Positions 1 to 64,000 of a stretch of DNA of 64,000 bases are shown here, piece by piece. This DNA comes from Thioalkalivibrio thiocyanodenitrificans ARhD 1. Its GTDB lineage: Bacteria; Pseudomonadota; Gammaproteobacteria; Ectothiorhodospirales; Ectothiorhodospiraceae. Under the pieces are notes generated by a model. The model was not told where the DNA came from. It saw nothing but the letters and a program-made list of their open reading frames with translations, and ran no database searches. The position numbers and the translations under genes were made by a program. The stretch lies in assembly GCF_000378965.1 (NCBI RefSeq), contig NZ_KB900536.1, positions 2,667,407 through 2,731,406 on the forward strand. The letters run 5' to 3'. Numbering within the stretch: position 1 is the stretch's first letter; every line of letters begins with the position of its first letter.

Positions 1-44
1 TATTCGAGCGGAAGATAAAACTCGGGTGCTATACCGAAAGTCAA

Positions 45-236
45 ATGAAGCAACTGTTGAAGGCGTTGGCCGCTAAGGTTGGGTTGAATACCGATGAAAT
101 CGTCGGTGCGTATGCGAAACGGGGTACCAAGGACGCAAACGAACTATTAGAGGTCCGGCGCGACCCCAAATTCGCAACCCTAACGTGTGGTATTAACCCT
201 CACTTTGTAGCTCGGGTAGTGAAAGAACGCTCATAG
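45..236 (+). CDS. hypothetical protein, probably the C-terminal end of a gene cut by the window edge
   Basis: The reading frame is open to the left edge (from base 3), so the ATG at 45 may be internal and the gene may begin outside the window. The 63 visible residues are charged and helical-looking and end with FVARVVKERS. I recognise no domain. No convincing ribosome binding site precedes the ATG. The base composition is more A/T-rich than the downstream genes and the next 500 bases are mobile-element debris, so this may be an acquired or decaying gene. Function unknown. Confidence 0.35.
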   Translation: MKQLLKALAAKVGLNTDEIVGAYAKRGTKDANELLEVRRDPKFATLTCGINPHFVARVVKERS

Positions 237-270
237 CAGGTGTATGGACTCGGGAGTTTGGATATGGGGA

Positions 271-420
271 GGGCGGGGGCAAGTCTAGTAATATATAGTT
301 AATGGGAGCAGCAAGACTGATCACGGAAGCCCGGGTCAGAGAGGAACCTCTTCCAGCGCGCGCCATACGTGCTCGGTGAACCGGATTCCCGCATTACTAT
401 CTATTGCTAGACTTGACCCC
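271..420. repeat. imperfect 28-30 bp inverted repeat flanking about 85 bp
   Basis: The sequence around 276-304 (GGGGCAAGTCTAGTAATATA onward) reappears in inverted orientation at about 391-420, where the minus strand reads GGGGTCAAGTCTAGCAATAG onward. The arms differ at only a few positions. The right arm overlaps the end of the transposase remnant at 397-681 and supplies its last codons. The layout resembles a small non-autonomous element or a repeat of the kind associated with REP/RAYT transposases. That family assignment is inference. Confidence 0.5.
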
Positions 421-681
421 GTTGTCCCCGTTGTCCAGCAGCCGATCGAAGCGCTTGAGCGGTGCGCCAATGCGCTCGGCGCCGGGGAAGTGACGCGCCA
501 GTTCCATCAAGGTCAGGCGCCGGTCGATCAGCAATGCCTCGACGGCGAGGAATAGGTTTCGGACATTGCGCCGGTCGATCCGACTGGTGACAGGCCTGAG
601 AATCTTATGCAAGATTGATGTGGCGCATAGCGGACGTTCCTCACGGTGGCTAGACGTGAGGAACAAAAACCTGTCATGCAC
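397..681 (-). pseudogene. truncated transposase N-terminal fragment (IS4-like)
   Basis: About 95 codons remain. The segment from LHKILRPVTSRIDRRN through RHFPGAERIGAPLKRFDRLL resembles the N-terminal helical region of IS4-family transposases, which are normally about 400 residues long. The DDE catalytic core is absent. The frame runs into the repeat arm (DNGDNGVKSSNR) and stops, so the element was cut there. It lies just upstream of a methyltransferase gene on the opposite strand. The family assignment rests on motif memory only. Confidence 0.5.
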
Positions 682-778
682 GCTGTTTTCATCGAGCGTA
701 GTACGTAACCATCGGTTTGCATAAGAGTATTTCTGGGGAAACCTCAGGATCTGTCACCTTTCTGGGGAGGAAACCATC

Positions 779-1597
779 ATGAATGCGACAATGCCTGATC
801 TGGCAACTGTGAAGGAACGTATGAAGGCAACGTGGGGGGCGGGTGACTTCGGCGAGGTCGCGAAGTCGATCGAGTCGCATGCCGAAGACTTCATGTCGCG
901 CCACGATATCGGGCCCGGCAGGCACGTGCTCGACATCGCCTGCGGCACCGGCAACCTCGCACTCCCGGCCGCCCGGGTCGGCGCCAGCGTGGTCGGCATC
1001 GACCTGGCCGGCAATCTGGTCGAGCAGGCCCGGGAAAGAGCCAAGGCCGAGGGACTCGAGATCCGTTTCGACGAAGGTGACGCGGAAGCCTTGCCCTACG
1101 CCGACGCAGGGTTCGATCTCTGCGTGAGCATGTACGGCATCATGTTCGCGCCGCGGCCGGAAGTGGCGACGACGGAGCTGTTGCGGGTATGTCGTCCCGG
1201 CGGCACGATCGCGCTGGCCAGCTGGACGCCCGAGGGGTTCATCGGGCGGATGCTGAAGGTGGTGAGCGCACATGTACCACCACCGCCCGGCGTTCCCTCG
1301 CCGCTGCTGTGGGGCCAGGCCGAGGCGGTCCGTGAACGACTCGGCGATGGCGTCTCCGCATTGGCGATGCAGCGCGTGCCGGTGTGGTTCGACTACCCGT
1401 TCCCGCCTGCCGATACCGTCGACTTCTACCGCCGTTACTACGGTCCGATCCTGCGCGTGTTTGACGCACTTTCCGACGAACACGCCGAGGCACTGGAACG
1501 CGATCTGGTCACTTTGTGGTCGGAGCACAATACGGCCGATGACGGTACGACGCGCGTCGAGGCCGAGTATCTGGAAGTAGTCGCGACCCGTGCGTGA
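779..1597 (+). CDS. class I SAM-dependent methyltransferase (UbiE/COQ5-like fold)
   Basis: A cytoplasmic protein of 272 residues. Residues about 48-60 carry the SAM-binding motif I (VLDIACGTGNLAL). An acidic residue follows at the end of beta 2 (VVGIDLAGN), then motif II/III (GDAEALPYADAGFD) and the post-motif LLRVCRPGGTIALASW, all typical of Methyltransf_11/25 proteins. The ATG is preceded by GGGGAGG at a good distance, which fixes the start. The substrate cannot be read from the sequence; close relatives are often annotated simply as UbiE-like. It stands alone, downstream of mobile-element remnants, and is followed by a hairpin at 1611-1651. Confidence 0.9.
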   Translation: MNATMPDLATVKERMKATWGAGDFGEVAKSIESHAEDFMSRHDIGPGRHVLDIACGTGNLALPAARVGASVVGIDLAGNLVEQARERAKAEGLEIRFDEGDAEALPYADAGFDLCVSMYGIMFAPRPEVATTELLRVCRPGGTIALASWTPEGFIGRMLKVVSAHVPPPPGVPSPLLWGQAEAVRERLGDGVSALAMQRVPVWFDYPFPPADTVDFYRRYYGPILRVFDALSDEHAEALERDLVTLWSEHNTADDGTTRVEAEYLEVVATRA

Positions 1598-1610
1598 AGG
1601 AGTTACCCGG

Positions 1611-1651
1611 CCATTGCCGGGCCGTTGTCTGGCTCACGCCCCCGGCAATGG
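1611..1651. repeat. perfect 11-bp inverted repeat (stem-loop) after the methyltransferase gene
   Basis: CCATTGCCGGG at 1611-1621 pairs exactly with CCCGGCAATGG at 1641-1651 across a 19-base loop. No T-run follows, so it is not a standard intrinsic terminator, but it could stabilise the 3' end of the upstream transcript. Confidence 0.5.
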
Positions 1652-1792
1652 TCGCGTGGCGGGGACGACGGGGTCGGACCACGGCTACCTTCTGATTCGC
1701 CTTACAAAGAGCCTCGGAATCGAGGAAGAAGATAAAAGGACACGCATCATTCTGTTGGCATCGATGGCGAGGGTCGAAAGCGATGGATCAGG

Positions 1793-2362
1793 TCAGTCCT
1801 TCGCCGGACTCTCGTGGAGCACATTCAGCACCTCTACGCCGGGCAGATAGCCGTACAGGACCTTCCCTTCCGGGGTCACGATCGCCGGCGTCCCCCACAA
1901 ACTCAGGTCCAGGGCAATGTCGAGATGATGCACCACGGGGGTCTCGCAATCCGCGGTCTCAAGCTTCACGCCCCGCTTGGCCTCGTCCATGGCCGCCTTG
2001 CGATCCTCCCGACACCAGACCGCCTCCATCAGACGTCTGGAATCGCCATGGACCGGGAAGGCCGCGTACTTCACCCGAACGCCTTTTTCGAGATACTCAT
2101 CCATCCTGAAGTGCAGCAGGCGGCAGTGGGTGCAATTGACATCCGTGAAGACGACCACGGAATGCTTCGCCTCACCCTCGGGCTCGTAGACGATCAGCTC
2201 CGAGTCGTCGATGGCGCCGACACGCTCTTTGACCTTCTCGGGGGGCGCACCCGTAGCGTGCGCCACGGCCCCAAGCCCCAGCACCCAGACAGCCAGCAGA
2301 CAGACGAGGCTGTGAGCATGCGCTCGCATTGTTTTCACGGCTGGTGTCTCTCCTCGATTCAT
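1793..2362 (-). CDS. periplasmic DsbC-like thiol:disulfide oxidoreductase, short form
   Basis: The protein begins with a signal peptide (hydrophobic stretch LVCLLAVWVLGLGAVAHA) and then shows a thioredoxin-fold disulfide isomerase signature: VVVFTDVNCTHCRLLH with a CTHC active site, then WGTPAIVTPEGKVLYGYLP containing the cis-proline loop. These match the catalytic domain of DsbC/DsbG. The mature protein of about 165 residues has no room for the usual DsbC dimerisation domain (about 60 residues), so it may be monomeric or an oxidase. Two starts are possible: ATG at 2362 (used here) or 2329, which would place the signal sequence right at the N-terminus. Neither has a strong ribosome binding site. 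No Dsb partner is nearby. Confidence 0.8.
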   Translation of the reverse strand: MNRGETPAVKTMRAHAHSLVCLLAVWVLGLGAVAHATGAPPEKVKERVGAIDDSELIVYEPEGEAKHSVVVFTDVNCTHCRLLHFRMDEYLEKGVRVKYAAFPVHGDSRRLMEAVWCREDRKAAMDEAKRGVKLETADCETPVVHHLDIALDLSLWGTPAIVTPEGKVLYGYLPGVEVLNVLHESPAKD

Positions 2363-2722
2363 CAATTCCGGCGTAACTGCACCGAGAGGGCCATTTGTAT
2401 GGCGATGAGAGGATTGTATTCCTTGGCGGTCATGCAGAGAAACGGGGAGAAGGATGTCCATCGTTCTGTCGACAACCCCGCCGGGGGCGCTTGGCCTCTG
2501 ATTCGTCAATCAAATCAGGGAGTAAGGATCATTCCTATGACCAGAGCCAGAGCAGGAGAGAGGAAAGAGGGCACCCGCGGTTCTTTATCGTGCGCGAAAC
2601 GGCCATAACCGGCGGTTTCGCTGTCTCGCATCAATCAGGTGGTTCGGGGCAGGGAAGGCGGAATATGTTGGGGATCCCGGGTTGACCTCCGGGAGCGCCC
2701 GGCATGCGGCGATCAATGCAGA
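2363..2722. other. intergenic region without recognisable features
   Basis: About 360 bases separate two minus-strand genes. I see no convincing promoter, hairpin, repeat or supported reading frame here. The open frame extending the DsbC-like gene upstream to a TTG at 2509 has no coding character. Confidence 0.4.
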
Positions 2723-3403
2723 TTACAGAGCAGGCGGGGCGATGCGACGGTTCTCTCTGTGGCGATTGACCCCGAGCCGGAACACGCCCAGATTGCCGAA
2801 CAGGTACCACGCCTCGTCAATGAATTGAGCGTCCATGCGGGTCAGCCACCCGCGCGCGCCGCCGTGCGCAAGAAAATCCAGGTAGTTCTGGTAATGTCCC
2901 GGATCGTGCCCATCCAGCGCCCGTTCATCCTGGCGGATCATCCAGCCCGCCACGCGGCCGGCCGGCGTGGCGCGGGGCGGGATGGTGTAGTCCATCACCA
3001 CGTGCACGCCATCGGGGCGTGTCAGTCGCTGCAGCGCGCGCCACATGGCCTGCCGCTGTAACTCGGTCATCTCATGCAGGGCCAGGGCGATCACGGTGGC
3101 ATCCACCGGTTCGCCCGGTTCGAGCCGTGTCACGTCGGCCTGTATCCAATGCAGGCCGGGCGCCTGTCGCCGGGCCAGTTGCAGCATGGCGGGAGAGGCA
3201 TCGACTCCCAGAACCTGTAACCCGGCCGCATCCAGGTAGCGGCTCAACGTGCCGGCGCCGCAACAGGCGTCCAGCACCGTGCGTGCGCCCGCCTTCGCCA
3301 CCATCTCCACGGCCTTCATTCTCGCCCGGTGCAATATCCGGTCCTGCAACCAGCCCATCCGGCGCAGCGAGTGGGCGATGGGTGCATATCGATCTTCGCT
3401 CAT
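2723..3403 (-). CDS. class I SAM-dependent methyltransferase
   Basis: The protein has 226 residues. Motif I is VLDACCGAGTLSRYL (residues about 43-57), followed by LGVDASPAML, then QADVTRL and LTRPDGVHVVMDYTIP, the usual order of a Methyltransf_11/25 fold. The C-terminal third (HYQNYLDFLAHGGARGWL, EAWYLFGNLGVFRL) resembles small methyltransferases acting on lipids or quinones, but the substrate is not determinable. It lies downstream of metR on the same strand with an 80-base gap and could be co-transcribed with it. Confidence 0.85.
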   Translation of the reverse strand: MSEDRYAPIAHSLRRMGWLQDRILHRARMKAVEMVAKAGARTVLDACCGAGTLSRYLDAAGLQVLGVDASPAMLQLARRQAPGLHWIQADVTRLEPGEPVDATVIALALHEMTELQRQAMWRALQRLTRPDGVHVVMDYTIPPRATPAGRVAGWMIRQDERALDGHDPGHYQNYLDFLAHGGARGWLTRMDAQFIDEAWYLFGNLGVFRLGVNRHRENRRIAPPAL

Positions 3404-3484
3404 TCCATGCCCCGTTCAGCTCTGCGAACGGCCCGCTCACAATTAAGATTGTGTGGGTCGCCGCCCGTCACATGCCCGCAGTAC

Positions 3485-4375
3485 TTATAGCCGGTCCCCC
3501 GTCGTCTGACCGCCCAGCAGCCCGATGCAGGCGGCCACATAGGGCAGAGACCGGTTCTGCACAGGCGTGGCCGCGTGAAGGGTGCCCTCAAGGCCCAGGG
3601 AGCTGGTGGCCACGTCGCCGGCGCGGACCACGTGTTCCACGGCCCACAGCGGCAGGGCGCTGACACCCTGGCCCAGGGCGGCCAGTTCCACCAGCATGGC
3701 GGTGGTCTCCGCGGTGCGCACCCGGCCCGGTTCGATGCGGGCGGGCCACAGCAGGCGGGTGAAGATGTCAAGCCGCTCGCGGGCCACCGGGTAGGTGAGC
3801 AGGGTCTCGCCGGCAAGGTCCGCGGCCTTCACCGTGTCCCGCCCCGCCAGGGGGTGTTCCGGGGCCATGACCAGCACCATCGGGTAGTGGAACAGCTCCA
3901 CCCAGGCCAGCCCCGACGTCTCGCGACGGTCGGGGGTGAGGACCAGGTCCAGCGATCCGTCCAGCAGCCCGGGGAGCGGGTCGAGACTCGCCGAAAGGGC
4001 CACGTCCACGTCCACCCCGGGAAAGTGCCGGCGCAGCTCGCGCAGTTTCGGCAGCAGCCAGTCCAGGCAACTGTGGCATTCGCTGGCGATGCGCAGGCGA
4101 CCCCGGTCCCCCTTTGCCAGCCGCTGCAGTTCCTCGAGGGTGTCGTCCACACGGGGGAGAAGCGTCTGCGCGAGCGCGAGGAGGCGGTTACCCGCCTGTG
4201 TGAAGCGCAGCGGGCGGTGTCCCCGCATCGCAAGCTGCAGGCCGAGGCGGTCCTCCAGCTCGCGGAGCTGGTGGGAGAGGGCGGACTGGGTCAGGTGCAG
4301 CCGCCGGGCGGCGGCGGTGAGGCTGCCGCTCTCATGCAGGGCCAGGAGGGTACGCAGGTGACGGATCTCAATCAT
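3485..4375 (-). CDS. metR: LysR-family transcriptional regulator MetR
   Basis: The protein is 296 residues, the normal LysR-family length. Residues 1-60 form the winged helix-turn-helix (SGSLTAAARRLHLTQSALSH is the recognition region). The remainder is the co-inducer binding domain, beginning LRIASECHSCLDWLLPKL, which is close to the MetR signature. MetR, with homocysteine as co-effector, activates metE and metH and represses itself. The divergent metE gene 97 bases away supports the assignment. Its start codon overlaps a palindrome at 4374-4388. Confidence 0.92.
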   Translation of the reverse strand: MIEIRHLRTLLALHESGSLTAAARRLHLTQSALSHQLRELEDRLGLQLAMRGHRPLRFTQAGNRLLALAQTLLPRVDDTLEELQRLAKGDRGRLRIASECHSCLDWLLPKLRELRRHFPGVDVDVALSASLDPLPGLLDGSLDLVLTPDRRETSGLAWVELFHYPMVLVMAPEHPLAGRDTVKAADLAGETLLTYPVARERLDIFTRLLWPARIEPGRVRTAETTAMLVELAALGQGVSALPLWAVEHVVRAGDVATSSLGLEGTLHAATPVQNRSLPYVAACIGLLGGQTTGDRL

Positions 4376-4388
4376 GAGCGCTACTCAT
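4374..4388. promoter_or_regulatory. candidate MetR operator in the metR-metE divergent region
   Basis: ATGAG-CGCTA-CTCAT is a perfect 5-5-5 palindrome. Its half-site spacing equals the MetR consensus TGAA-N5-TTCA, with G/C instead of A/T at the inner positions. A lone TGAA half-site lies at 4396-4399. The palindrome covers the metR start codon, which would suit autorepression. Assignment by resemblance only. Confidence 0.35.
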
Positions 4389-4472
4389 GGTTTATTGAAA
4401 TAATATCGTTTGTGCTCATCAAGCATCCGCGACAAAGTAGGGGTCAGTCAAATCAGTCAAGGAGACCGACCC

Positions 4473-6785
4473 ATGACCATGCTGCACGTGCCCGGCTATC
4501 CCCGCATCGGCGTGCGCCGGGAATTGAAGTTTGCCCTGGAGCGCCACTGGCGGGGGGAGATCACGGAACAGGCCCTGGAAGAGACCGGCCGCGAGTTGCG
4601 TCTGCGCCACTGGGCGCAGCAGCGCGACGCAGGCATGTCATTTGTCACCGTGGGCGACTTCGCTTTCTACGATCATGTGCTCGAAATGATCGATCTGCTC
4701 GGATGCGCCCCGGCCCGCTTCGGCTTCCGGGGCGACGAGAGTCCGCTGTCACGACAGTTCGCCATGGCGCGGGGCACACCCGCGCAGCCGGCCCTGGAGA
4801 TGACCAAGTGGTTCGACACCAACTACCACTATCTGGTCCCGGAACTCTCGCCCGACACAGCTTTCACGGCCGGCCCCGAACGCCTGCTTGAGCAGGTCGG
4901 CGAGGCGAGGGGGGCGGGTCATCCGGTCAAGGCGGTGCTGGTGGGGCCGCTCACCTTCCTGTGGCTGTCAAAAATGCGGGGGCCCGACCGGCGCCTCGAA
5001 CTGCTGGAGACCTTGTTGGACGCTTATCGCGACGTGCTGGGCCGGTTGGCTGAGGCCGGTGTTGCCTGGGTGCAGATGGACGAGCCGGTGTTGGCACTGG
5101 AACTGACCGAGGCATGGCGCACGGCTCTGGCGACGGCCTACCGTGCCCTGCACGGCTCGGGCCCGAAGATGCTCCTTGCCGGCTACTTCGGCGCTCTGGG
5201 TGAAAACCTGTCCCTTGCCTGCATGCTGCCGGTGCAGGGGCTGCACGTGGATGCGGTGCGTGCCCCGCAGGAACTGCTGCGGGCGGCGCAGGCACTCCCG
5301 TCCGACGCCGTGCTCTCCGCCGGCATCATCGACGGGCGCAATGTCTGGCGCGCCGATCCGGATGCCGTGCTTGCGCAGCTCGTGCCGCTGCGCGAACGGC
5401 TCGATCAACGCCTGTGGCTGTCCACGTCCTGTTCCCTGCTCCACGTGCCCCATGACCTCGGCCAGGAAACCGACCTGGACCCCGAGCTGCGAGGCTGGCT
5501 CTCGTTTGCCCGCCAGAAGCTCGACGAGTTGCGCGTGCTGGGCAGGGTACTGGATGCGGGGGAGTCGGCCGAAGCGGATGCCCTGAAAGCTGCACGCAGC
5601 GCACTGGCGGCTCGGCGCAGGAGCCCCCGTGTGTGCAATGAGCGCGTCAGGCAGCGGGTTGCCGTGCTCGATGCAGGCGCCGATCGACGCACATCGCCCT
5701 ATGGTGCTCGCCAGGCGGCGCAGCGCGCCCGCCTGGAACTTCCGTGCCTGCCCACCACCACCATCGGCAGCTTCCCGCAGACCCGCGAGATCCGTGCCGC
5801 CCGGGCAGACCATCGTGCCGGACGCCTGAACCAGGTCTATTACCGGGCCTACCTGCAGACAGAGATCGCGCGCGTGATCCGCCTGCAGGAATCCCTGGGG
5901 CTCGACGTGCTGGTGCACGGCGAACCGGAGCGCAACGACATGGTGCAGTATTTCGGCGAGCAGCTCGACGGCGTTCTCATCACCCGCCACGGCTGGGTGC
6001 AGTCCTACGGCAGCCGCTGCGTCAATCCGCCGGTGATCTACGGGGACGTGTCACGGCCGGCGCCCATGACAGTAGACTGGACGACCTATGCCCAAGGCCT
6101 CACGCCCAGGCCGGTCAAGGGCATGCTCACCGGCCCTGTGACCATCCTCCAGTGGTCCTTCGTGCGCGACGATCAGCCGCGTACGGAGACCTGCCTGCAA
6201 CTCGCGCTGGCCATCCGCGACGAGGCGCTGGACCTGGAGCGGGCCGGCATCGGCATCATCCAGATCGATGAGCCGGCCTTCCGGGAGGGTCTGCCGCTCG
6301 CCCGCAGCCACTGGGATGCCTACCTGGACTGGGCAGCGCGCTGCTTTCGCATCGCTGCCGGCGGCGTGCGCGACGACACCCGGATCCACACGCACATGTG
6401 CTACTCCGAGTTCAACGACATCCTGCCGGCCATCGCCGCCATGGACGCCGACGTGATCACCATCGAGACCAGCCGCTCGCACATGGAGCTGCTCAACGCC
6501 TTCGCCGAATTCCACTACCCCAACGGGATCGGCCCCGGTGTCTACGACGTGCACGCACCGCGGGTGCCTTCGGTGGAGGAGATGACGGCATTGCTGGAGA
6601 AGGCCGTCGCCGTGGTGTCCCCCGGGCGGCTGTGGGTCAATCCGGACTGCGGCCTCAAGACCCGCACCTGGCCGGAGACGCGGGCGGCCCTGGAGAACAT
6701 GGTGTACGCCGCGCAGGTGATGCGGGAGCGACTGAACGCCGAGACAGGCTCGGCAAGCGGGATCCGTGAGGCGGTGATGAAGTGA
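4473..6785 (+). CDS. metE: cobalamin-independent methionine synthase (5-methyltetrahydropteroyltriglutamate-homocysteine methyltransferase)
   Basis: MetE makes methionine by transferring a methyl group from 5-methyl-tetrahydrofolate polyglutamate to homocysteine in the cytoplasm. The protein has 770 residues, with the N-terminal and C-terminal barrel domains in normal order. With the ATG at 4473, the zinc ligands fall at His641, Cys643, Glu665 and Cys726 (HTHMCYSEF, ITIETSRS, NPDCGLKTR), the same numbering as E. coli MetE, which supports this start. AAGGAG at 4459-4464 is the ribosome binding site. It is divergent from metR, which should activate it. Confidence 0.97.
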   Translation: MTMLHVPGYPRIGVRRELKFALERHWRGEITEQALEETGRELRLRHWAQQRDAGMSFVTVGDFAFYDHVLEMIDLLGCAPARFGFRGDESPLSRQFAMARGTPAQPALEMTKWFDTNYHYLVPELSPDTAFTAGPERLLEQVGEARGAGHPVKAVLVGPLTFLWLSKMRGPDRRLELLETLLDAYRDVLGRLAEAGVAWVQMDEPVLALELTEAWRTALATAYRALHGSGPKMLLAGYFGALGENLSLACMLPVQGLHVDAVRAPQELLRAAQALPSDAVLSAGIIDGRNVWRADPDAVLAQLVPLRERLDQRLWLSTSCSLLHVPHDLGQETDLDPELRGWLSFARQKLDELRVLGRVLDAGESAEADALKAARSALAARRRSPRVCNERVRQRVAVLDAGADRRTSPYGARQAAQRARLELPCLPTTTIGSFPQTREIRAARADHRAGRLNQVYYRAYLQTEIARVIRLQESLGLDVLVHGEPERNDMVQYFGEQLDGVLITRHGWVQSYGSRCVNPPVIYGDVSRPAPMTVDWTTYAQGLTPRPVKGMLTGPVTILQWSFVRDDQPRTETCLQLALAIRDEALDLERAGIGIIQIDEPAFREGLPLARSHWDAYLDWAARCFRIAAGGVRDDTRIHTHMCYSEFNDILPAIAAMDADVITIETSRSHMELLNAFAEFHYPNGIGPGVYDVHAPRVPSVEEMTALLEKAVAVVSPGRLWVNPDCGLKTRTWPETRAALENMVYAAQVMRERLNAETGSASGIREAVMK

Positions 6786-6806
6786 GCCCGGATGCCGGAC
6801 AGGTCG

Positions 6807-7238
6807 TCAGCGTTGAATCATGCCCTCCGGCGCATTGGCGCGCAGCCAGTCGCGCACCAGGGGGCCGTAGGCATGGTCGTCCTCGCGGATGTGATTGAGC
6901 AGCCAGCCGCGCAGGGCCTCGGCCAGCTCGCCGGCGATGTCCTGCCCATTGGAGAATGATCCCTGCAGACCCTGGATCCGCAGGCTGAAATCGCGGTGCA
7001 GTTCCTGGTGTTGCCGGGTCTCCGGATAACCAATGATCTCCAGCATCTCCTCCTCGAAAGCGAAATGCGTGAGCGTGTAATCGACCACCTGATCGAGCAC
7101 CTCCTGCACCCCCTCCCGCTCATGCCCGTCTTCGACGGCCTTGTGCAGCCGGTTGATGTACTCGACGATGCGCTTGTGCTGCTTGTCGATCACCGGGATG
7201 CCCGTGTCCAGGTCCCGGGACCATTCGAAATAGGCCAT
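6807..7238 (-). CDS. bacteriohemerythrin
   Basis: A single-domain hemerythrin of 143 residues. The di-iron ligands are recognisable: His in DTGIPVIDKQH, HFAFEEEM (HxxxE), QHQELH (HxxxH) and NHIREDD (HxxxxD). Such proteins bind oxygen reversibly and serve as O2 carriers, scavengers or sensors. The start was set at the ATG preceded by GGAGGGAGG; a longer frame upstream lacks a ribosome binding site. It is paired in tandem with a second hemerythrin 62 bases upstream and converges on metE. Confidence 0.93.
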   Translation of the reverse strand: MAYFEWSRDLDTGIPVIDKQHKRIVEYINRLHKAVEDGHEREGVQEVLDQVVDYTLTHFAFEEEMLEIIGYPETRQHQELHRDFSLRIQGLQGSFSNGQDIAGELAEALRGWLLNHIREDDHAYGPLVRDWLRANAPEGMIQR

Positions 7239-7300
7239 GGCGCCTCCCTCCGTTCGATCGCCATATGTTCGCAACAACACCTTCGGGGTCGGACAGCCTG

Positions 7301-7747
7301 CTAACGCCCGAACATGCGCCCCAGAAGCCCCCCTTTCCTTGTCGTGCCGATGCCGGTGTGCTTGCGCACCGCCTCGGCGTAGTCCGCGTCGTCATGCTTG
7401 ATGTGGTTGACCAGCCAGGTCTTGAGCACCGTGTGCAACTCGCGCCCGATCTCTTCGCCCTTCTGAAAGCGTTTCTTGAACTCCCCCACGCGGCGAACGA
7501 ACAGCCCATGCACACGCTGGTGCGCACGCAGGAAGGGGTATCCCGCCTCCTCCATGAGTTCCTCTTCGAACGAGAAATGCGAGTAGGTGTAATCGACAAG
7601 CTGGTCGATCACCTGGCCGATCTCTTCGCGGTCACCTTTTTCGATGGCGTGATGCAGGACATTGATATAGTCGACGATGCGCTGGTGCTGGCGATCGATG
7701 ACGCCGATACCCGTGTTGAGCTCATCGCTCCAGTGCATGTATGCCAT
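7301..7747 (-). CDS. bacteriohemerythrin, second copy
   Basis: 148 residues with the same ligand series (IGVIDRQH, HFSFEEE, HQRVH, NHIKHDD) and clear similarity to the neighbouring hemerythrin, so the pair probably arose by duplication. The C-terminus carries an additional basic tail (RKGGLLGRMFGR). GGGAG lies upstream of the ATG at 7747. The pair may form an operon. MetE is oxidation-sensitive in other bacteria, but any functional link to the adjacent gene is speculation. Confidence 0.93.
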   Translation of the reverse strand: MAYMHWSDELNTGIGVIDRQHQRIVDYINVLHHAIEKGDREEIGQVIDQLVDYTYSHFSFEEELMEEAGYPFLRAHQRVHGLFVRRVGEFKKRFQKGEEIGRELHTVLKTWLVNHIKHDDADYAEAVRKHTGIGTTRKGGLLGRMFGR

Positions 7748-7970
7748 GTATCACTCCCGGGACCCGGAACGTTTTTTGGGTAGGGGTGAAAGTTTAAGCA
7801 TAATCCCACACAACTGCAATGGGTATTGACAGAGGAATCCGCACGGGGCACCGCCGGCATTCCCGCAGGGCGGCCGGGCCAGGGGGGCTCTGAATCGGCA
7901 CCCAGACAATGGGCCGCGACCATCTCGCGGCCCGGCGGTGGGCACGGCCTGGGGCGCCGCGGACAGGCCC

Positions 7971-8294
7971 CTAGCTGTTGAGCTTCTCCATGTGCCGGCG
8001 AGTCAGTTCCATGAAGCGCGGCGTAAGCCCGGCGTCCTCGAAGATGGGATCTCCCATCTCGTCTTCGGAGATGACCCGCTCTCCCGGCACATAGGGCATC
8101 GCGGCTTCCAGCTCATCCAGTGCCGCGGAGAGCAGTTCGCCGATGAGCACATCCCGGTCCTTGCCCGGAAACAGCTGTTCCAGGGCCGCGATACGCGCGG
8201 CGTCACGCTCGGACAGACGCATGCAGTATTCCTCCTGCGTGACCCGGCCGCCGGTCTGTTTCGACCAGTGCTCAAGCAGCTCTTTGACCTTCAT
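7971..8294 (-). CDS. conserved small protein (resembles proteins annotated as pilin assembly / type 1 pili tip component in pseudomonads)
   Basis: 107 residues, acidic and helical, with no signal peptide or membrane segment. The sequence (MKVKELLEHW at the start, LSERDAARIAALEQLFPG, LLSAALDELEAAMPYV, LTPRFMELTRRHME) looks like a conserved cytoplasmic protein that I recall from pseudomonads, where the pilus-related name is not well founded. The ATG follows GAGGAGAC at good spacing. Molecular function is unknown. Confidence 0.75.
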   Translation of the reverse strand: MKVKELLEHWSKQTGGRVTQEEYCMRLSERDAARIAALEQLFPGKDRDVLIGELLSAALDELEAAMPYVPGERVISEDEMGDPIFEDAGLTPRFMELTRRHMEKLNS

Positions 8295-8676
8295 TTCGTT
8301 GTGTCTCCTCTTGGGTTTTTCCGGAGGACAGGAATCAGTCCTCTACACCATCTAGATTAGTCTGTTCCGCTTTGGTTCTGCAAAGAACGGGCGCCCTTCG
8401 GTGCCCTCTTTTGGGCGCGCTTGTCGGGTCCCGGGGCGAAGTCACGCGACGACTATGTCCGCCCCGATTTCGATGCCCTCGGTGGGCCCGTGCTGCTGCC
8501 CGGATCCGCCGTTCCCGGTGTCCCGGGGAGCGCCCTGCGGAGTCGCCACGGTCATCGAAGCGTTTGAGCCGTGTTCGTGGCCGGTCAGCGTGCGTCCACA
8601 ACTCATCGCACCTCGCGTACCATGTGGCCGGCAGCCACGATCAACCGGAGGCCGGCCCGGGGGCCGGAGACACGCC
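8295..8676. other. divergent intergenic region, possible small RNA at its left part
   Basis: About 380 bases separate the minus-strand small protein from the plus-strand methyltransferase. It contains an inverted repeat (GAGGAC at 8324-8329 with GTCCTC at 8338-8343) and a terminator-like hairpin at 8389-8412 that no plus-strand gene accounts for. The remainder shows no supported reading frame. Confidence 0.4.
8389..8412 (+). terminator. intrinsic-terminator-like hairpin without an upstream gene
   Basis: GGGCGCC (8389-8395), loop CTTC, GGTGCCC (8400-8406), then TCTTTT. The 7-bp stem includes one G-T pair. The nearest plus-strand gene upstream is metE, 1.6 kb away, so this would terminate an unannotated transcript. 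Confidence 0.4.
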
Positions 8677-9405
8677 ATGAATCGCCCGGATTTCAGAACG
8701 AGCTACGAAAGGCATACCAGCGAACTGGTCAGGGACCGTGACACGCAAAGCGCCATGAGCCAGGCGGTGGGCGGGAACTTCGAGGCGGTCGGCAGACTGG
8801 AGTGCGCGCTGCTGCTCCAGTACGGACTGGACAGATCGGATACCGTGATCGACGTCGGATGCGGCAGCGGCCGGCTGGGTTTTCAACTGCGGAACCGACT
8901 GGACGGCAGGTACGTGGGCATCGATGTCGTCAGGGACCTGTTCGAGTATGCGCAACGGATCTGTGAACGGCCCGACTGGTCGTTCTACGAAGCGCCGGGG
9001 CTGTCGATCCCCGAGGAGAGCGGCTCGGCGGACTTCGTCTGCTTCTTCTCCGTGTTCACCCATCTCCTGCACGAAGAGTCCTACAGGTATTTGGCGGAGG
9101 CGGCCCGGGTGGTCAAGCCGAAAGGCAGGATCATCCTCTCGTTTCTGGAGTTCGCGATCCCGTCACACTGGACGGTGTTCGAGCAGGACCTGGCCGACCG
9201 GAGACCGGACAAGGTCCTGAACCAGTTCCTCAGTCGCGATGCCCTCGAAGCATGGGCCGCGCACCTGGGCCTGGAGATCGTGGATTTCCATGACGGGGAC
9301 AAGCCCCACATCAGGCTCGAAGACGTCGTGCGATGGGATGACGGGCGGGAGATGTCCGGGCATGGAAGCCTGGGGCAGTCCGTTTGCGTGCTCACCCGGC
9401 CATAG
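8677..9405 (+). CDS. class I SAM-dependent methyltransferase
   Basis: 242 residues from the ATG at 8677, which has CCGGAGA eight bases upstream; the frame stays open far upstream but without coding character. Motif I is VIDVGCGSGRLGFQL (residues about 53-67), followed by VGIDVVRDLFEYA, ADFVCFFSVFTHLLHEES and ARVVKPKGRIILSFLEF. The FSVFTHL pattern is common in methyltransferases of surface-polysaccharide loci, but this gene is isolated and its substrate is unknown. Confidence 0.85.
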   Translation: MNRPDFRTSYERHTSELVRDRDTQSAMSQAVGGNFEAVGRLECALLLQYGLDRSDTVIDVGCGSGRLGFQLRNRLDGRYVGIDVVRDLFEYAQRICERPDWSFYEAPGLSIPEESGSADFVCFFSVFTHLLHEESYRYLAEAARVVKPKGRIILSFLEFAIPSHWTVFEQDLADRRPDKVLNQFLSRDALEAWAAHLGLEIVDFHDGDKPHIRLEDVVRWDDGREMSGHGSLGQSVCVLTRP

Positions 9406-9487
9406 TCCCCGGCATTCGACGGGTGCAGGATCCGGAGCCGCTTTCATCCGTCGCTCGAGGGAAGCGGCCGCGGCCTTTTCGATCGGC

Positions 9488-9811
9488 TCACCCGATCTCC
9501 CGCCAGCCCTGGTGACCGCAACTGGTGCACTGGTAGAGCGCCTCGAACCCGCCGCCCTCCGCCTCGCGGATGTGGCCCTTCTGGAAGGTAAAGCCGCGCA
9601 GCGTGCACCGCGGGCATTTCACCACATCGTCGCGGGGCGCGCGGGGTGCGGACGGCTTCGGGCCCGGCTTCTGCTCGAGCGCCTGCTCGATCTCCCGGGT
9701 CAGTTCCCCGGCCAGTTTCTTCGCGGCCTCCGCATTGCCTGCATCCGCCAACCGTGCAAGTTCGGCGATCCGCTCCCTGACGGAGTTCAGTACCGACGAG
9801 GTATCGGCCAT
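9488..9811 (-). CDS. small zinc-ribbon protein
   Basis: 107 residues. The N-terminal half is a predicted helix (VLNSVRERIAELARLAD to REIEQALEQK), followed by a proline-rich linker. The C-terminus has two Cys pairs, KCPRC and QCTSCGHQGW, forming a probable zinc ribbon. The start at 9811 was chosen because GCAGGAG precedes it. The TSCGHQGWREIG ending resembles zinc-ribbon tails of nucleic-acid binding proteins. Function unknown. Confidence 0.8.
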   Translation of the reverse strand: MADTSSVLNSVRERIAELARLADAGNAEAAKKLAGELTREIEQALEQKPGPKPSAPRAPRDDVVKCPRCTLRGFTFQKGHIREAEGGGFEALYQCTSCGHQGWREIG

Positions 9812-10074
9812 GGGGTTCTCCTGCTGCTCGATGGCTGTTGTTTTCCCGACCGTCCCGGTGGGGCCCTCTCCACAGTGTACCTGCTTGACGGCGCCGAAGA
9901 ACCGGGTCGGGGCGCAGTTTCCCGGCAGGGTGAAGCGCGGTTTGGCGCGCGTTCCTGATCGACCGGCCACGGTTCTGCCCGTCACCGTCGTCCGGGCAAA
10001 GGCAGCGCGCGCGATGCATCCGTTGGCATGACAGCCGAATGTGCTCTGCCCCGGGTTTCCGGGATACTGTGCGC

Positions 10075-10914
10075 ATGAAGGTCCTTCTTCCGCTCCTGGC
10101 CGTCCCGGGGATTGTCGTCGCCGCGCTCCTGGTGCTGCGGGTACTGGATTGGCGCGCGGATCGGGCTGCGTGGGCGCGGCTGGCGGCCCTGCAGCCCGCG
10201 CAACCTCCGACGTACGACCCGGAATCCGTGGCGCAACTGCCGGAGCCGGCGCGGCGGTTTTTCAACTTCGCCATCACCCCGGGGACACCCCTGTTGCCGG
10301 TGGCCGAGATCGGGATGGGCGGCGAGTTCAGTCTCGGCACCCGGGAAAAGCCGAACTACCGGACGATGGAAGCGCGCCAGATCCTGGCCGCTCCCCACGG
10401 GTTCGTCTGGACGTTGCGTTTGCCGGGGCTCGTGCCGGTTTCCGGATCGGATTCGGCCGGCTGGACGCGGTTTCGCATATACGGCCTGATCCCCGTGGCG
10501 CGGTTGGGCGGCAATCCGGATCACGCCCGATCCGCCTATGGCAGGTATGTGGCCGAGTCGGTGTTCTGGACGCCGGCGGCATTGCTGCCGGGGCCGGGGA
10601 TCTTCTGGGAGGAGGTGGCTGCGAACACCGCCCGCGTCACCGTGAATCATGAGGGCCTTTCACAGGCGGTGGACGTCACGGTGGACGCCGAGGGCCGACC
10701 GGTCGAGGTCTCTTTCATGCGCTGGAGCAATGCCAACCCCGACAGGGAATACCGGTTTCAGCCCTTCGGCGGAACGCTCTCGGATTTTCGCGAGGTGCAA
10801 GGGTATCGTCTGCCGTTTCGGGTGGAAGGCGGCAACATGTTCGGTACCGGCGCCTATTTCCCGTTCTTCAGGGCCGAGGTTGCCGCCATCCGTTTTCCCC
10901 GGCCCGGTGAATGA
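10075..10914 (+). CDS. membrane-anchored conserved protein of the DUF6544/DUF6920 type
   Basis: 279 residues. An N-terminal hydrophobic helix (LLPLLAVPGIVVAALLVL) is followed by a globular domain, probably periplasmic. The series FSLGTREKPNYRTMEARQILA, ESVFWTPAALLPG, WEEV and PFRVEGGNMFGTGAYFPFFRAEV is typical of a conserved family of unknown function. The start at 10075 places the helix at the N-terminus; a GTG further upstream lacks support. It is divergent from the zinc-ribbon gene and is followed by family A repeats. Confidence 0.78.
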   Translation: MKVLLPLLAVPGIVVAALLVLRVLDWRADRAAWARLAALQPAQPPTYDPESVAQLPEPARRFFNFAITPGTPLLPVAEIGMGGEFSLGTREKPNYRTMEARQILAAPHGFVWTLRLPGLVPVSGSDSAGWTRFRIYGLIPVARLGGNPDHARSAYGRYVAESVFWTPAALLPGPGIFWEEVAANTARVTVNHEGLSQAVDVTVDAEGRPVEVSFMRWSNANPDREYRFQPFGGTLSDFREVQGYRLPFRVEGGNMFGTGAYFPFFRAEVAAIRFPRPGE

Positions 10915-10964
10915 TTCGGGTGTTCCCCGTATGGTTCGGGAGAACGGGGGTCTGGTTTGGGCGG

Positions 10965-11117
10965 GATCGCCCAGGGGACCGGGCTCCTACAGGGGAGCAA
11001 GGTCGCGTAGGAGCCCGGTCCTCCGGGCGAATGGGGCTTGGGTAGGAGAGGATCGCCCAGGGGACTGGGCTCCTACAGGGGATCAAGGCCGCGTAGGAGC
11101 CCGGTCCTCCGGGCGAA
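10965..11117. repeat. family A palindromic extragenic repeats, four half-units in two inverted pairs
   Basis: The unit ATCGCCCAGGGGACYGGGCT then CCTAC and its inverse GTAGGAGCCCGGTCC then TCCGGGCGA alternate here in head-to-head pairs. Each unit is itself a stem-loop (CCCGG/CCGGG). The same unit recurs at 24353, 26568, 46636 and 51727. The array lies between convergent genes. Confidence 0.9.
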
Positions 11118-11187
11118 AGGGGTGGGGTCATCGCGCGGACGTCCATGGATCCTCTCGTCCGTGAGTCCGTCCGCGGGGCCGGCTCCC

Positions 11188-12003
11188 TCAGCGCTGGCAG
11201 GCCGGGCAGTAGAAGCTGGAGCGGTTTCCCTGGACGAGCTGCTTCACGGGCGTCTCGCAGGTCAGGCAGGCGCGCCCGGCGCGTCCGTAGACGCGCAGGT
11301 GCTGTCCGAAGTAGCCGTGGCTGCCGTCCTCGCGCACGAAGTCACGCAGCGTGGTGCCTCCCTGTTCGATGGCCTCCGTGAGCACCTGCCGGATGGTGCG
11401 CACCAGCCGCGTGCATTCGGCGCGGGTGAGCCGGCCGGCGGCGCGGCCGGGGCGGATGCCCGCGAGGAACAGCGCCTCGGATGCGTAAATGTTGCCGACG
11501 CCCACCACCACGCGGCTGTTCATCAGGTGCTGCTTGATGGCGACGCGCCGCTTGCGGGTGCTGCGAAAGAGGTACGTGTCGTCGAAGTCTTCGCCCAGGG
11601 GTTCGGGACCCAGGCGGGCGAGCAGGGGATGCCGGTGCGCATCCTCCCCGGTCCACAGCACGGCCCCGAAACGGCGCGGGTCGTGCAGGCGCAGGCAGCG
11701 GCCGGAGTCGAGTCGGATGTCCACGTGATCGTGGGGCCGAGGCGGCGTGGCGGGATCCACGAGCCGCAGGCTGCCGGACATGCCCAGATGGATGATCAGC
11801 GTGCCGTCGCCGGCCTCCACCAGCAGATACTTGGCGCGGCGCGAGACGGTGCCGATGGTCCGGTCCACAAGGCGCCCGGCCAGGTCACGCGGCACCGGCC
11901 AGCGCAGGCGCGGCTCACGCACGGTCACCGACGTGATGCGCCGGCCGGCGACGTGCGGCTCGATGCCCCGGCGCGTGGTTTCCACTTCCGGGAGTTCAGG
12001 CAT
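11188..12003 (-). CDS. mutM: formamidopyrimidine-DNA glycosylase (Fpg)
   Basis: Base-excision repair enzyme that removes 8-oxoguanine and formamidopyrimidines and cleaves at the resulting abasic site. The mature N-terminus PELPEVETTRRGIEPH carries the catalytic Pro2 and Glu3. The middle has IKQHLMNSRVVVGVGNIYASEALF (H2TH region). The C-terminus is a CX2C-X16-CX2C zinc finger (CLTC, CPAC). Length is 271 residues, normal for the family. The start at 12003 is required for proline at position 2. It overlaps the upstream chorismatase-like gene by 8 bases, implying one transcript. Confidence 0.96.
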   Translation of the reverse strand: MPELPEVETTRRGIEPHVAGRRITSVTVREPRLRWPVPRDLAGRLVDRTIGTVSRRAKYLLVEAGDGTLIIHLGMSGSLRLVDPATPPRPHDHVDIRLDSGRCLRLHDPRRFGAVLWTGEDAHRHPLLARLGPEPLGEDFDDTYLFRSTRKRRVAIKQHLMNSRVVVGVGNIYASEALFLAGIRPGRAAGRLTRAECTRLVRTIRQVLTEAIEQGGTTLRDFVREDGSHGYFGQHLRVYGRAGRACLTCETPVKQLVQGNRSSFYCPACQR

Positions 12004-12976
12004 ACAGCCCCTCGATCTCCACCAGCAGTTCCCGGCGGCAGATGTCGCCATGCAGAAACAGCATGGCCGGATATGTCCCGATGCGCGCCCGGATCCGCTC
12101 GTGTACCGCCTCCAGATCCCGGGCGTGCTTGACGTAGACCTTGATCAGGCTGAGGTCGCCGGGCCCCGCGAGCGTGTCGAGGCCATGGCCCCGGGAGACA
12201 TTGCCGATGAGCGCCTCCAGGTTGTCGATGATCTCGTCCACCTGGGCGCGCACGTCCCCCTCGTGCCGGGAGGCGTGACCGACGATGCTGGCGGTGCCGG
12301 AGATATACAGGTGCGCGCCGGACGGCCAGTCCTTGAGCGTGGCGCGCGAGAAGGTGGGGCTTCGGGGGCCGTAATCCGGGGGATACCGGTAGGCGCTCAC
12401 CTGCCGCGGATTCTCGATCGGATCGCCCGCCTCCCGGGCGGCCAGCAGGTAGACGAGAAAGCCCGGGCTATCGGTGCCGATGGCGGTGGCCGCCGGCAGG
12501 GCGGCGGCATCCAGCCCAGCGGCTTCCAGGGCATCATGACGGCCGGCGCAGAAGGCCTGGTACCGGTCGAGCCCGGAATCCCCGGCGGGCGCCAGCAGGC
12601 GGTCGAAGTAGTTCCAGATGCGCAGCAGGGCCGGATAGCCCATGGACCGGTGGAAATCCAGGAGACGTGCGTAGGCCTCCCGTGCGGCGGCCGCTGCATC
12701 CGACGAGTCGGGCAGGTGGATCCGTGCGAACAGCAGGCGGTCGGTATGGGCGAAGCCGATATCATCCCGCCAGCCCCGGGTCACGGGCGCATCGGTATGC
12801 CAGAGTTCGCTGTCCGGGCCGTCGAGCAGCGCCGGCAGACCCACCTGAATGCGACGCGGATCGTCGGCGTCGCTCCCCGTCACGGGGCCGAAGGTGATCC
12901 GCGCCAGCAGGCGGTCGTCCGCCTCCGCGGTTTCGCGGGACGAGGCCAGTTGAACCTGGAACGGCGGCTGGGACAT
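11996..12976 (-). CDS. chorismatase-family enzyme (FkbO/Hyg5/XanB2-like; chorismate to hydroxybenzoate or dihydroxy derivative)
   Basis: 326 residues of the two-subdomain, RidA-like chorismatase fold. Recognisable blocks are LRIWNYFDRL, LDRYQAFCAGRHDAL, GPRSPTFSRAT and YISGTASIVGHASRHEGD. These correspond to conserved segments of FkbO/RapK, Hyg5 and XanB2. XanB2 makes 3- and 4-hydroxybenzoate from chorismate; FkbO makes a dihydrochorismate-type diol. Which reaction applies cannot be read directly. A 4-hydroxybenzoate role in ubiquinone synthesis is a reasonable inference for an organism lacking UbiC. The gene overlaps mutM. Start at 12976 chosen over upstream codons without support. Confidence 0.85.
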   Translation of the reverse strand: MSQPPFQVQLASSRETAEADDRLLARITFGPVTGSDADDPRRIQVGLPALLDGPDSELWHTDAPVTRGWRDDIGFAHTDRLLFARIHLPDSSDAAAAAREAYARLLDFHRSMGYPALLRIWNYFDRLLAPAGDSGLDRYQAFCAGRHDALEAAGLDAAALPAATAIGTDSPGFLVYLLAAREAGDPIENPRQVSAYRYPPDYGPRSPTFSRATLKDWPSGAHLYISGTASIVGHASRHEGDVRAQVDEIIDNLEALIGNVSRGHGLDTLAGPGDLSLIKVYVKHARDLEAVHERIRARIGTYPAMLFLHGDICRRELLVEIEGLYA

Positions 12977-13390
12977 GGCGGCGGGATACACGAAACGGGA
13001 CCGCCCATCATACCAGAGCGATCCGCACATCATCGGCTCGCCTGCGCCGCGCGTTACACTAGCCCGCATATCTCACCGGTCGGACACCGGCTCGGACACA
13101 ATAGACTGAAACATTAATGGAATAGCTAGGAATGGCCGTAAACCTCAGCATGACAGACTGTCCCCGCCGGTGTCCTATCGCGGTTCAGACTCGTCTTCGC
13201 GCCCGTATGCTTGCTCTTCACTCAACCCATAGCTACGGCTATGGCTTTCGCTCCAGAGCGGCGCCTACGAACGAATCGCCGGGAGCGATTCGTCGCGCAA
13301 GCCCCGCAGGGGCGAGGCGCAAGGATGCGCCGAGCAACGCGAATCCTTCGCCTGCTCCCGCGATCCCGGTGAGATATGCGGGCTAGCGCC
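12977..13390. other. intergenic region with small palindromes
   Basis: No supported gene. CGAATCGC (13273-13280) and GCGATTCG (13286-13293) form a perfect 8-bp stem-loop with loop CGGGA, and the sequence just after is rich in short inverted repeats. I see no clear sigma-70 promoter for either flanking gene. Confidence 0.4.
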
Positions 13391-15349
13391 ATGAAACGAC
13401 TGGGCGTCGATACGGGCGGCACCTTCACCGATTTCGTGCTGTGGGATTCGGGCACGCTGCGCGTGCACAAGGTGCTGTCCACGCCGCAGGCCCCGGAGCG
13501 TGCGATCCTGCAGGGCATCCGGGAGATGGGGCTGGAGGACGAGCCGGCCCTGGCCGTGATCCACGGCTCCACGGTGGCCACCAACGCGGTGCTGGAGGGG
13601 CGCGGGGTGCGCACGGTCTACGTCACCAACCGCGGCCTCGCGGACGTGCTCACCATCGGCCGGCAGGCCCGCCGGGAACTCTACAACCTGCAGCCCGCCC
13701 CCGTGCCTGAACCGGTGCCGCCCGGAGACTGCCTGGAGACCGGGGGGCGGCTGGGCGCCGATGGCTCGGTGCTGGAAGACCTCACCCCCGCGGACCTGGA
13801 GGCGCTGGCGGACCGGGTGCGCGCGCTGGCCCCGGAATCCGTGGCCGTGAACCTGCTGTTCTCCTGGCTGGACGACCGCTTCGAGCGGGCCGTGGAAGCG
13901 GCGCTCTCCGGGTCGTGCTTCGTCTGCCGCTCCTCCGCCGTGCTGGCGGAGTACCGGGAGTACGAGCGCGGCATCGCCACCTGGCTCAATGCCTACGTGG
14001 GCCCGCTCATGCAGGGGTACCTGGACCGCCTCGCCCGTTCCCTGGGCGGCGCCCGGCTGACGGTGATGCAGAGCCACGGCGATACCATCGAGGCCGCCCA
14101 CGCGGGGCACCACGGCGTCCGGCTGCTGCTCTCCGGCCCGGCGGGCGGCCTGCGGGGCGCGCGCCACCTGGCCCGGGCCGCGGGCGAGACGCGGGTGCTC
14201 AGTTTCGACATGGGCGGCACCTCCACGGACGTGGCGCTGGTGGAAGGAGACATCCGGCTCACCGGCGAAGGCCATATTGCCGGCTATCCCGTGGCGGTGC
14301 CCATGGTGGACATGCACACCATCGGCGCGGGCGGCGGTTCCCTGGCCTGGGTGGATGCGGGCGGCCTGCTGCAGGTGGGTCCGCGCTCCGCGGGCGCCCA
14401 TCCCGGGCCGGCCTGCTACGGGCTGGGCGGAAAGGAACCGACGGTGACCGACGCCAACCTGGTGCTGGGACGCCTGCCGCCGGACACCCGGCTGGCGGGC
14501 GGCATGCCCGTGGACATCGCCGCCGCCCGGGCCGCCTTCGGGCCGCTGGCGGACGGGCTGGGCCTGTCCGTGGAGGCGGCGGCGCAAGGGGTGCTGCGCC
14601 TGGCCAATGAACACATGGCCGCCGCGCTCCGGGAGATCTCCCTGGCGCGGGGCCACGATCCGCGCCGGTTCACGCTGATGCCGTTCGGCGGCGCCGGGCC
14701 GCTGCATGTGTGTGAACTGGCCGCCTCGCTGGGCATGACACGGGCGCTGGTGCCGGTGCACGCGGGTGTGCTCTCCGCCCTGGGGATGCTGGCGGCGCCG
14801 CTGGGCCGTGAACTGTCCCGGACCCTGAACCTGCTCATTGATTCCGCCACCGACACCGCCGTCCGGACGGTCATGGACGACCTGGCGGCCGAGGGCCGTG
14901 CCGCGCTGCGCTCCGAGGGCGTGGCGGACCCGCGGGTCACGCGTTCCGTGGACATGCGTTACGCGGGACAGTCGGCCACCCTGAACCTGCCCTGGCGTTC
15001 CCTGGAGGACGCCGGCGCCGATTTCCACGCGGCCCACGAGGCCCGCTTCGGCCACGCCCTGGACCTGCCCGTGGAGCTGGTCAATGTGCGCTGCCGCCTC
15101 ACGGCGCCCGTGCCGGAACCGGACCTGCCGCCGCCCGCGGCACGGTCCCCGGCGGCGCCCCGGGCCCGGGTCCCCGTGTACGGGGTGTCGGACCCGGTAC
15201 CCGTCTATGCCCGCGAGGACCTGCCCGCCGGCCAGACCCTCGCGGGCCCCGCGCTGATCACCGAGGCGGTGTCCACCACGTGGATGGCGCCCGGGTGGGT
15301 GTGCGAGGTGGACGCGGTGGGCAATATCTTGTTGAAGGATGAAGGATGA
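13391..15349 (+). CDS. hyuA: hydantoinase/5-oxoprolinase A subunit (HyuA family)
   Basis: 652 residues. The N-terminus RLGVDTGGTFTDFVLW and the internal FDMGGTSTDVALVEG are the two phosphate-binding loops of the ATP-dependent HyuA/OplahA fold. The segments MVDMHTIGAGGGSLAWVDAGG and MPFGGAGPLHVCELA are also diagnostic. Members hydrolyse 5-oxoproline or N-substituted hydantoins with ATP, normally with a HyuB partner. No hyuB is present downstream; instead a triplicated repeat begins 9 bases after the stop. An in-frame ATG at 13376 is an alternative start. Confidence 0.92.
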   Translation: MKRLGVDTGGTFTDFVLWDSGTLRVHKVLSTPQAPERAILQGIREMGLEDEPALAVIHGSTVATNAVLEGRGVRTVYVTNRGLADVLTIGRQARRELYNLQPAPVPEPVPPGDCLETGGRLGADGSVLEDLTPADLEALADRVRALAPESVAVNLLFSWLDDRFERAVEAALSGSCFVCRSSAVLAEYREYERGIATWLNAYVGPLMQGYLDRLARSLGGARLTVMQSHGDTIEAAHAGHHGVRLLLSGPAGGLRGARHLARAAGETRVLSFDMGGTSTDVALVEGDIRLTGEGHIAGYPVAVPMVDMHTIGAGGGSLAWVDAGGLLQVGPRSAGAHPGPACYGLGGKEPTVTDANLVLGRLPPDTRLAGGMPVDIAAARAAFGPLADGLGLSVEAAAQGVLRLANEHMAAALREISLARGHDPRRFTLMPFGGAGPLHVCELAASLGMTRALVPVHAGVLSALGMLAAPLGRELSRTLNLLIDSATDTAVRTVMDDLAAEGRAALRSEGVADPRVTRSVDMRYAGQSATLNLPWRSLEDAGADFHAAHEARFGHALDLPVELVNVRCRLTAPVPEPDLPPPAARSPAAPRARVPVYGVSDPVPVYAREDLPAGQTLAGPALITEAVSTTWMAPGWVCEVDAVGNILLKDEG

Positions 15350-15357
15350 TGTAGCCA

Positions 15358-15825
15358 CAGAGGGCACAGAAAGCAGCAGTAGGATGGGTCAAGCGAAGCG
15401 GACCCATGCTGTGCGGCCGGTCGAGGGGGCAGGAGGCGCGGGAGGGCCGCATGGGCACGCTGCGCTTTGCCCATCCTACGGTCCTGTTGGTTTTCCTCTG
15501 TGCCCTCTGTGCCCTCTGTGGCAAGAAACCAGTAAGGGTGCAGTAGGATGGGTCAAGCGAAGCGGACCCATGCTGTGCGGCCAGTCGAGGGGGCAGGAAG
15601 GCGCGGGAGGTCCGCATGGGCACGCTGCGCTTTGCCCATCCTACGGTCCTGTTGGTTTTCCTCTGTGCCCTCTGTGCCCTCCGTGGCAAGAAACCAGTAA
15701 GGGTGCAGTAGGATGGGTCAAGCGAAGCGGACCCATGCTGTGCGGCCAGTCGAGGGGGCAGGAAGGCGCGGGAGGTCCGCATGGGCACGCTGCGCTTTGC
15801 CCATCCTACGGTCCTGTTGGTTGTT
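15358..15825. repeat. family B repeat, three tandem copies of about 165 bp
   Basis: Copies begin at 15379, 15543 and 15708 with GTAGGATGGGTCAAGCGAAG and contain the inverted partner GCTTTGCCCATCCTAC. Each unit is therefore a large stem-loop. Units are separated by CTCTGTGCCCTCTGTG-type sequence. Copies 2 and 3 differ at very few positions, so the amplification is recent. The third copy is cut after GGTCCTGTTGGTT. The frame through these repeats encodes no recognisable protein. Confidence 0.9.
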
Positions 15826-15876
15826 TTCCGTGGCCATCAACCGGGGGGTGCCCCGTGGATCGGGTCCGGAAGGCAC

Positions 15877-15902
15877 AAAAAAACCCGGCGGGGCCGGGTT
15901 TT
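15877..15902 (-). terminator. intrinsic terminator of the rpmB-rpmG operon
   Basis: Read on the minus strand: AAAACCCGGC, loop CCC, GCCGGGTTTT with further T residues (7 T in total). It lies 28 bases after the rpmG stop. The hairpin is nearly symmetrical and could work in both directions. Confidence 0.85.
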
Positions 15903-15929
15903 CTGAGCGCGCGGTGACGGCGAAGCGGA

Positions 15930-16097
15930 CTACTTGATCTTCGCTTCCTTGTACATCACATGCTTGCGGACGACGGGATCGTACTTTTTGATCTCCATCT
16001 TGTCCGGCATGTTGCGCTTGTTCTTGGTGGTGGTGTAGAAGTGGCCGGTTCCGGCACTGGACACCAGTTTGATCTTGTCACGAACACCTTTGGCCAT
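15930..16097 (-). CDS. rpmG: 50S ribosomal protein L33
   Basis: 55 residues, the standard length. The sequence starts [18 protein letters not shown] and ends [10 protein letters not shown], almost identical in pattern to gammaproteobacterial L33. GAGGAGC precedes the ATG. It follows rpmB by 13 bases in the usual rpmB-rpmG order, and an intrinsic terminator closes the operon. This copy lacks the zinc-binding CxxC motifs, so it is the zinc-independent form. Confidence 0.96.
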
Positions 16098-16110
16098 GAT
16101 CTATTGCTCC

Positions 16111-16347
16111 TCAGAACTTCTCGCCGCGGGCGCGCAGGTCGGACAGCACCGCGTCGATGCCCTTCTTGTCGATAATGCGCAGGCCCTTGCTGCTGATGCG
16201 CAGCTTCACCCAGCGGTTCTCGCTCTCCACCCAGAAGCGGTGGCTGTGCAGGTTGGGCAGGAAGCGCCGGCGCGTCTTGTTGTGCGCGTGGGAGACATTG
16301 TTGCCTGTGACGGGGCGCTTACCCGTGATCTGACACACTCGGGCCAT
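16111..16347 (-). CDS. rpmB: 50S ribosomal protein L28
   Basis: 78 residues, normal length. [20 protein letters not shown] at the N-terminus and the [15 protein letters not shown] block are diagnostic of L28. The ATG is preceded by CCGGAGTAA. First gene of the rpmB-rpmG operon; the start at 16347 gives the standard N-terminus, while a longer open frame upstream is not coding. Confidence 0.96.
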
Positions 16348-16411
16348 GATGACATTACTCCGGCAATGCGGGACTGAATTCGGAAAGCGGCGAAGGATAA
16401 CAAGGACCAGA

Positions 16412-16484
16412 CACAAGATACAAGAGGCAAGATGCCGGACGAACCCGCCCACTTGTATATTGCCCCCTGTATCTTGTATCTGTG
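16412..16484. repeat. inverted ACAAGATACAAG-type repeat upstream of folB
   Basis: CACAAGATACAAG at 16412-16424 and CTTGTATCTGTG at 16473-16484 are inverted near-copies, and ATCTTGTATC is also present at 16471-16480. They lie in the rpmB-folB divergent gap and overlap the likely folB leader. Confidence 0.5.
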
Positions 16485-16488
16485 CTTC

Positions 16489-16845
16489 ATGGATATCGTC
16501 TATATACGTGATCTGCGAATCGAGACCACCATCGGCATCTATGCCTGGGAGCAGCAGATCCGCCATCTGGTGCGCCTCGATCTGGAAATGGGCACGGACA
16601 TCCGGCCCGGCGCCGAGAGTGATTCCATCGACGACGTGCTCAACTACAAGGCGGTGTCCAAGCGGATCATCGACATCGTCGAGAACAATGACCTGGCCCT
16701 GGTGGAGGCTCTGGCCGAGCGTATCGCCCGGACGATCATGGACGAGTTCCCGGTGCCCTGGCTGCGTCTCACCCTGGGCAAGGTGGGCGCGGGGCGGGGC
16801 AGCCGTGAAGTGGGGGTCACCATCGAGCGCGGCAAGCGGGACTGA
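16489..16845 (+). CDS. folB: dihydroneopterin aldolase
   Basis: 118 residues. FolB converts 7,8-dihydroneopterin to 6-hydroxymethyl-dihydropterin in folate synthesis. Conserved features are [21 protein letters not shown] at the N-terminus, NYKAVSKRI and the C-terminal [21 protein letters not shown]. The ATG at 16489 gives the canonical start; an earlier ATG at 16432 would add residues from the repeat. folK follows on the same strand, giving two consecutive pathway steps. Confidence 0.93.
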
Positions 16846-16904
16846 TCCCGGCGGGCCCCGGGCGGCCGGCATCCCGATAAAACTCCTTGAAGGGTAACTG
16901 AACC

Positions 16905-16982
16905 ATGACATCCACCATCTGCCGGATCGCAGTGACAGGGCTGCGTCTCCGCCGCCCTTATCCGATGCCGGGTGAGCCATGA
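16905..16982 (+). CDS. possible 25-residue leader peptide overlapping the folK start
   Basis: ATG at 16905 follows GAAGGGTAACTGAACC, which contains a plausible ribosome binding site. The frame encodes [20 protein letters not shown] plus five residues and its TGA overlaps the folK ATG as ATGA. This is the geometry of translational coupling. No function is recognised, and chance cannot be excluded for so short a frame. Confidence 0.3.
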
Positions 16983-17467
16983 CCCGGGCATACGTGAGCG
17001 TGGGCAGCAACGTGGATCGCGAGGCCAACGTGCGTGCGGCGCTCAGGGCCCTGGAGGCGCGCTTCGGCCCCCTGTCAGTCTCGCCCGTCTACGAGACGGG
17101 GACCGTGGGCTTCGAGGGGGATCCCTTTCTCAACCTGGTGGTGGGCCTGGACACGGACCTGGCCCCCGAACCCCTGGTGGACTTCCTGAAATCCGTGGAG
17201 CGCGCCCGGGGCCGCACCCCGGAGAGCAACGGTTTCAGCCCCCGCACCCTGGATCTGGACCTGATCATGTACGGCAGCCTGGTCATGGAGACGCCGTACT
17301 TCGAACTGCCCCGGGACGAGATCCTGCATCACGCCTTCGTGCTCGCCCCCCTGGCCGACCTCGCCCCGGATCTTCTCCACCCCCTGATCGGGCAAACCAT
17401 GTCGGAGCTGTGGGCGGATTTCGATCTCAACGGACAGTGGTTGCGGCGGGTGGAGTTGGGGTTATGA
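16979..17467 (+). CDS. folK: 2-amino-4-hydroxy-6-hydroxymethyldihydropteridine pyrophosphokinase (HPPK)
   Basis: 162 residues. FolK transfers pyrophosphate from ATP to 6-hydroxymethyl-7,8-dihydropterin, the step after FolB. Diagnostic segments are [31 protein letters not shown] and [13 protein letters not shown], with the DLDL metal-binding aspartates. GGGTGAG precedes the ATG. It follows folB after 133 bases that may hold a small leader peptide. Family B repeats follow. Confidence 0.95.
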
Positions 17468-17499
17468 AGGATCATGGGTTTGCCACAGAGGCAAGGCTT

Positions 17500-17985
17500 T
17501 GAGCAGTTGTAGGATGGGTCAAGCGAAGCGGACCCATGCTGAACGTACAGGGACCGTAGGTTGGGGTGAGCGTAGCGAACCCCAACATGGTGGAGGATTC
17601 CCGGGTCCGTGCATGTTGGGGTTCGTTCCTCACCCCAACCTACGACTGCTGTTTTTTGCCACAGGGGTCGCAGAGGTCACAGAGGAAAAGCTTTGAGCAG
17701 CGGTAGGATGGGCCAAGCGCAGCGGACCCATGCTGAACGTACAGGGACCGTAGGTTGGGGTGAGCGCGGTGAACCCCGACATGGTGGAGGATTCCCGGGC
17801 CCTTGCATGTTGGGGTTCGTTCCTCACCCCAACCTACGGCCCTGTCGCCCGCCGCCGGCTTTTCCGCATGGGCACGCTGCGTTTTGCCCATCCTACTGCC
17901 CTGTCACCCGCCGCGGCCTCTTCCGCATGGGTCCGCTTCGCTTGACCCATCCTACGGCCCTGTTGGTTTTTTTTCTCTGTGCCCT
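17500..17985. repeat. family B repeat cluster between folK and folM
   Basis: Two near-identical units (about 17508-17700 and 17703-17840) each contain GTAGGATGGGTCAAGCG, then GTAGGTTGGGGTGAGCG and its inverse CTCACCCCAACCTAC. Shorter inverted arms (GCCCATCCTAC, TTGACCCATCCTAC) follow to 17960. Fragments of the sequence TTGCCACAGAGG separate the units. About 545 bases between the convergent genes contain only this material. Confidence 0.9.
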
Positions 17986-18013
17986 CTGTGGCAGGGGTCA
18001 GCCGCAGGCGCGG

Positions 18014-18784
18014 CTACTGCCCGATGGTGCGTCCGCCGTCGACGGGGATGATCTGGCCGGTGATGTAATCGGCGTCGCGGACCAGGAAGAGGGTGGTGCG
18101 GGCGATGTCGGCGGGTGAACCCTCGCGCTTGAGGGCGGTGCGCCGGATCATCTCCTCGTGGGATACGCTGTTCTCCTCGGCCTCGGGCCAGAGGATGGCG
18201 CCCGGCGCGATGCCGTTGACGCGCACCTTCGGGCCCAGTTCCCGGGCCAGGGACTGGGTGAGCATCCAGAGCCCCGCCTTGGCCACGCAATACACCGGGT
18301 AACCCTTGAGCGGGCGCATGGCGTGGATGTCCACGATATTGACGATGCATCCGCCCCGCGCGGTCAGCTCCGGGGCGAGGGCCTGGGAGAGGAACAGGGG
18401 CGCCTTGAGGTTGCTGCCCATGAGGTCGTCCCAGTGCTGTTCGGTGATGCCGCCGAGCGGCGTGGGGTAGAAGCTGCTGGCGTTGTTGACGAGCACGTCC
18501 ACGCTACCGAACACCGCCCGGGCGTCGTCGGCAACCCGGGGCAGGGAGGCGGTGTCCAGCAGGTCCCCCTGCACCAGTCCCGCGGAACCCGCGCGCGCCG
18601 CGTTGAGTTCGCGGGCCAGCAATTCGGCCTCGTCGCGGGAGCTCCGGTAATGAATGACGACGTCCATGCCCGCCCGGTGCAGGTGCCGGGCAATCTCCGC
18701 GCCCACCCGGCGCGCCGCGCCGGTGATGAGCACACGTTTGCCCTCGAGCGGCTTGCCGTTAGACTGGTCCACCCTTGCCTCCAT
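18014..18784 (-). CDS. folM: short-chain dehydrogenase, pteridine reductase type (FolM-like)
   Basis: 256 residues of the SDR fold. The N-terminal nucleotide-binding loop is VLITGAARRVGAEIA, matching the TGX3RXG pattern of pteridine reductases instead of the common TGxxxGxG. NNAS follows the fold's central strand, and the catalytic pair appears as YPVYCVAKAGL (YxxxK). Such enzymes reduce dihydrofolate or dihydromonapterin with NADPH. Proximity to folB and folK supports a pterin substrate. It is divergent from the MidA-type methyltransferase with a 55-base gap. Confidence 0.85.
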   Translation of the reverse strand: MEARVDQSNGKPLEGKRVLITGAARRVGAEIARHLHRAGMDVVIHYRSSRDEAELLARELNAARAGSAGLVQGDLLDTASLPRVADDARAVFGSVDVLVNNASSFYPTPLGGITEQHWDDLMGSNLKAPLFLSQALAPELTARGGCIVNIVDIHAMRPLKGYPVYCVAKAGLWMLTQSLARELGPKVRVNGIAPGAILWPEAEENSVSHEEMIRRTALKREGSPADIARTTLFLVRDADYITGQIIPVDGGRTIGQ

Positions 18785-18839
18785 CGTGTCGTCGGGACAA
18801 TGCGTCGGACTTTATCACAGCCTCGCGAGCCCACCCGCA

Positions 18840-20024
18840 ATGCCTGACCCCCACGCCCTGCCCGAGCCGGACGCCGCCGCGCGCGAGACCGGCGAACGCC
18901 TGCTGCAATGCCTGCGCGGCGAGATCGACCGCGCCGGCGGCTTCCTGCCCTTTCGCCGCTACATGGAGCTGGCCCTGTATGCGCCGGGGCTCGGTTACTA
19001 CGCGGCGGGCAGCCGCAAGCTGGGCGCCGGCGGGGACTTCACCACCGCGCCGGAGACCTCGCCGCTGTTCGCCCGATGCCTGGCGCGGCAGGTGGCCCAG
19101 GTGCTGGAGCACCTGGGCGGCGGGGACGTGCTGGAATTCGGCGCCGGTTCGGGCGTCCTGGCCGTGGACATGCTCCGGGCGCTGGAATCCCTCGACCGTC
19201 TGCCCGGGCGCTACCTGATCCTGGAACTGAGCCCCGACCTGCGGGCCCGCCAGCAGCAGGCGGTGGCGGGTCTGCCGGACGCCCTGCGCGAACGGGTGCG
19301 GTGGCTGGACGCGCTGCCGGAGGCCGGGGCGCTGCGCGGCGTGGTGCTCGCCAACGAGGTGCTGGACGCCATGCCGGTGGAGGTCTTCACATGGACCCCG
19401 GATGGTGTCCGGGAAAAGGGCGTGACATGGGACGGCCACGCCCTCGCCTGGGCCGGGCGGCCCGCCGGGCCGGAACTGGCCGCGGCCGTGCAGCGGCTCA
19501 GGTCCGAGACCGGCGGCCACTGGGCACCCGGGTACACCTCGGAGCGCAACCCGGGGCTGTCCGCCTGGGTGTCCGCCGTGTCGGACGCGCTGGACGCGGG
19601 GCTGATCCTGCTCATCGATTACGGATACCCGCGCCACGAGTACTACAGCGCGGAGCGCAGCCAGGGCACGCTCATGGGCCATTACCGCCACCGCGCGCTC
19701 ACCGACCCGCTGATTCTGCCCGGGCTCGCGGACCTCACCGCCCACGTGGACTTCACCGCCGTGGCGGAGGCGGGGCTTGCCGCGGGCCTGGAGGTCGCCG
19801 GCTACACCACCCAGGCCTGGTTCCTGATCGGCGCCGGGCTGGACGCGGCCTTTCAGGAGGCCGCGAGCGAAGACCCTCGCGCACAGATCGCCCTGGCCGG
19901 GCAGGTGCGCCAGCTCACCCTGCCCGGCGAGATGGGCGAGCGCTTCCAGGCCATGGCCCTGACGCGCGGCGTGCCGGTCCCGCTGACGGGCTTTGCCGGG
20001 CGCGACCTGCGGGAACGGCTTTGA
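18840..20024 (+). CDS. MidA/NDUFAF7-type SAM-dependent methyltransferase (class I, ArgMT family)
   Basis: 394 residues. Conserved blocks in order: GGFLPFRRYMELALYAPGLG, GDFTTAPETSPLFARCLARQ, VLEFGAGSGVLAVDML (SAM loop), VVLANEVLDAMPVEVF and LLIDYGYPRHEYY. In mitochondria the homologue NDUFAF7 methylates an arginine of a complex I subunit; the bacterial role is less certain. The start at 18840 yields MPDPHALPEPDA and avoids the overlap with folM. It is just upstream of the gsp operon but separated by a possible promoter. Confidence 0.9.
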   Translation: MPDPHALPEPDAAARETGERLLQCLRGEIDRAGGFLPFRRYMELALYAPGLGYYAAGSRKLGAGGDFTTAPETSPLFARCLARQVAQVLEHLGGGDVLEFGAGSGVLAVDMLRALESLDRLPGRYLILELSPDLRARQQQAVAGLPDALRERVRWLDALPEAGALRGVVLANEVLDAMPVEVFTWTPDGVREKGVTWDGHALAWAGRPAGPELAAAVQRLRSETGGHWAPGYTSERNPGLSAWVSAVSDALDAGLILLIDYGYPRHEYYSAERSQGTLMGHYRHRALTDPLILPGLADLTAHVDFTAVAEAGLAAGLEVAGYTTQAWFLIGAGLDAAFQEAASEDPRAQIALAGQVRQLTLPGEMGERFQAMALTRGVPVPLTGFAGRDLRERL

Positions 20025-20063
20025 CGCGCGCGGCGGGCGAACCGGGTATCGTGCCGGTATCCT

Positions 20064-20092
20064 TCGGTCCGCCCCGGGGTCTGCTGTATAAT
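20064..20092 (+). promoter_or_regulatory. possible sigma-70 promoter for the gsp operon
   Basis: TATAAT at 20087-20092 is a perfect -10 hexamer. The -35 position holds only a weak match (TTCGGT at about 20063-20068). It lies 66 bases upstream of the gspE start. Confidence 0.35.
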
Positions 20093-20157
20093 CCCGGGCC
20101 TTGTACGAGTGACGCGGATGCGCGCCGATGCATCCGCCTTGGAGAGACCCCGCCAAC

Positions 20158-21888
20158 ATGAGTGCCCCGCAGCCCGTATCCGACGATCCGACCGCCGTCA
20201 CCGGCGTGCCGGATCAGGCGGTCGCCGACTGGCTGGTGGCCAACGGGCGCCTGCGGCAACCGGACCTGGAGCGCGCCACGCGCCTGGCCCGGACCGAGTC
20301 GCTGGGGCTGGTCGCCGTGCTCCAGCGCCTGGGCATGGTCAGTGAGCGCGACCAGGCCGAGGCGTTCTCCGCCACCACCGGCGTGCCGCTCCTGGACGCG
20401 GACGATTATCCCGATCCCGTGGAACTCCCCCAGGGCCTGTCCGCGCGTTTTCTCAAGGAGGCCGGCGCCCTGCCCCTGTACGAGGAGGACGGCTGTCTCG
20501 TCCTGGCCATGCCGGACCCCAGGGACCGCTTCGTGCAGGATGCCGTGCGCCTGGCCACCGGCCTGGACGTGCGGCCCCGGGTCGGCATTCCCGGGGACAT
20601 CGCCGCGGCCCTGGAGCGGGCGTCCGCCGCCGGGCCGTCGGCGGACGGCGATGCCGCCCTGACGGTGGAGACCGGCGAGGACGTGCGCGAGGAGGACATC
20701 GAGCACCTGCGGGACATGGCCAGCGAGGCCCCCGTCATCCGCCTGGTCAATCTCATTCTCCAGAAGGCGGTGGAATCCCGGGCCTCGGATATCCACGTGG
20801 AGCCCTTCGAGGGCGCGCTCAAGGTGCGCCTGCGCATCGATGGCATCCTGCACGAGATCGACGCGCCGCCGGCCCGTTCCACGGCCGCGGTGATCTCGCG
20901 CATCAAGATCATGGCGCGGCTCAACATCGCCGAGCGGCGCCTGCCCCAGGACGGGCGCATCAAGCTGCGCATCGTCGGCAAGGAACTGGACCTGCGCGTC
21001 TCCACCGTGCCCACCCTGTACGGGGAGAGCGTGGTCATGCGTCTGCTGGACAAGGAAAGCATCACCCTGGACTTCGCCGTGCTCGGCTTCGAGGGCGAGG
21101 CCCTGGAGCGATTCCTGAAGATCCTGGACCTGCCCCACGGCATCATCCTGGTCACCGGCCCCACCGGCAGCGGCAAGAGCACCACCCTGTACACGGCCCT
21201 GTCGCGGCTCAACACCTCGGAGCGTAAGATCATCACCGTGGAAGACCCGGTGGAGTATCAACTCGACGGGGTCAACCAGATCCAGGTCAAGCCCCAGATC
21301 GGGCTGGACTTCGCCGGCGCCCTGCGCAGCATCGTGCGCCAGGACCCGGACGTGATCATGGTGGGCGAGATGCGCGACCTGGAGACCGCGCGCATCGCCG
21401 TGCAGTCGGCGCTCACCGGGCACGTGGTGCTGTCCACCCTGCACACCAACGACGCCGCCAGCACCGTCAACCGCCTGCTGGACATGGGCGTGGACGACTA
21501 CCTGCTGACCTCCACGGTCAACGGCATCCTGGCCCAGCGCCTGGTGCGCAAGCTCTGCCCCCACTGCCGCGAGGAGATACCGGTGCTGCCGGAGCTGCGT
21601 GAGGAACTCCGGCTGGACCGTTACGCGCCGCCGGAGGGCGTGCGCCTGTTCAAGGCCGTCGGCTGCGACGCCTGCGCGCACACCGGTTACCGCGGGCGCC
21701 TGGCCATTCTCGAATTCCTGATCATGACGGACACGATCCGGGCGCTGGTGATGCGCCACGCGGTGTCCGGCGAGATCGACAAGGCCGCCCGCGCGGAAGG
21801 CATGCACACCATGTACGACGACGGCCTGAGCAAGACCGTCCGGGGGCTGACCACCCTGGATGAAGTGATGCGCGTCACCCAGGAGTAA
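20158..21888 (+). CDS. gspE: type II secretion system assembly ATPase GspE
   Basis: 576 residues. This cytoplasmic hexameric ATPase powers pseudopilus assembly. The N-terminal part (about 1-170) is the T2SSE_N domain that contacts GspL. The Walker A motif GPTGSGKSTT is at residues 334-343, followed by the Asp box (ITVEDPVEYQLDG) and Walker B/His box (VIMVGEMRDLETA, STLHTNDAAST). A tetracysteine zinc site (CPHC, CDAC) is near residues 470-510. The ATG at 20158 is preceded by GGAGAG; an ATG at 20128 is an alternative. First gene of the operon, 9 bases before gspF. Confidence 0.97.
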   Translation: MSAPQPVSDDPTAVTGVPDQAVADWLVANGRLRQPDLERATRLARTESLGLVAVLQRLGMVSERDQAEAFSATTGVPLLDADDYPDPVELPQGLSARFLKEAGALPLYEEDGCLVLAMPDPRDRFVQDAVRLATGLDVRPRVGIPGDIAAALERASAAGPSADGDAALTVETGEDVREEDIEHLRDMASEAPVIRLVNLILQKAVESRASDIHVEPFEGALKVRLRIDGILHEIDAPPARSTAAVISRIKIMARLNIAERRLPQDGRIKLRIVGKELDLRVSTVPTLYGESVVMRLLDKESITLDFAVLGFEGEALERFLKILDLPHGIILVTGPTGSGKSTTLYTALSRLNTSERKIITVEDPVEYQLDGVNQIQVKPQIGLDFAGALRSIVRQDPDVIMVGEMRDLETARIAVQSALTGHVVLSTLHTNDAASTVNRLLDMGVDDYLLTSTVNGILAQRLVRKLCPHCREEIPVLPELREELRLDRYAPPEGVRLFKAVGCDACAHTGYRGRLAILEFLIMTDTIRALVMRHAVSGEIDKAARAEGMHTMYDDGLSKTVRGLTTLDEVMRVTQE

Positions 21889-21897
21889 GCGCCGGAT

Positions 21898-23094
21898 ATG
21901 CCTCTCTACCGCTACAAGGCGGCCACGCCGACCGGCGACACCAGCGAGGGCGAGATCTTCGCCGCCGACGAGCAGCAGGTGATCAACCAGCTCCAGGCCG
22001 CGGGGCAGATCCCGATTCGCGTGGTGCAGGGCGGCGGCGTCACCCGCCTGCGCCGCGTGGGCGTGCGCGCCCGGGACGTGCAGGTCTTCACCCAGGAGCT
22101 GGCCACCCTGCTGGGCGCCGGGCTGCCGCTGGACAAGTCGCTGCAGATCATCGTGGACCTGTCCGAGGACCCGCGCCTGGCGCGCATGACCGGCCGCGTG
22201 CTGGAACAGGTGCGCGGCGGCGCTTCCCTGTCCGAGGCGCTGGAGGCGCAGTCCGGCGTGTTCTCGCGTTTCTACGTCAGCATGGTGCGCGCCGGCGAGA
22301 TGGGTGGCGCCATGGAAGTGGTGCTGCAGCGCCTGTCCGAGTACCTGGAGCGGGCCAAGGACCTGCGCGACAGCATCGTCTCCGCGCTCATCTACCCGGC
22401 GATCCTGCTGGTCGTCTCGCTGGTGTCCGTGTTCGTGCTCATGGTGTTCGTGGTGCCCCACTTCACCCAGCTCTTCGACGATGCCGGCCGCGCTCTGCCC
22501 ATGCTCACCCAGGTGGTGGTGGGCTCGGCCGAGCTGCTGCGCGGATACTGGTGGGCGCTGATCGGCGCCGTGGTGCTGATCGTGCTCCTGTTGCGCCACC
22601 GCCTGGGCGATCCGGCGTTCCGGCTGCGCTGGGATGCGGGCGTGCTGCGCCTGCCCCTGGCGGGGGATCTCGTGCGCAAGCTGGAAACGGCCCGCTTCAG
22701 CCGCACCCTGGGCACCCTGCTGGGCAACGGCGTGCCGCTGCTCACCGCCATGTCCATCGTGCGCGAGACCCTGAACAACCGGGTGCTGGAGCGCGGCATG
22801 GGCGTGGCAGTGGAGGGGCTCAAGGGCGGGCAGGGCATGAGCGCGCCGCTGATGGAGGCGGACCTGTTCCCGAAGCTGGGCATGCAGATGATCCGGGTGG
22901 GTGAGGAGACCGGCCGGCTCGAGGGGATGCTCATGCAGGTGGCCGACATCTACGACCGCGAGGTCCGCGTGGCGGTGCAGCGGATGCTGTCCCTGCTGGA
23001 GCCCGTGCTCATCGTCGGCCTGGGCCTGCTCATCGCCACCATCATCGTGTCCATCCTCATTGCCATCGTCAGTGTCAATGAACTCGCCTTCTGA
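21898..23094 (+). CDS. gspF: type II secretion system inner-membrane platform protein GspF
   Basis: 398 residues with two T2SSF cytoplasmic domains. The first contains ELATLLGAGLPLDKSL and VRAGEMGGAMEVVL; the second repeats the pattern (TLGTLLGNGVPLLTAM and VGEETGRLEGML). Three membrane segments: about 170-192, 220-240 and 368-392. GspF is the platform that anchors GspE and the growing pseudopilus. Normal length, canonical order after gspE. Confidence 0.97.
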   Translation: MPLYRYKAATPTGDTSEGEIFAADEQQVINQLQAAGQIPIRVVQGGGVTRLRRVGVRARDVQVFTQELATLLGAGLPLDKSLQIIVDLSEDPRLARMTGRVLEQVRGGASLSEALEAQSGVFSRFYVSMVRAGEMGGAMEVVLQRLSEYLERAKDLRDSIVSALIYPAILLVVSLVSVFVLMVFVVPHFTQLFDDAGRALPMLTQVVVGSAELLRGYWWALIGAVVLIVLLLRHRLGDPAFRLRWDAGVLRLPLAGDLVRKLETARFSRTLGTLLGNGVPLLTAMSIVRETLNNRVLERGMGVAVEGLKGGQGMSAPLMEADLFPKLGMQMIRVGEETGRLEGMLMQVADIYDREVRVAVQRMLSLLEPVLIVGLGLLIATIIVSILIAIVSVNELAF

Positions 23095-23289
23095 TAGGCT
23101 GTCGTACTGTGCGGTTTCACGGGCGGAGGCGGGTCCGGCGGCTCATGGCCGCGCGATCGGGCGTTCGCCGGCGCGCCGCACGGGTGAGGGAGTCCCCGCC
23201 GGGAGACATGCATCCGCCCACCCGTTGTGCGGACCCGCCGGATGCGGCTGCGCCTTATCCGGCCTACGGACTTGAAAGGTCGATTCCAT

Positions 23290-23739
23290 ATGCGATTCCA
23301 ATGCACGTTTGATCACGCCGCCGGCGCGCGCCGCACCCGGGGTTTCACCCTCATCGAGCTGCTGGTGGTCCTGGTGATCCTGGGCCTGCTGGCGGGCCTG
23401 GTGGGTCCGCAGGTGATGCGTTACCTGGGCGAGTCCAAGACCCGCACGGCGGGGCTCCAGATCCAGGATCTGAGCGCCGCCCTGGACCTGTACCGGATCG
23501 ACGTGGGCACCTATCCCAGCACCGACCAGGGGCTGGACGCCCTGGTGAGCCAGCCCCACGGAGTGTCCAACTGGAACGGCCCTTACCTGCGCCGTCGGGA
23601 ACTGCCCGTGGATCCCTGGGGCAATCCCTACCGTTACCGTTTTCCCGGCGAGTACGGGACCTTCGACATCTGGACCTACGGCGCCGACGGACGCCCCGGC
23701 GGCGAAGGCGAGAACCAGCCGGTCACCAGTTGGAACTGA
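23290..23739 (+). CDS. gspG: type II secretion system major pseudopilin GspG
   Basis: 149 residues. The leader ends ...RRTRG, and cleavage before F gives FTLIELLVVLVILGLLAGLV, the class III signal with Glu at position 5. The mature part has VGTYPSTDQGLDALVSQP and YGADGRPGGEGEN, the conserved GspG calcium-binding and C-terminal segments. The start ATG at 23290 gives an 18-residue leader; GAAAGG lies upstream. A 195-base gap after gspF could carry an additional promoter, though none is obvious. GspG forms the bulk of the pseudopilus. Confidence 0.96.
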   Translation: MRFQCTFDHAAGARRTRGFTLIELLVVLVILGLLAGLVGPQVMRYLGESKTRTAGLQIQDLSAALDLYRIDVGTYPSTDQGLDALVSQPHGVSNWNGPYLRRRELPVDPWGNPYRYRFPGEYGTFDIWTYGADGRPGGEGENQPVTSWN

Positions 23740-23829
23740 GCGCCGGTGCACGCACGCCACGCCCCCTCGCGGTCGCCCCGGAACGCCACCGCCTGTATCC
23801 GCGGGCGCTGACCCGCTGATCGCCGGCCC

Positions 23830-24309
23830 ATGCGCACGGTGCCCCGAACCCGTTTCCCCCGGCATCGCGCCGCCGGCTTCACGCTGCTGGAGCTGATCGT
23901 GGTGGTGGTCATCGCGGCCGCCGTGCTGGGGCTGGTGGTGCCGCGTTTCGGGGCCGTGCTGCCGGGCGTCGAGCTCAAGGGCGCGGCCCGGGACGTGGCC
24001 ACCGCCCTGCGCTATGCCCGCGGGCGCGCCATCGCCACGCGCAACGAAGTGGCGGTGGTGATCGACGTGGATGCGCGCAGTTACCGGGTGGAGGGTGCCG
24101 GCGAGGAGCGCGAACACCAGTTCGCCCGCCATGTGGACGTGCGGCTGCGCACCGGGCGTTCCGAGTTGCGCGGTGACAGCGCCGGCGCCATCACCTTTTT
24201 TCCTGACGGATCCTCCACCGGCGGCCGGGTCACCCTCGGCAGCGGGGAACGCCGCTTCGTCGTGGATGTGCAGTGGTTGACGGGCAAGGTCAGCATTCTC
24301 GATGAGTAG
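23830..24309 (+). CDS. gspH: type II secretion system minor pseudopilin GspH
   Basis: 159 residues. The prepilin site is RHRAAG before FTLLELIVVVVIAAAVLGLV, with Glu5 present. The mature domain (ATALRYARGRAIATRNEVAVVID, ITFFPDGSSTGGRVTL) is the GspH/FimT-type beta domain. GspH is a minor pseudopilin close to the pseudopilus tip. Its stop lies about 40 bases before a group of three repeats that separate it from gspI. Confidence 0.93.
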   Translation: MRTVPRTRFPRHRAAGFTLLELIVVVVIAAAVLGLVVPRFGAVLPGVELKGAARDVATALRYARGRAIATRNEVAVVIDVDARSYRVEGAGEEREHQFARHVDVRLRTGRSELRGDSAGAITFFPDGSSTGGRVTLGSGERRFVVDVQWLTGKVSILDE

Positions 24310-24352
24310 CCGGCGCATTTTGTTCAACGGGGATGTGGTATCCCATCGAAGC

Positions 24353-24520
24353 GATCGCCGAGGGGACTCGGCTCCTACGGGGGGCGAGCCGCCGGGCCTC
24401 CGAACCCATCGCCCAGGGGACTGGGCTCCTACGGGGAATGCGGGGGGTGCATGGGCCGCACCTGTGGGCGATCCGCCGGGGCCCCGAACCTATCGCCCAG
24501 GGGACTGGGCTCCTACGGGA
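24353..24520. repeat. three family A repeats between gspH and the gspI core
   Basis: Copies lie at 24353-24382, 24407-24436 and 24491-24520, all in the same orientation (ATCGCCCAGGGGACTGGGCT then CCTACGGG). They stay open in the gspI frame, where each would encode a near-identical GDWAPTG-type peptide. This forms a spurious-looking N-terminal extension if translation began at the ATG at 24302. Confidence 0.9.
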
Positions 24521-24535
24521 CGTCCGAGGGGTCGG

Positions 24536-24937
24536 GTGCCTGCGCGGGCACGTTGCGGGGGGTTCTCGCTGCTGGAGGTGCTGGTGGCCTTTGCCGTGCT
24601 GGCGGTGACCCTGGGCGTGCTGTTCCAGGTGTTCTCCACCGGCCTGCGCACCGCCATGGTGGCGGAGGAATACGGCGAGGCCACCCGCATGGCCGAATCC
24701 CTGCTCACCGAGTACGCCGCCACGCGCCCGCTGCAGGCCGGCGACCACAGCGGCAGCTTCGACGGGACCCCCTATCGCTGGCAGGCGGAGATTTCCCCCA
24801 TGTCCACCGGCGACATCGCCCCCGGCGCCGCCGAGCGTTTCGAGACCTACTCCATCTCCGTGCGCGTGTCCTGGTCCGGCGGCGCCGGCGACCGGCAGGT
24901 GGACCTGCACACCGTGCGCCTGGAGGCCCGGCCGTGA
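24536..24937 (+). CDS. gspI: type II secretion system minor pseudopilin GspI
   Basis: 133 residues from a GTG at 24536, which follows GAGGGG at 6-base spacing and produces a short leader, (M)PARARCGG, before FSLLEVLVAFAVLAVTLGVL, the usual class III cleavage site with Glu5. An ATG at 24302 would add 78 residues made of repeat-derived sequence, far longer than any normal prepilin leader, so I reject it. The mature part (LRTAMVAEEYGEATRMAESLL, WQAEISPM) fits GspI, which nucleates the GspI-J-K tip complex. Its stop overlaps gspJ. Confidence 0.85.
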   Translation: MPARARCGGFSLLEVLVAFAVLAVTLGVLFQVFSTGLRTAMVAEEYGEATRMAESLLTEYAATRPLQAGDHSGSFDGTPYRWQAEISPMSTGDIAPGAAERFETYSISVRVSWSGGAGDRQVDLHTVRLEARP

Positions 24938-25581
24938 GGCGCGCTTGCCAGCGGGGCTTCACGCTGCTGGAGCTGATGATCGCACTGGTGCTGCTGGCGC
25001 TGATCATGACCGTGCTGCTCTCCGGCCTGCGCCTGGGCGCGAACAGTTGGGATGCCGCGGAGCACAAGGTGGCGGCGGTGGCGGAGCGCGAGATGGCCAT
25101 GCGCGTGGTGGAACGGCAACTCGCCCTCGCCATGCCGGTGATGCACTCCGCCGAGGGCGAGCAGGCGCGACTCGCCTTCGAAGGCGAACCGGACTCGGTG
25201 AGCTGGGTCTCCCCCCTGCCGGCCCACCGGGGCGGAGGCGGCGTGCAGTACATGCGCCTCGCCCTGGGCGAGACGGATCGGGGCCGCGGCCTGGTGCTCA
25301 CCTGGCGGCTGTTTCACCCGGACGTGATGGATGCGCCGGCTGCGCAGGTGGAGGACGCGGTGCTGCTCATGGAGGGGATTGACGGTCTGCATCTGTCGTA
25401 CTTCGGCGCGCCCGATGATCCGCAGCGCCTGGAGTGGCGCGACCGATGGGATCACAGCGACAACCTGCCGGAACTGGTGCGCCTGGAACTGGAGCCCGCG
25501 GATCCGTCGGAGCCCGATCTGTTCCTGGTGGCCGAGCCTCGCCAGGGACAGGTCTACATCGAGATGAGGTTCCCGGAGTGA
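24934..25581 (+). CDS. gspJ: type II secretion system minor pseudopilin GspJ
   Basis: 215 residues from a GTG that overlaps the gspI stop (GTGA). Leader RRACQRG, cleavage before FTLLELMIALVLLALIMTVL with Glu5. The remainder (AEREMAMRVVERQLALAMPVM, DAVLLMEGIDGLHLSYFG, LPELVRLELEPA) matches GspJ. It is part of the tip complex with GspI and GspK. The next gene, gspK, overlaps its end by 4 bases. Confidence 0.92.
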   Translation: MRRACQRGFTLLELMIALVLLALIMTVLLSGLRLGANSWDAAEHKVAAVAEREMAMRVVERQLALAMPVMHSAEGEQARLAFEGEPDSVSWVSPLPAHRGGGGVQYMRLALGETDRGRGLVLTWRLFHPDVMDAPAAQVEDAVLLMEGIDGLHLSYFGAPDDPQRLEWRDRWDHSDNLPELVRLELEPADPSEPDLFLVAEPRQGQVYIEMRFPE

Positions 25582-26477
25582 ACGCCGGAGCCCCGGGTCT
25601 TCGCCGGCAGGCGGGCATGGCCCTGGTGCTGGTGCTGTGGGTCATCACCCTGCTTGCGGTGATCGCCGCCAGCTTCACCCTGGGCATGCGCCGCGAGGCG
25701 GGCACCATCCGCCACATGGTGGAGGTGGCCGAGGCCCGCGCAGCCGCCGAGGCGGGCGTGCGTTTCGCCATGCTGGGCCTGACGGAGAGTGACGAGGAAC
25801 TGGCCTGGAAACCCGACGGCCGGCCCCGGCAGTTGCGCTTCGGAGACGCCACCCTGGTGATCCGGGTCCGTTCGGAGTCCGGACGGGTGGACATCAATCA
25901 TGCACCGCCGGAACTGATCGACGGTGTGCTGCGGGCCGCCGGGATGGAAGACGGGGGCGCCCGGGCCGCTCTCGTGGACAGCATCCTGGACTGGCGGGAC
26001 CCGAGCCCCCTCCGCCGGGCCGCCGGACTCTCCGAGGCGGATTACCGGGCGGCGGGGCTGGATTACGGCCCGCGCAACGAGCCGTTTCTCGGCGTGGAGG
26101 AACTGCTGCTGGTGCCGGGCATGACCCCGGATCTGTACCGGCGCATCCGGCCCATGGTGACGGTGCATTCCCGCCAGGCGGGCATCGACGCGACGTCCGC
26201 CGACCGGGACGTGCTGCTCGCGCTGCCGGGTATCGATGCCGGCGAGGTGGACGCATTCCTCGAGCGCCGCGAGGAGGCGCGGGAGCAGGATCTGCCGGAT
26301 CCCGCCCTGGAGTGGGCAGGCTTGGGCGGTGGCGGCGGGTTGGCGTATAGTGTCGAGGCCGTGGCCCGGATGCCCTCGGGTCTCGAACAGGGCCTCCGCG
26401 TCGTCCTCATGCCCGAAACCGCCGCGGGCCGGGAACCCTACAGAATCGTCCACTACCGTTTGGAGGGGGGGGCTTGA
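25578..26477 (+). CDS. gspK: type II secretion system minor pseudopilin GspK
   Basis: 299 residues from a GTG overlapping the gspJ stop. Leader MNAGAPGLRRQAG precedes MALVLVLWVITLLAVIAASF, a prepilin-like segment lacking Glu5, as is characteristic of GspK at the tip. The mature part includes VRSESGRVDINHAPPELI, ILDWRDPS and a helical domain around FLGVEELLLVPGMTPDLY. GspK caps the pseudopilus and contacts substrates. Family A repeats follow before gspL. Confidence 0.93.
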   Translation: MNAGAPGLRRQAGMALVLVLWVITLLAVIAASFTLGMRREAGTIRHMVEVAEARAAAEAGVRFAMLGLTESDEELAWKPDGRPRQLRFGDATLVIRVRSESGRVDINHAPPELIDGVLRAAGMEDGGARAALVDSILDWRDPSPLRRAAGLSEADYRAAGLDYGPRNEPFLGVEELLLVPGMTPDLYRRIRPMVTVHSRQAGIDATSADRDVLLALPGIDAGEVDAFLERREEAREQDLPDPALEWAGLGGGGGLAYSVEAVARMPSGLEQGLRVVLMPETAAGREPYRIVHYRLEGGA

Positions 26478-26567
26478 ACCCGCACTTCTCGCCGTTGCTT
26501 GTACCCGTTCACCGCAGGGCGGATCAGCAAAGCGCATCCGCCGGCAGGGTCGGCCGGTGCGTCTCCC

Positions 26568-26646
26568 GTAGGAGCCCAGTCCCCTGGGCGATGGTTTCAA
26601 TGGCCCGGCCGATCGCCCCCTGTAGGAGCCGAGTCCCCTCGGCGAT
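26568..26646. repeat. two family A repeats between gspK and gspL
   Basis: GTAGGAGCCCAGTCCCCTGG at 26568 and GTAGGAGCCGAGTCCCCTCG at 26622, each followed by GCGATGGTTTC. The second copy carries compensatory changes (CCGAG/CTCGG versus CCCAG/CTGGG) that preserve the stem. The gspK-gspL gap is 226 bases and contains only this. Confidence 0.88.
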
Positions 26647-26703
26647 GGTTTCCCAGCCCCGGCAGATCGCCCACGGACCGGCCGCCCACGCGGAGGCCCG
26701 CCC

Positions 26704-27789
26704 ATGAGCGCCTCGCCACTGTCCGCCGGGCGGCTCGGGGACCTGCGCCGGGAGGCCGGCGCCTTCCTGGCGTGGTGGCTGTCGGAACTGGCCGCCATGC
26801 TCCCGCCCGGGCTGCGCGCGCGCCTGCACCTGGTGCGCGAGCGGGTGGACCTGCGGGTCACCGACGAGGCCATCGAACTGGACCTGGTGACGGCGGAAGG
26901 CACCCGCACCGTGCGCCGGTTTCCCCCGGACGGCAGCGAGGCGGCCCTGCTGGTGGATACCCTGGCGGCGACCCGGGGCAAGGACCGGCGCCTGGTGCTG
27001 CGCCTTGCCGGGCGCGCCGTGCTGGTGCGCGAGCTGAGCATGCCCGCCGCCGTGGAGGAAAACCTCGACCAGGTGCTGCGTTACGAGATGGACCGCTACA
27101 CCCCGTTCAAGGCGGACGCGGTCTATCACGGATACCAGGTGATCGGCCGGGACAGCGCCCAGGGCCGGGTGCAGGTCCGCCTCGTGGCCGTGCCGCGTAC
27201 CTTCCTGGATCACTGGCTGCAGGAGTTCGGCAACTGGGGCGTGCACCCGGACCGCGTCGAGGCGGACCAGGCCCCCGGGTTGAACCTGGCCCCCGCCCGC
27301 GGCCCCGTGGCCCGGCGCAGGCTGCCCGGCGGGCGGACCCTGCTCACCGGGGCCGTGGTGGCGCTGCTGGTGGTGGCCCTGCTGCTGCCCCTGTGGAAGC
27401 TGCGCGAAGTGGTGGTACAGCTCAACCGCGAGGTGGCCCAGGTCCAGCAGGTGGCCACCCGGGCCCAGGACCTGCGCGAACAGCGCGACCAGTTGCTCGC
27501 CCACTCGCGGTTCCTGATCGAACGCAAGCAGTCCCGCCCGCCCGTGGTGGCCGTGCTCAACGAGATGGCAATGGTTCTTCCGGATGACACCTGGGTGCAG
27601 AGCCTGCAGTTCAACGGGCATCGCCTGGTGATCCAGGGCCTGTCCGGCGCCGCATCCGGGCTGATCAGTCGCATCGAGGATTCCCCCATGTTCGAATCCG
27701 TGAGCTTCGCGGCTCCGGTGACCCGTGACCGCACCACCGGCCGGGACGTCTTCCAGATCGCCCTGTCCATTCGCGAGCCCGCGTCGTGA
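26704..27789 (+). CDS. gspL: type II secretion system protein GspL (PilM/PilN-like)
   Basis: 361 residues, short for classical GspL. The cytoplasmic part (LRLAGRAVLVRELSMPAAVE, VLRYEMDRYTPFKADAVYHG) resembles the actin-like GspL/PilM fold. A transmembrane segment (LLTGAVVALLVVALLLPLW, about residues 215-235) is followed by a periplasmic coiled coil and PilN-type ferredoxin-like domain (VLNEMAMVLPDDTWVQSLQF). It links the ATPase GspE to the pseudopilus machinery. Start ATG at 26704 follows directly after the repeats. It overlaps gspM. Confidence 0.92.
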   Translation: MSASPLSAGRLGDLRREAGAFLAWWLSELAAMLPPGLRARLHLVRERVDLRVTDEAIELDLVTAEGTRTVRRFPPDGSEAALLVDTLAATRGKDRRLVLRLAGRAVLVRELSMPAAVEENLDQVLRYEMDRYTPFKADAVYHGYQVIGRDSAQGRVQVRLVAVPRTFLDHWLQEFGNWGVHPDRVEADQAPGLNLAPARGPVARRRLPGGRTLLTGAVVALLVVALLLPLWKLREVVVQLNREVAQVQQVATRAQDLREQRDQLLAHSRFLIERKQSRPPVVAVLNEMAMVLPDDTWVQSLQFNGHRLVIQGLSGAASGLISRIEDSPMFESVSFAAPVTRDRTTGRDVFQIALSIREPAS

Positions 27790-28376
27790 ACCTGGACCGG
27801 CTCAAGCCGCGCGAGCGACGGGTGGTGGCCCTGGGCCTTCTGCTGGCCCTGGTGCTGATCGTGATCTTTGCCCTGCTCATACCGTATGTGGCCCGTTACA
27901 ACCACTACCTCACGGCCATCGACGACCAGCAGTTCCGCCTGGATCGGCTCCACGCGGCCGCCGCGCAACTGCCGGAACTGGAGGCCGAGATCGAGGCCCT
28001 GCGGGCAGAGGCCCTCGCCCGGGGTCACCTGTTCGAGCAGGGCACCCCGTCGCTGGCGGCCGCCCAGGTGCAGGAGCTGATCGGGCGGATGGTCGACACC
28101 CACGGCGGCGAGGTGCGTTCCATGCAGGTGGGCCGGCCCCTGGAGGAGCAGGGCTTCACCCGGGTGTCGGTGACGGTGCGCATGACTGCCACCAGCGAGG
28201 AACTGGCGGACCTGCTCCACGGGATCGAGACGCGCCGCCCGCTGCTGTTCGTGGACAACCTCAACGTCCGGCTGCTTCGCCTGCGCCAGCGCGCCGGACG
28301 TCGGCCCGCACAGGAGACCGGCGAGGTGGAGGTGGATTTCGACGTGCAGGCCTACATGCGCGAGGCCCGGCCATGA
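27786..28376 (+). CDS. gspM: type II secretion system protein GspM (GspMb/PilO type)
   Basis: 196 residues from a GTG overlapping the gspL stop. The N-terminal LDRLKPRERRVVALGLLLAL leads into one membrane helix (to about residue 36), then a coiled coil and a C-terminal domain (EVRSMQVGRPLEEQGFTRVS, FVDNLNVRLLR) of the GspM/PilO type. It pairs with GspL in the inner membrane. Confidence 0.9.
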   Translation: MNLDRLKPRERRVVALGLLLALVLIVIFALLIPYVARYNHYLTAIDDQQFRLDRLHAAAAQLPELEAEIEALRAEALARGHLFEQGTPSLAAAQVQELIGRMVDTHGGEVRSMQVGRPLEEQGFTRVSVTVRMTATSEELADLLHGIETRRPLLFVDNLNVRLLRLRQRAGRRPAQETGEVEVDFDVQAYMREARP

Positions 28377-28945
28377 CCGGGCTCCCCGCGCGCGTCACGC
28401 TTTCCGGCCTGCTGCTGGTCCTGGCGGCCGTGATTGCCGGGACCTGGGTGGCCATGGACCGCTGGCAGGCGCGGGTGCTCGCATCGCCGCCGGGATCCGA
28501 GCGGCCCGCGGAGAGGGCGGAGCCGGTGCTGCTGCCGGACGATTCCGGGTTCCAGGGCCCGGACGGATACCCTGCGCTGATCGAGCGGCCGTTGTTCATG
28601 AGCACTCGCCGCCCGCCGGTGGCGGAAACGGCGGATGACGCGGCGCCGGAGGCCGAGGCCGAGGCCGAGCCGGAGGCGCCGCTCCCGGAGTTGTCGGATC
28701 TGCGGCTCACCAGCGTGATTATCACGCCCGACGAACGGCACGCCTGGTTCCTGGTGAGCGGTACCGACGAGATCCTGCGCCTTTCCATGGGCGATACCCT
28801 GCGCGAGTGGCTGCTCCACCAGGTGGAGGAGACCCACGTGGTGTTCCGTGCCCGGGGCGAGGAGACGCGCCTCGAACTGCGGCCCCCGGGCCGGGGCGTG
28901 GATCTCGCGCCCGGCGAACGCGCCGCGCCCCGCGCCCGGGAGTGA
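28373..28945 (+). CDS. gspN: type II secretion system protein N (GspN/XpsN; GspC-like HR domain)
   Basis: 190 residues; ATG at 28373 overlaps the gspM stop (ATGA). One N-terminal membrane helix (LSGLLLVLAAVIAGTWVAM) is followed by a proline- and acid-rich linker with AEAEAEPEAP, then a small domain (DLRLTSVIITPDERHAWFLV, LSMGDTLREWLLHQV). The latter resembles the homology region of GspC, which binds the secretin. In xps systems XpsN takes this role, and no separate gspC is seen here. Expected partners are GspL/M on one side and GspD on the other. Confidence 0.85.
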   Translation: MTGLPARVTLSGLLLVLAAVIAGTWVAMDRWQARVLASPPGSERPAERAEPVLLPDDSGFQGPDGYPALIERPLFMSTRRPPVAETADDAAPEAEAEAEPEAPLPELSDLRLTSVIITPDERHAWFLVSGTDEILRLSMGDTLREWLLHQVEETHVVFRARGEETRLELRPPGRGVDLAPGERAAPRARE

Positions 28946-29026
28946 CGTCGGGGAATACGAACCCCGGCTCCCGGCGCCGCCGCCGGTTCGAGCGTTGTTG
29001 CAGGGTGGATCAGCGCCCTGTTTTTT

Positions 29027-29685
29027 TGCCACAGAGGTCACAGAGGTCACAGAGGAAAAGCCTTGGGCCGTTGTAGGATGGGTCAAGCGCAGCGGACCCA
29101 TGCTGGACGAACGGCGACGCGTAACAAGTGGCGAGAGACGGGCTGACAGGTTGCTCGTCACGAGCTTCTGTCACCCGCCAAGGCCTCTTCCGCATGGGCA
29201 CGCTGCGCTTTGCCCATCCTACGGCCCTGGTTGAGGCGGGAAGGGTGAGGGACCGTAGGTTGGGGTGAGCGCAGCGAACCCCAACATGGCGGAGGTCTCC
29301 GGGCCCGGGGCGTGTCGGGGTTCGTTCCTCACCCCAACCTACGACTGCTGTTTCTTGCCACAGAGGACACAGAGGTCACAGAGGAAAAACCTTGGGCAGT
29401 TGTAGGATGGGTCAAGCGCAGCGGACCCATGCTGGACGAACGGCGACGCGTAACAAGTGACGAGAGACGGGCTGACAGGTTGCTCGTCACGAGCTTCGGT
29501 CACCCGCCGAGGCCTCTTCCGCATGGGCACGCTGCGCTTTGCCCATCCTACGGCCCTGGTCGAGGCGGGAAGGGTGAGGGACCGTAGGTTGGGGTGAGCG
29601 CAGCGAACCCCAACATGGCGGAGGTCTCCCGGGGCCGGGCATGTTGGGGTTCGTTCCTCACCCCAACCTACGGCTGCTGCGGCGG
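29027..29685. repeat. family B repeat, two tandem copies with about 329-bp period
   Basis: GTAGGATGGGTCAAGCGCAG occurs at 29073 and 29402. Each unit runs on through ACGCGTAACAAGTG, the inverse arm GCTTTGCCCATCCTAC, GTAGGTTGGGGTGAGCG and its inverse, and both units are preceded by CACAGAGGTCACAGAGGAAA. They fill most of the 884 bases between gspN and gspD. No supported gene is present in that gap. Confidence 0.9.
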
Positions 29686-29829
29686 GGCGGGCGCGGGGAA
29701 ATGCGAAGCCCGGCTCTCGTGCATGGCGCCGCCAGTCGTTATACTTGCGCGCGAAGTACGGATTCATGTACATACCACGGGTTTGCGGACGCGTCCGAGG
29801 CCCCGGTCGAACCCCAGCAGCGAGAATCC

Positions 29830-32064
29830 ATGAACGCACCCCCAGCAGGACGCGTACCCTCCCGGACCCGGGTTCCCCCCTTCTCTGGCATGCTCAGGAC
29901 GGCCCTGGTGCTGACACTGGCATTCGCGCTCGGTGCCTGCGCCGCCCTGGACCGCCCGCGCGACGAATCCCTGTGGATCGAGATCGGCACGCCGGAGGAT
30001 GAGCCGGCGCCGATCCCCACCGCCCCGGCGGACGAGCGGCTCGTGGACGCCGACGCCCGGGACACCGATGCCAAATCCGTCGAGATCTACCCCGGCACCG
30101 GCGTGTTCTTCGACGCCGAGCGTGCCGCGCGCGCCGTGCAGGTGGACCGGCGCACCGGCGACATCACCCTCAACTTCGAGGGGGCGGACCTCCAGGAAGT
30201 GGTGCACTTCATCCTCGGCAAGCTCCTGGAGGAGAACTACGTGGTGGACCCGGGGGTCTCCGGCAACGTCACCATGCAGACCTCCAGCCCCCTGCCGCGC
30301 GAGGACCTGCTGCCCACCCTGGAGAGCCTGCTGCGGCTCAACGGCGCCACCCTGGTGACCGGCGACGACGGCCTCTACCAGGTGCGGCCCCGGGAAGGCG
30401 CCCTGCGCGGTACCAGCGTGCCGCGCACCGGCCCCGGCGGCCCCGGCCTGAACGTGCGCATCGTGCCGCTGGAGTACATCGGCGTGGCGGAGATGCTCAC
30501 CATCCTGGAGCCGTTCCTGACGCCAGACGCCGTGGTGCGGGTGGACCCGGCGCGCAATCTGCTGATCCTGGCCGGCTCGCGGCGTGAGTTGTCCCGCTGG
30601 CAGGAAACCATCGACATCTTCGACGTGGACTGGCTCGCGGGCATGTCCGTGGCGCTCTACACCCTCAACCACGCGGACGTGGGCGAGGTGGTCTCCGAGC
30701 TGGAGCGCGTGATCGCCATGGACAGCGGCACCCCCCTGGCCGGCCTGTTCCACATGATCCCCATCGAGCGGCTCAACGCGGTGCTGGTGGTCACGCCGCA
30801 GCCCCGTTACCTGGAGGAGGCCGAGGTCTGGGTCAAGCGCCTGGACCGGCGCCAGGACGTGCACCGCGCGCGCCTGCACGTGTACCGCATGCAGCACGGG
30901 CGGGCCGAGGAAGTCGCCGGCCTGCTCACCGACATCTACGGGGGCGAGACCCGTACCCAGGCCGCGCGCCCCGAACGCGGCCTGGCCCCCGGCGTGGAGG
31001 CGGTGGAGATCGGCAGCGACAACCCCGGCGGAGACAGCCCGGCGCCGCGCACCGGGGGCGGCGGCACCGTCACCGCCACCATGGGCGGAGGCGACAATAC
31101 CCAGGAAGGTGCCCTGGAGGGCGAGGTGCGCATCATCGCCGACGACAGCAACAACGCCCTGCTCATCATGGCCTCCGAGCGCGACTACGACCTGATTCTC
31201 CAGGGGCTCAGCCAGCTCGACGTGCCCTCGCTGCAGGTGCTGGTGGATGCCACCATCATCGAGGTGTCGCTCACCGACGAGTTGCGCTACGGCCTGCAGT
31301 GGTTCTTCACCGACAGCCTCGGTGATTACAGCGGCCGGGGCATCCTCGCCGATTCCGCGAACATCTCGCGCACCTTCCCGGGTTTCAACTACTCCATCGT
31401 CGACAGCGCCGACCAGGTGCGCGCCGTGCTCAGCGCCCTGGCGCAGGACTCCCGGGTCAACGTGCTCTCCTCGCCCTCGGTGATGGTGATGGACAACCAG
31501 GAGGCCCTGATCCGCGTGGGCGACCAGGTGCCCGTGCGCGCGTCGGAGGCCACCAGTGTTGTGACGGACTCCCCGGTGACGGTCACCAATATCCAATACC
31601 GTGATACCGGCGTCAGCCTGAGAGTCACGCCGCGGGTCAATGCCGGCGGCATGGTGCAGATGGAGATCGAGCAGGAAGTGAACGACGTGTCCAGCACCAC
31701 CAGCTCCAACATCGATTCCCCCACCATCCAGCAGCGGCTGATCCGCAGTTCCGTGGCCGTGCAGAGCGGCGACACCATCGTGCTCGGCGGCCTGATCCGC
31801 GAGACCGACAGCCGCGACGAAAGCGGCGTACCCGGCCTGCGCCGCCTGCCCATGGTGGGCCCGCTGTTCGGGGCCACCAGCACCTCCCTGCGGCGCACGG
31901 AACTGCTGGTCCTGATCAAGCCCCGGGTGGCCCAGGATGCCGGCGAGGCGCGCATGATAACGGAAGCGGTGCGCCGGCGCATGAAGGGCCTGGAGTCCCG
32001 TATCCGGGATGCGCAGCGCCAGCCGGCGGCGGAGTGTAGCGAAAATGCAACATCTCCGTGCTAA
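29830..32064 (+). CDS. gspD: type II secretion system outer-membrane secretin GspD (lipoprotein form)
   Basis: 744 residues. The signal peptide ends in a lipobox (ALGAC), so the protein should be lipidated, as XpsD is. Domains in order: N0 (ITLNFEGADLQEVVHFILG), N1-N3 (VRIVPLEYIGVAEMLTIL, VALYTLNHADVGEVVSELER, HRARLHVYRMQHGRAEEVAG) with a Gly-rich loop in N3, then the secretin core (VLVDATIIEVSLTDELRYGL, VLSSPSVMVMDNQEALIRVG, VVLGG-type GDTIVLGGLIRE and LRRLPMVGPLFG). It forms the outer-membrane exit channel. The start at 29830 gives a long n-region; an ATG at residue 21 is an alternative. Last gene of the operon, as in xps clusters. Confidence 0.96.
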   Translation: MNAPPAGRVPSRTRVPPFSGMLRTALVLTLAFALGACAALDRPRDESLWIEIGTPEDEPAPIPTAPADERLVDADARDTDAKSVEIYPGTGVFFDAERAARAVQVDRRTGDITLNFEGADLQEVVHFILGKLLEENYVVDPGVSGNVTMQTSSPLPREDLLPTLESLLRLNGATLVTGDDGLYQVRPREGALRGTSVPRTGPGGPGLNVRIVPLEYIGVAEMLTILEPFLTPDAVVRVDPARNLLILAGSRRELSRWQETIDIFDVDWLAGMSVALYTLNHADVGEVVSELERVIAMDSGTPLAGLFHMIPIERLNAVLVVTPQPRYLEEAEVWVKRLDRRQDVHRARLHVYRMQHGRAEEVAGLLTDIYGGETRTQAARPERGLAPGVEAVEIGSDNPGGDSPAPRTGGGGTVTATMGGGDNTQEGALEGEVRIIADDSNNALLIMASERDYDLILQGLSQLDVPSLQVLVDATIIEVSLTDELRYGLQWFFTDSLGDYSGRGILADSANISRTFPGFNYSIVDSADQVRAVLSALAQDSRVNVLSSPSVMVMDNQEALIRVGDQVPVRASEATSVVTDSPVTVTNIQYRDTGVSLRVTPRVNAGGMVQMEIEQEVNDVSSTTSSNIDSPTIQQRLIRSSVAVQSGDTIVLGGLIRETDSRDESGVPGLRRLPMVGPLFGATSTSLRRTELLVLIKPRVAQDAGEARMITEAVRRRMKGLESRIRDAQRQPAAECSENATSPC

Positions 32065-32081
32065 AAAAACAACAAAACCCC

Positions 32082-32109
32082 TTGACGATGGGTAATTCGG
32101 TTGTATAGT
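32082..32109 (+). promoter_or_regulatory. sigma-70-like promoter after gspD
   Basis: TTGACG at 32082-32087 and TATAGT at 32104-32109 with a 16-base spacer, in an A/T-rich context. It would transcribe the lipoprotein gene with a leader of roughly 200 bases. Confidence 0.6.
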
Positions 32110-32315
32110 TTGCTTTCGGAAGGGTACGGTCGGTGCGCGCCGGTGGCCGGACGGACCGCCAGGACGGCGGCGCCGGTTCCGGGCAGAAGCCCGGCGGCCT
32201 TCGCGCATTGCCGGATATGCCGTTTGATTTCACTGTGAGGATGTACTGTTTGTCACGTGTCGGAAAGTTGGTATCCGGGGAACACCCGGGCATCCGGGGC
32301 CGGTTCCGTCCGGCG

Positions 32316-32735
32316 ATGAACAGGGTGAGTTGGCGGCTCGTCTGCCTCGCATTTGTCTTGCTGCTTTTGCCGTTGGTCGGTTGCGAGTCGGAACGCGGCC
32401 TCACAGATGTTACAGATGAGGAGCGCGTCGCGGCGCGTGCGCAGGAGCGCTGGGATGCGCTGGTGGCCGGATCGTTCGACGGCGCGTATGAGTTGGAATC
32501 CCCCGCCCTGCGTGCCGCCTACTCGTCGCGGGCCTACCGGGGGCGCTTCGGCCAGCAGATGCGCTGGGCGGCGGCCGAGGTGGCCGAGGTGGACCTGGAC
32601 GGGGATCGGGCGAATGTGCGGGTAATGGTGTCCTACTTCACTCTCGGGCCCGACGGACGCCCCCTCGAAAACGAGCGGCCGATCTTCGAAACCTGGGTGC
32701 GCGAGGGAGGTGAATGGTGGCATAGCAGTGATTGA
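32316..32735 (+). CDS. small predicted lipoprotein, unknown function
   Basis: 139 residues. MNRVSWRLVCLAFVLLLLPLVGC is a lipoprotein signal with lipobox LVGC. The mature domain (VAARAQERWDALVAGSFDGA, MVSYFTLGPDGRPLENERPI, ETWVREGGEWWHSSD) looks like a small SnoaL/NTF2-like cone fold, which is inference. The ATG was chosen for the signal peptide; longer in-frame starts upstream exist. It sits between gspD and a highly expressed-looking exported protein. Confidence 0.7.
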   Translation: MNRVSWRLVCLAFVLLLLPLVGCESERGLTDVTDEERVAARAQERWDALVAGSFDGAYELESPALRAAYSSRAYRGRFGQQMRWAAAEVAEVDLDGDRANVRVMVSYFTLGPDGRPLENERPIFETWVREGGEWWHSSD

Positions 32736-32765
32736 TGTTCTGGTTGAGTTTTTGATCTAATCAGT

Positions 32766-32794
32766 TTGAAAATGCAAGAAGTCGTGTGTAGTAT
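32766..32794 (+). promoter_or_regulatory. sigma-70-like promoter for the exported 514-residue protein
   Basis: TTGAAA at 32766-32771 and TAGTAT at 32789-32794 with the ideal 17-base spacer, in A/T-rich DNA. The leader of about 85 bases ends in a strong ribosome binding site (AAAGGGG). Confidence 0.65.
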
Positions 32795-32885
32795 CAGCGG
32801 GACGCGGTTTGGTCAGTACAGCGTATGTCAAGGCTACTTGGCCGGTTGTCCAATTCGTTCTAAAAACCTGAAAGGGGATTGAGTT

Positions 32886-34430
32886 ATGAAAAGAGTTCAG
32901 AGGAACATTCCTACGACACCGTTTAAGGTCAAGCCTTTGGGTGTAGCCTTGGCGATCGCCATGGGCGCAGCCGTGACGGTGCCTACTGCTCAGGCCGTGA
33001 ATTTTGCCGAAGACGGCGTCGGCGAAGTGCTGTTGTTCCCGTACTACACGGTGCGCAACGGCTTCGACACCAACATCAACATCACCAACACCTCGGACAC
33101 CACGGTTGCCTTCAAGATCCGCTTCCGCGAAGGCGAGAACAGCCGGGATGCCCGTGACTTCAACGTGGTCCTGTCCCCGCGCGACGTGTGGAACGCCACG
33201 ATTACCGAATCCCCCGATGGCACGCGAGCCCGCCTCGTCACGGGTGACAACTCCTGCACCGCGCCGGTACTGCCCTTGAATGTGGGTGGCGGTCGTCTTG
33301 GCGTGGATTTCACCAATCTCGATTACGTCGGTTCGAATGGTGACGGTGGCAACGAAGGCTTCGACCGTACCAAGGAAGGCTATATCGAGGTGATCCAGAT
33401 GGGTCACGCCAGCGCTGGCGCCGAGGAAAACGAGGCAAGCTTTAACGGTGTCGCGTACAACGCCAAGCATATCAATGGTGTGCCGAGGGATTGCGCTGCC
33501 GTGCGCACGGCCTTCACGCCAGGCGCCCAGGGCGGTACGCTTGCCGCCACCCAGGCTGCCTTCCTGGAGCCGATCAACGTCCTCAAGGGCACGGCGACCC
33601 TGATGCAGGTCAACAGCGGAAAGGGTGCCAGCTTCGAGCCCGTCGTGCTGGCGAACTTCTTCAATCCCGCGGGTCCTGATGGCAACGGTGCCCCAGGCTC
33701 CAACCTGATGGACGAACCGGCCAGTATCAACCCGAACCTGTCCGACGTCACCCCGCAGCTCGCGCAGATCCACACGGACAACCCGGGTTTCGCGGTGACG
33801 GGTCTGTTTGATGCCGTGGACGGCGATGCGGTAAGTGCGCTGCTCTCCCGGACCAGCGTCATGAACCAGTTCAGCGTCAATCCGGCCAACAACGCGATGA
33901 CCGACTGGGTGGTCACGTTCCCCACCAAGAACTTCTACGTCGACGAGCGTGAAGCGGGTGCCAACACGCTGGAGCCGTTCGCCAACGCCGGTGTCCCGAC
34001 GTTCCAGGATGACGACGACGGCCAGTCCTGCGTGCCGGTCAACTTCGCCCTCTGGGATCGCGAGGAATTCTCGCCCGAGAGTCCGGACGACCTGCAGTTC
34101 TCCCCGCCGCCTCCTCCGGGTGAGGACGACACCATCTGCTACGAGACGAATGTGATCTCGTTCAATGGTGGCGGCCTGCTCGGTTCCGCGCTGGTCAGGG
34201 ATTTCAACGCTCCCGGCAACAACAATATCAACTCCGGTTGGATGAAACTGAACTTCCTCAATCCGGGTGATATCGTGAGCAGCCAAGGGGACTGGGGCTC
34301 GGTCACCGGCCTTCCGGTGATCGGTATGGCCATCACCACGCTGGAGAACGGTGTGTCCGGCGACAACCTGATGAACTACGGGTTGGCCTTCGAACACGCC
34401 TACACCCGCGTGATCAGTACCCTCGACTAA
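32886..34430 (+). CDS. exported protein of unknown function, possible abundant surface or secreted protein
   Basis: 514 residues. An n-region of about 18 residues precedes a signal core (LGVALAIAMGAAVTVPTAQA) with cleavage after AQA. The mature protein is acidic and Asn/Asp/Gly rich, with segments such as VLLFPYYTVRNGFDTNINIT, a region resembling a DUF of exported proteins beginning with fibronectin-like strands. A Pro-rich stretch FSPPPPPGEDD is near residue 405. Four or more cysteines occur. No catalytic motif is recognised. It has its own promoter, strong ribosome binding site and strong terminator, implying a monocistronic, well-expressed gene. The adjacent type II system makes it a candidate substrate, but this is inference. 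Confidence 0.85.
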   Translation: MKRVQRNIPTTPFKVKPLGVALAIAMGAAVTVPTAQAVNFAEDGVGEVLLFPYYTVRNGFDTNINITNTSDTTVAFKIRFREGENSRDARDFNVVLSPRDVWNATITESPDGTRARLVTGDNSCTAPVLPLNVGGGRLGVDFTNLDYVGSNGDGGNEGFDRTKEGYIEVIQMGHASAGAEENEASFNGVAYNAKHINGVPRDCAAVRTAFTPGAQGGTLAATQAAFLEPINVLKGTATLMQVNSGKGASFEPVVLANFFNPAGPDGNGAPGSNLMDEPASINPNLSDVTPQLAQIHTDNPGFAVTGLFDAVDGDAVSALLSRTSVMNQFSVNPANNAMTDWVVTFPTKNFYVDEREAGANTLEPFANAGVPTFQDDDDGQSCVPVNFALWDREEFSPESPDDLQFSPPPPPGEDDTICYETNVISFNGGGLLGSALVRDFNAPGNNNINSGWMKLNFLNPGDIVSSQGDWGSVTGLPVIGMAITTLENGVSGDNLMNYGLAFEHAYTRVISTLD

Positions 34431-34466
34431 ATAACCGCAGATCACCGCAAACCGCTGTAAGCTTCA

Positions 34467-34495
34467 GGGGGCGTGAAAACGCCCCCTTTTTTTTT
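34467..34495 (+). terminator. intrinsic terminator of the exported-protein gene
   Basis: GGGGGCG (34467-34473), loop TGAAAA, CGCCCCC (34480-34486), then nine T residues. A near-ideal rho-independent terminator 36 bases after the stop codon. Confidence 0.95.
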
Positions 34496-34859
34496 GGTGT
34501 TTGTCCCTTGTCAGTTGTCCGTGGTCAGTAGTTGGTCGCATTGGCGCGCCGGCGGATGCGTTGATGCTTGCTTTACCCGCGCCGATGGCTATACTGCCAG
34601 CCAGTCATGTCCATGTGCCCGACACGCTGCCGCTCCAGCGGATACCCGTGCTCGATTGGCCGACTGATGGTGTGTCGCCCGTGCCCTGCCGCGCGATACA
34701 CTATGGCCACACCGTGACCAAAGGTCCTTTGGGGGATGGCAATCACAGGCTTTGGGTATTGCGCGAAATAACTTGCGCAACCCCGTGAAATATCCTACTT
34801 TTCTGTCATGGCGCGTCTCTCCTGACGCGCATTTTTCGTACCCGAGAGGTGCCCGCTGC
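34496..34859 (+). promoter_or_regulatory. structured leader region with palindrome, hairpin and terminator-like hairpin upstream of an exported-protein gene
   Basis: About 360 bases without a clear gene. Three structures occur in order: CCAAAGG-T-CCTTTGG palindrome (34718-34732), a hairpin TTGCGC/GCGCAA (34759-34764 with 34775-34780), and GCGCGTC/GACGCGC followed by ATTTTT (34811-34836). The last is a terminator shape just 24 bases before the start codon of the next gene. This may be an attenuator or the end of a small RNA. No known riboswitch class is recognised. Confidence 0.5.
34811..34836 (+). terminator. terminator-like hairpin in the leader of the 34860 gene
   Basis: Stem GCGCGTC (34811-34817), loop TCTCCT, GACGCGC (34824-34830), then A and TTTTT. 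It ends just before the ribosome binding site (GAGAGGT at about 34843), so it must be bypassed to express the downstream gene from upstream promoters. Confidence 0.6.
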
Positions 34860-35675
34860 ATGAATACCGAACCCTCCGCCTTCCGCAAGCTCCTCCTGCC
34901 GGCCGTCGCCCTGGCCGCTCTGGTGCCGGTTACGGCCGCTGCCTACACCCTCGTGATCAATGAGGACGGTAACGAGGTGCAGTGCACCACCAGTGGCGAC
35001 GTGGTCTTTAGCGGTAACCAGATACGCGTGAACGTGGCGTCCGGATGTTTGTCTACCGAACCTACTGAACCCACCGAACCGCCACCGGAAGAGCCGCCGG
35101 AAGAAGAGGAGCCGCCCCCGCCATCGACCGGTGGTGATGATCCCGGGACCGGTCTGTGGAAGCCGCAAAGCCATATCTATGTCTTCGATCGCAGTCGCCA
35201 GAGCAGCGACAATCACGTACCCGGTTGCATTCCTACCGAGTATCAGCAATGCCAGTGGGCTCAAGACAGCCAGTATGTATCGGTCAAGGCTGGTGAGGTC
35301 TGGTCCATGCGCATTCCGTTTTCATTGGATGCCAGTGGGAGCTACCTGAGCATGCCGTTAGCCCGCGGAGAGGCGGGCGAGAACAGTACGCTGAGCCGAT
35401 TCGACGTGGCGATCACAAAGACGCCGGGCGCCTTCAATACATCCGACTCGGCTTGTCGTCGTACCAACGTAAGCACATATAGCTTTAGCTTCAAGGATGC
35501 GATCGCCGGCGCCGCTCTGTGGGGCGGATGTCCCCTGGACCGGAACACAATGTATTACTTCAATGTGCGGCCGGCAGCGGGCACGGAGTCTGCTACCCGG
35601 TGTGGCACCAATAACAACACTCATTGCCGGTTCCGCATCATCAACCGCTTCTCCACCAGCAACTTCTCCGACTAA
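34860..35675 (+). CDS. exported protein with Pro/Glu-rich linker, unknown function
   Basis: 271 residues. Signal peptide (LLLPAVALAALVPVTAAA) with cleavage near AAA/Y. A short N-terminal domain (YTLVINEDGNEVQCTTSGDV) is followed by a low-complexity linker of Pro, Glu and Thr (TEPTEPTEPPPEEPPEEEEP, about residues 65-90) and a C-terminal domain with several Cys (CIPTEYQQCQW, CRRTN, GGCPLDR, RCGTNNNTHCRF) that probably forms disulfides. The linker-plus-globular arrangement is common in type II secretion substrates. GAGAGG precedes the ATG. A terminator closes the gene. No enzymatic motif is seen. Confidence 0.8.
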   Translation: MNTEPSAFRKLLLPAVALAALVPVTAAAYTLVINEDGNEVQCTTSGDVVFSGNQIRVNVASGCLSTEPTEPTEPPPEEPPEEEEPPPPSTGGDDPGTGLWKPQSHIYVFDRSRQSSDNHVPGCIPTEYQQCQWAQDSQYVSVKAGEVWSMRIPFSLDASGSYLSMPLARGEAGENSTLSRFDVAITKTPGAFNTSDSACRRTNVSTYSFSFKDAIAGAALWGGCPLDRNTMYYFNVRPAAGTESATRCGTNNNTHCRFRIINRFSTSNFSD

Positions 35676-35701
35676 GTTGTTGATGTCGACACCGTGATTC
35701 G

Positions 35702-35732
35702 AAAGGCCGGACACATGTCCGGCCTTTTTTTC
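35702..35732 (+). terminator. intrinsic terminator
   Basis: AAAGGCCGGAC (35702-35712), loop ACAT, GTCCGGCCTTT (35717-35727), followed by further T residues (eight T in a row). It ends the exported-protein gene at 35675. Confidence 0.95.
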
Positions 35733-35997
35733 CTGTGGCGCCCAGGACGCCGCGCCCTCTCCGCTGTGTGCGACGGCGCCGGAGAGCTGCCCGGCGCCTG
35801 CCATCCCGTGGCACCCCACCGCCTACCCTCATCGGCTCAAAACCGGCGGCAGGCTTTTGTTCCTGCCAGCGCGCCGATAGAATAGCAAGCGGTCAGCACC
35901 GCCACCGTTGGTTGACCTGGCTGCCCGGCCTGCCCAGGAACCTCTGACAGGTTCGCGGCATGTCAAACCTCTTTGCTCCGAGGACCCCGTCGATCCC

Positions 35998-36912
35998 ATG
36001 CCAAGAAACATTTTCTCGCTCCTGATTCTGCTCTTGTCCACTTTCCCCGGTGTGAACGCTTCGCAATCCGTGTCGGATGCCCATGTGGTCATTGTAGGCC
36101 CCGGCGTCGAGATTACCGCGGAGCATGTGGCGCTAGAACTGCGTACCTTTGCCCCGGGGCAGCAAAGGCAGATCGTCAATGACGCCGACATGTTCCACCA
36201 GATGGTCAACACGCTTTACCGCCGTGCTCGCATGGCCGTGGAGGCCGAGGAACGTGGACTCGATGACGATCCGCTGATGCGGTACCGTATCGAGCGCGCC
36301 CGGCGCGACCTGCTGGTGGATGCCGCGCGCAACGCCTTCATTGAAACCCTGGAAATGCCGGATTTCACGGAACTGGCTCACGAGCGTTACCGCGCCAACA
36401 GGGACCAGCACAGAGTTGCCGAGCGCGTCCACGCCCGGCACATCCTGCTCTCCGTGCAGGAGGAGGACGGCAAGGCCGAGCGCGTTGCACAGGCCGACGC
36501 TCTGATGGATCGTATCCGGGCGGGAAAAGACTTTGAAGATCTCGCCCGGGAGTACTCCGACGACGCGGGCAGCAGTGGCTCCGGGGGCGACCTCGGCTTC
36601 TTCGAGCGGGGCCGCATGGTACCTGCCTTCGAGGAAGCCGCCTTCGCCCTGCGTGAGCCCGGCGAGCTGGCCGGACCCGTGGAAACCCGCTTCGGCATTC
36701 ACATCATCCAGTTGGTTGAGTACCAGGACGCGCACACCCGGCCCTTCGAGGAGGTGCGCGAGGCGATCGAGGCCCGCATCCGCGCCAACTACGTGCGCTC
36801 CGAACTCACCGCGTGGACCCGCGAGGTGACCGATCCCGCCGCCGCCACCGTCGACAACGACGCCCTGGAGGGGCTGCTGGACGACGCACGCCGCCGGCTG
36901 AACACCGACTAG
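35998..36912 (+). CDS. periplasmic parvulin-type peptidyl-prolyl isomerase/chaperone (SurA/PrsA-like)
   Basis: 304 residues. Signal peptide IFSLLILLLSTFPGVNA. A helical chaperone region (about 40-150) precedes the parvulin domain, which shows VHARHILLSVQEEDGKAE, FEDLAREYSDDAGSSGSGGD, LGFFERGRMVPAFEEAAF and ETRFGIHIIQLVEY, the complete signature. The protein catalyses proline isomerisation in periplasmic or secreted proteins. It sits between two exported proteins and a glycan locus, so it may help fold secretion substrates or glycan enzymes. Start at 35998 chosen for the signal peptide. Confidence 0.92.
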   Translation: MPRNIFSLLILLLSTFPGVNASQSVSDAHVVIVGPGVEITAEHVALELRTFAPGQQRQIVNDADMFHQMVNTLYRRARMAVEAEERGLDDDPLMRYRIERARRDLLVDAARNAFIETLEMPDFTELAHERYRANRDQHRVAERVHARHILLSVQEEDGKAERVAQADALMDRIRAGKDFEDLAREYSDDAGSSGSGGDLGFFERGRMVPAFEEAAFALREPGELAGPVETRFGIHIIQLVEYQDAHTRPFEEVREAIEARIRANYVRSELTAWTREVTDPAAATVDNDALEGLLDDARRRLNTD

Positions 36913-37009
36913 GCACACGGCTCGGGGCCGGCGCGCCGGCTCCCGGGAGCGCCCGGCGCCTGCGCACGCCGCCGGGACGAAGGACAGGACACACCAGGAG
37001 CCGCTACCG

Positions 37010-38815
37010 ATGCAGGGCACCGGGATCAACTTTTCATACACGGTGCCCGGCAGCGGACAGGCGCCGCCGCCCCTGCTCATCCTGGACGGGCTTCGCCTGT
37101 CCGACGCCGGCCCGCACTCCATGCTGCTTCGAACCACGGACGGCAGCGTAGCGACGCTGCTGGCCCGCCCGCTGGCCCGGGGGCTGGAAGTCTGCCGGCG
37201 CTTCGCCACCCTGGACCAGCACGCCGACCTGCTGGCCCGCCGGCTGGGGGCGTCGGACCGCGCCGAGGTGCGCCGCTCCCTGGAGGCGCTGCACGGGCGT
37301 GGCCATTTCATCGATGCGTCCGCCTTCCTGTCGCGGCTGGACGCCGGCGCGGACGTGCCGGCGTCATCCCCGCTGCCCGTCTACGTGCGCACCTGCGGCC
37401 GCCCGGACGATCTGGTCCGGCTGCTGGATGCGCTGCACGGCGCCTGCGCCGCCGGTCAGACGGTGGCGGTGATCGACGACTCAGCCGACACGGACACGGA
37501 ACGCGCCAATCAGGACGCCTGCCGGGCCGCCGCCGCGCGGGGTCTCGACGTGGGCTACGCGGGCCGCCATGGACTTGACCCGGTCCTGAGCGAGGTCGCC
37601 GGGGATGACCCGGACGACGCCGCCATCCTGCGCTGGCTGCTCGCCCCCGAGCGCGGTCCGGGGGAGGGTTCCTACGGCGCGGCACTGAACCGGGTGCTGC
37701 TGCTCTCGGCGGGCCGCCGGGCACTGCTGCTGGATGATGATGCGGCCCTGACGCCGTTGCGCCCGGCCCACGTGACCCCCGGCCCGCTGTCTCTTTCCTC
37801 GCGCCCCTACGACAACCGCTATTACCCGGCGGACCATCCCCACGACGAGTGCCGGGCATTGCCCTTGAGCGCGTTCGAGGAGCACGCCCGGTTGCTCGGG
37901 CAGGGCGTGGGCGCCGTGCTCGCCAACGAGACGCCCGAGGCGCGTCTCACGGCCCTCCGGGAAACGGAGCCCGGCCTGCCGGACCGGCTGAACGCGCATG
38001 CGGCGGTGAAGCTGTCCGTCAACGGCGTGGTGGGCGACAGCGGCGCGCCGTCCAATCTGCAGCTCTTTCTGACGGCGCCGGAGAACCTGGGCCCCGCGCT
38101 GGCCTCCGAGGCGCGCTACGAGGCGCTGGTGACCGGCCATACCGTTTGGCGCGGCAGGGCGGGCCTGAACCTCTCGCCGGTGTGCATCCTCACCCTGACC
38201 ACCCTGGCGGGTGTCGACAACCGCACCCTCGTGCCGCCCGTGCTGCCCCTGGGGCGGGGCGAGGACTACCTCTTCGGCGCCGCGCTGGAGTTCCTCTATC
38301 CGGAGATGTTTGTCGCCGAACTGCCGTGGAGCCTGCTGCATTCGCCGGGTCGCGGCCGGCGCTACGACCGCGGCCTGTTCGACCGGCCGGTCACGCCCGG
38401 CGGGTCGCAGATCCTCGCCGAGGCGATCCGGGCGGAGGCGCCGCGCTGCCGGGCGCGGGCGCCGGAGGCGCGCCTCGCGCACCTCGGCGAACTGGTGTCC
38501 GGCTGGGCGCGGCTGGACGACGACGCCCTGGGTGCGATGTTCGAGGAGCTGGTCGTCGCGTCACGTTCGGCCCTGCTGGGGCGGCTGGACGAGAGTCTGC
38601 GCCGCCATGCCGATTCGCCGGAGTTCGTGCGCGCGGATCTGCGCAAACTGATCGAGCGGAACAACGACTTCCGTCCCGAAACGCTGCGCCCCGCCCGCCT
38701 CGATGATCTGCGGCTTGCCTGGGGCCGGTACGGACGCGCCCTGGCGCTGTGGCCCCGTCTCTGGGCGCGTCTGCGTGTTCAGGGTGCCGGTGATCGAGTA
38801 TTATCCCGGGGCTGA
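37010..38815 (+). CDS. large protein with putative GT-A glycosyltransferase domain and N-terminal winged-helix-like segment
   Basis: 601 residues, no signal peptide. AGGAGCC precedes the ATG. Residues 1-105 read like a small helical or winged-helix module (ATLDQHADLLARRLGASD, VRRSLEALHGRGHFIDA), vaguely PqqD-like. From about 122 a GT-A-like fold is suggested: PVYVRTCGRPDDLVRLLDAL, then YGAALNRVLLLSAGRRALLL leading into DDDA (DXD-type metal site, near residue 243), and later LGRGEDYLFGAALEFLYPEM near 415. The C-terminal third is helical. It immediately precedes the Wzm/Wzt exporter genes, so a glycan role is likely. The substrate and family are not recognised. Confidence 0.7.
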   Translation: MQGTGINFSYTVPGSGQAPPPLLILDGLRLSDAGPHSMLLRTTDGSVATLLARPLARGLEVCRRFATLDQHADLLARRLGASDRAEVRRSLEALHGRGHFIDASAFLSRLDAGADVPASSPLPVYVRTCGRPDDLVRLLDALHGACAAGQTVAVIDDSADTDTERANQDACRAAAARGLDVGYAGRHGLDPVLSEVAGDDPDDAAILRWLLAPERGPGEGSYGAALNRVLLLSAGRRALLLDDDAALTPLRPAHVTPGPLSLSSRPYDNRYYPADHPHDECRALPLSAFEEHARLLGQGVGAVLANETPEARLTALRETEPGLPDRLNAHAAVKLSVNGVVGDSGAPSNLQLFLTAPENLGPALASEARYEALVTGHTVWRGRAGLNLSPVCILTLTTLAGVDNRTLVPPVLPLGRGEDYLFGAALEFLYPEMFVAELPWSLLHSPGRGRRYDRGLFDRPVTPGGSQILAEAIRAEAPRCRARAPEARLAHLGELVSGWARLDDDALGAMFEELVVASRSALLGRLDESLRRHADSPEFVRADLRKLIERNNDFRPETLRPARLDDLRLAWGRYGRALALWPRLWARLRVQGAGDRVLSRG

Positions 38816-38845
38816 TTCCCTGACCCCGCTTCTCCAGGCGTGAAT

Positions 38846-39658
38846 ATGCCCCTGCCTTCCCCCGTGAATGCCGTCGCCCTCCTGTGGATCCACAGGCGCT
38901 TCGTCTGGTCGCTGACCCTGACCGGCGTGTCATCACGGTACCGTACCTCCTGGTTCGGGCTGTTCTGGCCGGTCATTCACCCCGTGCTCCTGATCGGCGT
39001 GTTCACGTTCGTGTTCGCCTACGTCATGCCGCTGCGGTGGGTGTCGGAGGAGTCCGGCGGCGTCGGCTTCCCGCTGTTCCTGTACTCCGGCTTTCTCGTG
39101 TTCACCTTCTTCGCCGACGTCGTTTCGCGCGCGCCCACGCTGGTGCTGGAGAACACCAACCTGGTCAAGAAGGTGGTCTTCCCGCTGGAGGTGCTGGCCA
39201 TGGTGTCCGCCTGCACGTCGCTGCTGTTCTTCGCCGTCAACCTGGGCGTGTTCTCGGTGTTCCTGGCGCTGCTCGGGCCGGGCCTGCCGTGGTTCACCCC
39301 CGTGCTGCTGGGGCTGTTCATCCCGTTCGCCCTGTTCCTGATCGGCGTGGCCTGGTTCCTCTCCGCGCTGACCGTCTATGTGCGCGACGTGACCCACGTG
39401 ATCGGCATCTTCGTTACGGCGATGATGTTCTTCTCGCCGGTGTTCTATCCGCTCTCGTCCGCGCCGGAACCGGTGCGGGCCGCCCTGTCCCTGAGCCCCC
39501 TGACCATCGTCATCGAGGGGATCCGCGCGGTGGCCTTCGACCATGTCCTGCCGGACGGCGGCGACATGCTGATCCTGTGGATCGGCTCGCTGGCGGTGTT
39601 CTACCTTGGCTACCTGTGGTTCCAGCGCGTGAAGGAGGGATTCTCGGATGTCCTCTGA
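38846..39658 (+). CDS. wzm: ABC-2 type polysaccharide export permease (Wzm family)
   Basis: 270 residues with six predicted membrane helices and the family features RYRTSWFGLFWPVIHPVLLI near the N-terminus and VTAMMFFSPVFYPLSSAPEP near the C-terminus. Together with the ATPase it moves lipid-linked polysaccharide or O-antigen across the inner membrane. Its end overlaps the ATPase gene by 11 bases. A GTG at 38840 is an alternative start two codons upstream. Confidence 0.92.
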   Translation: MPLPSPVNAVALLWIHRRFVWSLTLTGVSSRYRTSWFGLFWPVIHPVLLIGVFTFVFAYVMPLRWVSEESGGVGFPLFLYSGFLVFTFFADVVSRAPTLVLENTNLVKKVVFPLEVLAMVSACTSLLFFAVNLGVFSVFLALLGPGLPWFTPVLLGLFIPFALFLIGVAWFLSALTVYVRDVTHVIGIFVTAMMFFSPVFYPLSSAPEPVRAALSLSPLTIVIEGIRAVAFDHVLPDGGDMLILWIGSLAVFYLGYLWFQRVKEGFSDVL

Positions 39659-40883
39659 GCCGGTGCTCGCGGTCGAGGGCCTGACCAAGTGCTATCCGGC
39701 CCACGATCACCCCAAGCAGCGCCTGATGCAGCTCCTGCTCGGGCGGCGCGGCCCCGCGCCGACGCCTCGCTGCGCGCTTCGCGACGTCTCGTTCTCGCTC
39801 AGGCGCGGCGAGATCCTGGGCGTTATCGGCCCCAACGGCGCGGGCAAGTCGACCCTGCTGCAGCTCATCGCGGGCACGCTGCGGCCCACTGCGGGATCGG
39901 TGCACATCAACGGCCGGGTCACCGCGCTGCTGGAACTGGGCGCGGGCGTCGATCCGGAGATGACCGGCGTCGAGAACATCTTTCTCATGGGCACCACCTA
40001 CGGTCTTCCCCGCGAGGCGGTGGAGGAGCGCCTGGCGGAGATCATCCGCTTCTCGGAACTGGGCACGTTCATCGACAGCCCGGTCAAGACCTACTCCTCC
40101 GGCATGTTCGTGCGCCTGGCGTTCTCCGTGTCCACCGCCATGGAGCCGGATATCCTGATCGTCGACGAGGCGCTCTCGGTGGGCGACGTGGGTTTCCAGG
40201 CCAAGTGTCTCGACCGGCTGGAGCAGTTGATCGACGGAGGTTCCAGCATTCTGCTGGCGTCGCACGATCTGCAACTCATCAAGAACTACTGCACGGAGGC
40301 CATCTGCCTGGATCACGGAGAGATCGTCGCCAGCGGAAACCCGGAACCGGTGGTGGAGCGCTACTATTTCCTTATGCGTACCCGCAACCAGCAGGGCCAG
40401 GAAAGCCTGACCTGGTCCGCCCCCAACCCCGAGGCCGGGGTTCGTTTCGCCAGTGACCGCGGCGCCATTGAGTCAGTGGAGATCAAGCGTGCCGGCGAGA
40501 GCGTGTCGTTTCAGACGGGAGAAGAGGTGACTGTGTGCGTGCGTGGGCATTTGGAGCCGGCTCGCTGCGCCAGTCCGGCGGTTTCAGTCATGCTGCGCGA
40601 TGTGCGTGGCTACAATCTCTACGGGCTGACAGCCAGCGCGGACAAGAGTCAGGTGCGTATCTCCGATTCGGGGACCTTTGAGAGCCGTTTCCGGATTCCT
40701 CTGAATTTCGCCGTCGGCCATTATTCACTCACGGTCCGGCTCGAGGATCGGCGAACCGACCGGATCATGACCCTGCTTGATAAGCGTGTCGGCATCTGTG
40801 GGTTCTCGGTGGAAGCGCCTGAGCGCACCTTCCTGGGTTCCGTGAACCTGTTTGGCCAGGTACTTGAACCCGAGAACTTCTGA
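39648..40883 (+). CDS. wzt: ABC transporter ATP-binding protein for polysaccharide export (Wzt family, with C-terminal extension)
   Basis: 411 residues. ABC domain to about 250: Walker A IGPNGAGKST, signature YSSGMFVRLAF, Walker B ILIVDEALSVGD, and H-loop LLASHD. The extra C-terminal region of about 150 residues (FRIPLNFAVGHYSLTVRLED) is the Wzt_C jelly-roll module that in O8/O9a-type exporters recognises the modified non-reducing end of the glycan. That implies the exported polymer carries a terminating or capping group, in keeping with the methyltransferases and sulfotransferases nearby. Confidence 0.95.
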   Translation: MSSEPVLAVEGLTKCYPAHDHPKQRLMQLLLGRRGPAPTPRCALRDVSFSLRRGEILGVIGPNGAGKSTLLQLIAGTLRPTAGSVHINGRVTALLELGAGVDPEMTGVENIFLMGTTYGLPREAVEERLAEIIRFSELGTFIDSPVKTYSSGMFVRLAFSVSTAMEPDILIVDEALSVGDVGFQAKCLDRLEQLIDGGSSILLASHDLQLIKNYCTEAICLDHGEIVASGNPEPVVERYYFLMRTRNQQGQESLTWSAPNPEAGVRFASDRGAIESVEIKRAGESVSFQTGEEVTVCVRGHLEPARCASPAVSVMLRDVRGYNLYGLTASADKSQVRISDSGTFESRFRIPLNFAVGHYSLTVRLEDRRTDRIMTLLDKRVGICGFSVEAPERTFLGSVNLFGQVLEPENF

Positions 40884-41006
40884 GCACGTGGTGCAGCCGG
40901 CGAAAGCGGCCAGACATGGATCGGCGCACGGCGCCTGTCGCCCCCCGCGCCGGCCGGCCTGCTCGCGCCCCCGAAGCTCCGCTCCGTGTGCCGGCGGGGT
41001 GTGGCC

Positions 41007-42380
41007 ATGAGCCGGCCCGTGGCTGTCCTGCTCCTGGGGCCGCATCGCTGCGGGACATCCTGCATGACGCAGCTGATCCATCGGGCGGGATTCCATGTGG
41101 GACGCGATGTGCTCGGGCCCCATGCCTGCAATCTCAACGGCCTGTGGGAGAACGAGGCCGTGGTCGCGTTCAACGAACGGCTCTTGTCCGCCCGTGGCTC
41201 CATGTGGTGCGACCCCGCGCCCGTTTCGCTGGAGGGCGCCCTGAATCCGGGCTCGCCCGAGCGGACGGCCCTGGCCGATCTGTTGTCTGAACAGTATCCC
41301 GCGGACAGGGATGTCGTGCTCAAGGATCCGCGCGTCTGCCGTCTGGCGCCCCTCTACACCGGGGCTCTGGAAGACCTGGGCTACCGCGTGCGTATCGTGG
41401 TCGCCCTGCGTCACCCGGGCGAAAGCGCCGAGTCCCTGTACCGGCGTGACGGGATGCCCCGGGGCGTGGGCCACGCGCTCTGGGTCGGCCACATGCTCGC
41501 TGCCCTGGATGCAACGGCCGGCCTCGATGCCACGGTCATCTCGTATGACGAGCTATTGCACGGCGGGGAGGTGCCGGTGCGCAATCTGGCCTCCTGGCTG
41601 CTCGATGACCGCACGCCCTCCGCCGACCTGATCGATGCCCTGATGGCGTGCATAGACCCCTCGCTCTACCACAGCCGTTCCGAGCGGCAGCACGGCGAAG
41701 GAGCAGGGGGGGCGATTCAGCAACTTGCCCTGCACATCCACGAGGGGCTCGTTCGCCGGGGCGGAGCGCTCCCCGAGCCCGCTGAACTGCGTGTCTGGCG
41801 GGAACGCTACGGGCGGCTGGTGGCGGAGCATGGCTGGTCGCACCGGCCCCGTCAGCTTGTGCTCCATGATGCGCCGGACCTTTCCGGATCCACATTGTCC
41901 GATGTGCTTGATTGCGTCCAGGGTTCGTCATCGACCGGGGTTGTTCTCGTGCGTGACGGTGCCGAGGACGGCTCCGTTGACCGTCGAATCGAAGATGCGG
42001 CAACGGCCGGGCACCTGGCGCTCTTCTACAATCTTTGCGATCGCGGGGAGGCCGCCAGCCTCGTGCGCGGACTCTCACTTTGCGGAGGGCGCGGCGCGCT
42101 CCTCTTGCGGCGAAGCGCGTGGCGGCGCGTCTCGTTCTGGATCGATTGGCTTGAACGGGATGGCGCGGATGCCGGGCCGGTGGTTTCCTGGTATCCCAAG
42201 GACCGTCCCCCGGGGCGGGCCGAACCCGAGGCCCTGTATGTTCCGGGTTCCGTGGCGGGTCGGACAGACCCTTGGCCGCAAGTGGCGGAGGGCGCGGATG
42301 CCCTGAACGCCCTGATCCGGGCCGTGGAGGGTGCGGGTGCTCGCGTCATCCAGATTGACACCGGTCCCGGGGATGAATGA
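41007..42380 (+). CDS. sulfotransferase-family protein with additional C-terminal domain
   Basis: 457 residues. Residues about 5-20 (VAVLLLGPHRCGTSCMTQLI) form the PAPS 5'-phosphosulfate loop, and IVVALRHPGESAESLYRRDG near 130 is the 3'-phosphate region. The second half (from about 285) has strands and an ALLLRRSAWRRVSFWIDWLE segment that recalls a glycosyltransferase accessory domain; its identity is uncertain. Start chosen at ATG 41007 instead of 40986. It probably sulfates the glycan exported by the adjacent transporter. Confidence 0.8.
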   Translation: MSRPVAVLLLGPHRCGTSCMTQLIHRAGFHVGRDVLGPHACNLNGLWENEAVVAFNERLLSARGSMWCDPAPVSLEGALNPGSPERTALADLLSEQYPADRDVVLKDPRVCRLAPLYTGALEDLGYRVRIVVALRHPGESAESLYRRDGMPRGVGHALWVGHMLAALDATAGLDATVISYDELLHGGEVPVRNLASWLLDDRTPSADLIDALMACIDPSLYHSRSERQHGEGAGGAIQQLALHIHEGLVRRGGALPEPAELRVWRERYGRLVAEHGWSHRPRQLVLHDAPDLSGSTLSDVLDCVQGSSSTGVVLVRDGAEDGSVDRRIEDAATAGHLALFYNLCDRGEAASLVRGLSLCGGRGALLLRRSAWRRVSFWIDWLERDGADAGPVVSWYPKDRPPGRAEPEALYVPGSVAGRTDPWPQVAEGADALNALIRAVEGAGARVIQIDTGPGDE

Positions 42381-42465
42381 AGTCGGGCGGGCCGGCAGGG
42401 GAGATGACATCCAGGCAGCCTGGCCGGTCGACGGCGTGAGCGGATGAACGGCCAGGGATGAGGCC

Positions 42466-43761
42466 TTACTTGTGGCAGATCGCCACACACCGCTCCGGGG
42501 ACAGCGGGGACGGTTCAAAGGTGATTTTCGAGAACAGCGCGGTATGGTCGAGCAGTATGCGCTCGATCGCCGGCGGCGAGAACAGAAAGGTCTGATCCTG
42601 TGAGGTAAGCAGGCTGACGCCGATCAGCGGCAGGTCGGGGTCAATCGCGGACCGCTCCGGGAGGGTCGCGCGAAACTTGCTGTCCGACAGTGTCGGGAAT
42701 TCCACGATGAGCCGCTTTCTGCACAAACGGGCCAGGGTGAGGAGGGCGGATACGGGCTCCTTGACATGATGGATCACGTTGAGAAAGAGCACCGTGTCGA
42801 AGGATTCCTGCAGGGGGTCGGAGAAGATGTCCCGAAGGAGAAGCTCCGTTCTCATGCCCAGGATCTCCTTGAGGATGTTCGCCCCGATGAACCGATGCGG
42901 CTTCACCTCGGTTCCGACGACCCTTGACGCGCCCCGCTTCTCCGCCTCGAAACAGAAATACCCGTCGGCGCAGCCGACATCCAGAACGGATTGTCCGCTG
43001 AGATCATCACCCAGAAACCTGAGCGCGTCCCGTCTGTCATGACCGGATGTGCTCACGCCGGGGGCGAGCGTGACCCGCTGGTACTCAAACGGATGACGCT
43101 CCGTGATCGTCCGGATTTCCTCGTCCGAGTAGCGAACCGCCGGGTGGGATGCGAGAACACCGGTCATGTCCGTGGCGCTGGCCACCGGTGCGTACTGGCG
43201 GTCGGTTGAATCAAGGATTTCGAAGTCGATCCCCTGGTCCCGCAGGAAATCGACCCACTTGTGGTGAAAGGCGTCCAGATCCACCTGGCATAGCAACGCC
43301 AGGACGCGCTCCCGCGGGTAGGGGCCGGTGTCGACCCTGAAATGCGGTTCCACGCCTTCTCTGAGCAGCGCGCGCTTGATGATCTCGGATCGGTGTGTGG
43401 CAAGCAGATAGCCCTTGATCCGGTGGCGATGCTGCAACAGCAGCGCCAGGACCGGGTCCGTGAGGGGGGCCCTGTCGATGGCCGAGAAGTCGTTCTCATT
43501 GGCCCTGAACAGGTTGTAATGGACGATGCATTCCTGTCGGAGAAGTTCATCGGCCGTGCGCGGCCCAATCTCCGGTGCGATGATCACCGGAAGGTCCCGC
43601 CACACGCCCGATCGTATTCTCGATTCGATGAACGAGGATTTGCCGGCGCTGGAGACACCCATGACCAGGTGAATAACACCCTCATCGTCCGATTGCTCCC
43701 GCGGACCTTGCCCCGTGCCCCTTCGGGCGGACAGTCGATTGATCAGATGACGCAGGTTCAT
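42466..43761 (-). CDS. fusion of P-loop NTPase/kinase domain and SAM-dependent methyltransferase
   Basis: 431 residues. The N-terminal half has a Walker A GVSSAGKSS at residues 35-43 and a fold like small kinases or sulfotransferases (LPVIIAPEIGPRTADELLRQ, IHYNLF-type, LLATHRSEIIKRALLREGV). The C-terminal half from about 240 is a class I methyltransferase: SVLDVGCADGYFCFEAEKRG, VVGTEVKPHRFIGANILKEI, DTVLFLNVIHHVKEPVSALL. It ends SPERCVAICHK. The ATG at 43761 follows a region that is noncoding in this frame. It forms a minus-strand pair with the sulfotransferase upstream, so modification of the same glycan or a lipid carrier is likely. The kinase-type half may phosphorylate a sugar; this is inference. 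Confidence 0.82.
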   Translation of the reverse strand: MNLRHLINRLSARRGTGQGPREQSDDEGVIHLVMGVSSAGKSSFIESRIRSGVWRDLPVIIAPEIGPRTADELLRQECIVHYNLFRANENDFSAIDRAPLTDPVLALLLQHRHRIKGYLLATHRSEIIKRALLREGVEPHFRVDTGPYPRERVLALLCQVDLDAFHHKWVDFLRDQGIDFEILDSTDRQYAPVASATDMTGVLASHPAVRYSDEEIRTITERHPFEYQRVTLAPGVSTSGHDRRDALRFLGDDLSGQSVLDVGCADGYFCFEAEKRGASRVVGTEVKPHRFIGANILKEILGMRTELLLRDIFSDPLQESFDTVLFLNVIHHVKEPVSALLTLARLCRKRLIVEFPTLSDSKFRATLPERSAIDPDLPLIGVSLLTSQDQTFLFSPPAIERILLDHTALFSKITFEPSPLSPERCVAICHK

Positions 43762-43813
43762 GGGCGCGGTGGTCGCAGGTGTCTCGGGTGTGGATCCGGG
43801 AGGGCGGAGGGCG

Positions 43814-44578
43814 TCATTCCGGCATGTATCCGAAGCGCCCAAGCCCCTCGGCGCCCAGGGCTTGCAGTAGTCGCTGTTCCTCCGCGGGGCGTTGCCGCCA
43901 TCGGCCAACGCCTGGATGCATTCGGGAATGCCCCAGGAGTGCGCCACCGTGCCCCGAGGGGATCGCCAGGAAATCGGCCAGCATCTCCAGGGTCCGCGTG
44001 TTCTCCGAGAGCAGGTCCTCGTAGCGCAGCCGCAGGTAACGGTCGCCCATGCGCTGCTCACCGTAGTCGGCCGTACGAAGATTGGCGGCTTGCCAGAAGG
44101 CCAGGGATTGCTGCCACTGTGGCAGTAAACGCTGCTCGTCATCGAGAAGCGCCAATCCGTGCTTCTGGAGCTGGTTCTGGTTGGCGGAATAGGCCATGTC
44201 CCGCCCGTCGCGCACCACATGGAGAAAACGCAGCCCGGCAATCGCGTTGTCGAGCAAGGGGAGCAACAGCATGCTGCGAGGTGCCTTCCAACCCCAGGGT
44301 CCATGGTGTCCCGCGGGGAGGTCGTCATGAAATGTGGCGACCACGTCGAGCAGCTCGCGCCGCATGGCCTCTTCCCGGGAGTGGCTCAGCGTACCGGCCA
44401 AGTAGTCGGTAAGCCACCGTTCGTGAAAATCGTAGAAATCGATGGCGTCCAGCGTCTGGTTCAGCCTCGAACCGAGGTGGTAGCCCGCATGCTGGCACAT
44501 GAGGGCCACCAGGCGGGTTCCGGACCCGCCTGTGCCGGCAATGACCAGGGGAGGGGTGCGATAAGTTGCTCTTGTCAT
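43814..44578 (-). CDS. sulfotransferase-family protein
   Basis: 254 residues. PPLVIAGTGGSGTRLVALMC is the 5'-phosphosulfate loop and FLHVVRDGRDMAYSANQNQL the 3'-phosphate binding motif, both in correct order. The rest (GPWGWKAPRSMLLLPLLDNA, LRLRYEDLLSENTRTLEMLA) matches sulfotransferases of surface-polysaccharide clusters. The ATG at 44578 is preceded by a weak ribosome binding site. It is the first gene of a two-gene minus-strand unit, 52 bases before the P-loop/methyltransferase fusion. Confidence 0.88.
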   Translation of the reverse strand: MTRATYRTPPLVIAGTGGSGTRLVALMCQHAGYHLGSRLNQTLDAIDFYDFHERWLTDYLAGTLSHSREEAMRRELLDVVATFHDDLPAGHHGPWGWKAPRSMLLLPLLDNAIAGLRFLHVVRDGRDMAYSANQNQLQKHGLALLDDEQRLLPQWQQSLAFWQAANLRTADYGEQRMGDRYLRLRYEDLLSENTRTLEMLADFLAIPSGHGGALLGHSRMHPGVGRWRQRPAEEQRLLQALGAEGLGRFGYMPE

Positions 44579-45024
44579 GTCATCTCGTTCAGCCGGCAGG
44601 TTGCCACGCGCAGGTGTGGTACACCGGCTGTCTGTAGCCCCGGCGTTGCAAACCGGAGGCTTCCGGGCGGTCCAGGCCGGGTGGTTCGCTTGTACGGGTC
44701 TGTGTGATGATGTGCGGCCGGGCCGCCCCGCCGGCCACGGCCCGATCCGGCAGCGGCAACCGCTCAATCGGGTGATCCGGCGGTGCCGTTGCCTTGCCGC
44801 GGCTATATGCACCCATGGGGCTCGCGTAACAGGCAATCGGTATTGTATCAGGCTTGTGTATGCGGCAGGGAGCGGCCATGAACACGCTGTACGCGCGTTG
44901 CGTCTCGAACCTTGACCGGCAATGAATCCAGGGCGGGATGTGCCCGGAGGGTGACTTCCGATGGCAGGCGCCAGGCCATTGCCAGGGCTTGGCATTCGCG
45001 GGTTGAACCGGAGGAAACGTCGGG
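44579..45024. other. divergent intergenic region without recognised features
   Basis: About 445 bases between a minus-strand sulfotransferase and a plus-strand glycosyltransferase. Neither a convincing sigma-70 promoter nor a supported reading frame is visible. Confidence 0.4.
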
Positions 45025-46203
45025 ATGGGACTTGGTGGATCAGGCACGGGTGAAGCCGGGCACTCCGGAGGCAGACCGGTCATCGTGCACCTCCTGCACG
45101 GCGGCGGAGGCGGGCTGGAGGCAGTCGTGCGGATTCTGGCGGATCAGCTTGGGGCCGGGTTCGAGCACCACCTGCTGTTTGCCCATGCCGGGAACTGGCG
45201 GCTTGAGGGGCCGGATGGGGGGACGGTCCCGCTGCGGTTCGGCTGGTGGAACGGGCCTGACCGCGTGGTGCGCCGCCTGGGGGCGGCGTTTGTGCATGTG
45301 CATCACCTGCCGCAGGGGCTGCCTGGCCTGGAACGTCTGCGTGTCCCCTACGGGGTGACTGTGCACGACTTCCATCCGGTCTGCCCCCGGAACCATCTTG
45401 TGCCCCCGGCGGAGGTCTATTGCGGGGCTCCGGAGGATGTCGCACTCTGCCGGCGTTGCCTGGCCGCGAAGCCGCGCCTTCGGGTCGATCCGGTCCGCTG
45501 GCGGGCGCGCCACCGGGAGTTGCTGGAAAGCGCGCGGTTCGTGGCCGTGCCGAGCCGTTACGCGGGCGAGGTCCTCGCCCGGCACTGGCCGGAGTTGCGC
45601 TGCATTCACGTGCCTCATCCGTACCACCCCGCCGGGGCCCCCGACGAGGCGCCGGCGCAACCCGACGGGCAGGGCCTCTATCCGGTCGCGGTGGTTGGCG
45701 CATTGGGCCGGGAGAAGGGCGGCGAGATGCTGGAGCGCCTGGCGGCGCGGGCCGAGGCCCGGGAACTGCCCGTGCGGTTCGTGATGCTGGGGGATACCCA
45801 CCGCCTGGGCGGCCCGCAGAGTCTGTTCGGAGGACACCTGTTCGTGAACGGCAGTTACCGGCGCGAGGACCTGCCGGGCCTGCTGCGCGAGCACGGGGCC
45901 ATGCTGGCGGCCTTCCCGGCCATCGGCCCGGAGACCTTTTCGCTCACGCTTTCCGAGGTCTGGGCCAGCGGCCTGCCCGCCCTGGTGCCTGACTTCGGCG
46001 CCCTGGCGGAACGCGTCCGGGACGCGGGAGCGGGCTGGACCCTGGCGGACTGGCAGGATCCGGATGCCTGGCTGGATGCCCTGATGGAACGCTTGTCCGA
46101 CCCGCAGGCCCTGGCCCGCGCGGGCCGTGCCGCCCGAAATGCCGCGGCAGGTCCGGGCGAGGCGGATTACGGGGCTTTGTACCGGGAGGCGTTGGGGCTC
46201 TGA
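45025..46203 (+). CDS. GT4-type glycosyltransferase
   Basis: 392 residues. The N-terminal Rossmann half begins VIVHLLHGGGGGLEAVVRIL, typical of GT4 acceptor-side domains. A cysteine-bearing motif (VTVHDFHPVCPRNHLV, later CGAPEDVALCRRCL) precedes the donor-binding half with VVGALGREKGGEMLERLAAR and the E-X7-E region GPETFSLTLSEVWASGLPAL. The same modules reappear in the C-terminal half of the protein at 47441. It transfers a sugar from an activated donor in the cytoplasm. Linkage and donor unknown. Confidence 0.88.
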   Translation: MGLGGSGTGEAGHSGGRPVIVHLLHGGGGGLEAVVRILADQLGAGFEHHLLFAHAGNWRLEGPDGGTVPLRFGWWNGPDRVVRRLGAAFVHVHHLPQGLPGLERLRVPYGVTVHDFHPVCPRNHLVPPAEVYCGAPEDVALCRRCLAAKPRLRVDPVRWRARHRELLESARFVAVPSRYAGEVLARHWPELRCIHVPHPYHPAGAPDEAPAQPDGQGLYPVAVVGALGREKGGEMLERLAARAEARELPVRFVMLGDTHRLGGPQSLFGGHLFVNGSYRREDLPGLLREHGAMLAAFPAIGPETFSLTLSEVWASGLPALVPDFGALAERVRDAGAGWTLADWQDPDAWLDALMERLSDPQALARAGRAARNAAAGPGEADYGALYREALGL

Positions 46204-46281
46204 CCGGTGTAGGCGAGACGGCCGCCGCGGACAGGCCCCTGCTTGGGGTGCGCCATTCGGTGGGGTGCGCCACGGGCCGTC

Positions 46282-46626
46282 CTATGTAAAGATCTCCTCC
46301 ACCCGCCTGGCAGTCAGGATCCGTTCGGACCACACGAGCAGAGTGTTGGCATCCGCTTCCGCGATACGCGCACGGTGCACCTCGGCCGCCTCGGCCCCGA
46401 ACTTGCGCTCGATCAGCCGCAGCAGGACGGCGGCCTCGCCCTCCTTGCGGCCCTTCTCGCGGCCTTCCTCAATACCGACCCTGCGGCCTTCCTCGATGCC
46501 CTGCTGTTTCCAGTCTTTGGTCCATTCCTTTACACGCTCGGCCAGCATGCTGCGTACCTCCTGAAGATCCAACACCTGCTCAAAGTCTACACCCGGCACC
46601 CGCCCAGGCAACAACACCCGCTCGAT
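46282..46626 (-). pseudogene. 5'-truncated copy of Rpn-family nuclease-like gene (homologue at 61534-62586)
   Basis: The minus strand encodes RVLLPGRVPGVDFEQVLDLQ through KEWTKDWKQQGIEEGR to ILTARRVEEIFT, nearly identical to the last third of the intact gene at 61534-62586. Upstream of about 46626 the similarity stops and family A repeats begin. The catalytic N-terminal domain and the start codon are therefore missing. An open frame continues into the repeats to 46674, but that part is repeat-derived. This is a remnant of recombination between copies. Confidence 0.85.
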
Positions 46627-46635
46627 GGCACGCGC

Positions 46636-46796
46636 GTAGGAGCCCGCTCCCGCGGGCGATCCTGCCCAGGCCAAACCCCTTTCGCCCGGAGGACCGGGCT
46701 CCTACGCGCGTGCCTGGATCCCCTCTGTAGGAGCCCGCTCCCGCGGGCGATCCTGCCCAAACCAAAACCCTTTCGCCCGGAGGACCGGGCTCCTAC
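46636..46796. repeat. family A repeats, two inverted pairs
   Basis: GTAGGAGCCCGCTCCCGCGG and its partner TCGCCCGGAGGACCGGGCTC then CTAC occur twice, separated by GATCCTGCCCARRCCAAA and AAACCCTTT-type spacers. The unit is the same palindrome found at 10965, 24353, 26568 and 51727. It abuts the truncated Rpn-family gene. Confidence 0.9.
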
Positions 46797-46934
46797 AGGA
46801 ATGGTTCGGCGCGGGCGTCCATGGGCCTCCGGTTTCACCTGTCACGGCAAGCCGCGCGGGGGGCGGTATACGGCCATTTTCTGTTAAAGTAGCGTCGATC
46901 CGAGTGATTTCAGTCATTACCCCTGCGAGGCGCT

Positions 46935-47255
46935 ATGAGCGAGCAAGACAAAACACCGTCCGTGAACGAGATCTACACCCGATTCATCGACGTGGCGAAT
47001 GAACTCAAGGATCAGGGGCTGGACATCAAACTGATCTCTTCGGCGCTCATGCAGGCTTCTGCCGTCTACGCCACGTATGCAGCCGCCGGGAACAACGGTT
47101 TCCTCAAGGACAGTGGCGTGCAGAAGGTGGCGGATGTGTATCGCTACGGGCTGGCGGAGTTGCAGAAGTACAAGCGCGCCTCCCTGGAGGCCCAGGGGCT
47201 CAAGCCGACGGAGAAGTCCGTCCCCATGCCTGTGCCGTCGTCCCCGGACAAGTGA
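46935..47255 (+). CDS. small conserved protein, DUF3144-like
   Basis: 106 residues, no signal peptide. The segment VNEIYTRFIDVANELKDQGL followed by ISSALMQASAVYATYAAAGN resembles the compact helical DUF3144 family. The Pro/Lys-rich tail is probably disordered. TGCGAGGCGCT precedes the ATG, and an A/T-rich stretch upstream (TTCTGTTAAAGT) could contain a promoter. Function unknown. Confidence 0.65.
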   Translation: MSEQDKTPSVNEIYTRFIDVANELKDQGLDIKLISSALMQASAVYATYAAAGNNGFLKDSGVQKVADVYRYGLAELQKYKRASLEAQGLKPTEKSVPMPVPSSPDK

Positions 47256-47440
47256 GGCGGCCTGTATGATGATTCCGGCAGGCTGCCCGGCGTCGGCGGT
47301 GGAGGAGGCAAGGCACGGCGCCGGACAGGTGATGAACCCATGGCCGGTGCCGTGCGGATCTGAAGGTCCGGAACCCGCGACCCGCGCTGAGCCTCCTGCA
47401 CGCTCCGTGGCTTAACCCGAGGTCCGCAAGGCGGTCTGCC

Positions 47441-49387
47441 ATGTCCGCATCACCAGCACCCTATTCCCCCAAGGTCGATGTCATCGTGCCGGTCTACCGT
47501 GATCCGGACGCCACCCGTGCGTGTATCGAGAGCGTGCTGGACGCGCCGGTGTCCACCCCCTTCCGCCTGGTGATCGTGGATGACGCCTCGCCGGACCCGG
47601 AACTGTCCGCATGGGTGGATGGCCTGGCCGGGCGGGAAGAGGTGGTGGTGTTGCGCAACGAGCGCAACCAGGGTTTCGTGCGCAGCGTCAATCGCGGCGT
47701 GGCCCTGCACACGGACCATGACGTGGTGCTGCTCAACAGCGACACCCGTGTCTTCGGGGACTGGCTGGACCGATTGCGACAGTGCGCCTACCGCGAGCGC
47801 GATACCGGCACCGTCACGCCGCTCACCAACAACGGCACCCTGGCCGGTTATCCCCGTTTCATGGCGGAAAATCCCGTCACGGACGCCGGGCAGGCCGCGG
47901 CGCTGGACGCGCTGGCCGCCCGGGTGAATGCCGGCCTGGACGAGGTCGTTCCCACGGCGGTGGGGTTCTGCATGTATATCCGGCGCGACTGCCTGGAGCA
48001 GACCGGGTTCTTCGACGCCCGGGTGTTCGGCCGAGGCTACGGCGAGGAGAGCGAGTTCTGCATGCGCGCGTCGGAACAGGGCTGGACGCACCGCCTGTGC
48101 GGCGACGTGTACGTACAGCACCTGGGCGGCGCATCCTTCGGGGAGGAGACCGAGGCCCTGAAGGCCGCGGCGGGCGAGGCCATGGACCGCCTGTGGCCGG
48201 ACTACGGGGAGCGCGTGGCGGCGTTCGTGCGTGACGATCCCGCCCGGCATCTGCGCCGCCGCCTGGACCTGGCCCGGCTCGCGGCCTCGCCCAGGGCGCG
48301 GGTGCTGTTCGTGACCCATCGCCAGGGCGGCGGCGTGGAGCGTCACTGCCGGGATCTGGCCGATTCGCTGCGCGATGACCTGGAGGTGCTGGCCCTCAAG
48401 CCGGACGACGACGGCTGGCTCCGGCTGGAGTGGCTGCGTGCCGGGGAGGAGATGGCGCTGTATTTCCATCTGCCCGGGGAGTATGACGCGCTGCGCGACA
48501 CCCTGCTGCGGCTGGGCGTCTCCCGGGTGCATGTGCACCACGTGATGGAGCATCCCCTGCAGGTGCTGCGCCTGCCCGCGGACCTGGGTGTGCCCATGGA
48601 CTTCACCCTGCACGACTACTACAGCATCTGCCCCCAGTACAACCTGACCGACGAACACGGCGAGTACTGCGGCGAGCCGGACAGCGAGGGCTGCGCCCGC
48701 TGCCTGGCCGTGCGTGCCGCGCCCTGGGGTTTGGACATCCATGCCTGGCGTTCCCTGTACCGGGGCCTGCTGAGCGGCGCGGGACGGGTCATCGCCCCCT
48801 CGGAGGATGTGCGCCGGCGGGTCCTCCGTTATGTGCCCGAGGCCTCCATCCGGGTGCTGCCCCACGTGGATGACAGCCCCGTCCGGCCCGTGCTGCGCCA
48901 CGAGGGCGAGGCCGATGACGGCGTCATCCGGGTGCTGGTGCTGGGCGTGATCAATCCCGCCAAGGGGGTGCGGCTGCTGGAGCGCTGCGCCTGGGACGCC
49001 CGGCGGCGGAACCTGCCGCTGCGCTTCATCGTGATCGGCTCCACGGAGACCGAGATCCGGGGGCTGGATCAGTTGCCGCTGGAATTCACCGGCTCCTACC
49101 GCCCGGAGGACCTGCCGGCCCGCATCGCGAAGACTCGGGGGCAGGTGTTCTTCTTCCCGAGCAGGGCCCCGGAGACATTTTCCTACACCCTCAGCGAAGC
49201 CCTGGACACGGGCCTGCCCCTGGCGGCGCCGGATCGTGGCGCCTTTCCGGAACGCACCCGCGGGCTGGACCGGGTCTGCCTGATGGATCCCGATGCCGAA
49301 CCCGGCGAGTGGAATGACCGCCTGATCCAGTTGGCGCGCATGGGCGTGTCCACCCGCCCGGTGCTGACGGAGGGCCGGGGACGATGA
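47441..49387 (+). CDS. bifunctional glycosyltransferase, GT2 domain fused to GT4-type domain
   Basis: 648 residues. Residues 10-260 are a GT2/GT-A domain: VDVIVPVYRDPDATRACIES, VIVDDASPDPELSAW, LLNSDTRVFGDWLDRL (DXD-type region), and RGYGEESEFCMRASEQGW. From about 287 a GT4-type domain starts (RVLFVTHRQGGGVERHCRDL), with FTLHDYYSICPQYNLTDEHG, a Cys-rich CGEPDSEGCARC and ETFSYTLSEALDTGLPLAAP. The second half is a paralogue of the protein at 45025. It overlaps the next gene by 4 bases (ATGA), indicating one operon. Confidence 0.9.
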   Translation: MSASPAPYSPKVDVIVPVYRDPDATRACIESVLDAPVSTPFRLVIVDDASPDPELSAWVDGLAGREEVVVLRNERNQGFVRSVNRGVALHTDHDVVLLNSDTRVFGDWLDRLRQCAYRERDTGTVTPLTNNGTLAGYPRFMAENPVTDAGQAAALDALAARVNAGLDEVVPTAVGFCMYIRRDCLEQTGFFDARVFGRGYGEESEFCMRASEQGWTHRLCGDVYVQHLGGASFGEETEALKAAAGEAMDRLWPDYGERVAAFVRDDPARHLRRRLDLARLAASPRARVLFVTHRQGGGVERHCRDLADSLRDDLEVLALKPDDDGWLRLEWLRAGEEMALYFHLPGEYDALRDTLLRLGVSRVHVHHVMEHPLQVLRLPADLGVPMDFTLHDYYSICPQYNLTDEHGEYCGEPDSEGCARCLAVRAAPWGLDIHAWRSLYRGLLSGAGRVIAPSEDVRRRVLRYVPEASIRVLPHVDDSPVRPVLRHEGEADDGVIRVLVLGVINPAKGVRLLERCAWDARRRNLPLRFIVIGSTETEIRGLDQLPLEFTGSYRPEDLPARIAKTRGQVFFFPSRAPETFSYTLSEALDTGLPLAAPDRGAFPERTRGLDRVCLMDPDAEPGEWNDRLIQLARMGVSTRPVLTEGRGR

Positions 49388-51657
49388 AGTCGGACGCCTA
49401 TCGGGAGGCCTACCTGGAGGGCGTCGAGACCGGTGCGCCGGCGGACGTGCAAGGCGCGCCGCTGCCGGCCGGCGGGCTCGCCCGCGCACGCTGTCATGGC
49501 CCCGTGGCATCCGGCGGTCCGCCGATCTCACTGTGCCGGCGCACGCAGGTCCTGGACGTGCTGGCGCGTACGCTGCCCCGGTCCGTCCACGAGATGGATG
49601 CGGAATCCCTGGAGCGGTGGCTGGCCGATCGACGCGGCCTGGAGGAGCGGGTGGAGGGTCTGGATGTCGAGGTCCGTGAAACCCGCCGGGCGCTGGAAGA
49701 CACGCGCCGGCTGCTGGAGGATCGCGAGCGCTTCCTGGATCGGGTGATCCAGTCCCCCAGCCTGCGAATCGGCAAGGCCGTCGTCGCCCCCCTGCGCGCC
49801 GCGCGGCCGGTGCTGGCAGGCCTGCGGCAGGTGCCCGGCCTGCTGCGGCGGGGGGAGTTCCGGGCCCTGGTCCGGATGCCGTGGATCCGTGGCGATTCCA
49901 CCGGAGACGTGGATTACCGGCTGTGGGTGGAGCGCCACGGACGCCTCGGTGCCGCACGGCGGGCGGCCATGGAGCGGCGCTGGCCACAGTTGCCGCACCA
50001 GCCCCTGATCTCCGTGCTGATGCCCGTCTACAACACGGATCCGGCGCTGCTGAACGAGGCGGTGCAGTCAGTGCTGGCGCAGGTCTACACCCGCTGGGAA
50101 CTGGTGGTGGCGGATGATGCCTCCACCTCGCCCGCGACGCGTGCGGCCCTCGACGGGATCGAGTCGCTGGATGCGCGGATCCGGGTGATTCGCCGCCCCG
50201 ACAACGGGCATATCTCCGAGGCCTCCAACACTGCCCTGGATGCGGCCGGGGGCGAATGGGTCGGCCTGCTGGACCACGACGACCTGCTGGCGCCGGATGC
50301 CCTGTACTGGATGGTGGAGGAGATCAACGCCTATCCGGATTGTGGCTTCATCTACTCCGATGAGGACAAGATCTCGGAGACGGGGACGCGACGGGATCCG
50401 TGCTTCAAGCCGGACTGGAATCCCGACCTGCTGCGTTCCCAGAATTACATCAACCACTTCTCCCTGTACCGCGGGGACCTGCTGCGCGAGGCGGGCGGAT
50501 TCCGCGCGGGATTCGAGGGGGCCCAGGATTACGACCTGGTGCTGCGCATCACCGAAGGGCTCGATGCGGCGCGGATCCGGCATGTGCCGCGGATTCTCTA
50601 TCACTGGCGGGCGGTGCCCGCCAGCACCGCCAGCGCGGGCTCGGCCAAGCCGTACGCGGCGGAAGCCGCCCGGCGGGCGCTGGCGGAGCATCTGGCGCGC
50701 ACCGGGGACGGGGACGCCGCCGTGCTGCCGGCCCCCGGTTTCGAGGGCGTATGGTGGCGGGTCCGCTATCCCCTCCCGGCGCATCCGCCCCGGGTCTCCG
50801 TCATCATGCCCACCCGCAACGGACTGGACCTGCTGCTGGACAGTGTGTCCGGGGTGCTGGACCGGACCGACTACCCGGACGTCGAGCTGATTATCGTCGA
50901 CAACGGCAGCGACGATCCGGCCACCGTGCGGTACCTGGATTACCTGGCCGATGCCCGGGGGGTGAGGGTGATCCGGGATGACCGGCCGTTCAACTATTCC
51001 CAGCTCAACAACAGCGCCGTGGCGCACGCGAGCGGATCGGTCCTGGTGTTGATGAACAACGACATCAGGGTGATCAACCGGGACTGGCTCCGCGAGATGG
51101 TCAGCCACGTGCTGCGCCCGGAGGTGGGGCTGGTGGGTGCACGGCTGTCGTTCCCGGACGACCGGCTGCAGCACGCCGGCTGCGTGCTCGGAGTCGGCGG
51201 CGTGGCGGCACATGCCTTCCTCAACGAGCCCCGGGGCGCCCCCGGGTACTTCGGCCGCGCCGCCCTGATCCAGAACTACTCGGGGCTGACGGCCGCCTGC
51301 GTGGCGGTCCGCAAATCCGTCTTCGAGGAAGTGGGCGGACTCAACGAAACCGATCTGCGGATCGCCTTCAACGACATGGACCTGTGCCTCAGGATCCTCG
51401 ACGCCGGGTACCGCAACGTGTGGACCCCCTACGCGGATCTGTATCACGTGGAGTCGGCCACCAGGGGCTACGAGAATACCCCGGAGAAGCAGGCGCGTTT
51501 CCGCAGGGAGATCCGTTACATGAGGAAACAATGGGGCGCCCGGCTGGACGGCGATCCGGCCTACAACCCCAACCTCACTCTCACCGGCGACCCCTTCGCA
51601 CTGGCCGCGGAGCCGCGCTTGCCGCCGGATCCGTGGGAACGTCGGCCCGCCGGCTGA
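49384..51657 (+). CDS. large glycosyltransferase with N-terminal coiled coil and two GT2 domains
   Basis: 757 residues. A short N-terminal region is followed by a coiled coil (LEERVEGLDVEVRETRRALE, about residues 80-120), then two GT2 domains. GT2-1 begins at about 207 (LISVLMPVYNTDPALLNEAV, LDHDDLLAPDALYWMVEEIN) and GT2-2 at about 468 (PRVSVIMPTRNGLDLLLDSV, MNNDIRVINRDWLREMVSHV). Such double GT2 proteins with coiled coils build repeated polysaccharide backbones, and the coiled coil may act as a length ruler as in WbdD-type systems (established for other proteins, inferred here). Start overlaps the previous stop. Confidence 0.9.
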   Translation: MKSDAYREAYLEGVETGAPADVQGAPLPAGGLARARCHGPVASGGPPISLCRRTQVLDVLARTLPRSVHEMDAESLERWLADRRGLEERVEGLDVEVRETRRALEDTRRLLEDRERFLDRVIQSPSLRIGKAVVAPLRAARPVLAGLRQVPGLLRRGEFRALVRMPWIRGDSTGDVDYRLWVERHGRLGAARRAAMERRWPQLPHQPLISVLMPVYNTDPALLNEAVQSVLAQVYTRWELVVADDASTSPATRAALDGIESLDARIRVIRRPDNGHISEASNTALDAAGGEWVGLLDHDDLLAPDALYWMVEEINAYPDCGFIYSDEDKISETGTRRDPCFKPDWNPDLLRSQNYINHFSLYRGDLLREAGGFRAGFEGAQDYDLVLRITEGLDAARIRHVPRILYHWRAVPASTASAGSAKPYAAEAARRALAEHLARTGDGDAAVLPAPGFEGVWWRVRYPLPAHPPRVSVIMPTRNGLDLLLDSVSGVLDRTDYPDVELIIVDNGSDDPATVRYLDYLADARGVRVIRDDRPFNYSQLNNSAVAHASGSVLVLMNNDIRVINRDWLREMVSHVLRPEVGLVGARLSFPDDRLQHAGCVLGVGGVAAHAFLNEPRGAPGYFGRAALIQNYSGLTAACVAVRKSVFEEVGGLNETDLRIAFNDMDLCLRILDAGYRNVWTPYADLYHVESATRGYENTPEKQARFRREIRYMRKQWGARLDGDPAYNPNLTLTGDPFALAAEPRLPPDPWERRPAG

Positions 51658-51726
51658 CCGGGGGGCGCGGATGACCAAGGTGCCCCGGCTCACCCGCCGG
51701 TTTCCGTCTCCTTCACCCGCCCGTGG

Positions 51727-51965
51727 GCGCCCGGTCCCCCGGGCGATGCCGGGGCTCCGGCTGATCGCCCGTGGGAACGGGCTCCTACAGAGGTGGGAAT
51801 CCCCGCGACACGTAGGAGCCCGGTCCTCCGGGCGATCTTGCGGGGCTTACGCATCGCCCGTGGGAACGGGCTCCTACGGGATGGGGACCCCTGCGACATG
51901 TAGGAGCCCGGTCCTCCGGGCGATCTTGCGGGGTGCTGGCATCGCCCGGAGGACCGGGCTCCTAC
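51727..51965. repeat. family A repeat array between two glycosyltransferase genes
   Basis: Six half-units alternate in orientation: TCGCCCGTGGGAACGGGCTC then CTAC, and GTAGGAGCCCGGTCCTCCGG then GCGAT, at spacing of about 25-40 bases. Variant stems (CCCGTG/CACGGG-like versus CCCGG/CCGGG) carry compensatory changes. The gap of about 355 bases between the flanking genes contains nothing else recognised. Confidence 0.9.
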
Positions 51966-52012
51966 GGGTGAACGGAACGGGCCGGGTGTCGCGCCGGCCG
52001 TGCGGGTGATGC

Positions 52013-52966
52013 ATGCAGGTTAGCCTACCCGCCCGCGAAACATCCGTTGCATCGACGGACGATGCGCGCGTGGTGGCCGTGGTGGTCACCCATCATCCCG
52101 ATCCGGAAGGCCTGCGCGGCATGCTCCGGGCGCTGGTGCCACAGGTGCACGGGACCTGGATCGTGGACAACGGCTCCGGCGACTGCGCACTCGAATCCCT
52201 GATGGAGGAATTTCGGCCGGAGGCCTTGCGGGTGCACAGGCTCTGCGAGAACCGGGGCATCGCCCATGCCCAGAACGAGGGCATCCGCCTGGCGGGTGGG
52301 CAGGGCGCCACCCATGTGCTGCTCATGGACCAGGACAGCGTACCCGCGCCGGACATGGTGCAACACCTGCTGCAGGCCTGCGGGACGCTGGAGCGGGTGG
52401 CGTCCGTGGGCCCGTACTACACGGATCCACGGCTGCCCGGACACACCCCCTTTTTGCAGGTGCGGGGTCTGCGCATCCGCCGCCGGCGCTGCGACGGCAC
52501 CGGGCGGGTATTCGAGGTGGATCACGTGATCTCCTCGGGGTGCCTGATCCCCCTGTCCGCCATCAAGGTGGTCGGGGACATGCGCGAAGACCTGTTCATC
52601 GACGCGGTGGATATCGAATGGGGGCTCAGGGCAATGCATCACGGCCTGCGCAACTACGGGGTCTGCAAGGCGACCATGCACCACAGCCTGGGCGACGCCT
52701 CGCTGAAGATGTTCGGCCGGACCGTCTCCCGGCACTCGCCCGTGCGGCTGTACTATCAGTTCCGCAATGCCATACTGCTGTGCCGGGAGCCCCATGTCCC
52801 GCTCAACTGGAAGGTGGTGTACCTGCGCCAGATGCTGCTGCGCTACGCCTTGTACGTGTGGCGCGTCAGGCCCCTTCGGCCGCATCTGGCCATGATTCAC
52901 GCGGGTGTTCGCGATGGTATCCGTGGTGTCACCGGCGCGTATCGGGACACCCTGCGCGGGGGTTGA
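52013..52966 (+). CDS. GT2 glycosyltransferase, rhamnosyltransferase-like
   Basis: 317 residues. VVAVVVTHHPDPEGLRGMLR is the GT2 start, followed by WIVDNGSGDCALESL and HVLLMDQDSVPAPDMVQHLL (DXD region as DQD). The C-terminal region (HHSLGDASLKMFGRTVSRHS, LYYQFRNAILLCREPHVPLN) is diagnostic of the RfbF/rhamnosyltransferase group. It probably adds rhamnose to the growing glycan. It follows the large glycosyltransferase after a repeat array. Confidence 0.87.
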   Translation: MQVSLPARETSVASTDDARVVAVVVTHHPDPEGLRGMLRALVPQVHGTWIVDNGSGDCALESLMEEFRPEALRVHRLCENRGIAHAQNEGIRLAGGQGATHVLLMDQDSVPAPDMVQHLLQACGTLERVASVGPYYTDPRLPGHTPFLQVRGLRIRRRRCDGTGRVFEVDHVISSGCLIPLSAIKVVGDMREDLFIDAVDIEWGLRAMHHGLRNYGVCKATMHHSLGDASLKMFGRTVSRHSPVRLYYQFRNAILLCREPHVPLNWKVVYLRQMLLRYALYVWRVRPLRPHLAMIHAGVRDGIRGVTGAYRDTLRGG

Positions 52967-53099
52967 GCGGATGAGCCTTTCGAACAATGACCAGGCCGGT
53001 TCCCCGGTGCGCGCGGGAGGCGCCGGATGGGCTGCGGCGCGTTTATCCGTGCCGCGTGGTGGTCCATTCGTTCAACGATCCCCGATCCGGGCCTGACCG

Positions 53100-54929
53100 A
53101 TGCTGCCCGCGCGTTCTCGCAAAATCGGCCTTGCGCCATGGTCCGTAGGCGGTATCCGGTTGTTCATGGCGGTCACCTTTCTGTCCGCCCTTGGCGGGCT
53201 CGCCGCCCTGCGCACGGGCCTGATCGACCAGCGATTCGGCACGGCGATCGGATGCGAGGGGTGCCTGACCGGCGATGTCCTGCTGCACGATGTGATGTTT
53301 CTCGGGGGGATCGCCACCCTGGCCCTGCTCGGTCTGTATGCCCGGCCGGGACTGATTGCCCTGCCGTTGCGGCTCGCTGCCGTGGCCGGCATGGCCTTCT
53401 ATGCACTGGACATGTTCGTGTTCGTGCAGTTCTCCACCCGGCTCCATATCGGGGACATCCTGGTATACGGCGCGCAGCCCGGCATCATTCTGCAGCATCT
53501 CCATGCCACCGGCATGCTCGGCCTGGCCGCACTTGCCGGGGCAGGCGCCTGCATGATCGCTGTCGGGGTCTTTCTCCTGCTGCCCGTTCCGACCGCCCGC
53601 CCCCGCCCCTGGGCCGCCGCTGTGCTGGTGCTCCCCCTGGTCCTGGCGGCGGTCGCCGGGGCAACGGCCTCGCCACGCTCCTACGTGCATGACTGGGCCG
53701 TCCGCAACGTGGTGGTTTCGCACCTGGTCGGCGGGGTCTCCGTGCCATACAGCGCACCGGTTGAAGCGGCCGCCCTCGCGGAACCGGCGCCGCCGGTTCG
53801 TTGCGCCCCAGGCGCATCGCATCGGGGCAGTATCGTGGTGCTGATCCTGGAGTCATGGTCGCCCTATCAGAGCCGGCTGTTCGGGGGAATGTTCGACTGG
53901 ACCCCGCGCCTGGACCGGTTTGCCGCGGAGAATGCCTATTATTCGCGGATGTATGCGTCCGGATTCACCACCAATGAAGGTCTCATGAGTCTGCTTGCCG
54001 GCGTCGAGATCCTTTCTCCGGTCAAGGGATTCTTTCGTATCAGGTCGTTCGAAACCGCCTGGGGCATCGAACGCACCCTTCCCCGGGTTGTCGGCGGCAG
54101 GGGGATGCACGCCGCCTTTCTCACCTCGGGCGACCTGGCGTTCACCCGAAAGGGAGAATGGGCGAAGGACACGGGGTTCGATGATGTGGAGGGGCACGAT
54201 CACCCTCACTACGACGGGCTGCCCAGACTGCACTTTCGTGCCGCGCCGGATGACGCGCTTTACCGGCGCGCGCTCGAATATCTTCAAGAACATGACGACA
54301 CGCCTGTCCTGCTCGTCGTGGAATCCGTCTCGTCACATCACCCGTACATTCATCCGCGTACCGGCGAGCGTGATGAGGAGTCGGTGTTCCGTTACATGGA
54401 CGAATCCGCCGCGGAGTTTCTTCGGGCACTGGAGGGGTCAGGGTTTCTTGAGCAGGGGCATGTCTTCGTGGTCAGCGACCACCGGGCGATGATTCCGTTG
54501 AGGCCCGAAGAGACCGAATCGTTCGGACGGGGAGCGGCCTCACTGATACCGGCGATCTGGGCCGGTCCGAGGGCCCCTGAGGGACGCATCGATGAGGTCT
54601 TCCATCACGCCGACCTCGTGGATACCGTGGATTGGCTGATTTCCGAGGAGTCCTGCAGCAACAGGAACAGGGCGGGCATGCTCGACCCCGATGCCTCCAT
54701 GGCCGGGCAACGCTGTGTATTTCATGCGCGGGGTGACAACCGTGATCACATCGACGTGTTCTGTCCGGACGGTGGTGAAGGCACGATCCGGCTCAGCGGC
54801 GATGCAACGCGCTTCATAGATTCGTACAACCTGGACGGCACAAGGCGGGATGCGATTGTCCGGTGGCTCAACGGGTACCGCGTGCGCATGGACCGCCACC
54901 ACGACGCCACGCGCCTGCCGCGGCGCTGA
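53100..54929 (+). CDS. membrane-bound LTA-synthase/phosphoglycerol-transferase-like sulfatase-fold enzyme
   Basis: 609 residues. Five probable membrane helices (about 18-38, 60-82, 90-112, 140-168, 172-195) are followed by a periplasmic alkaline-phosphatase-superfamily domain. Visible metal/nucleophile motifs are VVLILESWSPYQSRLFGGMF (Glu metal ligand), ASGFTTNEGLMSLLAG (catalytic Thr region) and VFVVSDHRAMIP (Asp-His). Related enzymes transfer phosphoglycerol or phosphoethanolamine to glycans or lipid A in the periplasm. In this context it likely decorates the exported polysaccharide. The ribosome binding site is weak, so the start is less certain. Confidence 0.85.
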   Translation: MLPARSRKIGLAPWSVGGIRLFMAVTFLSALGGLAALRTGLIDQRFGTAIGCEGCLTGDVLLHDVMFLGGIATLALLGLYARPGLIALPLRLAAVAGMAFYALDMFVFVQFSTRLHIGDILVYGAQPGIILQHLHATGMLGLAALAGAGACMIAVGVFLLLPVPTARPRPWAAAVLVLPLVLAAVAGATASPRSYVHDWAVRNVVVSHLVGGVSVPYSAPVEAAALAEPAPPVRCAPGASHRGSIVVLILESWSPYQSRLFGGMFDWTPRLDRFAAENAYYSRMYASGFTTNEGLMSLLAGVEILSPVKGFFRIRSFETAWGIERTLPRVVGGRGMHAAFLTSGDLAFTRKGEWAKDTGFDDVEGHDHPHYDGLPRLHFRAAPDDALYRRALEYLQEHDDTPVLLVVESVSSHHPYIHPRTGERDEESVFRYMDESAAEFLRALEGSGFLEQGHVFVVSDHRAMIPLRPEETESFGRGAASLIPAIWAGPRAPEGRIDEVFHHADLVDTVDWLISEESCSNRNRAGMLDPDASMAGQRCVFHARGDNRDHIDVFCPDGGEGTIRLSGDATRFIDSYNLDGTRRDAIVRWLNGYRVRMDRHHDATRLPRR

Positions 54930-54977
54930 ATCTCCATGGGCCGTTCCCGCTGACCGTGAACCGCGCGGGGACAGGCC

Positions 54978-55862
54978 TCAGTCGCATCCGCCGGGTTCCG
55001 CGGGGGGAGTCGCCTTCAGGTGGGCCGCCAGGTAGAAGAGCGTGTCACCGCAGACCGTGACGACGCGCGAGAGCAGGACGGCGAACACCAGTGCCGCTTC
55101 CGGGACCAGCGGCGCCATGAGCAGGATCATGACCATCTCCCGCACGCCGACGCCGGCGGGTGCGCCCGGGGTCAGCAGCCCGGCCAGCCAGGCGATCACG
55201 TAGGCGGCCACCATGAGGGGCAGCAGCGCCATGGGGGCGGCGCTCCCGGACGGGGCCACGAGCAGGTAGGTGGCGAGGAAGATCAGGCCCGAGGCGAACA
55301 GGAAGACACCGTGCCAGGCCATGGCAAGGGCCATGTCGCGGTTCACCAGCCGCCACAGCAACAGCAGGCATGCCGATGCCGACAGGATGAATGCCGCCGC
55401 GGCGGCGGCAGCCGGGATGCCCGGCCGGAGCAGCGGCAGCAGCGGAAACAGGAACAGGCAGCCGGCAAGCACCAGCAGGCCCAGTTCCCAGGCCATGGAC
55501 CGGGCCAGTAGCCAGCCCGGCACCCCGTCGGCCATTCCCATGGCCTGGCGCCCGGCCAGGTGGAAGATATTGCCCGGCAGGTATTTGGCGATCTGCGAGA
55601 TGCCGAACACGCGCACGGCCCAGGCCATCGGCCGTCGCTGTCCGAAACCGGTCAGCAGGTGGCGCCAGGCCAGTGCCAGAAAGAGATTGGATGCCCCGTA
55701 GACCGCGGACAGCACGGCGATCCCGGCCCATTGCGCGGTGCCCAGCCGCCCGGGCCGGATGTCTGCGCCGTAGCTCCAGAGCCGTTGCGCCACGAACGCC
55801 ACGCCCGCCAGGGCGAGGATGCTTCCGGCCCAGTGCAGCGCGCGCTTCCAGCGTTGTGACAT
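54978..55862 (-). CDS. multi-pass membrane protein of the lysylphosphatidylglycerol-synthase/AglD-like family
   Basis: 294 residues with about eight membrane helices. GISQIAKYLPGNIFHLAGRQ and the C-terminal LAGLLTPGAPAGVGVREMVM are the family signature (UPF0104, LPG_synthase_TM). Members function in lipid-linked sugar flipping or in aminoacyl-lipid synthesis. The ATG at 55862 is preceded by TAAGGT at about 9 bases; the GTG at 55868 is too close to it. Last gene of a five-gene minus-strand operon. Confidence 0.87.
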   Translation of the reverse strand: MSQRWKRALHWAGSILALAGVAFVAQRLWSYGADIRPGRLGTAQWAGIAVLSAVYGASNLFLALAWRHLLTGFGQRRPMAWAVRVFGISQIAKYLPGNIFHLAGRQAMGMADGVPGWLLARSMAWELGLLVLAGCLFLFPLLPLLRPGIPAAAAAAAFILSASACLLLLWRLVNRDMALAMAWHGVFLFASGLIFLATYLLVAPSGSAAPMALLPLMVAAYVIAWLAGLLTPGAPAGVGVREMVMILLMAPLVPEAALVFAVLLSRVVTVCGDTLFYLAAHLKATPPAEPGGCD

Positions 55863-55874
55863 GGCCACCGGACC

Positions 55875-56507
55875 TTACGGTACCCGGCAGAGCAGCATGG
55901 TCCACGGCAGGGGCGCGCGCAGTTCGACGACCCGGAAATGACGTTCAACCAGGCGGATGAAATCGGACCGGGACCAGTGCTGGATATGGCCCGGGGTGTT
56001 GCCCAGGTCCTTGAGGTAGCGTCCCCGTGCCATGTTGAGCATCCGCCAGACGGGTTCCCGGGGCACGCTGAGGATGACGTGATGTTGCGCGGCGCGGCGC
56101 AGCGCCTCGAGCCCCGCCTCCGGATCCTCGATGTGTTCCAGCACCTCGCAGCACACCAGCAGGTCCGCGCCGTCCTCCTCGGCCCGCAGGTCGTAGATGC
56201 TGCGCACCGAGAAATGCTCGGGGGACACCCCCAGGCTCGCGGCGTTGGACCGGGCCAGTTCGATGACCCGGGCGGAGAAGTCGCTGCCGCGGGCCTGGAA
56301 GCCGGCCTGCCGCCAGCGGTTGACCCAGTAGCCCTCTCCGCAGCCGATCTCGTGGATGGTGGCGGGCGAGGCCTGCTGCACCAGCCCTTCCAGGGCCTCG
56401 TGGAAGCCGCGCATGAGCCGGCGGGCGACGGGATTTCGGGTGCCGTACTTGTCGCAGGTGTTGCCCACCACCACGCCCTGCTCCCGCATGCCGCGGGAGA
56501 TCTTCAT
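55875..56507 (-). CDS. class I SAM-dependent methyltransferase
   Basis: 210 residues. The SAM loop is TIHEIGCGEGYWVNRWRQAG (residues about 50-69), followed by ARGSDFSARVIELARSNAAS, ADLLVCCEVLEHIEDPEAGL and HHVILSVPREPVWRMLNMAR. The VLEHIEDPEAGLEAL and SVPREP patterns are typical of methyltransferases in glycan loci. Its ATG overlaps the stop of the upstream GT2 gene (ATGA), so the two are coupled. Confidence 0.88.
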   Translation of the reverse strand: MKISRGMREQGVVVGNTCDKYGTRNPVARRLMRGFHEALEGLVQQASPATIHEIGCGEGYWVNRWRQAGFQARGSDFSARVIELARSNAASLGVSPEHFSVRSIYDLRAEEDGADLLVCCEVLEHIEDPEAGLEALRRAAQHHVILSVPREPVWRMLNMARGRYLKDLGNTPGHIQHWSRSDFIRLVERHFRVVELRAPLPWTMLLCRVP

Positions 56508-57484
56508 GGCGACCCGCCTTCGCCGCCGCGCTCCCCGTGGGAGGGCCTGTCCATCTCGATGGCGATGGCCCGGGCGCGTATGTCTTCCAGGAGCTTGCGA
56601 TTGGCCGCCAGCAGATCGGCGATGAAGGCCACCAGCAGGGTCTGGAAACCCATGACGAGCAGGGCGCCCGCCAGGATCAGGGACTGGATGTGGCCGTCGC
56701 CCTGGCCGATGAAGTAATACCAGAGAAAGCGCAGGCCGATCAGGAAGCCGGCGCCGAAGAGCACCGCGCCGAGGATACCGAAGAAGCGGAACGGCCGGTA
56801 GATCACGAAGATCCGGATGATCGTGACGATGGAACGCTGGATGTAGGAAGGGATGCTCCTGACCAGCCGCGAGGGCCGCAGGTCGGCGTTCACCCCGACC
56901 GGCACCGAGGTGATCGCCATGTTCTTCTGGCCGGCCTGGATGATGGTCTCCAGCGTATAGGTGTAGTCGCTGAACACCACCAGCCGCTGCGCGGCGGCCC
57001 GGGAGACGGCGCGAAAACCGCTGGGCGCATCCGGGATGTCCGTCTGGCTGGCAACGCGCACCACCCAACTCCCGAGTTTTTGCAGCATCTTCTTGATGGG
57101 CGAGAAATGTTCGATGGTTTCGATCGGGCGCGCCCCCACCACGATGTCCGCCTCACCCGCCACGATGGGCGCCACCAGAGCCGGGATATCTCCGGCGTTG
57201 TACTGGTTGTCCGCGTCGGTATTGACGATGACGTCCGCACCCAGACGCAGGCAGGCGTCCAGACCGGTCATGAATCCCCGGGCGAGGCCCTGGTTGCGGG
57301 TGTGGCGCACCACGTGATCCACCCCGTGCTCCCGGGCGATGCGCGCCGTGTCGTCGCGGCTACCGTCATCGATCACCAGCCATTCCACGGAGTCGAAGCC
57401 GGGTACCGAACGCGGCAGCGCGGCCAGGGCGATCGGCAGGGTGCCGGCCTCGTTGTAACAGGGGATCTGGATGATCAGTTTCAT
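56504..57484 (-). CDS. GT2 polyprenyl-phosphate glycosyltransferase (GtrB/DPM-like) with C-terminal membrane helices
   Basis: 326 residues. The catalytic part begins LIIQIPCYNEAGTLPIALAA, then WLVIDDGSRDDTARIAREHG and VIVNTDADNQYNAGDIPALV (DAD metal site). After RSIVTIIRIFVIYRPFRFFG two membrane helices follow (to about residue 300), the arrangement of GtrB and dolichol-phosphate mannosyltransferases that charge undecaprenyl phosphate with a sugar for periplasmic transfer. The adjacent YfhO-like protein may be the transferase using this donor. Confidence 0.92.
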   Translation of the reverse strand: MKLIIQIPCYNEAGTLPIALAALPRSVPGFDSVEWLVIDDGSRDDTARIAREHGVDHVVRHTRNQGLARGFMTGLDACLRLGADVIVNTDADNQYNAGDIPALVAPIVAGEADIVVGARPIETIEHFSPIKKMLQKLGSWVVRVASQTDIPDAPSGFRAVSRAAAQRLVVFSDYTYTLETIIQAGQKNMAITSVPVGVNADLRPSRLVRSIPSYIQRSIVTIIRIFVIYRPFRFFGILGAVLFGAGFLIGLRFLWYYFIGQGDGHIQSLILAGALLVMGFQTLLVAFIADLLAANRKLLEDIRARAIAIEMDRPSHGERGGEGGSP

Positions 57485-57527
57485 GGTGTGGCGGCTGTCC
57501 TTGGCGGTCCTTCCGGGGAAGGCCGGT

Positions 57528-60101
57528 CTATCGTGCCCGGGCATGAGGGGCCGGGGCCTGCCACAGCAACAGCAGAAGCCCCCCCAGGCCTGCCAGGGTT
57601 GCCAGCAGACCCGGCAGAGTATACGTGGGTCGATAGTGCAACTCGACCCGGCCGGGGCCCTGGACATGCACCGCCGGCAGTACGTCCAGCAGGGTGTCCA
57701 TGGACGCGGGCCGGTCATCCACGCGGGCCTCCCAGCCCGGGTAGTGACGCATGGGGAAGACGATGAGCCCCGGCGCGTCGCCCTCGTAACGGGCCGTGAG
57801 CACAGTGGCATCGATCCGGGTGGTGCGTACCTGTGTCCCGTCCCCGTCCGCCGGCGGCTGGTGCGCATCGCCGAGGTAATAGGCGCCCCGGGGCGCCCGG
57901 GGGTTCTCCAGCAGTGTGACGGCGGGTTCCAGCCGGTGCGCGGTCCAGCCGTGATCGCGGGCGGCGGGCGTCATGAGGGAGAAGCGCATGGCCGCCGGAC
58001 GGGCTTCGCCGTTGACGGCCAGCCGGCGGGTGTCGGGGACCGCTTCGGCCGTGGTCCACGGGGTGACCCGGCCCCCGGCCTCCGGATTCGTCAGTGCGAG
58101 ACTGAAGCTGTATCCGCCCGGCGGCAGTTCCAGGGTCCGGGGAAAGAAGAACCGCGCCCAGCGGTTGTCGCGAATCCGGTAGCGGGACACGGTGACGGTG
58201 GCAATCTCGTCTCCCCGGTCGTCATGGAGGGTGAGCCTCAGGTCGGAGGGTGCATGGGGCGCCCGGTACGTGGCCATGAGCACGGAAACACCCGACAGCC
58301 GGGTCTCCCGGTCCAGCCGGAAATGCTGGTCCAGCCGGTTCTCGGGCAGGGGCGGCGCCGGCTGATGCGCCCCCGCCGGCTGGGTGAACAGGACTTCATG
58401 GTCGTGGTGCTGCCCCTCGACCAGTGCGAAGCGCACCCCGAAGGCATTCATGAGCGGGTGCTCGAAACGGATGCTTTCCAGGGGAAAGGTCGCCGCGGTG
58501 GGCGTGCGGAAGGGGGCGTCCACCAGTTGCTCGAGCGCGCGCTTTTCCGCAGGGGTCTTGAACGTGTGGGCGAACCACTCGGGCAGCCCGTAGGCGGTCA
58601 GGGTGCCCGAGATCATGAAGGCGTTGTCGGCGATGACCCAGTCCAGCGGCCCGAGCCGTTCCCGCGCGTACGCCAGCGTGGGCGTGTCGGGATAGAACCA
58701 GGCAGCCGGAACCACCGCGTTGAACGTCCTGAACAGGCGTGACTGGTCCACGATCTGCACCACCGCCAGCCCGGCCAGCCCGGCCAGCAGGCCCGCGGCC
58801 AAGAGCGGCCTTCGGATCCGTCGTGCCTGCTCCAGCGCCGCCTGCAGGCCCAGGGCGGCCAGCAGGGCGACGGCCAGACCGGTAATCACCGTGACCCGGC
58901 TCCAGGGGTTGAAACCGAATACGGGTATGCGGCGGATCCACTCGTGGGGCGCGAGGCCGAACGCCAGGACGATCGACGCCAGGAGGATTGCGGTTCCGAA
59001 CACGAACAGCAGCCGTCGCTCCGCCTGCGGCCAGCGCGTCCACAGGGCCACCGGGACCAGGGTCAGCAACAGGGCAATCCAGCCCACGTGGAACGTGAAC
59101 TCGACCCGGGGCACGCCCCGGGCCCGGGGATCGACGAACAGCCGGTAGTGTTCCGTCCAGGACAGGGCCGTGCCCGCGCTGCGGTATCCCAGATCGAACA
59201 GGGACAGGAACTCCACCTGGGCCAGCAGCGGCAGGGCGCTCAGCAGGAAGCCCAGCGCCACCGCCGCGCCGGCGGCGATCCCCGCCGCGATACCCGGGCG
59301 CCAGGGCATCCCGGCCATCAGTACCGGGATCAGCAGTACGAAGGCATACAGGCCGTAGGCGGCCACGCTGGGGAAGCCGCCCAGGATCAACAGTGCCGTG
59401 GTCAGGGCGATGCCCGCCAGCCAGCCCCGCCGGCCGGTGAGCATCCAGCCCGCCCCGCACCACAGCAGCCACGGAATCCATGCGGAGGTGCTGACCTGGG
59501 GCCAGAAGAACCACGCGGCATTGAATCCGGCCAGCATGAACACCGCGCCTCCGAACAGGCTCGCCGCAGGGCCCAGGAACAGGCGCAGCAGCAGGAACAC
59601 GCCCAGCCCGGCCAGCACGAGCTTGATCAGTCCGGCCGCGTAGAACCCGAGGGCGTGATCTTCGATCAGGGCAAAGGCCAGAAATGACGGGGTCAGCATG
59701 CTGTTGGAGATGAGCGGCAGGCCGGGCTTGCCGCCCGAGATGCCCGGGAGCCAGAGAGCGGGCTCCCCGTTGCGCAACTGATCCTTGGCCCCTAGCCAAG
59801 TGGGGAGCAGGGCATCCAGTACGTCGCTGCGCTCCGCATGGGTGACACGCACGCCTTCGGCGACCGTGTCCCAGCCCGGGTGGGACACCAGCAGGTCCAT
59901 GGGAGCCACTGTCTCGCCGGTAAGCGGATTCGCCCCCATGGTTGCGACGGCCAGTACCAGGTACACGGCCAGGGCCATCAGCCACTGAACAGGGGTGGGC
60001 AGACGTTGCGGCGGGGATTGATCGTGCCGGGACACGGGGGCCGGCGCGGTGTTTCGCGGATTCAGCGCATCCATGACGGGGTGGCGCTTGTCCGCCGTCA
60101 C
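57528..60101 (-). CDS. YfhO-like large multi-pass membrane protein (GT-C-type)
   Basis: 857 residues from a GTG overlapping the upstream stop (GTGA); GGGAG about 11 bases upstream supports it, whereas the ATG at 60074 has no ribosome binding site. About twelve membrane helices in the first 540 residues (LMALAVYLVLAVATMGANPL, LLWCGAGWMLTG, WIALLLTLVPVALWTRWPQA) are followed by a soluble beta-rich C-terminal region. YfhO proteins glycosylate teichoic acids in Gram-positives. Coupling with a GtrB-type gene suggests periplasmic glycosyl transfer here too; this is inference. Confidence 0.85.
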   Translation of the reverse strand: MTADKRHPVMDALNPRNTAPAPVSRHDQSPPQRLPTPVQWLMALAVYLVLAVATMGANPLTGETVAPMDLLVSHPGWDTVAEGVRVTHAERSDVLDALLPTWLGAKDQLRNGEPALWLPGISGGKPGLPLISNSMLTPSFLAFALIEDHALGFYAAGLIKLVLAGLGVFLLLRLFLGPAASLFGGAVFMLAGFNAAWFFWPQVSTSAWIPWLLWCGAGWMLTGRRGWLAGIALTTALLILGGFPSVAAYGLYAFVLLIPVLMAGMPWRPGIAAGIAAGAAVALGFLLSALPLLAQVEFLSLFDLGYRSAGTALSWTEHYRLFVDPRARGVPRVEFTFHVGWIALLLTLVPVALWTRWPQAERRLLFVFGTAILLASIVLAFGLAPHEWIRRIPVFGFNPWSRVTVITGLAVALLAALGLQAALEQARRIRRPLLAAGLLAGLAGLAVVQIVDQSRLFRTFNAVVPAAWFYPDTPTLAYARERLGPLDWVIADNAFMISGTLTAYGLPEWFAHTFKTPAEKRALEQLVDAPFRTPTAATFPLESIRFEHPLMNAFGVRFALVEGQHHDHEVLFTQPAGAHQPAPPLPENRLDQHFRLDRETRLSGVSVLMATYRAPHAPSDLRLTLHDDRGDEIATVTVSRYRIRDNRWARFFFPRTLELPPGGYSFSLALTNPEAGGRVTPWTTAEAVPDTRRLAVNGEARPAAMRFSLMTPAARDHGWTAHRLEPAVTLLENPRAPRGAYYLGDAHQPPADGDGTQVRTTRIDATVLTARYEGDAPGLIVFPMRHYPGWEARVDDRPASMDTLLDVLPAVHVQGPGRVELHYRPTYTLPGLLATLAGLGGLLLLLWQAPAPHARAR

Positions 60102-61339
60102 TGCCGCGGCGCGCTCCCGACGCCAAGCAGGCGGGCCAGGAGGCCCCGAATTCCCCGGATGTCCGTGGAAGCCTCCCGCATGGCCGGTACCGGCAGGGTG
60201 GCGACGTAAAGCAGTGCCTTCTCTCCGGCCGCCGTGATCGCCGTGACCTCGACCTGCGCCCGGGTGTTCCCCGCCAGGTCCAGATGGAACGACCACCCTG
60301 ACGGGCGCAGCCGTGCATCCCCGAACACGTGGGCCACGTCATCCCGGGGAAGCCCCGTGGGGCAGGTGTGGGGCTGTCCGTTCACCGAGATGTTCACGTG
60401 CGCCAGTGGGCCGTCATCCAGCGAGGCGGCCCAGCCCCGCAGGTAGAGTTCGCCTTCCGGGCTGACGCGGCGCTCGTCGACCCAGCCCCAGGGGCCGCGC
60501 CGGAACGCGGCCAGGCCCGAGACGTCGCTGCGCGTTACCACGTAGATGTCCTGCTCGTGGGCGAGTGCCTTGGGGATGCGGAAGCAGTTGGCTTCCCCGC
60601 CGGTGGCTGTGCGCACTGCCCGCATCACGAAGTCCTCGGAGACGTAGGCGGTGCCGTAGTGCGCGGGACCCAGCTCGGGGATCTCGCTGCCTTCCCCGTA
60701 GAGAATGCCCGGGTCCGGGAGTTCCAGGCCTTCGGGCAGCAGTGCGGCGTCGTGCACACTGAAACACAGAGCGCCGTGTTCGTTCACCAGTGCCCAGAGC
60801 CGGGCGAGCCATTGGTGGAACAACTGTTCGGGCAGGTGCGAGAAAAGGGAGGCCACCCAGATGAAGTCGAAGGTCTCACCGGGTTTGAACTGCTCCGGGT
60901 CCAGGTGAGACAGCATGCCGCGTACACCAAAGCGTTCCCGGACGTAGTCCACGGCCTCGGGCTGAATCTCGCAGGCGGTGATGTTGCGCGCGGGCATGGA
61001 GAGGCTCAGGAGCCGGATCAGGCGTCCGTAGCCGCAGGCGAAATCCAGGAACCTGAGCCCTTCGTGCGGCGGCGGATGGAACAGGTGCAGGATCTGGCGC
61101 ATGGCGTTGTACTGTTGCAGCGCCACGTTGTAATACTGGCTGAGGGCCACGTGTGCGTCGCCGTGATGGCGCAGCGAGTGCAGCAGCATCTGGTCCCGGG
61201 GATGGATGTGCGCGTCCAGCCTCCCCGGGTCGCCGTGGGTCTCCGGGTCGGGCAGGTGCCGCCACAGCGCCTCCCGGAAGGGCCGGCTCTCGCAAATCCG
61301 GTTTGCCTGTTGGAGCAGGTCCTGTTCCGTCGATGTCAT
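60098..61339 (-). CDS. SAM-dependent methyltransferase with C-terminal extension
   Basis: 413 residues. SAM region FLDFACGYGRLIRLLSLSMP (about residues 97-116), followed by ITACEIQPEAVDYVRERFGV and FIWVASLFSHLPEQLFHQWL. A linker then leads to an added beta-rich domain of about 140 residues (VDERRVSPEGELYLRGWAAS, WSFHLDLAGNTRAQVEVTAI). The extension may bind glycans. The ATG at 61339 begins MTSTEQDLLQQANRI; longer in-frame codons upstream run into another gene and are not used. First gene of the five-gene operon. Confidence 0.85.
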   Translation of the reverse strand: MTSTEQDLLQQANRICESRPFREALWRHLPDPETHGDPGRLDAHIHPRDQMLLHSLRHHGDAHVALSQYYNVALQQYNAMRQILHLFHPPPHEGLRFLDFACGYGRLIRLLSLSMPARNITACEIQPEAVDYVRERFGVRGMLSHLDPEQFKPGETFDFIWVASLFSHLPEQLFHQWLARLWALVNEHGALCFSVHDAALLPEGLELPDPGILYGEGSEIPELGPAHYGTAYVSEDFVMRAVRTATGGEANCFRIPKALAHEQDIYVVTRSDVSGLAAFRRGPWGWVDERRVSPEGELYLRGWAASLDDGPLAHVNISVNGQPHTCPTGLPRDDVAHVFGDARLRPSGWSFHLDLAGNTRAQVEVTAITAAGEKALLYVATLPVPAMREASTDIRGIRGLLARLLGVGSAPRQ

Positions 61340-61533
61340 GGGGCTGGTGTCCGCGCCGGTGCCGCGATGAGTGGCATAGGGTACACGCTGGGGCGTACCT
61401 GACCAACGGGAAGGCGCCGGACGTCCATCCGGCCCGCAAATGATCTTGCGCGTTACTCGTTGTCTGTTGCAGGTACGGTGACGCCGCCGCCAACTTGTCC
61501 TTGCACGCGTTGTTCGGCCCGTGGGCGGACATT

Positions 61534-62586
61534 CTACATAAAGATTTCCTCCGCCCGCTCGGCAGTGAGGATTCGTTCGGACCAGACCAGCAGGGTATCG
61601 GCGTCCGCTTCCGCGATGGGCACACGATATGCCTCGGCCGCCTCGGCACCGAACTTGCGCTCGATCTGGCGCAGCAGGACGGCGGCCTCGCCCTCCTTGC
61701 GGCCCTCCCTGCGGCCCTCCCTGCGGCCCTCCCTGCGGCCCTCCCTGCGGCCCTCCCTGCGGCCCTTCTCGCGGCCCTCCTTGCGGCCTTCCTCGATGCC
61801 CTGCTGTTTCCAGTCTTTGGTCCATTCCTTTACACGCTCGGCCAGCATGCTGCGTACCTCCTGAAGATCCAACACCTGCTCAAAGTCTACACCCGGCACC
61901 CGCCCCGGTAACAACACCCGCTTGATCCACACCGTGAAGCTCCTGCGAAGCCCCGTCTGTCCGGGCAAACCCAGCCAGTCCACCAACCGCGAGAGCACTT
62001 GCTCGATATCCCGCGGGCTCCGGCTGTTCTCCAACGCGAACAGCGCCGAGACCAGATTGCGCAGCTCCGGCAGGGGATCGTCCCGGTAGCGGCCCTCATC
62101 AAGCAGCAGGTAACGCATCCGCGGCCGGTAGCGCTCCAGACCACCCGGGATCTCCTCGATCAGATCCGAAACCTCAACCGCCGCCCTCCAGCGCCGGGAA
62201 CCGCTGTAGAGCACCACCGGTAATACCGGCGGCAGCCTTCCCGAGGGCGTCAACTGTCCACCCTTGCGCAGATCCTCGTAGAGCAGCCCCGCGTAGGTGA
62301 GCACCCGCAGCGCCATGAACGGATCGGGGCGGGACTGAAATTCCAGCAGCAGATAGATGTAGAGCCAGTGGTCGTCGCCCTGCCAACGGACCCGCCAGAC
62401 CACGTCGTCCTCGCGCTCGCGCAGGTCGTCGCTGACATAGCCGTCGCCGACACGGTGCAGCGTGGAGAAATCGAGCTTCTCGACCCACGGCTCGCATACA
62501 TAACCCCGGATCAGGTCGGCCACCATCTCCGGATGGCTGAACAGCAACTTGTATCCGTGGTCGTGTCCTTTGGATCTGCGGCCCAT
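61534..62586 (-). CDS. Rpn-family recombination-promoting nuclease/putative transposase (PD-(D/E)XK)
   Basis: 350 residues. GRRSKGHDHGYKLLFSHPEM opens the protein, and DDVVWRVRWQGDDHWLYIYL followed by LLEFQSRPDPFMALRVLTYA contains the Asp and ExQ catalytic pattern of this nuclease family. The C-terminal region is highly charged, with REGR tetrapeptide repeats at about 270-300 encoded by a 12-bp tandem array. AAGGAGG precedes the ATG. RpnA-type proteins promote RecA-independent recombination in E. coli. A truncated copy lies at 46282-46626. Confidence 0.88.
   Translation of the reverse strand: MGRRSKGHDHGYKLLFSHPEMVADLIRGYVCEPWVEKLDFSTLHRVGDGYVSDDLREREDDVVWRVRWQGDDHWLYIYLLLEFQSRPDPFMALRVLTYAGLLYEDLRKGGQLTPSGRLPPVLPVVLYSGSRRWRAAVEVSDLIEEIPGGLERYRPRMRYLLLDEGRYRDDPLPELRNLVSALFALENSRSPRDIEQVLSRLVDWLGLPGQTGLRRSFTVWIKRVLLPGRVPGVDFEQVLDLQEVRSMLAERVKEWTKDWKQQGIEEGRKEGREKGRREGRREGRREGRREGRREGRKEGEAAVLLRQIERKFGAEAAEAYRVPIAEADADTLLVWSERILTAERAEEIFM
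61689..61784. repeat. 12-bp tandem repeat (five perfect copies) inside the Rpn-family gene
   Basis: GGCCCTCCCTGC is repeated exactly five times at 61701-61760, with degenerate copies on both sides (61689-61700 and 61761-61784). On the coding strand it gives a repeating Arg-Glu-Gly-Arg tetrapeptide. Because the period is a multiple of three, changes in copy number keep the frame. The truncated copy at 46282 has none of the perfect units. Confidence 0.92.
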
Positions 62587-62927
62587 TCCATGGCCTCCTT
62601 CCGTGGCGGCGTGGCGTTGTGCCCGCAAGCATAGCGACCGGGGAGCCGTGTACTCAAGGCCGACGGATCCGCGGCGGCCACGGGTTGCCGCAACACCGTG
62701 GGCGAGGCGGCCGCGCCACGAATGGTGCGGCTCCACCCTTCGGCCCGTGGTCGGACCTCGTGCCGAAAGGGGTGAAGGTGGCCTTGTGCCAAGATGCAGC
62801 AGTGGTTCGCGACGATTCCATCCTCTGCCGGGGCGCCGGGAAAGGTACACTAGTGGCCTGTCGGACCCGTTACGATTGCCAGGACCGACAGGCGCCCAAG
62901 TCGATGAATTAAGGTCTCCAGCCCGGC
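62587..62927. other. intergenic region without recognised features
   Basis: About 340 bases between divergent genes. No repeat family A or B unit, terminator or clear promoter is seen. GTCTCCAGCCCGGC precedes the next start. Confidence 0.4.
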
Positions 62928-63812
62928 ATGCAAATTCCCCTTTGTTCCGTCATCGTGGTCAGTTACAACAGCGGTCCCGCCCTGCACGAATGCGTGCGCT
63001 CGGTGCTGGCGTCCTCGGTGCCGGTGCAGGTGCTGGTCTCCGACAACGGTTCCGCGGACGGCAGCCTGGAGGCGCTGGCGGCGGCGGTCGGGGACGATTC
63101 CCGGGTGACCCTGGTGGAGAACGGCGAGAATCTCGGTTTTGCCGCCGCCTGCAACCGGGTCCTGCCCCGGGCGGAAGCCCCGTGGCTGCTGTTTCTCAAT
63201 CCGGACTGCGTGCTGCAGCCGGACACGCTGGCGCGCATGCTGTCCGTGCTGGATGGCATGGAGGACGTGGGCATGGCGGGCTGCCTGCTGCGCAACGATG
63301 ACGGCACCGAACAGGCCGGATGCCGCCGGCGCGAACCCACGCCCGGCCGGAGTCTGCTGCGCGTGCTCCACCTGGGCGGGCTCTCGCGCCGGCTCTTGAT
63401 GCCGGGGGATTTCAACATGCATCGCGAACCGCTGGCATCGGCGCCGGTGGACGTGGACGCCATCTCCGGGGCATTCATGCTGGTGCGCCGCGCGGCCCTG
63501 GAGGCGGTGGGCCCACTGGACGAGGGCTACTTCCTGCACTGCGAGGATCTGGACTGGTGCCGGCGTTTCCGTGACGCGGGGTACCGGGTGCTTTTCGTGC
63601 CCGGGGTGGAGGTGCTGCATCACAAGGGTCTCAGCAGCGGCGCGCGGCCGGTGCGGGTGGAATGGCACAAGCACCGGGGCATGATGCGCTACTACCGCAA
63701 GTTCTTCTCCGGACGTTATCCGCGTCCGCTTCTGTGGCTGGTGGCCGGCATGATCTGGTGCCGTTTCGGTGTCCTTGCCCTGTATCACACGGCCCGGCGG
63801 GCGCTGCCGTGA
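62928..63812 (+). CDS. GT2 glycosyltransferase, WbbL/rhamnosyltransferase-like
   Basis: 294 residues. CSVIVVSYNSGPALHECVRS opens a GT2 domain, followed by VLVSDNGSADGSLEALAAAV, LLFLNPDCVLQPDTLARMLS and GPLDEGYFLHCEDLDWCRRF, the signature of dTDP-rhamnosyltransferase WbbL relatives. The C-terminal segment has a hydrophobic patch that may associate with the membrane. Its stop overlaps the GTG of the epimerase gene, so the two form an operon continuing off the window. Confidence 0.9.
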   Translation: MQIPLCSVIVVSYNSGPALHECVRSVLASSVPVQVLVSDNGSADGSLEALAAAVGDDSRVTLVENGENLGFAAACNRVLPRAEAPWLLFLNPDCVLQPDTLARMLSVLDGMEDVGMAGCLLRNDDGTEQAGCRRREPTPGRSLLRVLHLGGLSRRLLMPGDFNMHREPLASAPVDVDAISGAFMLVRRAALEAVGPLDEGYFLHCEDLDWCRRFRDAGYRVLFVPGVEVLHHKGLSSGARPVRVEWHKHRGMMRYYRKFFSGRYPRPLLWLVAGMIWCRFGVLALYHTARRALP

Positions 63813-64000
63813 CCCGGGCGCTGGTGACCGGCGCGGCGGGCATCGTGGGGCACTACCTGGTGCCCCGCCTGCGCGAGGCGGGTCTCGACGTTCACTGCGT
63901 CAGCAGGAGTGTCCGTGACGGCGGGGGGGTCGCATGGCACGTGACGGACCTGGCGCAGGACGGCTGGCACGAGAACCTGCCGCCGGTGGATGTGGTGCTG
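63809..64000 (+). CDS. NAD-dependent epimerase/dehydratase, N-terminal part only
   Basis: A GTG start overlaps the previous stop codon (GTGA). The 64 visible residues begin MTRALVTGAAGIVGHYLVPR, the GxxGxxG NAD-binding loop of extended short-chain epimerases, and continue to the window edge. It probably makes or modifies a nucleotide sugar. The rest lies outside the window. Confidence 0.85.
   Translation, partial: MTRALVTGAAGIVGHYLVPRLREAGLDVHCVSRSVRDGGGVAWHVTDLAQDGWHENLPPVDVVL

Follow-up and report, generated by a model that had tools for sequence, protein, structure and literature searches.

Fusions of an RRE to a glycosyltransferase are already known by name. RRE-Finder listed them among potentially novel clusters (PMC7470986), and its 2025 update named RREs fused to PF00535 proteins (PMC12710340); the available text of both papers does not describe their function, and their likeness to the protein presented here, which has the same domain pair, goes as far as that mention. 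No characterised RRE-guided glycosyltransferase was found in the literature searched. For the catalytic part, GT75 (MtdL of Marinactinospora thermotolerans and plant UAM/RGP) has the same layout of GT-A domain, core and C-terminal helices, together with a DxD motif, a metal-binding His and an Arg-x-x-Asp motif. The available part of the MtdL study (PMC9937993) places DxD 109-111 and His287 at the metal, names Arg257 and Asp260, gives Arg159 as the likely nucleophile and reports that mutating Asp87 or Asp195 abolishes activity. According to the same text, GT75 proteins autoglycosylate an arginine.

What appears to be new in the protein described in this study is an RRE fused to a GT75-like core in unusual envelope-glycan settings. 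Unlike GT75 proteins, it carries an N-terminal RRE and has, by sequence order, no conserved counterparts of Arg159 and Asp195, and its sequence similarity to them is non-significant. It has the strands-then-three-helices fold of RREs (PqqD and the domains of TbiB1, TigE, MibB, NisB and MccB), and a stand-alone PqqD is matched by the family profile; however, the family stays below the PF05402 and NCBIfam cut-offs and its proteobacterial genes have no conserved small ORF nearby. It has the GT-A fold of GT2 proteins (PF00535; AvpGT, TarP) and a domain start alike in sequence, but is longer, has its own core and C-terminal helices and reaches lower Z values with them (AvpGT 15.3, TarP 14.4).

The gene was found in a stretch of 64,000 nucleotides from Thioalkalivibrio thiocyanodenitrificans ARhD 1, hereafter the window (Table 1). 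Its ORF starts with ATG and has no internal stops. Since relatives in four of the 47 genomes of the host family (its own included) and at 21 loci in named genomes span nearly the whole length, it is a real gene rather than a chance reading frame, in agreement with the first-pass annotation. That annotation knew of no family with this exact architecture, which was nearly right: no Pfam or NCBIfam model covers the protein (no family match at E up to 1), yet RRE-glycosyltransferase fusions have been named in print. An alignment-based AlphaFold2 model (21 sequences) reached a mean pLDDT of 87.9 and a pTM of 0.88, with residues 1-15 below 50, and we are highly confident of the two folds that it predicts, RRE-like and GT-A. 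The protein has no strongly hydrophobic stretch (top 19-residue Kyte-Doolittle mean, 1.54).

Table 1. Features of the gene, its product and its neighbours, with positions in the window.
Feature	Position	Strand	Evidence and remarks
Whole gene	37010..38815	+	601 aa; N-terminal tail, RRE-like domain, GT-A domain, C-terminal helical domain
Strand-like motif, residues 6-10 (INFSY; FSFSF in several relatives)	37025..37039	+	Tail modelled disordered, then flexible linker
RRE/PqqD-like domain, residues 20-102	37067..37315	+	Model secondary structure, pLDDT about 90; structural neighbours; profile match
GT-A domain, residues about 119-450	37364..38359	+	AlphaFold2 model, Foldseek, VIA-align
DxD motif, Asp242-Asp243-Asp244	37733..37741	+	D242 and D244 25/25; D243 23/25
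Asp403-Asn404 of GxDNR motif	38216..38221	+	D403 25/25; N404 24/25
Arg416-x-Glu418-Asp419	38255..38266	+	D419 25/25; E418 24/25; R416 15/25
His444	38339..38341	+	25/25; by order matches MtdL metal ligand His287 as given in the available text
C-terminal helical domain, residues 451-600	38360..38809	+	Invariant Arg488 and Trp581 (25/25 each)
Secreted-looking 514-aa "surface protein"	32886..34430	+	No family over cut-off; near family gene in three genomes
PpiC-type peptidyl-prolyl isomerase	35908..36912	+	PF13616 9.7e-31; homologues near family gene in L022 and L063
Wzm-like ABC-2 permease	38840..39658	+	PF01061 1.4e-19; 24 bp gap after the glycosyltransferase gene
Wzt-like ATPase with Wzt_C domain	39648..40883	+	PF00005 2.1e-22; PF14524 5e-14

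The family is rare and patchy in the genome samples searched. The window genome carries one copy, and a search of the host order, which likewise covered 47 genomes, gave four positives. Searched alone against the named genome contigs, the window protein produced 74 pattern matches and no relatives; these were found only by alignment, as a four-sequence alignment (A1) matched 33 stretches, 21 of which encode relatives. They comprise 12 Wenzhouxiangella/Wenzhouxiangellaceae records, two Thioalkalivibrio MAGs, Thiorhodospira sibirica, five other proteobacterial MAGs and, distantly, Clostridium sp. KNHs214. A larger alignment (A2, from which L010, a near-copy of L009, was omitted) sets the window protein beside 20 relatives at 14-28% identity. 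Conservation was counted in 25 sequences, namely A2 plus L030, L031, L032 and the partial L034, without the L033 fusion described below. In the class sample 32 of 369 genomes were positive at E up to 0.001, only six of them above 150 bits; the other 26 matches were weak (at most 32 bits), mostly to the first part of the glycosyltransferase domain, and were dropped as generic except for one, a PqqD. The phylum sample gave two positives among 349 genomes at 1e-6. In the phylum of the Clostridium homologue 14 of 348 genomes were positive at 1e-4, the only strong match being Clostridium itself and the other 13 weak, and in its order one of 225. Viral contigs yielded 93 pattern matches and no relatives, and the window protein had no match in plasmids; a partial match of the Clostridium protein in two Trichormus variabilis plasmid records lay in unrelated context and was set aside.

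Two further kinds of ORF were seen during these searches. A 1294-aa ORF (L064:4444-8328; also L033) carries a phosphopantetheine carrier domain (PF00550) followed by a C-terminal glycosyltransferase core of the window-protein family; no RRE was seen in it, and its N-terminal part looks FkbH-like by eye. A second family without a name (L036, L037, L041, L044), about 600 residues long, has a glycosyltransferase-like start (VADRPxHL) and a DSD motif, and the three members scanned (L037, L041, L044) match no Pfam family at cut-off.

The winged-helix or RRE-like character first proposed for the N-terminus is borne out by structure prediction and comparison. The small helical module placed at residues 60-105 is present, although it belongs to a larger domain that begins near residue 20 with strands ahead of the helices; in the full model, residues 23-102 run from strands through three helices to a strand. 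Residues 20-118 modelled alone (pLDDT 89.1) show, numbered within the domain model, strands at 4-6, 9-13, 18-23 and 29-33, helices at 34-43, 49-60 and 65-77, a strand at 81-83 and a helix at 84-94. This agrees with the definition of an RRE as three strands and then three helices, in order, in the available text of PMC12710340; here four strands, the first of three residues, precede the helices. In a Foldseek search of the PDB, 24 of the first 31 rows were RiPP enzymes or RREs at E 0.0085-0.65 (ThcOx, TigE, LynD, TbiB1, MibB, MadB, PqqD, a lasso B1 protein, CteB, NisB and TruD), the other seven being six chains of Rickettsia lysine methyltransferases (PKMT) and one HicAB chain; no E-value for the domain was 0.001 or lower. 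With VIA-align all of the first 18 rows were RiPP enzymes or RREs (Z 9.4-7.1), including TigE (Z 9.4, rmsd 4.5, 95 aligned), MibB (9.2, 3.7, 90), NisB (8.5, 3.1, 92) and MccB (8.4, 3.9, 90). The first non-RiPP row, MINA53, ties row 18 at Z 7.1, and NO66 also comes after row 18; by the tool's own caveat, Z below 8 may reflect a common arrangement. Most of these structural neighbours (TigE, MibB, NisB, MccB and so on) are RRE-bearing.

Family profiles place the domain near PqqD and below the curated thresholds. PF05402 gave no match to the window domain and weak ones in two of 21 members (best E 0.012), and no NCBIfam RRE model reached its cut-off (MftB in two of 21 members, best 0.021; PqqD_rel_X in one of 21). 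In the opposite direction, positions 31-103 of the A2 profile matched a stand-alone PqqD in the class sample (23.4 bits, E 4.6e-5 for one genome), an 89-aa ORF (L048:433-702) that scores 66.6 bits with PF05402 (2.4e-18) against a cut-off of 23.4. This PqqD adjoins an HprK-related kinase (L048:433-1617; TIGR04352 5e-15, below cut-off).

Ahead of the RRE-like domain lies a short tail (mean pLDDT of residues 1-10, 37). Of the 24 members having an N-terminus, 22 carry within their first 80 residues a motif of the form [FIYLV]-x-[FYL]-[SQDN]-[FYLMVW], a pattern drawn up post hoc from the sequences themselves; in the rest of these proteins 2% of 20-residue windows contain it. The Clostridium member lacks it, and in L030, whose start is uncertain, LDYSW starts at residue 78 and so escapes the 80-residue limit. 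One explanation would be that the motif serves as an in-cis ligand of the RRE.

The middle of the protein had been read as a GT-A domain with a DDD motif near residue 243, and this has held up: a GT-A fold was modelled, and the motif corresponds to residues 242-244, the outer two aspartates being present in every sequence of the set. With both parts of the first reading obtained, an RRE-like fold and a GT-A fold, the contrary outcome of neither fold did not occur. The 24 aligned relatives have the key residues in common with the window protein; beyond those in Table 1, Gly342 and Pro431 are invariant (25/25), Asp343 is found in 23/25 and His292 in 23/24. By analogy with MtdL, His444 may be a metal ligand. 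Known sequence families gave no name to the domain. The window protein had no match to GT2 (PF00535), which matched 16 of 21 relatives at E up to 1 (best 4.4e-5; the Clostridium protein at 23.0 bits against a cut-off of 23.3). Nor did it match DUF6271 (PF19787), to which eight of 21 members were weakly similar (best 6.2e-4); DUF6271 was rejected as a label because, with no occurrence in 143 class genomes or 14 controls, it is uninformative.

Taken as a whole, we tentatively read the protein, at a little short of an even chance, as an RRE-guided, soluble, metal-dependent GT-A enzyme that glycosylates a peptide or protein. Part of this polypeptide would join the RRE as an extra strand, while a nucleotide sugar would sit in the GT-A domain, where the DxD motif (Asp242-Asp244) and His444 would coordinate Mn2+ or Mg2+. 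The sugar would then pass to one of the bound polypeptide's residues, Asp419 or Asp403 possibly acting as base.

The best support for peptide or protein glycosylation comes from Clostridium sp. KNHs214. Its homologue (L025:9377-11131) shares 14% identity with the window protein and retains the residues invariant in the 25-sequence set. The surrounding cluster (L025:8030-18587) encodes three radical SAM proteins with SPASM matches, one of them below cut-off, two B12-binding radical SAM proteins, a 92-residue protein without Pfam match that is PqqD-like by eye, and an M50 peptidase whose best match is the daptide protease NF041824 (1.1e-54, 186 bits against a cut-off of 300). Upstream of the first radical SAM gene, a 44-codon ORF (8030-8164) follows a strong Shine-Dalgarno sequence, GAGGAGG. 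Judged by its gene content the cluster looks RiPP-like, and the short ORF is a candidate precursor. The first-pass annotation had argued that an RRE would imply a peptide or protein substrate. The fold is indeed that of an RRE; the step to a peptide substrate does not yet follow, because a RiPP-like cluster surrounds the Clostridium homologue only and no conserved small ORF accompanies the proteobacterial genes. Around the latter, 30 small ORFs in 19 loci (25-100 codons, within 1.5 kb and outside called genes, those overlapping called genes being omitted) gave no cross-locus match at 1e-4. This lack of a conserved adjacent precursor, together with neighbours that vary (AmgK/MurU, exosortase H, T2SS), counts against peptide or protein glycosylation, as does the carrier fusion, in which the glycosyltransferase core is joined to a phosphopantetheine domain.

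In the window the gene belongs to a setting that is likely one of envelope glycosylation, with Wzm/Wzt glycan export, a PpiC chaperone and a T2SS-linked surface protein, which makes a surface protein or peptide a plausible acceptor. The order is T2SS genes (GspE, GspF, PilN/GspL-like, GspD), a lipoprotein-like gene, the 514-aa protein, PpiC, the glycosyltransferase gene, Wzm and Wzt, with several further glycosyltransferases in the neighbourhood. The gene had been placed at the head of a glycan exporter operon. It does lie directly upstream of the Wzm- and Wzt-like genes, but its place at the head is doubtful, as a same-strand PpiC gene ends 97 bp upstream. A scan of positions 35600-39000 found no promoter-like sites and one terminator-like site, before PpiC, which gives only a hint that PpiC, not the glycosyltransferase gene, opens the transcription unit. 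This hairpin with a T-run (35701-35728) is weak evidence, since shuffled sequences give 1.6 such sites by chance.

Part of this arrangement recurs. In another family of the class (L063), homologues of GspD (43%), the lipoprotein (29%), the 514-aa protein (31%), PpiC (30%), Wzm (30%), Wzt (34%) and the window protein itself (26% identical) lie within 11 kb. In the host family, L022 has the 514-aa protein (about 31%), the family gene, PpiC and, where the contig ends, the first 37 residues of Wzm. The family gene, surface protein, PpiC and Wzm thus occur together in three genomes, two of them from one family. A specific tie between the surface protein and the family gene was considered and rejected. 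The former is present in five of the 47 family genomes and absent from two of the four having the family gene, both being present only in G000 and G032; in G008 and G043 it occurs with GspD and the lipoprotein, and in G033 with GspD, in each case without a family gene found (completeness is 82% for G043 and 66% for G033). The 514-aa protein adjoins GspD in several genomes, and two more homologous regions were noted (L108 and L109, contig C2 of the window genome).

Elsewhere the neighbours differ; gene calls in the relatives' loci (the Wenzhouxiangella type, the L062/L031 type and Clostridium) are GC-based and rough. At Wenzhouxiangella-type loci the next gene usually encodes an AmgK-like kinase, and a MurU-like gene lies close by; the two corresponding clusters hold at least 15 gene calls, duplicates included (C4), and at least 13 (C5), with one representative of each named. 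At L031 the homologue follows a GspF-like gene, so labelled from reading and not from a family search, by 25 bp. At L062:4092-7121 a homologue of the window protein follows exosortase H and the membrane protein associated with it in an operon-like run. Exosortases are not a general partner: of the 14 family-positive genomes searched, counting G057 with its carrier fusion, five have one and nine, the window genome included, do not, compared with 16 of 20 relatives that lack the gene.

These surroundings could also be those of an ordinary glycosyltransferase acting on the polysaccharide that Wzm/Wzt exports, with an RRE that is either a relic or serves to dock a partner protein or its own tail, a reading that we take seriously even if we consider it doubtful. 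The Wzm/Wzt pair and the additional glycosyltransferases of the window fit it, and GT2-like genes, labelled from reading, adjoin homologues in L062, L063 and L065, those of L063 and L065 being also similar to glycosyltransferases of the window. The AmgK/MurU neighbours in Wenzhouxiangella and the 19 proteobacterial loci where no precursor was found point the same way. The conserved tail motif could fill the RRE in cis, and some RREs may be vestigial according to the available text of PMC7470986. However, the RRE region is retained in all 24 aligned members having an N-terminus, with a mean pairwise identity in A2 of 29%, between the 26% of the C-terminal part and the 38% of the glycosyltransferase part, and the Clostridium member, in its RiPP-like cluster, speaks against an ordinary glycosyltransferase.

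The resemblance of the core and C-terminus to GT75, not foreseen by the first-pass annotation, leaves room for an NDP-sugar isomerase, that is, a GT75-type NDP-pyranose mutase with an added RRE that would supply an NDP-furanose donor for the glycan. GT75 is the best structural match. The first six Foldseek rows were MtdL (E 5.5e-6 to 2.1e-5), followed by AvpGT and TarP, and VIA-align aligned 309 of 370 residues of MtdL (Z 22.0, rmsd 3.5, 19% identity), running into the C-terminal domain to model residue 589-591, and 301 residues of rice UAM2 (Z 21.9, rmsd 3.4), while other GT-A rows had Z of 15.4 or less. By order and spacing, the DxD motif, R416-x-x-D419 and H444 match D109-D111, R257-x-x-D260 and H287 of MtdL, as these are given in the available text. 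Set against a mutase is the absence of an ordered counterpart of the nucleophile Arg159: between the DxD motif and D343, by sequence order and without structural overlay, no Arg column exceeds 18/25, and the two best columns are occupied in the window protein by Ala332 and Lys334. Alignment by eye puts Asp195 at position 345, a Gly in 22/25. In addition, profile comparison (hhalign) with eight GT75 sequences was weak (Prob 7%, E 0.005) and, like that with two sequences, non-significant, and GT75 PF03214 did not match the window protein and does not appear among the families listed for 21 members. We therefore regard a mutase as quite improbable. In the model the protein is built like a GT75 protein and has the site of a metal-dependent GT-A enzyme, but because a conserved counterpart of the nucleophile arginine was not found, it is not filed as GT75. 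PF03214 occurs in one of 143 class genomes and served only as a source of GT75 sequences. One class genome encodes an MtdL homologue, 41% identical over the stretch compared (L061:1369-2529), between two genes that look methyltransferase-like by eye.

The GT75 likeness may also be read historically. A GT75-type ancestor, self-glycosylating on arginine, would have lost its internal acceptor and gained an RRE that brings a peptide or protein from outside to that site; we consider this unlikely as a specific course of events. A self-glycosylating primer, on whose own tail or other internal residue a glycan would grow, recalls the arginine autoglycosylation described in the available text of PMC9937993 and the conserved, often Ser-bearing tail beside the RRE, but it is very improbable, as the tail has no invariant acceptor residue (A2 position 9 is Ser in 15, Asp in four and Gln in one of 20 proteobacterial sequences, and none is present in the Clostridium sequence).

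The family comes with a confidently predicted structure, a defined set of site residues and two genomic settings, the RiPP-like cluster of Clostridium with its candidate precursor and the glycan or secretion loci of Gammaproteobacteria. If the RRE-guided reading is true, leader recognition of the RiPP type would be linked to surface glycosylation, and the family would help explain how an autoglycosylating fold becomes a transferase of outside acceptors. Were the GT75-derived course also true, RiPP-style leader recognition would operate in envelope glycosylation and protein export in Gammaproteobacteria, and the Clostridium version would make a sugar-bearing radical-SAM RiPP.

Follow-up and report, generated by a model that had tools for sequence, protein, structure and literature searches.

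Enzymes that carry a kinase and a methyltransferase on one polypeptide are already known as terminators of glycan chains, and they draw on two unrelated kinase types. A terminator of the WbdD type leaves a methyl-phosphate at the glycan's non-reducing end, and export depends on this group. WbdD, the terminator of Escherichia coli O8/O9a and Klebsiella pneumoniae O3, consists of a SAM-dependent methyltransferase, a eukaryotic-type kinase and a long coiled coil (PMC3482155). In the N-terminal terminator of K. pneumoniae O7 ORF6, a methyltransferase is joined to a previously unannotated kinase that resembles AmiN (aminoglycoside-kinase type), followed by a CBM and a coiled coil; orthologues are found in alpha- and gammaproteobacteria and cyanobacteria (PMC11231755). 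Known terminators reside in proteins with a coiled-coil ruler, and the C-terminal domain of Wzt reads the caps (PMC11231755, PMC3482155, PMC9445017). Zeta toxins and PezT, which are P-loop kinases, phosphorylate the sugar of the nucleotide sugar UDP-GlcNAc (PMC3062530).

The locus examined here lies in a glycan-export cluster within the window (the whole stretch of DNA that was analysed, 64,000 nucleotides), with the following features.

38840..39658, forward strand: Wzm, ABC-2 polysaccharide exporter permease (ABC2_membrane, E 1e-19)
39648..40883, forward strand: Wzt, exporter ATPase with a C-terminal carbohydrate-binding domain (ABC_tran, Wzt_C; A. aeolicus Wzt)
40986..42380, forward strand: second sulfotransferase-like P-loop protein, directly downstream of wzt (phmmer; without a Pfam hit)
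42466..43761, reverse strand: P-loop kinase-methyltransferase fusion CDS, 431 aa (ORF and translation; two-domain homologues in other phyla)
43141..43680, reverse strand: predicted P-loop kinase-fold domain of the fusion, residues ~28-207 (AlphaFold2 model, zeta toxin/adenylate kinase fold, conserved motifs)
42469..43089, reverse strand: class I methyltransferase domain of the fusion, residues ~225-431, SAM motif DVGCADGYF (Pfam/NCBIfam, methyltransferase tree)
43814..44578, reverse strand: sulfotransferase (Sulfotransfer_3), directly upstream of the fusion (Pfam; gene pair also in loci L013 and L015)
45025..46203, forward strand: GT4 glycosyltransferase of the glycan cluster (Pfam Glycos_transf_1)
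47441..49387, forward strand: GT2-GT4 bimodular glycosyltransferase (Pfam)
49384..51657, forward strand: GT2-GT2 bimodular glycosyltransferase (Pfam)

The fusion is a single open reading frame of 431 residues, starting at the ATG at 43761, in which a P-loop domain precedes a class I methyltransferase. The initial annotation had placed both on one polypeptide, and this is borne out by the reading frame, by a Walker A motif (GVSSAGKSS, residues 35-43) that is conserved among homologues, and by the Pfam methyltransferase matches. The frame stays open upstream to 44328, but this extension runs into the sulfotransferase gene, which is read in a different frame, and it is not taken as coding. As homologues with both domains occur in other phyla at 42-51% identity, the fusion is more than a chance joining. 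Pfam matches in the fusion are to methyltransferases only (Methyltransf_9/23/31/11, E 2e-11 to 1e-9, residues ~247-359), the Methyltransf_9 score being 43.6 bits against a gathering threshold of 23.8, and the SAM motif is glycine-rich. The nearest profile families to this domain are the CmoB/Methyltransf_9 and TIGR04290 methyltransferases, but scores that fall far short of NCBIfam's curated cut-offs (67 bits against 300 for TIGR04290) rule out an identity as CmoB or TIGR04290.

Sequence searches with the N-terminal domain gave nothing usable in Pfam, NCBIfam, PHROGs, PDB sequences, plasmids or phages. AlphaFold2 on the single full-length sequence was useless (pLDDT 35.9), and a model of the P-loop domain was built from nine aligned homologues, covering residues 24-232; this model is confident (pLDDT 84.5, pTM 0.84). 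Its best structural match is zeta toxin 3q8x (Z 11.0 over 175 residues, 3.3 Å; Foldseek, VIA-align), and other matches are archaeal adenylate kinases (Z ~10), PezT (Z 10.0) and bacterial polynucleotide kinase (Z 9). The modelled N-terminal half adopts the fold of P-loop kinases and has a Walker A motif of the form GxxxxGK[S/T]. Structure prediction had been proposed in the initial annotation as a check on this half, with a DNA-binding ATPase or chaperone-type NTPase as the identities that would speak against a kinase; both are ruled out by the modelled fold. The resemblance to zeta toxin and PezT is one of fold: sequence identity is ~11%, the zeta catalytic Asp (D67/D66), which deprotonates the 3'-OH of the sugar, is not clearly conserved (the residues after strand 2 often read A-x-E, and the acid is not strictly kept), the fusion carries a methyltransferase, and no antitoxin gene was recognised with it, unlike zeta/PezT. 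From the model we infer that the domain may be an active kinase, and since zeta toxins act on the sugar of UDP-GlcNAc, the acceptor could plausibly be a sugar or a nucleotide sugar.

Like WbdD, the fusion combines a kinase-type domain and a SAM methyltransferase on one chain, and it too lies in an ABC-exported glycan cluster whose Wzt bears a C-terminal carbohydrate-binding domain. It differs from WbdD in domain order, in having a sulfotransferase partner, in lacking a coiled coil and in that the other 11 fusion genomes have no Wzt_C beside the fusion, and in the model its kinase-type domain has a Walker A P-loop and a zeta/adenylate-kinase fold in place of a eukaryotic-protein-kinase-like domain. 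The earlier statement that the kinase type is unlike that of WbdD is therefore upheld by the predicted fold. K. pneumoniae O7 ORF6 is likewise a methyltransferase and kinase on one chain, but its AmiN-like kinase, CBM and coiled coil have no counterpart in the fusion, whose kinase-type domain is of the P-loop type.

Single-sequence searches found no relatives of the N-terminal domain in 58 near-relative genomes, including those of the same family, and 369 and 398 genomes sampled from the class and phylum likewise gave none. A first genome contig scan with N-terminal peptides gave no match, and neither did viral contigs queried with hand-made pseudo-alignments and guessed motifs. Relatives were reached by pairing the fusion with a methyltransferase-only relative (L004) in a genome contig scan guided by the methyltransferase, which gave five two-domain relatives. 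Homologues are carried by two gammaproteobacterial MAGs (51% and 46% identity), by Moorena bouillonii (49%, with an in-frame TAA between the two domains), by a Chitinophagales MAG (42%) and by a Deltaproteobacteria MAG (42%, with ~600 bp of other DNA between the two domains). The same scan gave the opposite order, methyltransferase then P-loop, in two convergent Aestuariivirga copies and one Thermodesulfobacterium copy. Searching with a P-loop domain profile (A5) added a third Aestuariivirga copy, together with methyltransferase-kinase fusions from other members of the Aestuariivirga order. The profile matched 8 of 249 genomes of this order (G785 included) and 4 of 245 cyanobacterial genomes; among 243 genomes sampled from the window's own class it gave two weak extra matches only. 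Stand-alone P-loop domains occur in cyanobacteria and in Aestuariivirga's order, and those of Moorena and a second cyanobacterial genome have conserved neighbours (L074 7468-8217, L075 7585-8169).

The kinase-methyltransferase order is thus found in Gammaproteobacteria, Cyanobacteria, Bacteroidota and one Deltaproteobacterium, and the methyltransferase-kinase order in Alphaproteobacteria and one Thermodesulfobacterium. In the methyltransferase tree the former is a single clade spanning three phyla (support 99/94), which implies horizontal spread. The different kinase fold and the occurrence of both domain orders indicate that the fusion evolved independently of WbdD, so that the independent origin first suggested is a fair description; the fusion was assembled independently of K. 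pneumoniae O7 ORF6 as well. This bacterial family is rare and apparently undescribed, and the literature searched, mostly without subscription journals, held no description of a kinase, methyltransferase and sulfotransferase system.

The sulfotransferase gene (Sulfotransfer_3 E 9e-11, 42.9 bits against a gathering threshold of 27) lies ~50 bp upstream of the fusion on the same strand, and from this layout the two are likely co-transcribed as a probable operon. Each of the 12 fusion loci (the window, L013-L019, L068, L069, L070 and L072) has a Pfam sulfotransferase, from one of three families, no more than ~1 kb from the fusion. This association is not circular, because it was the methyltransferase or the P-loop domain, and not the sulfotransferase, that led to the loci. 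Sulfotransferase genes are sparse in most fusion genomes (two each in G000, G780 and G782, counting two families), and if they were placed uniformly, one would fall within 2 kb with a probability of 0.002-0.012 per genome. Among 26 methyltransferase-only control loci (L020-L045) there was one sulfotransferase match, a weak one, compared with four of the four fusion loci outside the detector-building set (Fisher p 1.8e-4); these p-values are optimistic, since all four test loci belong to a single order and sulfotransferases may be concentrated in the same genomic islands, and the statistics ignore both such islands and shared descent. Chance adjacency is ruled out by the control loci together with the placement statistics.

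We consider it probable, though well short of certain, that the fusion is a bifunctional modifier that works with the sulfotransferase in adding phosphate, methyl and sulfate groups to a glycan or glycolipid of the cell surface. The kinase domain would phosphorylate a sugar hydroxyl, on a free, nucleotide-linked or lipid-linked sugar; the methyltransferase would then place a methyl group on this phosphate or on the sugar itself; and sulfation of the same product by the sulfotransferase would yield an anionic, partly methylated decoration. In the window the modified product would probably be the glycan that the surrounding cluster makes for ABC export, altered either at its end or at sites within the chain. 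We infer the substrate, the order of the reactions and the joint action of the three enzymes on one molecule.

The initial annotation had instead seen the fusion as a chain-capping enzyme whose product is read by Wzt, which now appears unlikely. The Wzt C-terminal domain that it had placed at about 40400-40880 is indeed present (Wzt_C, E 5e-14, residues 266-400, ~40443-40847), and lies in a protein encoded 1.6 kb from the fusion whose closest solved structure is the cap-reading A. aeolicus Wzt (E 6e-71, with the alignment extending into the carbohydrate-binding domain; PMC9445017). Two unrelated kinase-methyltransferase terminators have been proven, in WbdD (PMC3482155) and K. pneumoniae O7 ORF6 (PMC11231755). 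In addition, the sister clade of the kinase-methyltransferase clade (support 93/80) includes stand-alone methyltransferases encoded next to wzm and wzt in Verrucomicrobia (L022 3340-6914, L024 4812-7704) and next to a wzt in a Chloroflexi MAG (L023 1-7188); these are candidate methyl-cap enzymes, and they favour a glycan-cap ancestry for the methyltransferase alone. Fusion homologues had been expected beside exporters of this type, their absence there counting against capping, and such absence is largely what was seen: a direct search for Wzt_C found it next to the fusion in one of the 12 fusion genomes, that of the window; it is absent altogether from eight and lies at least 35 kb away or on another contig in three. 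The wzm and wzt genes are on the opposite strand, converging on the fusion. No coiled-coil ruler was found in the fusion: the model (residues 24-232) has no long helix, crude scoring for heptads brought out no convincing stretch, and there is no room for a ruler because the two domains fill all 431 residues. The lid Trp of the A. aeolicus Wzt methyl pocket aligns with a Lys in the window Wzt, in a weak stretch of the alignment. Furthermore, the sulfotransferase-like gene at 40986-42380 follows wzt more directly than the fusion does; its product matches the Sulfotransfer_3-TPR protein next to the Moorena fusion (phmmer E 2e-14) and may be a better candidate for modifying the exported glycan. 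What the fusion family shares is the sulfotransferase neighbour, not capping beside Wzt. A broader version, in which a third independent, zeta-toxin-like kinase-methyltransferase class and its sulfotransferase would carry out an undescribed methyl-phosphate/sulfate modification that was recruited here as a cap read by Wzt, strikes us as improbable.

Several other features of the cluster and genome were observed. The GT2-GT2 protein has a coiled-coil-like N-terminal stretch (residues ~93-120, by a crude heptad score). The product of 61534-62850 is a YhgA-like putative transposase (PF04754). Within the glycan cluster, 46282-46674 encodes a fragment closely resembling its C-terminal part, a possible trace of mobile-element activity. 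Outside the window, an open frame of 727 residues encodes a second Wzt_C (G000:C1:982220-982639), and the organism may therefore have another ABC glycan exporter.

The product of the proposed modification could be a lipid, since two gammaproteobacterial MAGs have the operon-like order fusion, sulfotransferase, LpxL-like acyltransferase with no glycan cluster (L013 9986-13075, L015 10007-12355). Taken further, the unit would have a lipid or a small metabolite as its target, giving a glycolipid or nucleotide with sulfate, phosphate and methyl groups, its position in the window's glycan cluster being incidental to a horizontal insertion. The GC content of the fusion (0.61) and the sulfotransferase (0.64), both below the window's 0.67, and the lack of a relative in other genomes of the family fit such an insertion, but glycan genes lie near the fusion in the window, in Moorena and at several alphaproteobacterial loci (NeuB and glycosyltransferases in Moorena; a GT2 at L016 and a cytidylyltransferase at L070 among other fusion loci), and we think this account has little chance of being the right one. 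At L070, a fusion paralogue (9163-10290) has an apparently degraded SAM-binding motif and an intact P-loop, and a complete copy adjoins it on the other strand.

Conserved features of the P-loop domain, besides Walker A, are an HY[N/D]-hydrophobic-hydrophobic-R motif (HYNLFR in the window), KR.LLR, YP...LLC and the Trp of a KW pair. The HY[N/D] motif has Asn in the kinase-methyltransferase clade, which is the window's own, and Asp in most methyltransferase-kinase proteins. Aestuariivirga has three methyltransferase-kinase paralogues in ~13 kb (L018 9917-12577, L078 7475-8830), and the Walker A Lys is lost in two of them, the degenerate P-loops being those of L018b and L078; catalysis is therefore not needed in every copy in this alphaproteobacterium, suggesting that active and pseudokinase copies coexist. 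A domain that merely binds NTP or substrate to regulate the methyltransferase, or that supplies the sulfotransferase donor in the manner of an APS kinase, would suit the HYN in place of HYD, these degenerate P-loops and the constant sulfotransferase neighbour, but is a poor prospect given that most members keep a canonical Walker A and conserved basic lid-like residues, and that the nearest folds are kinases, with no APS kinase among the 50 structural matches listed.

These results carry a caution for annotation, in that a kinase-methyltransferase fusion next to Wzt is by itself no evidence for chain capping. Finding a third kinase fold joined to a methyltransferase, in either order, would mean that this combination has arisen repeatedly in evolution. 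That a sulfotransferase neighbours the fusion almost without exception suggests a modification pathway so far unrecognised in cyanobacteria and alpha- and gammaproteobacteria, for which the fusion and its sulfotransferase provide a concrete, testable gene pair.
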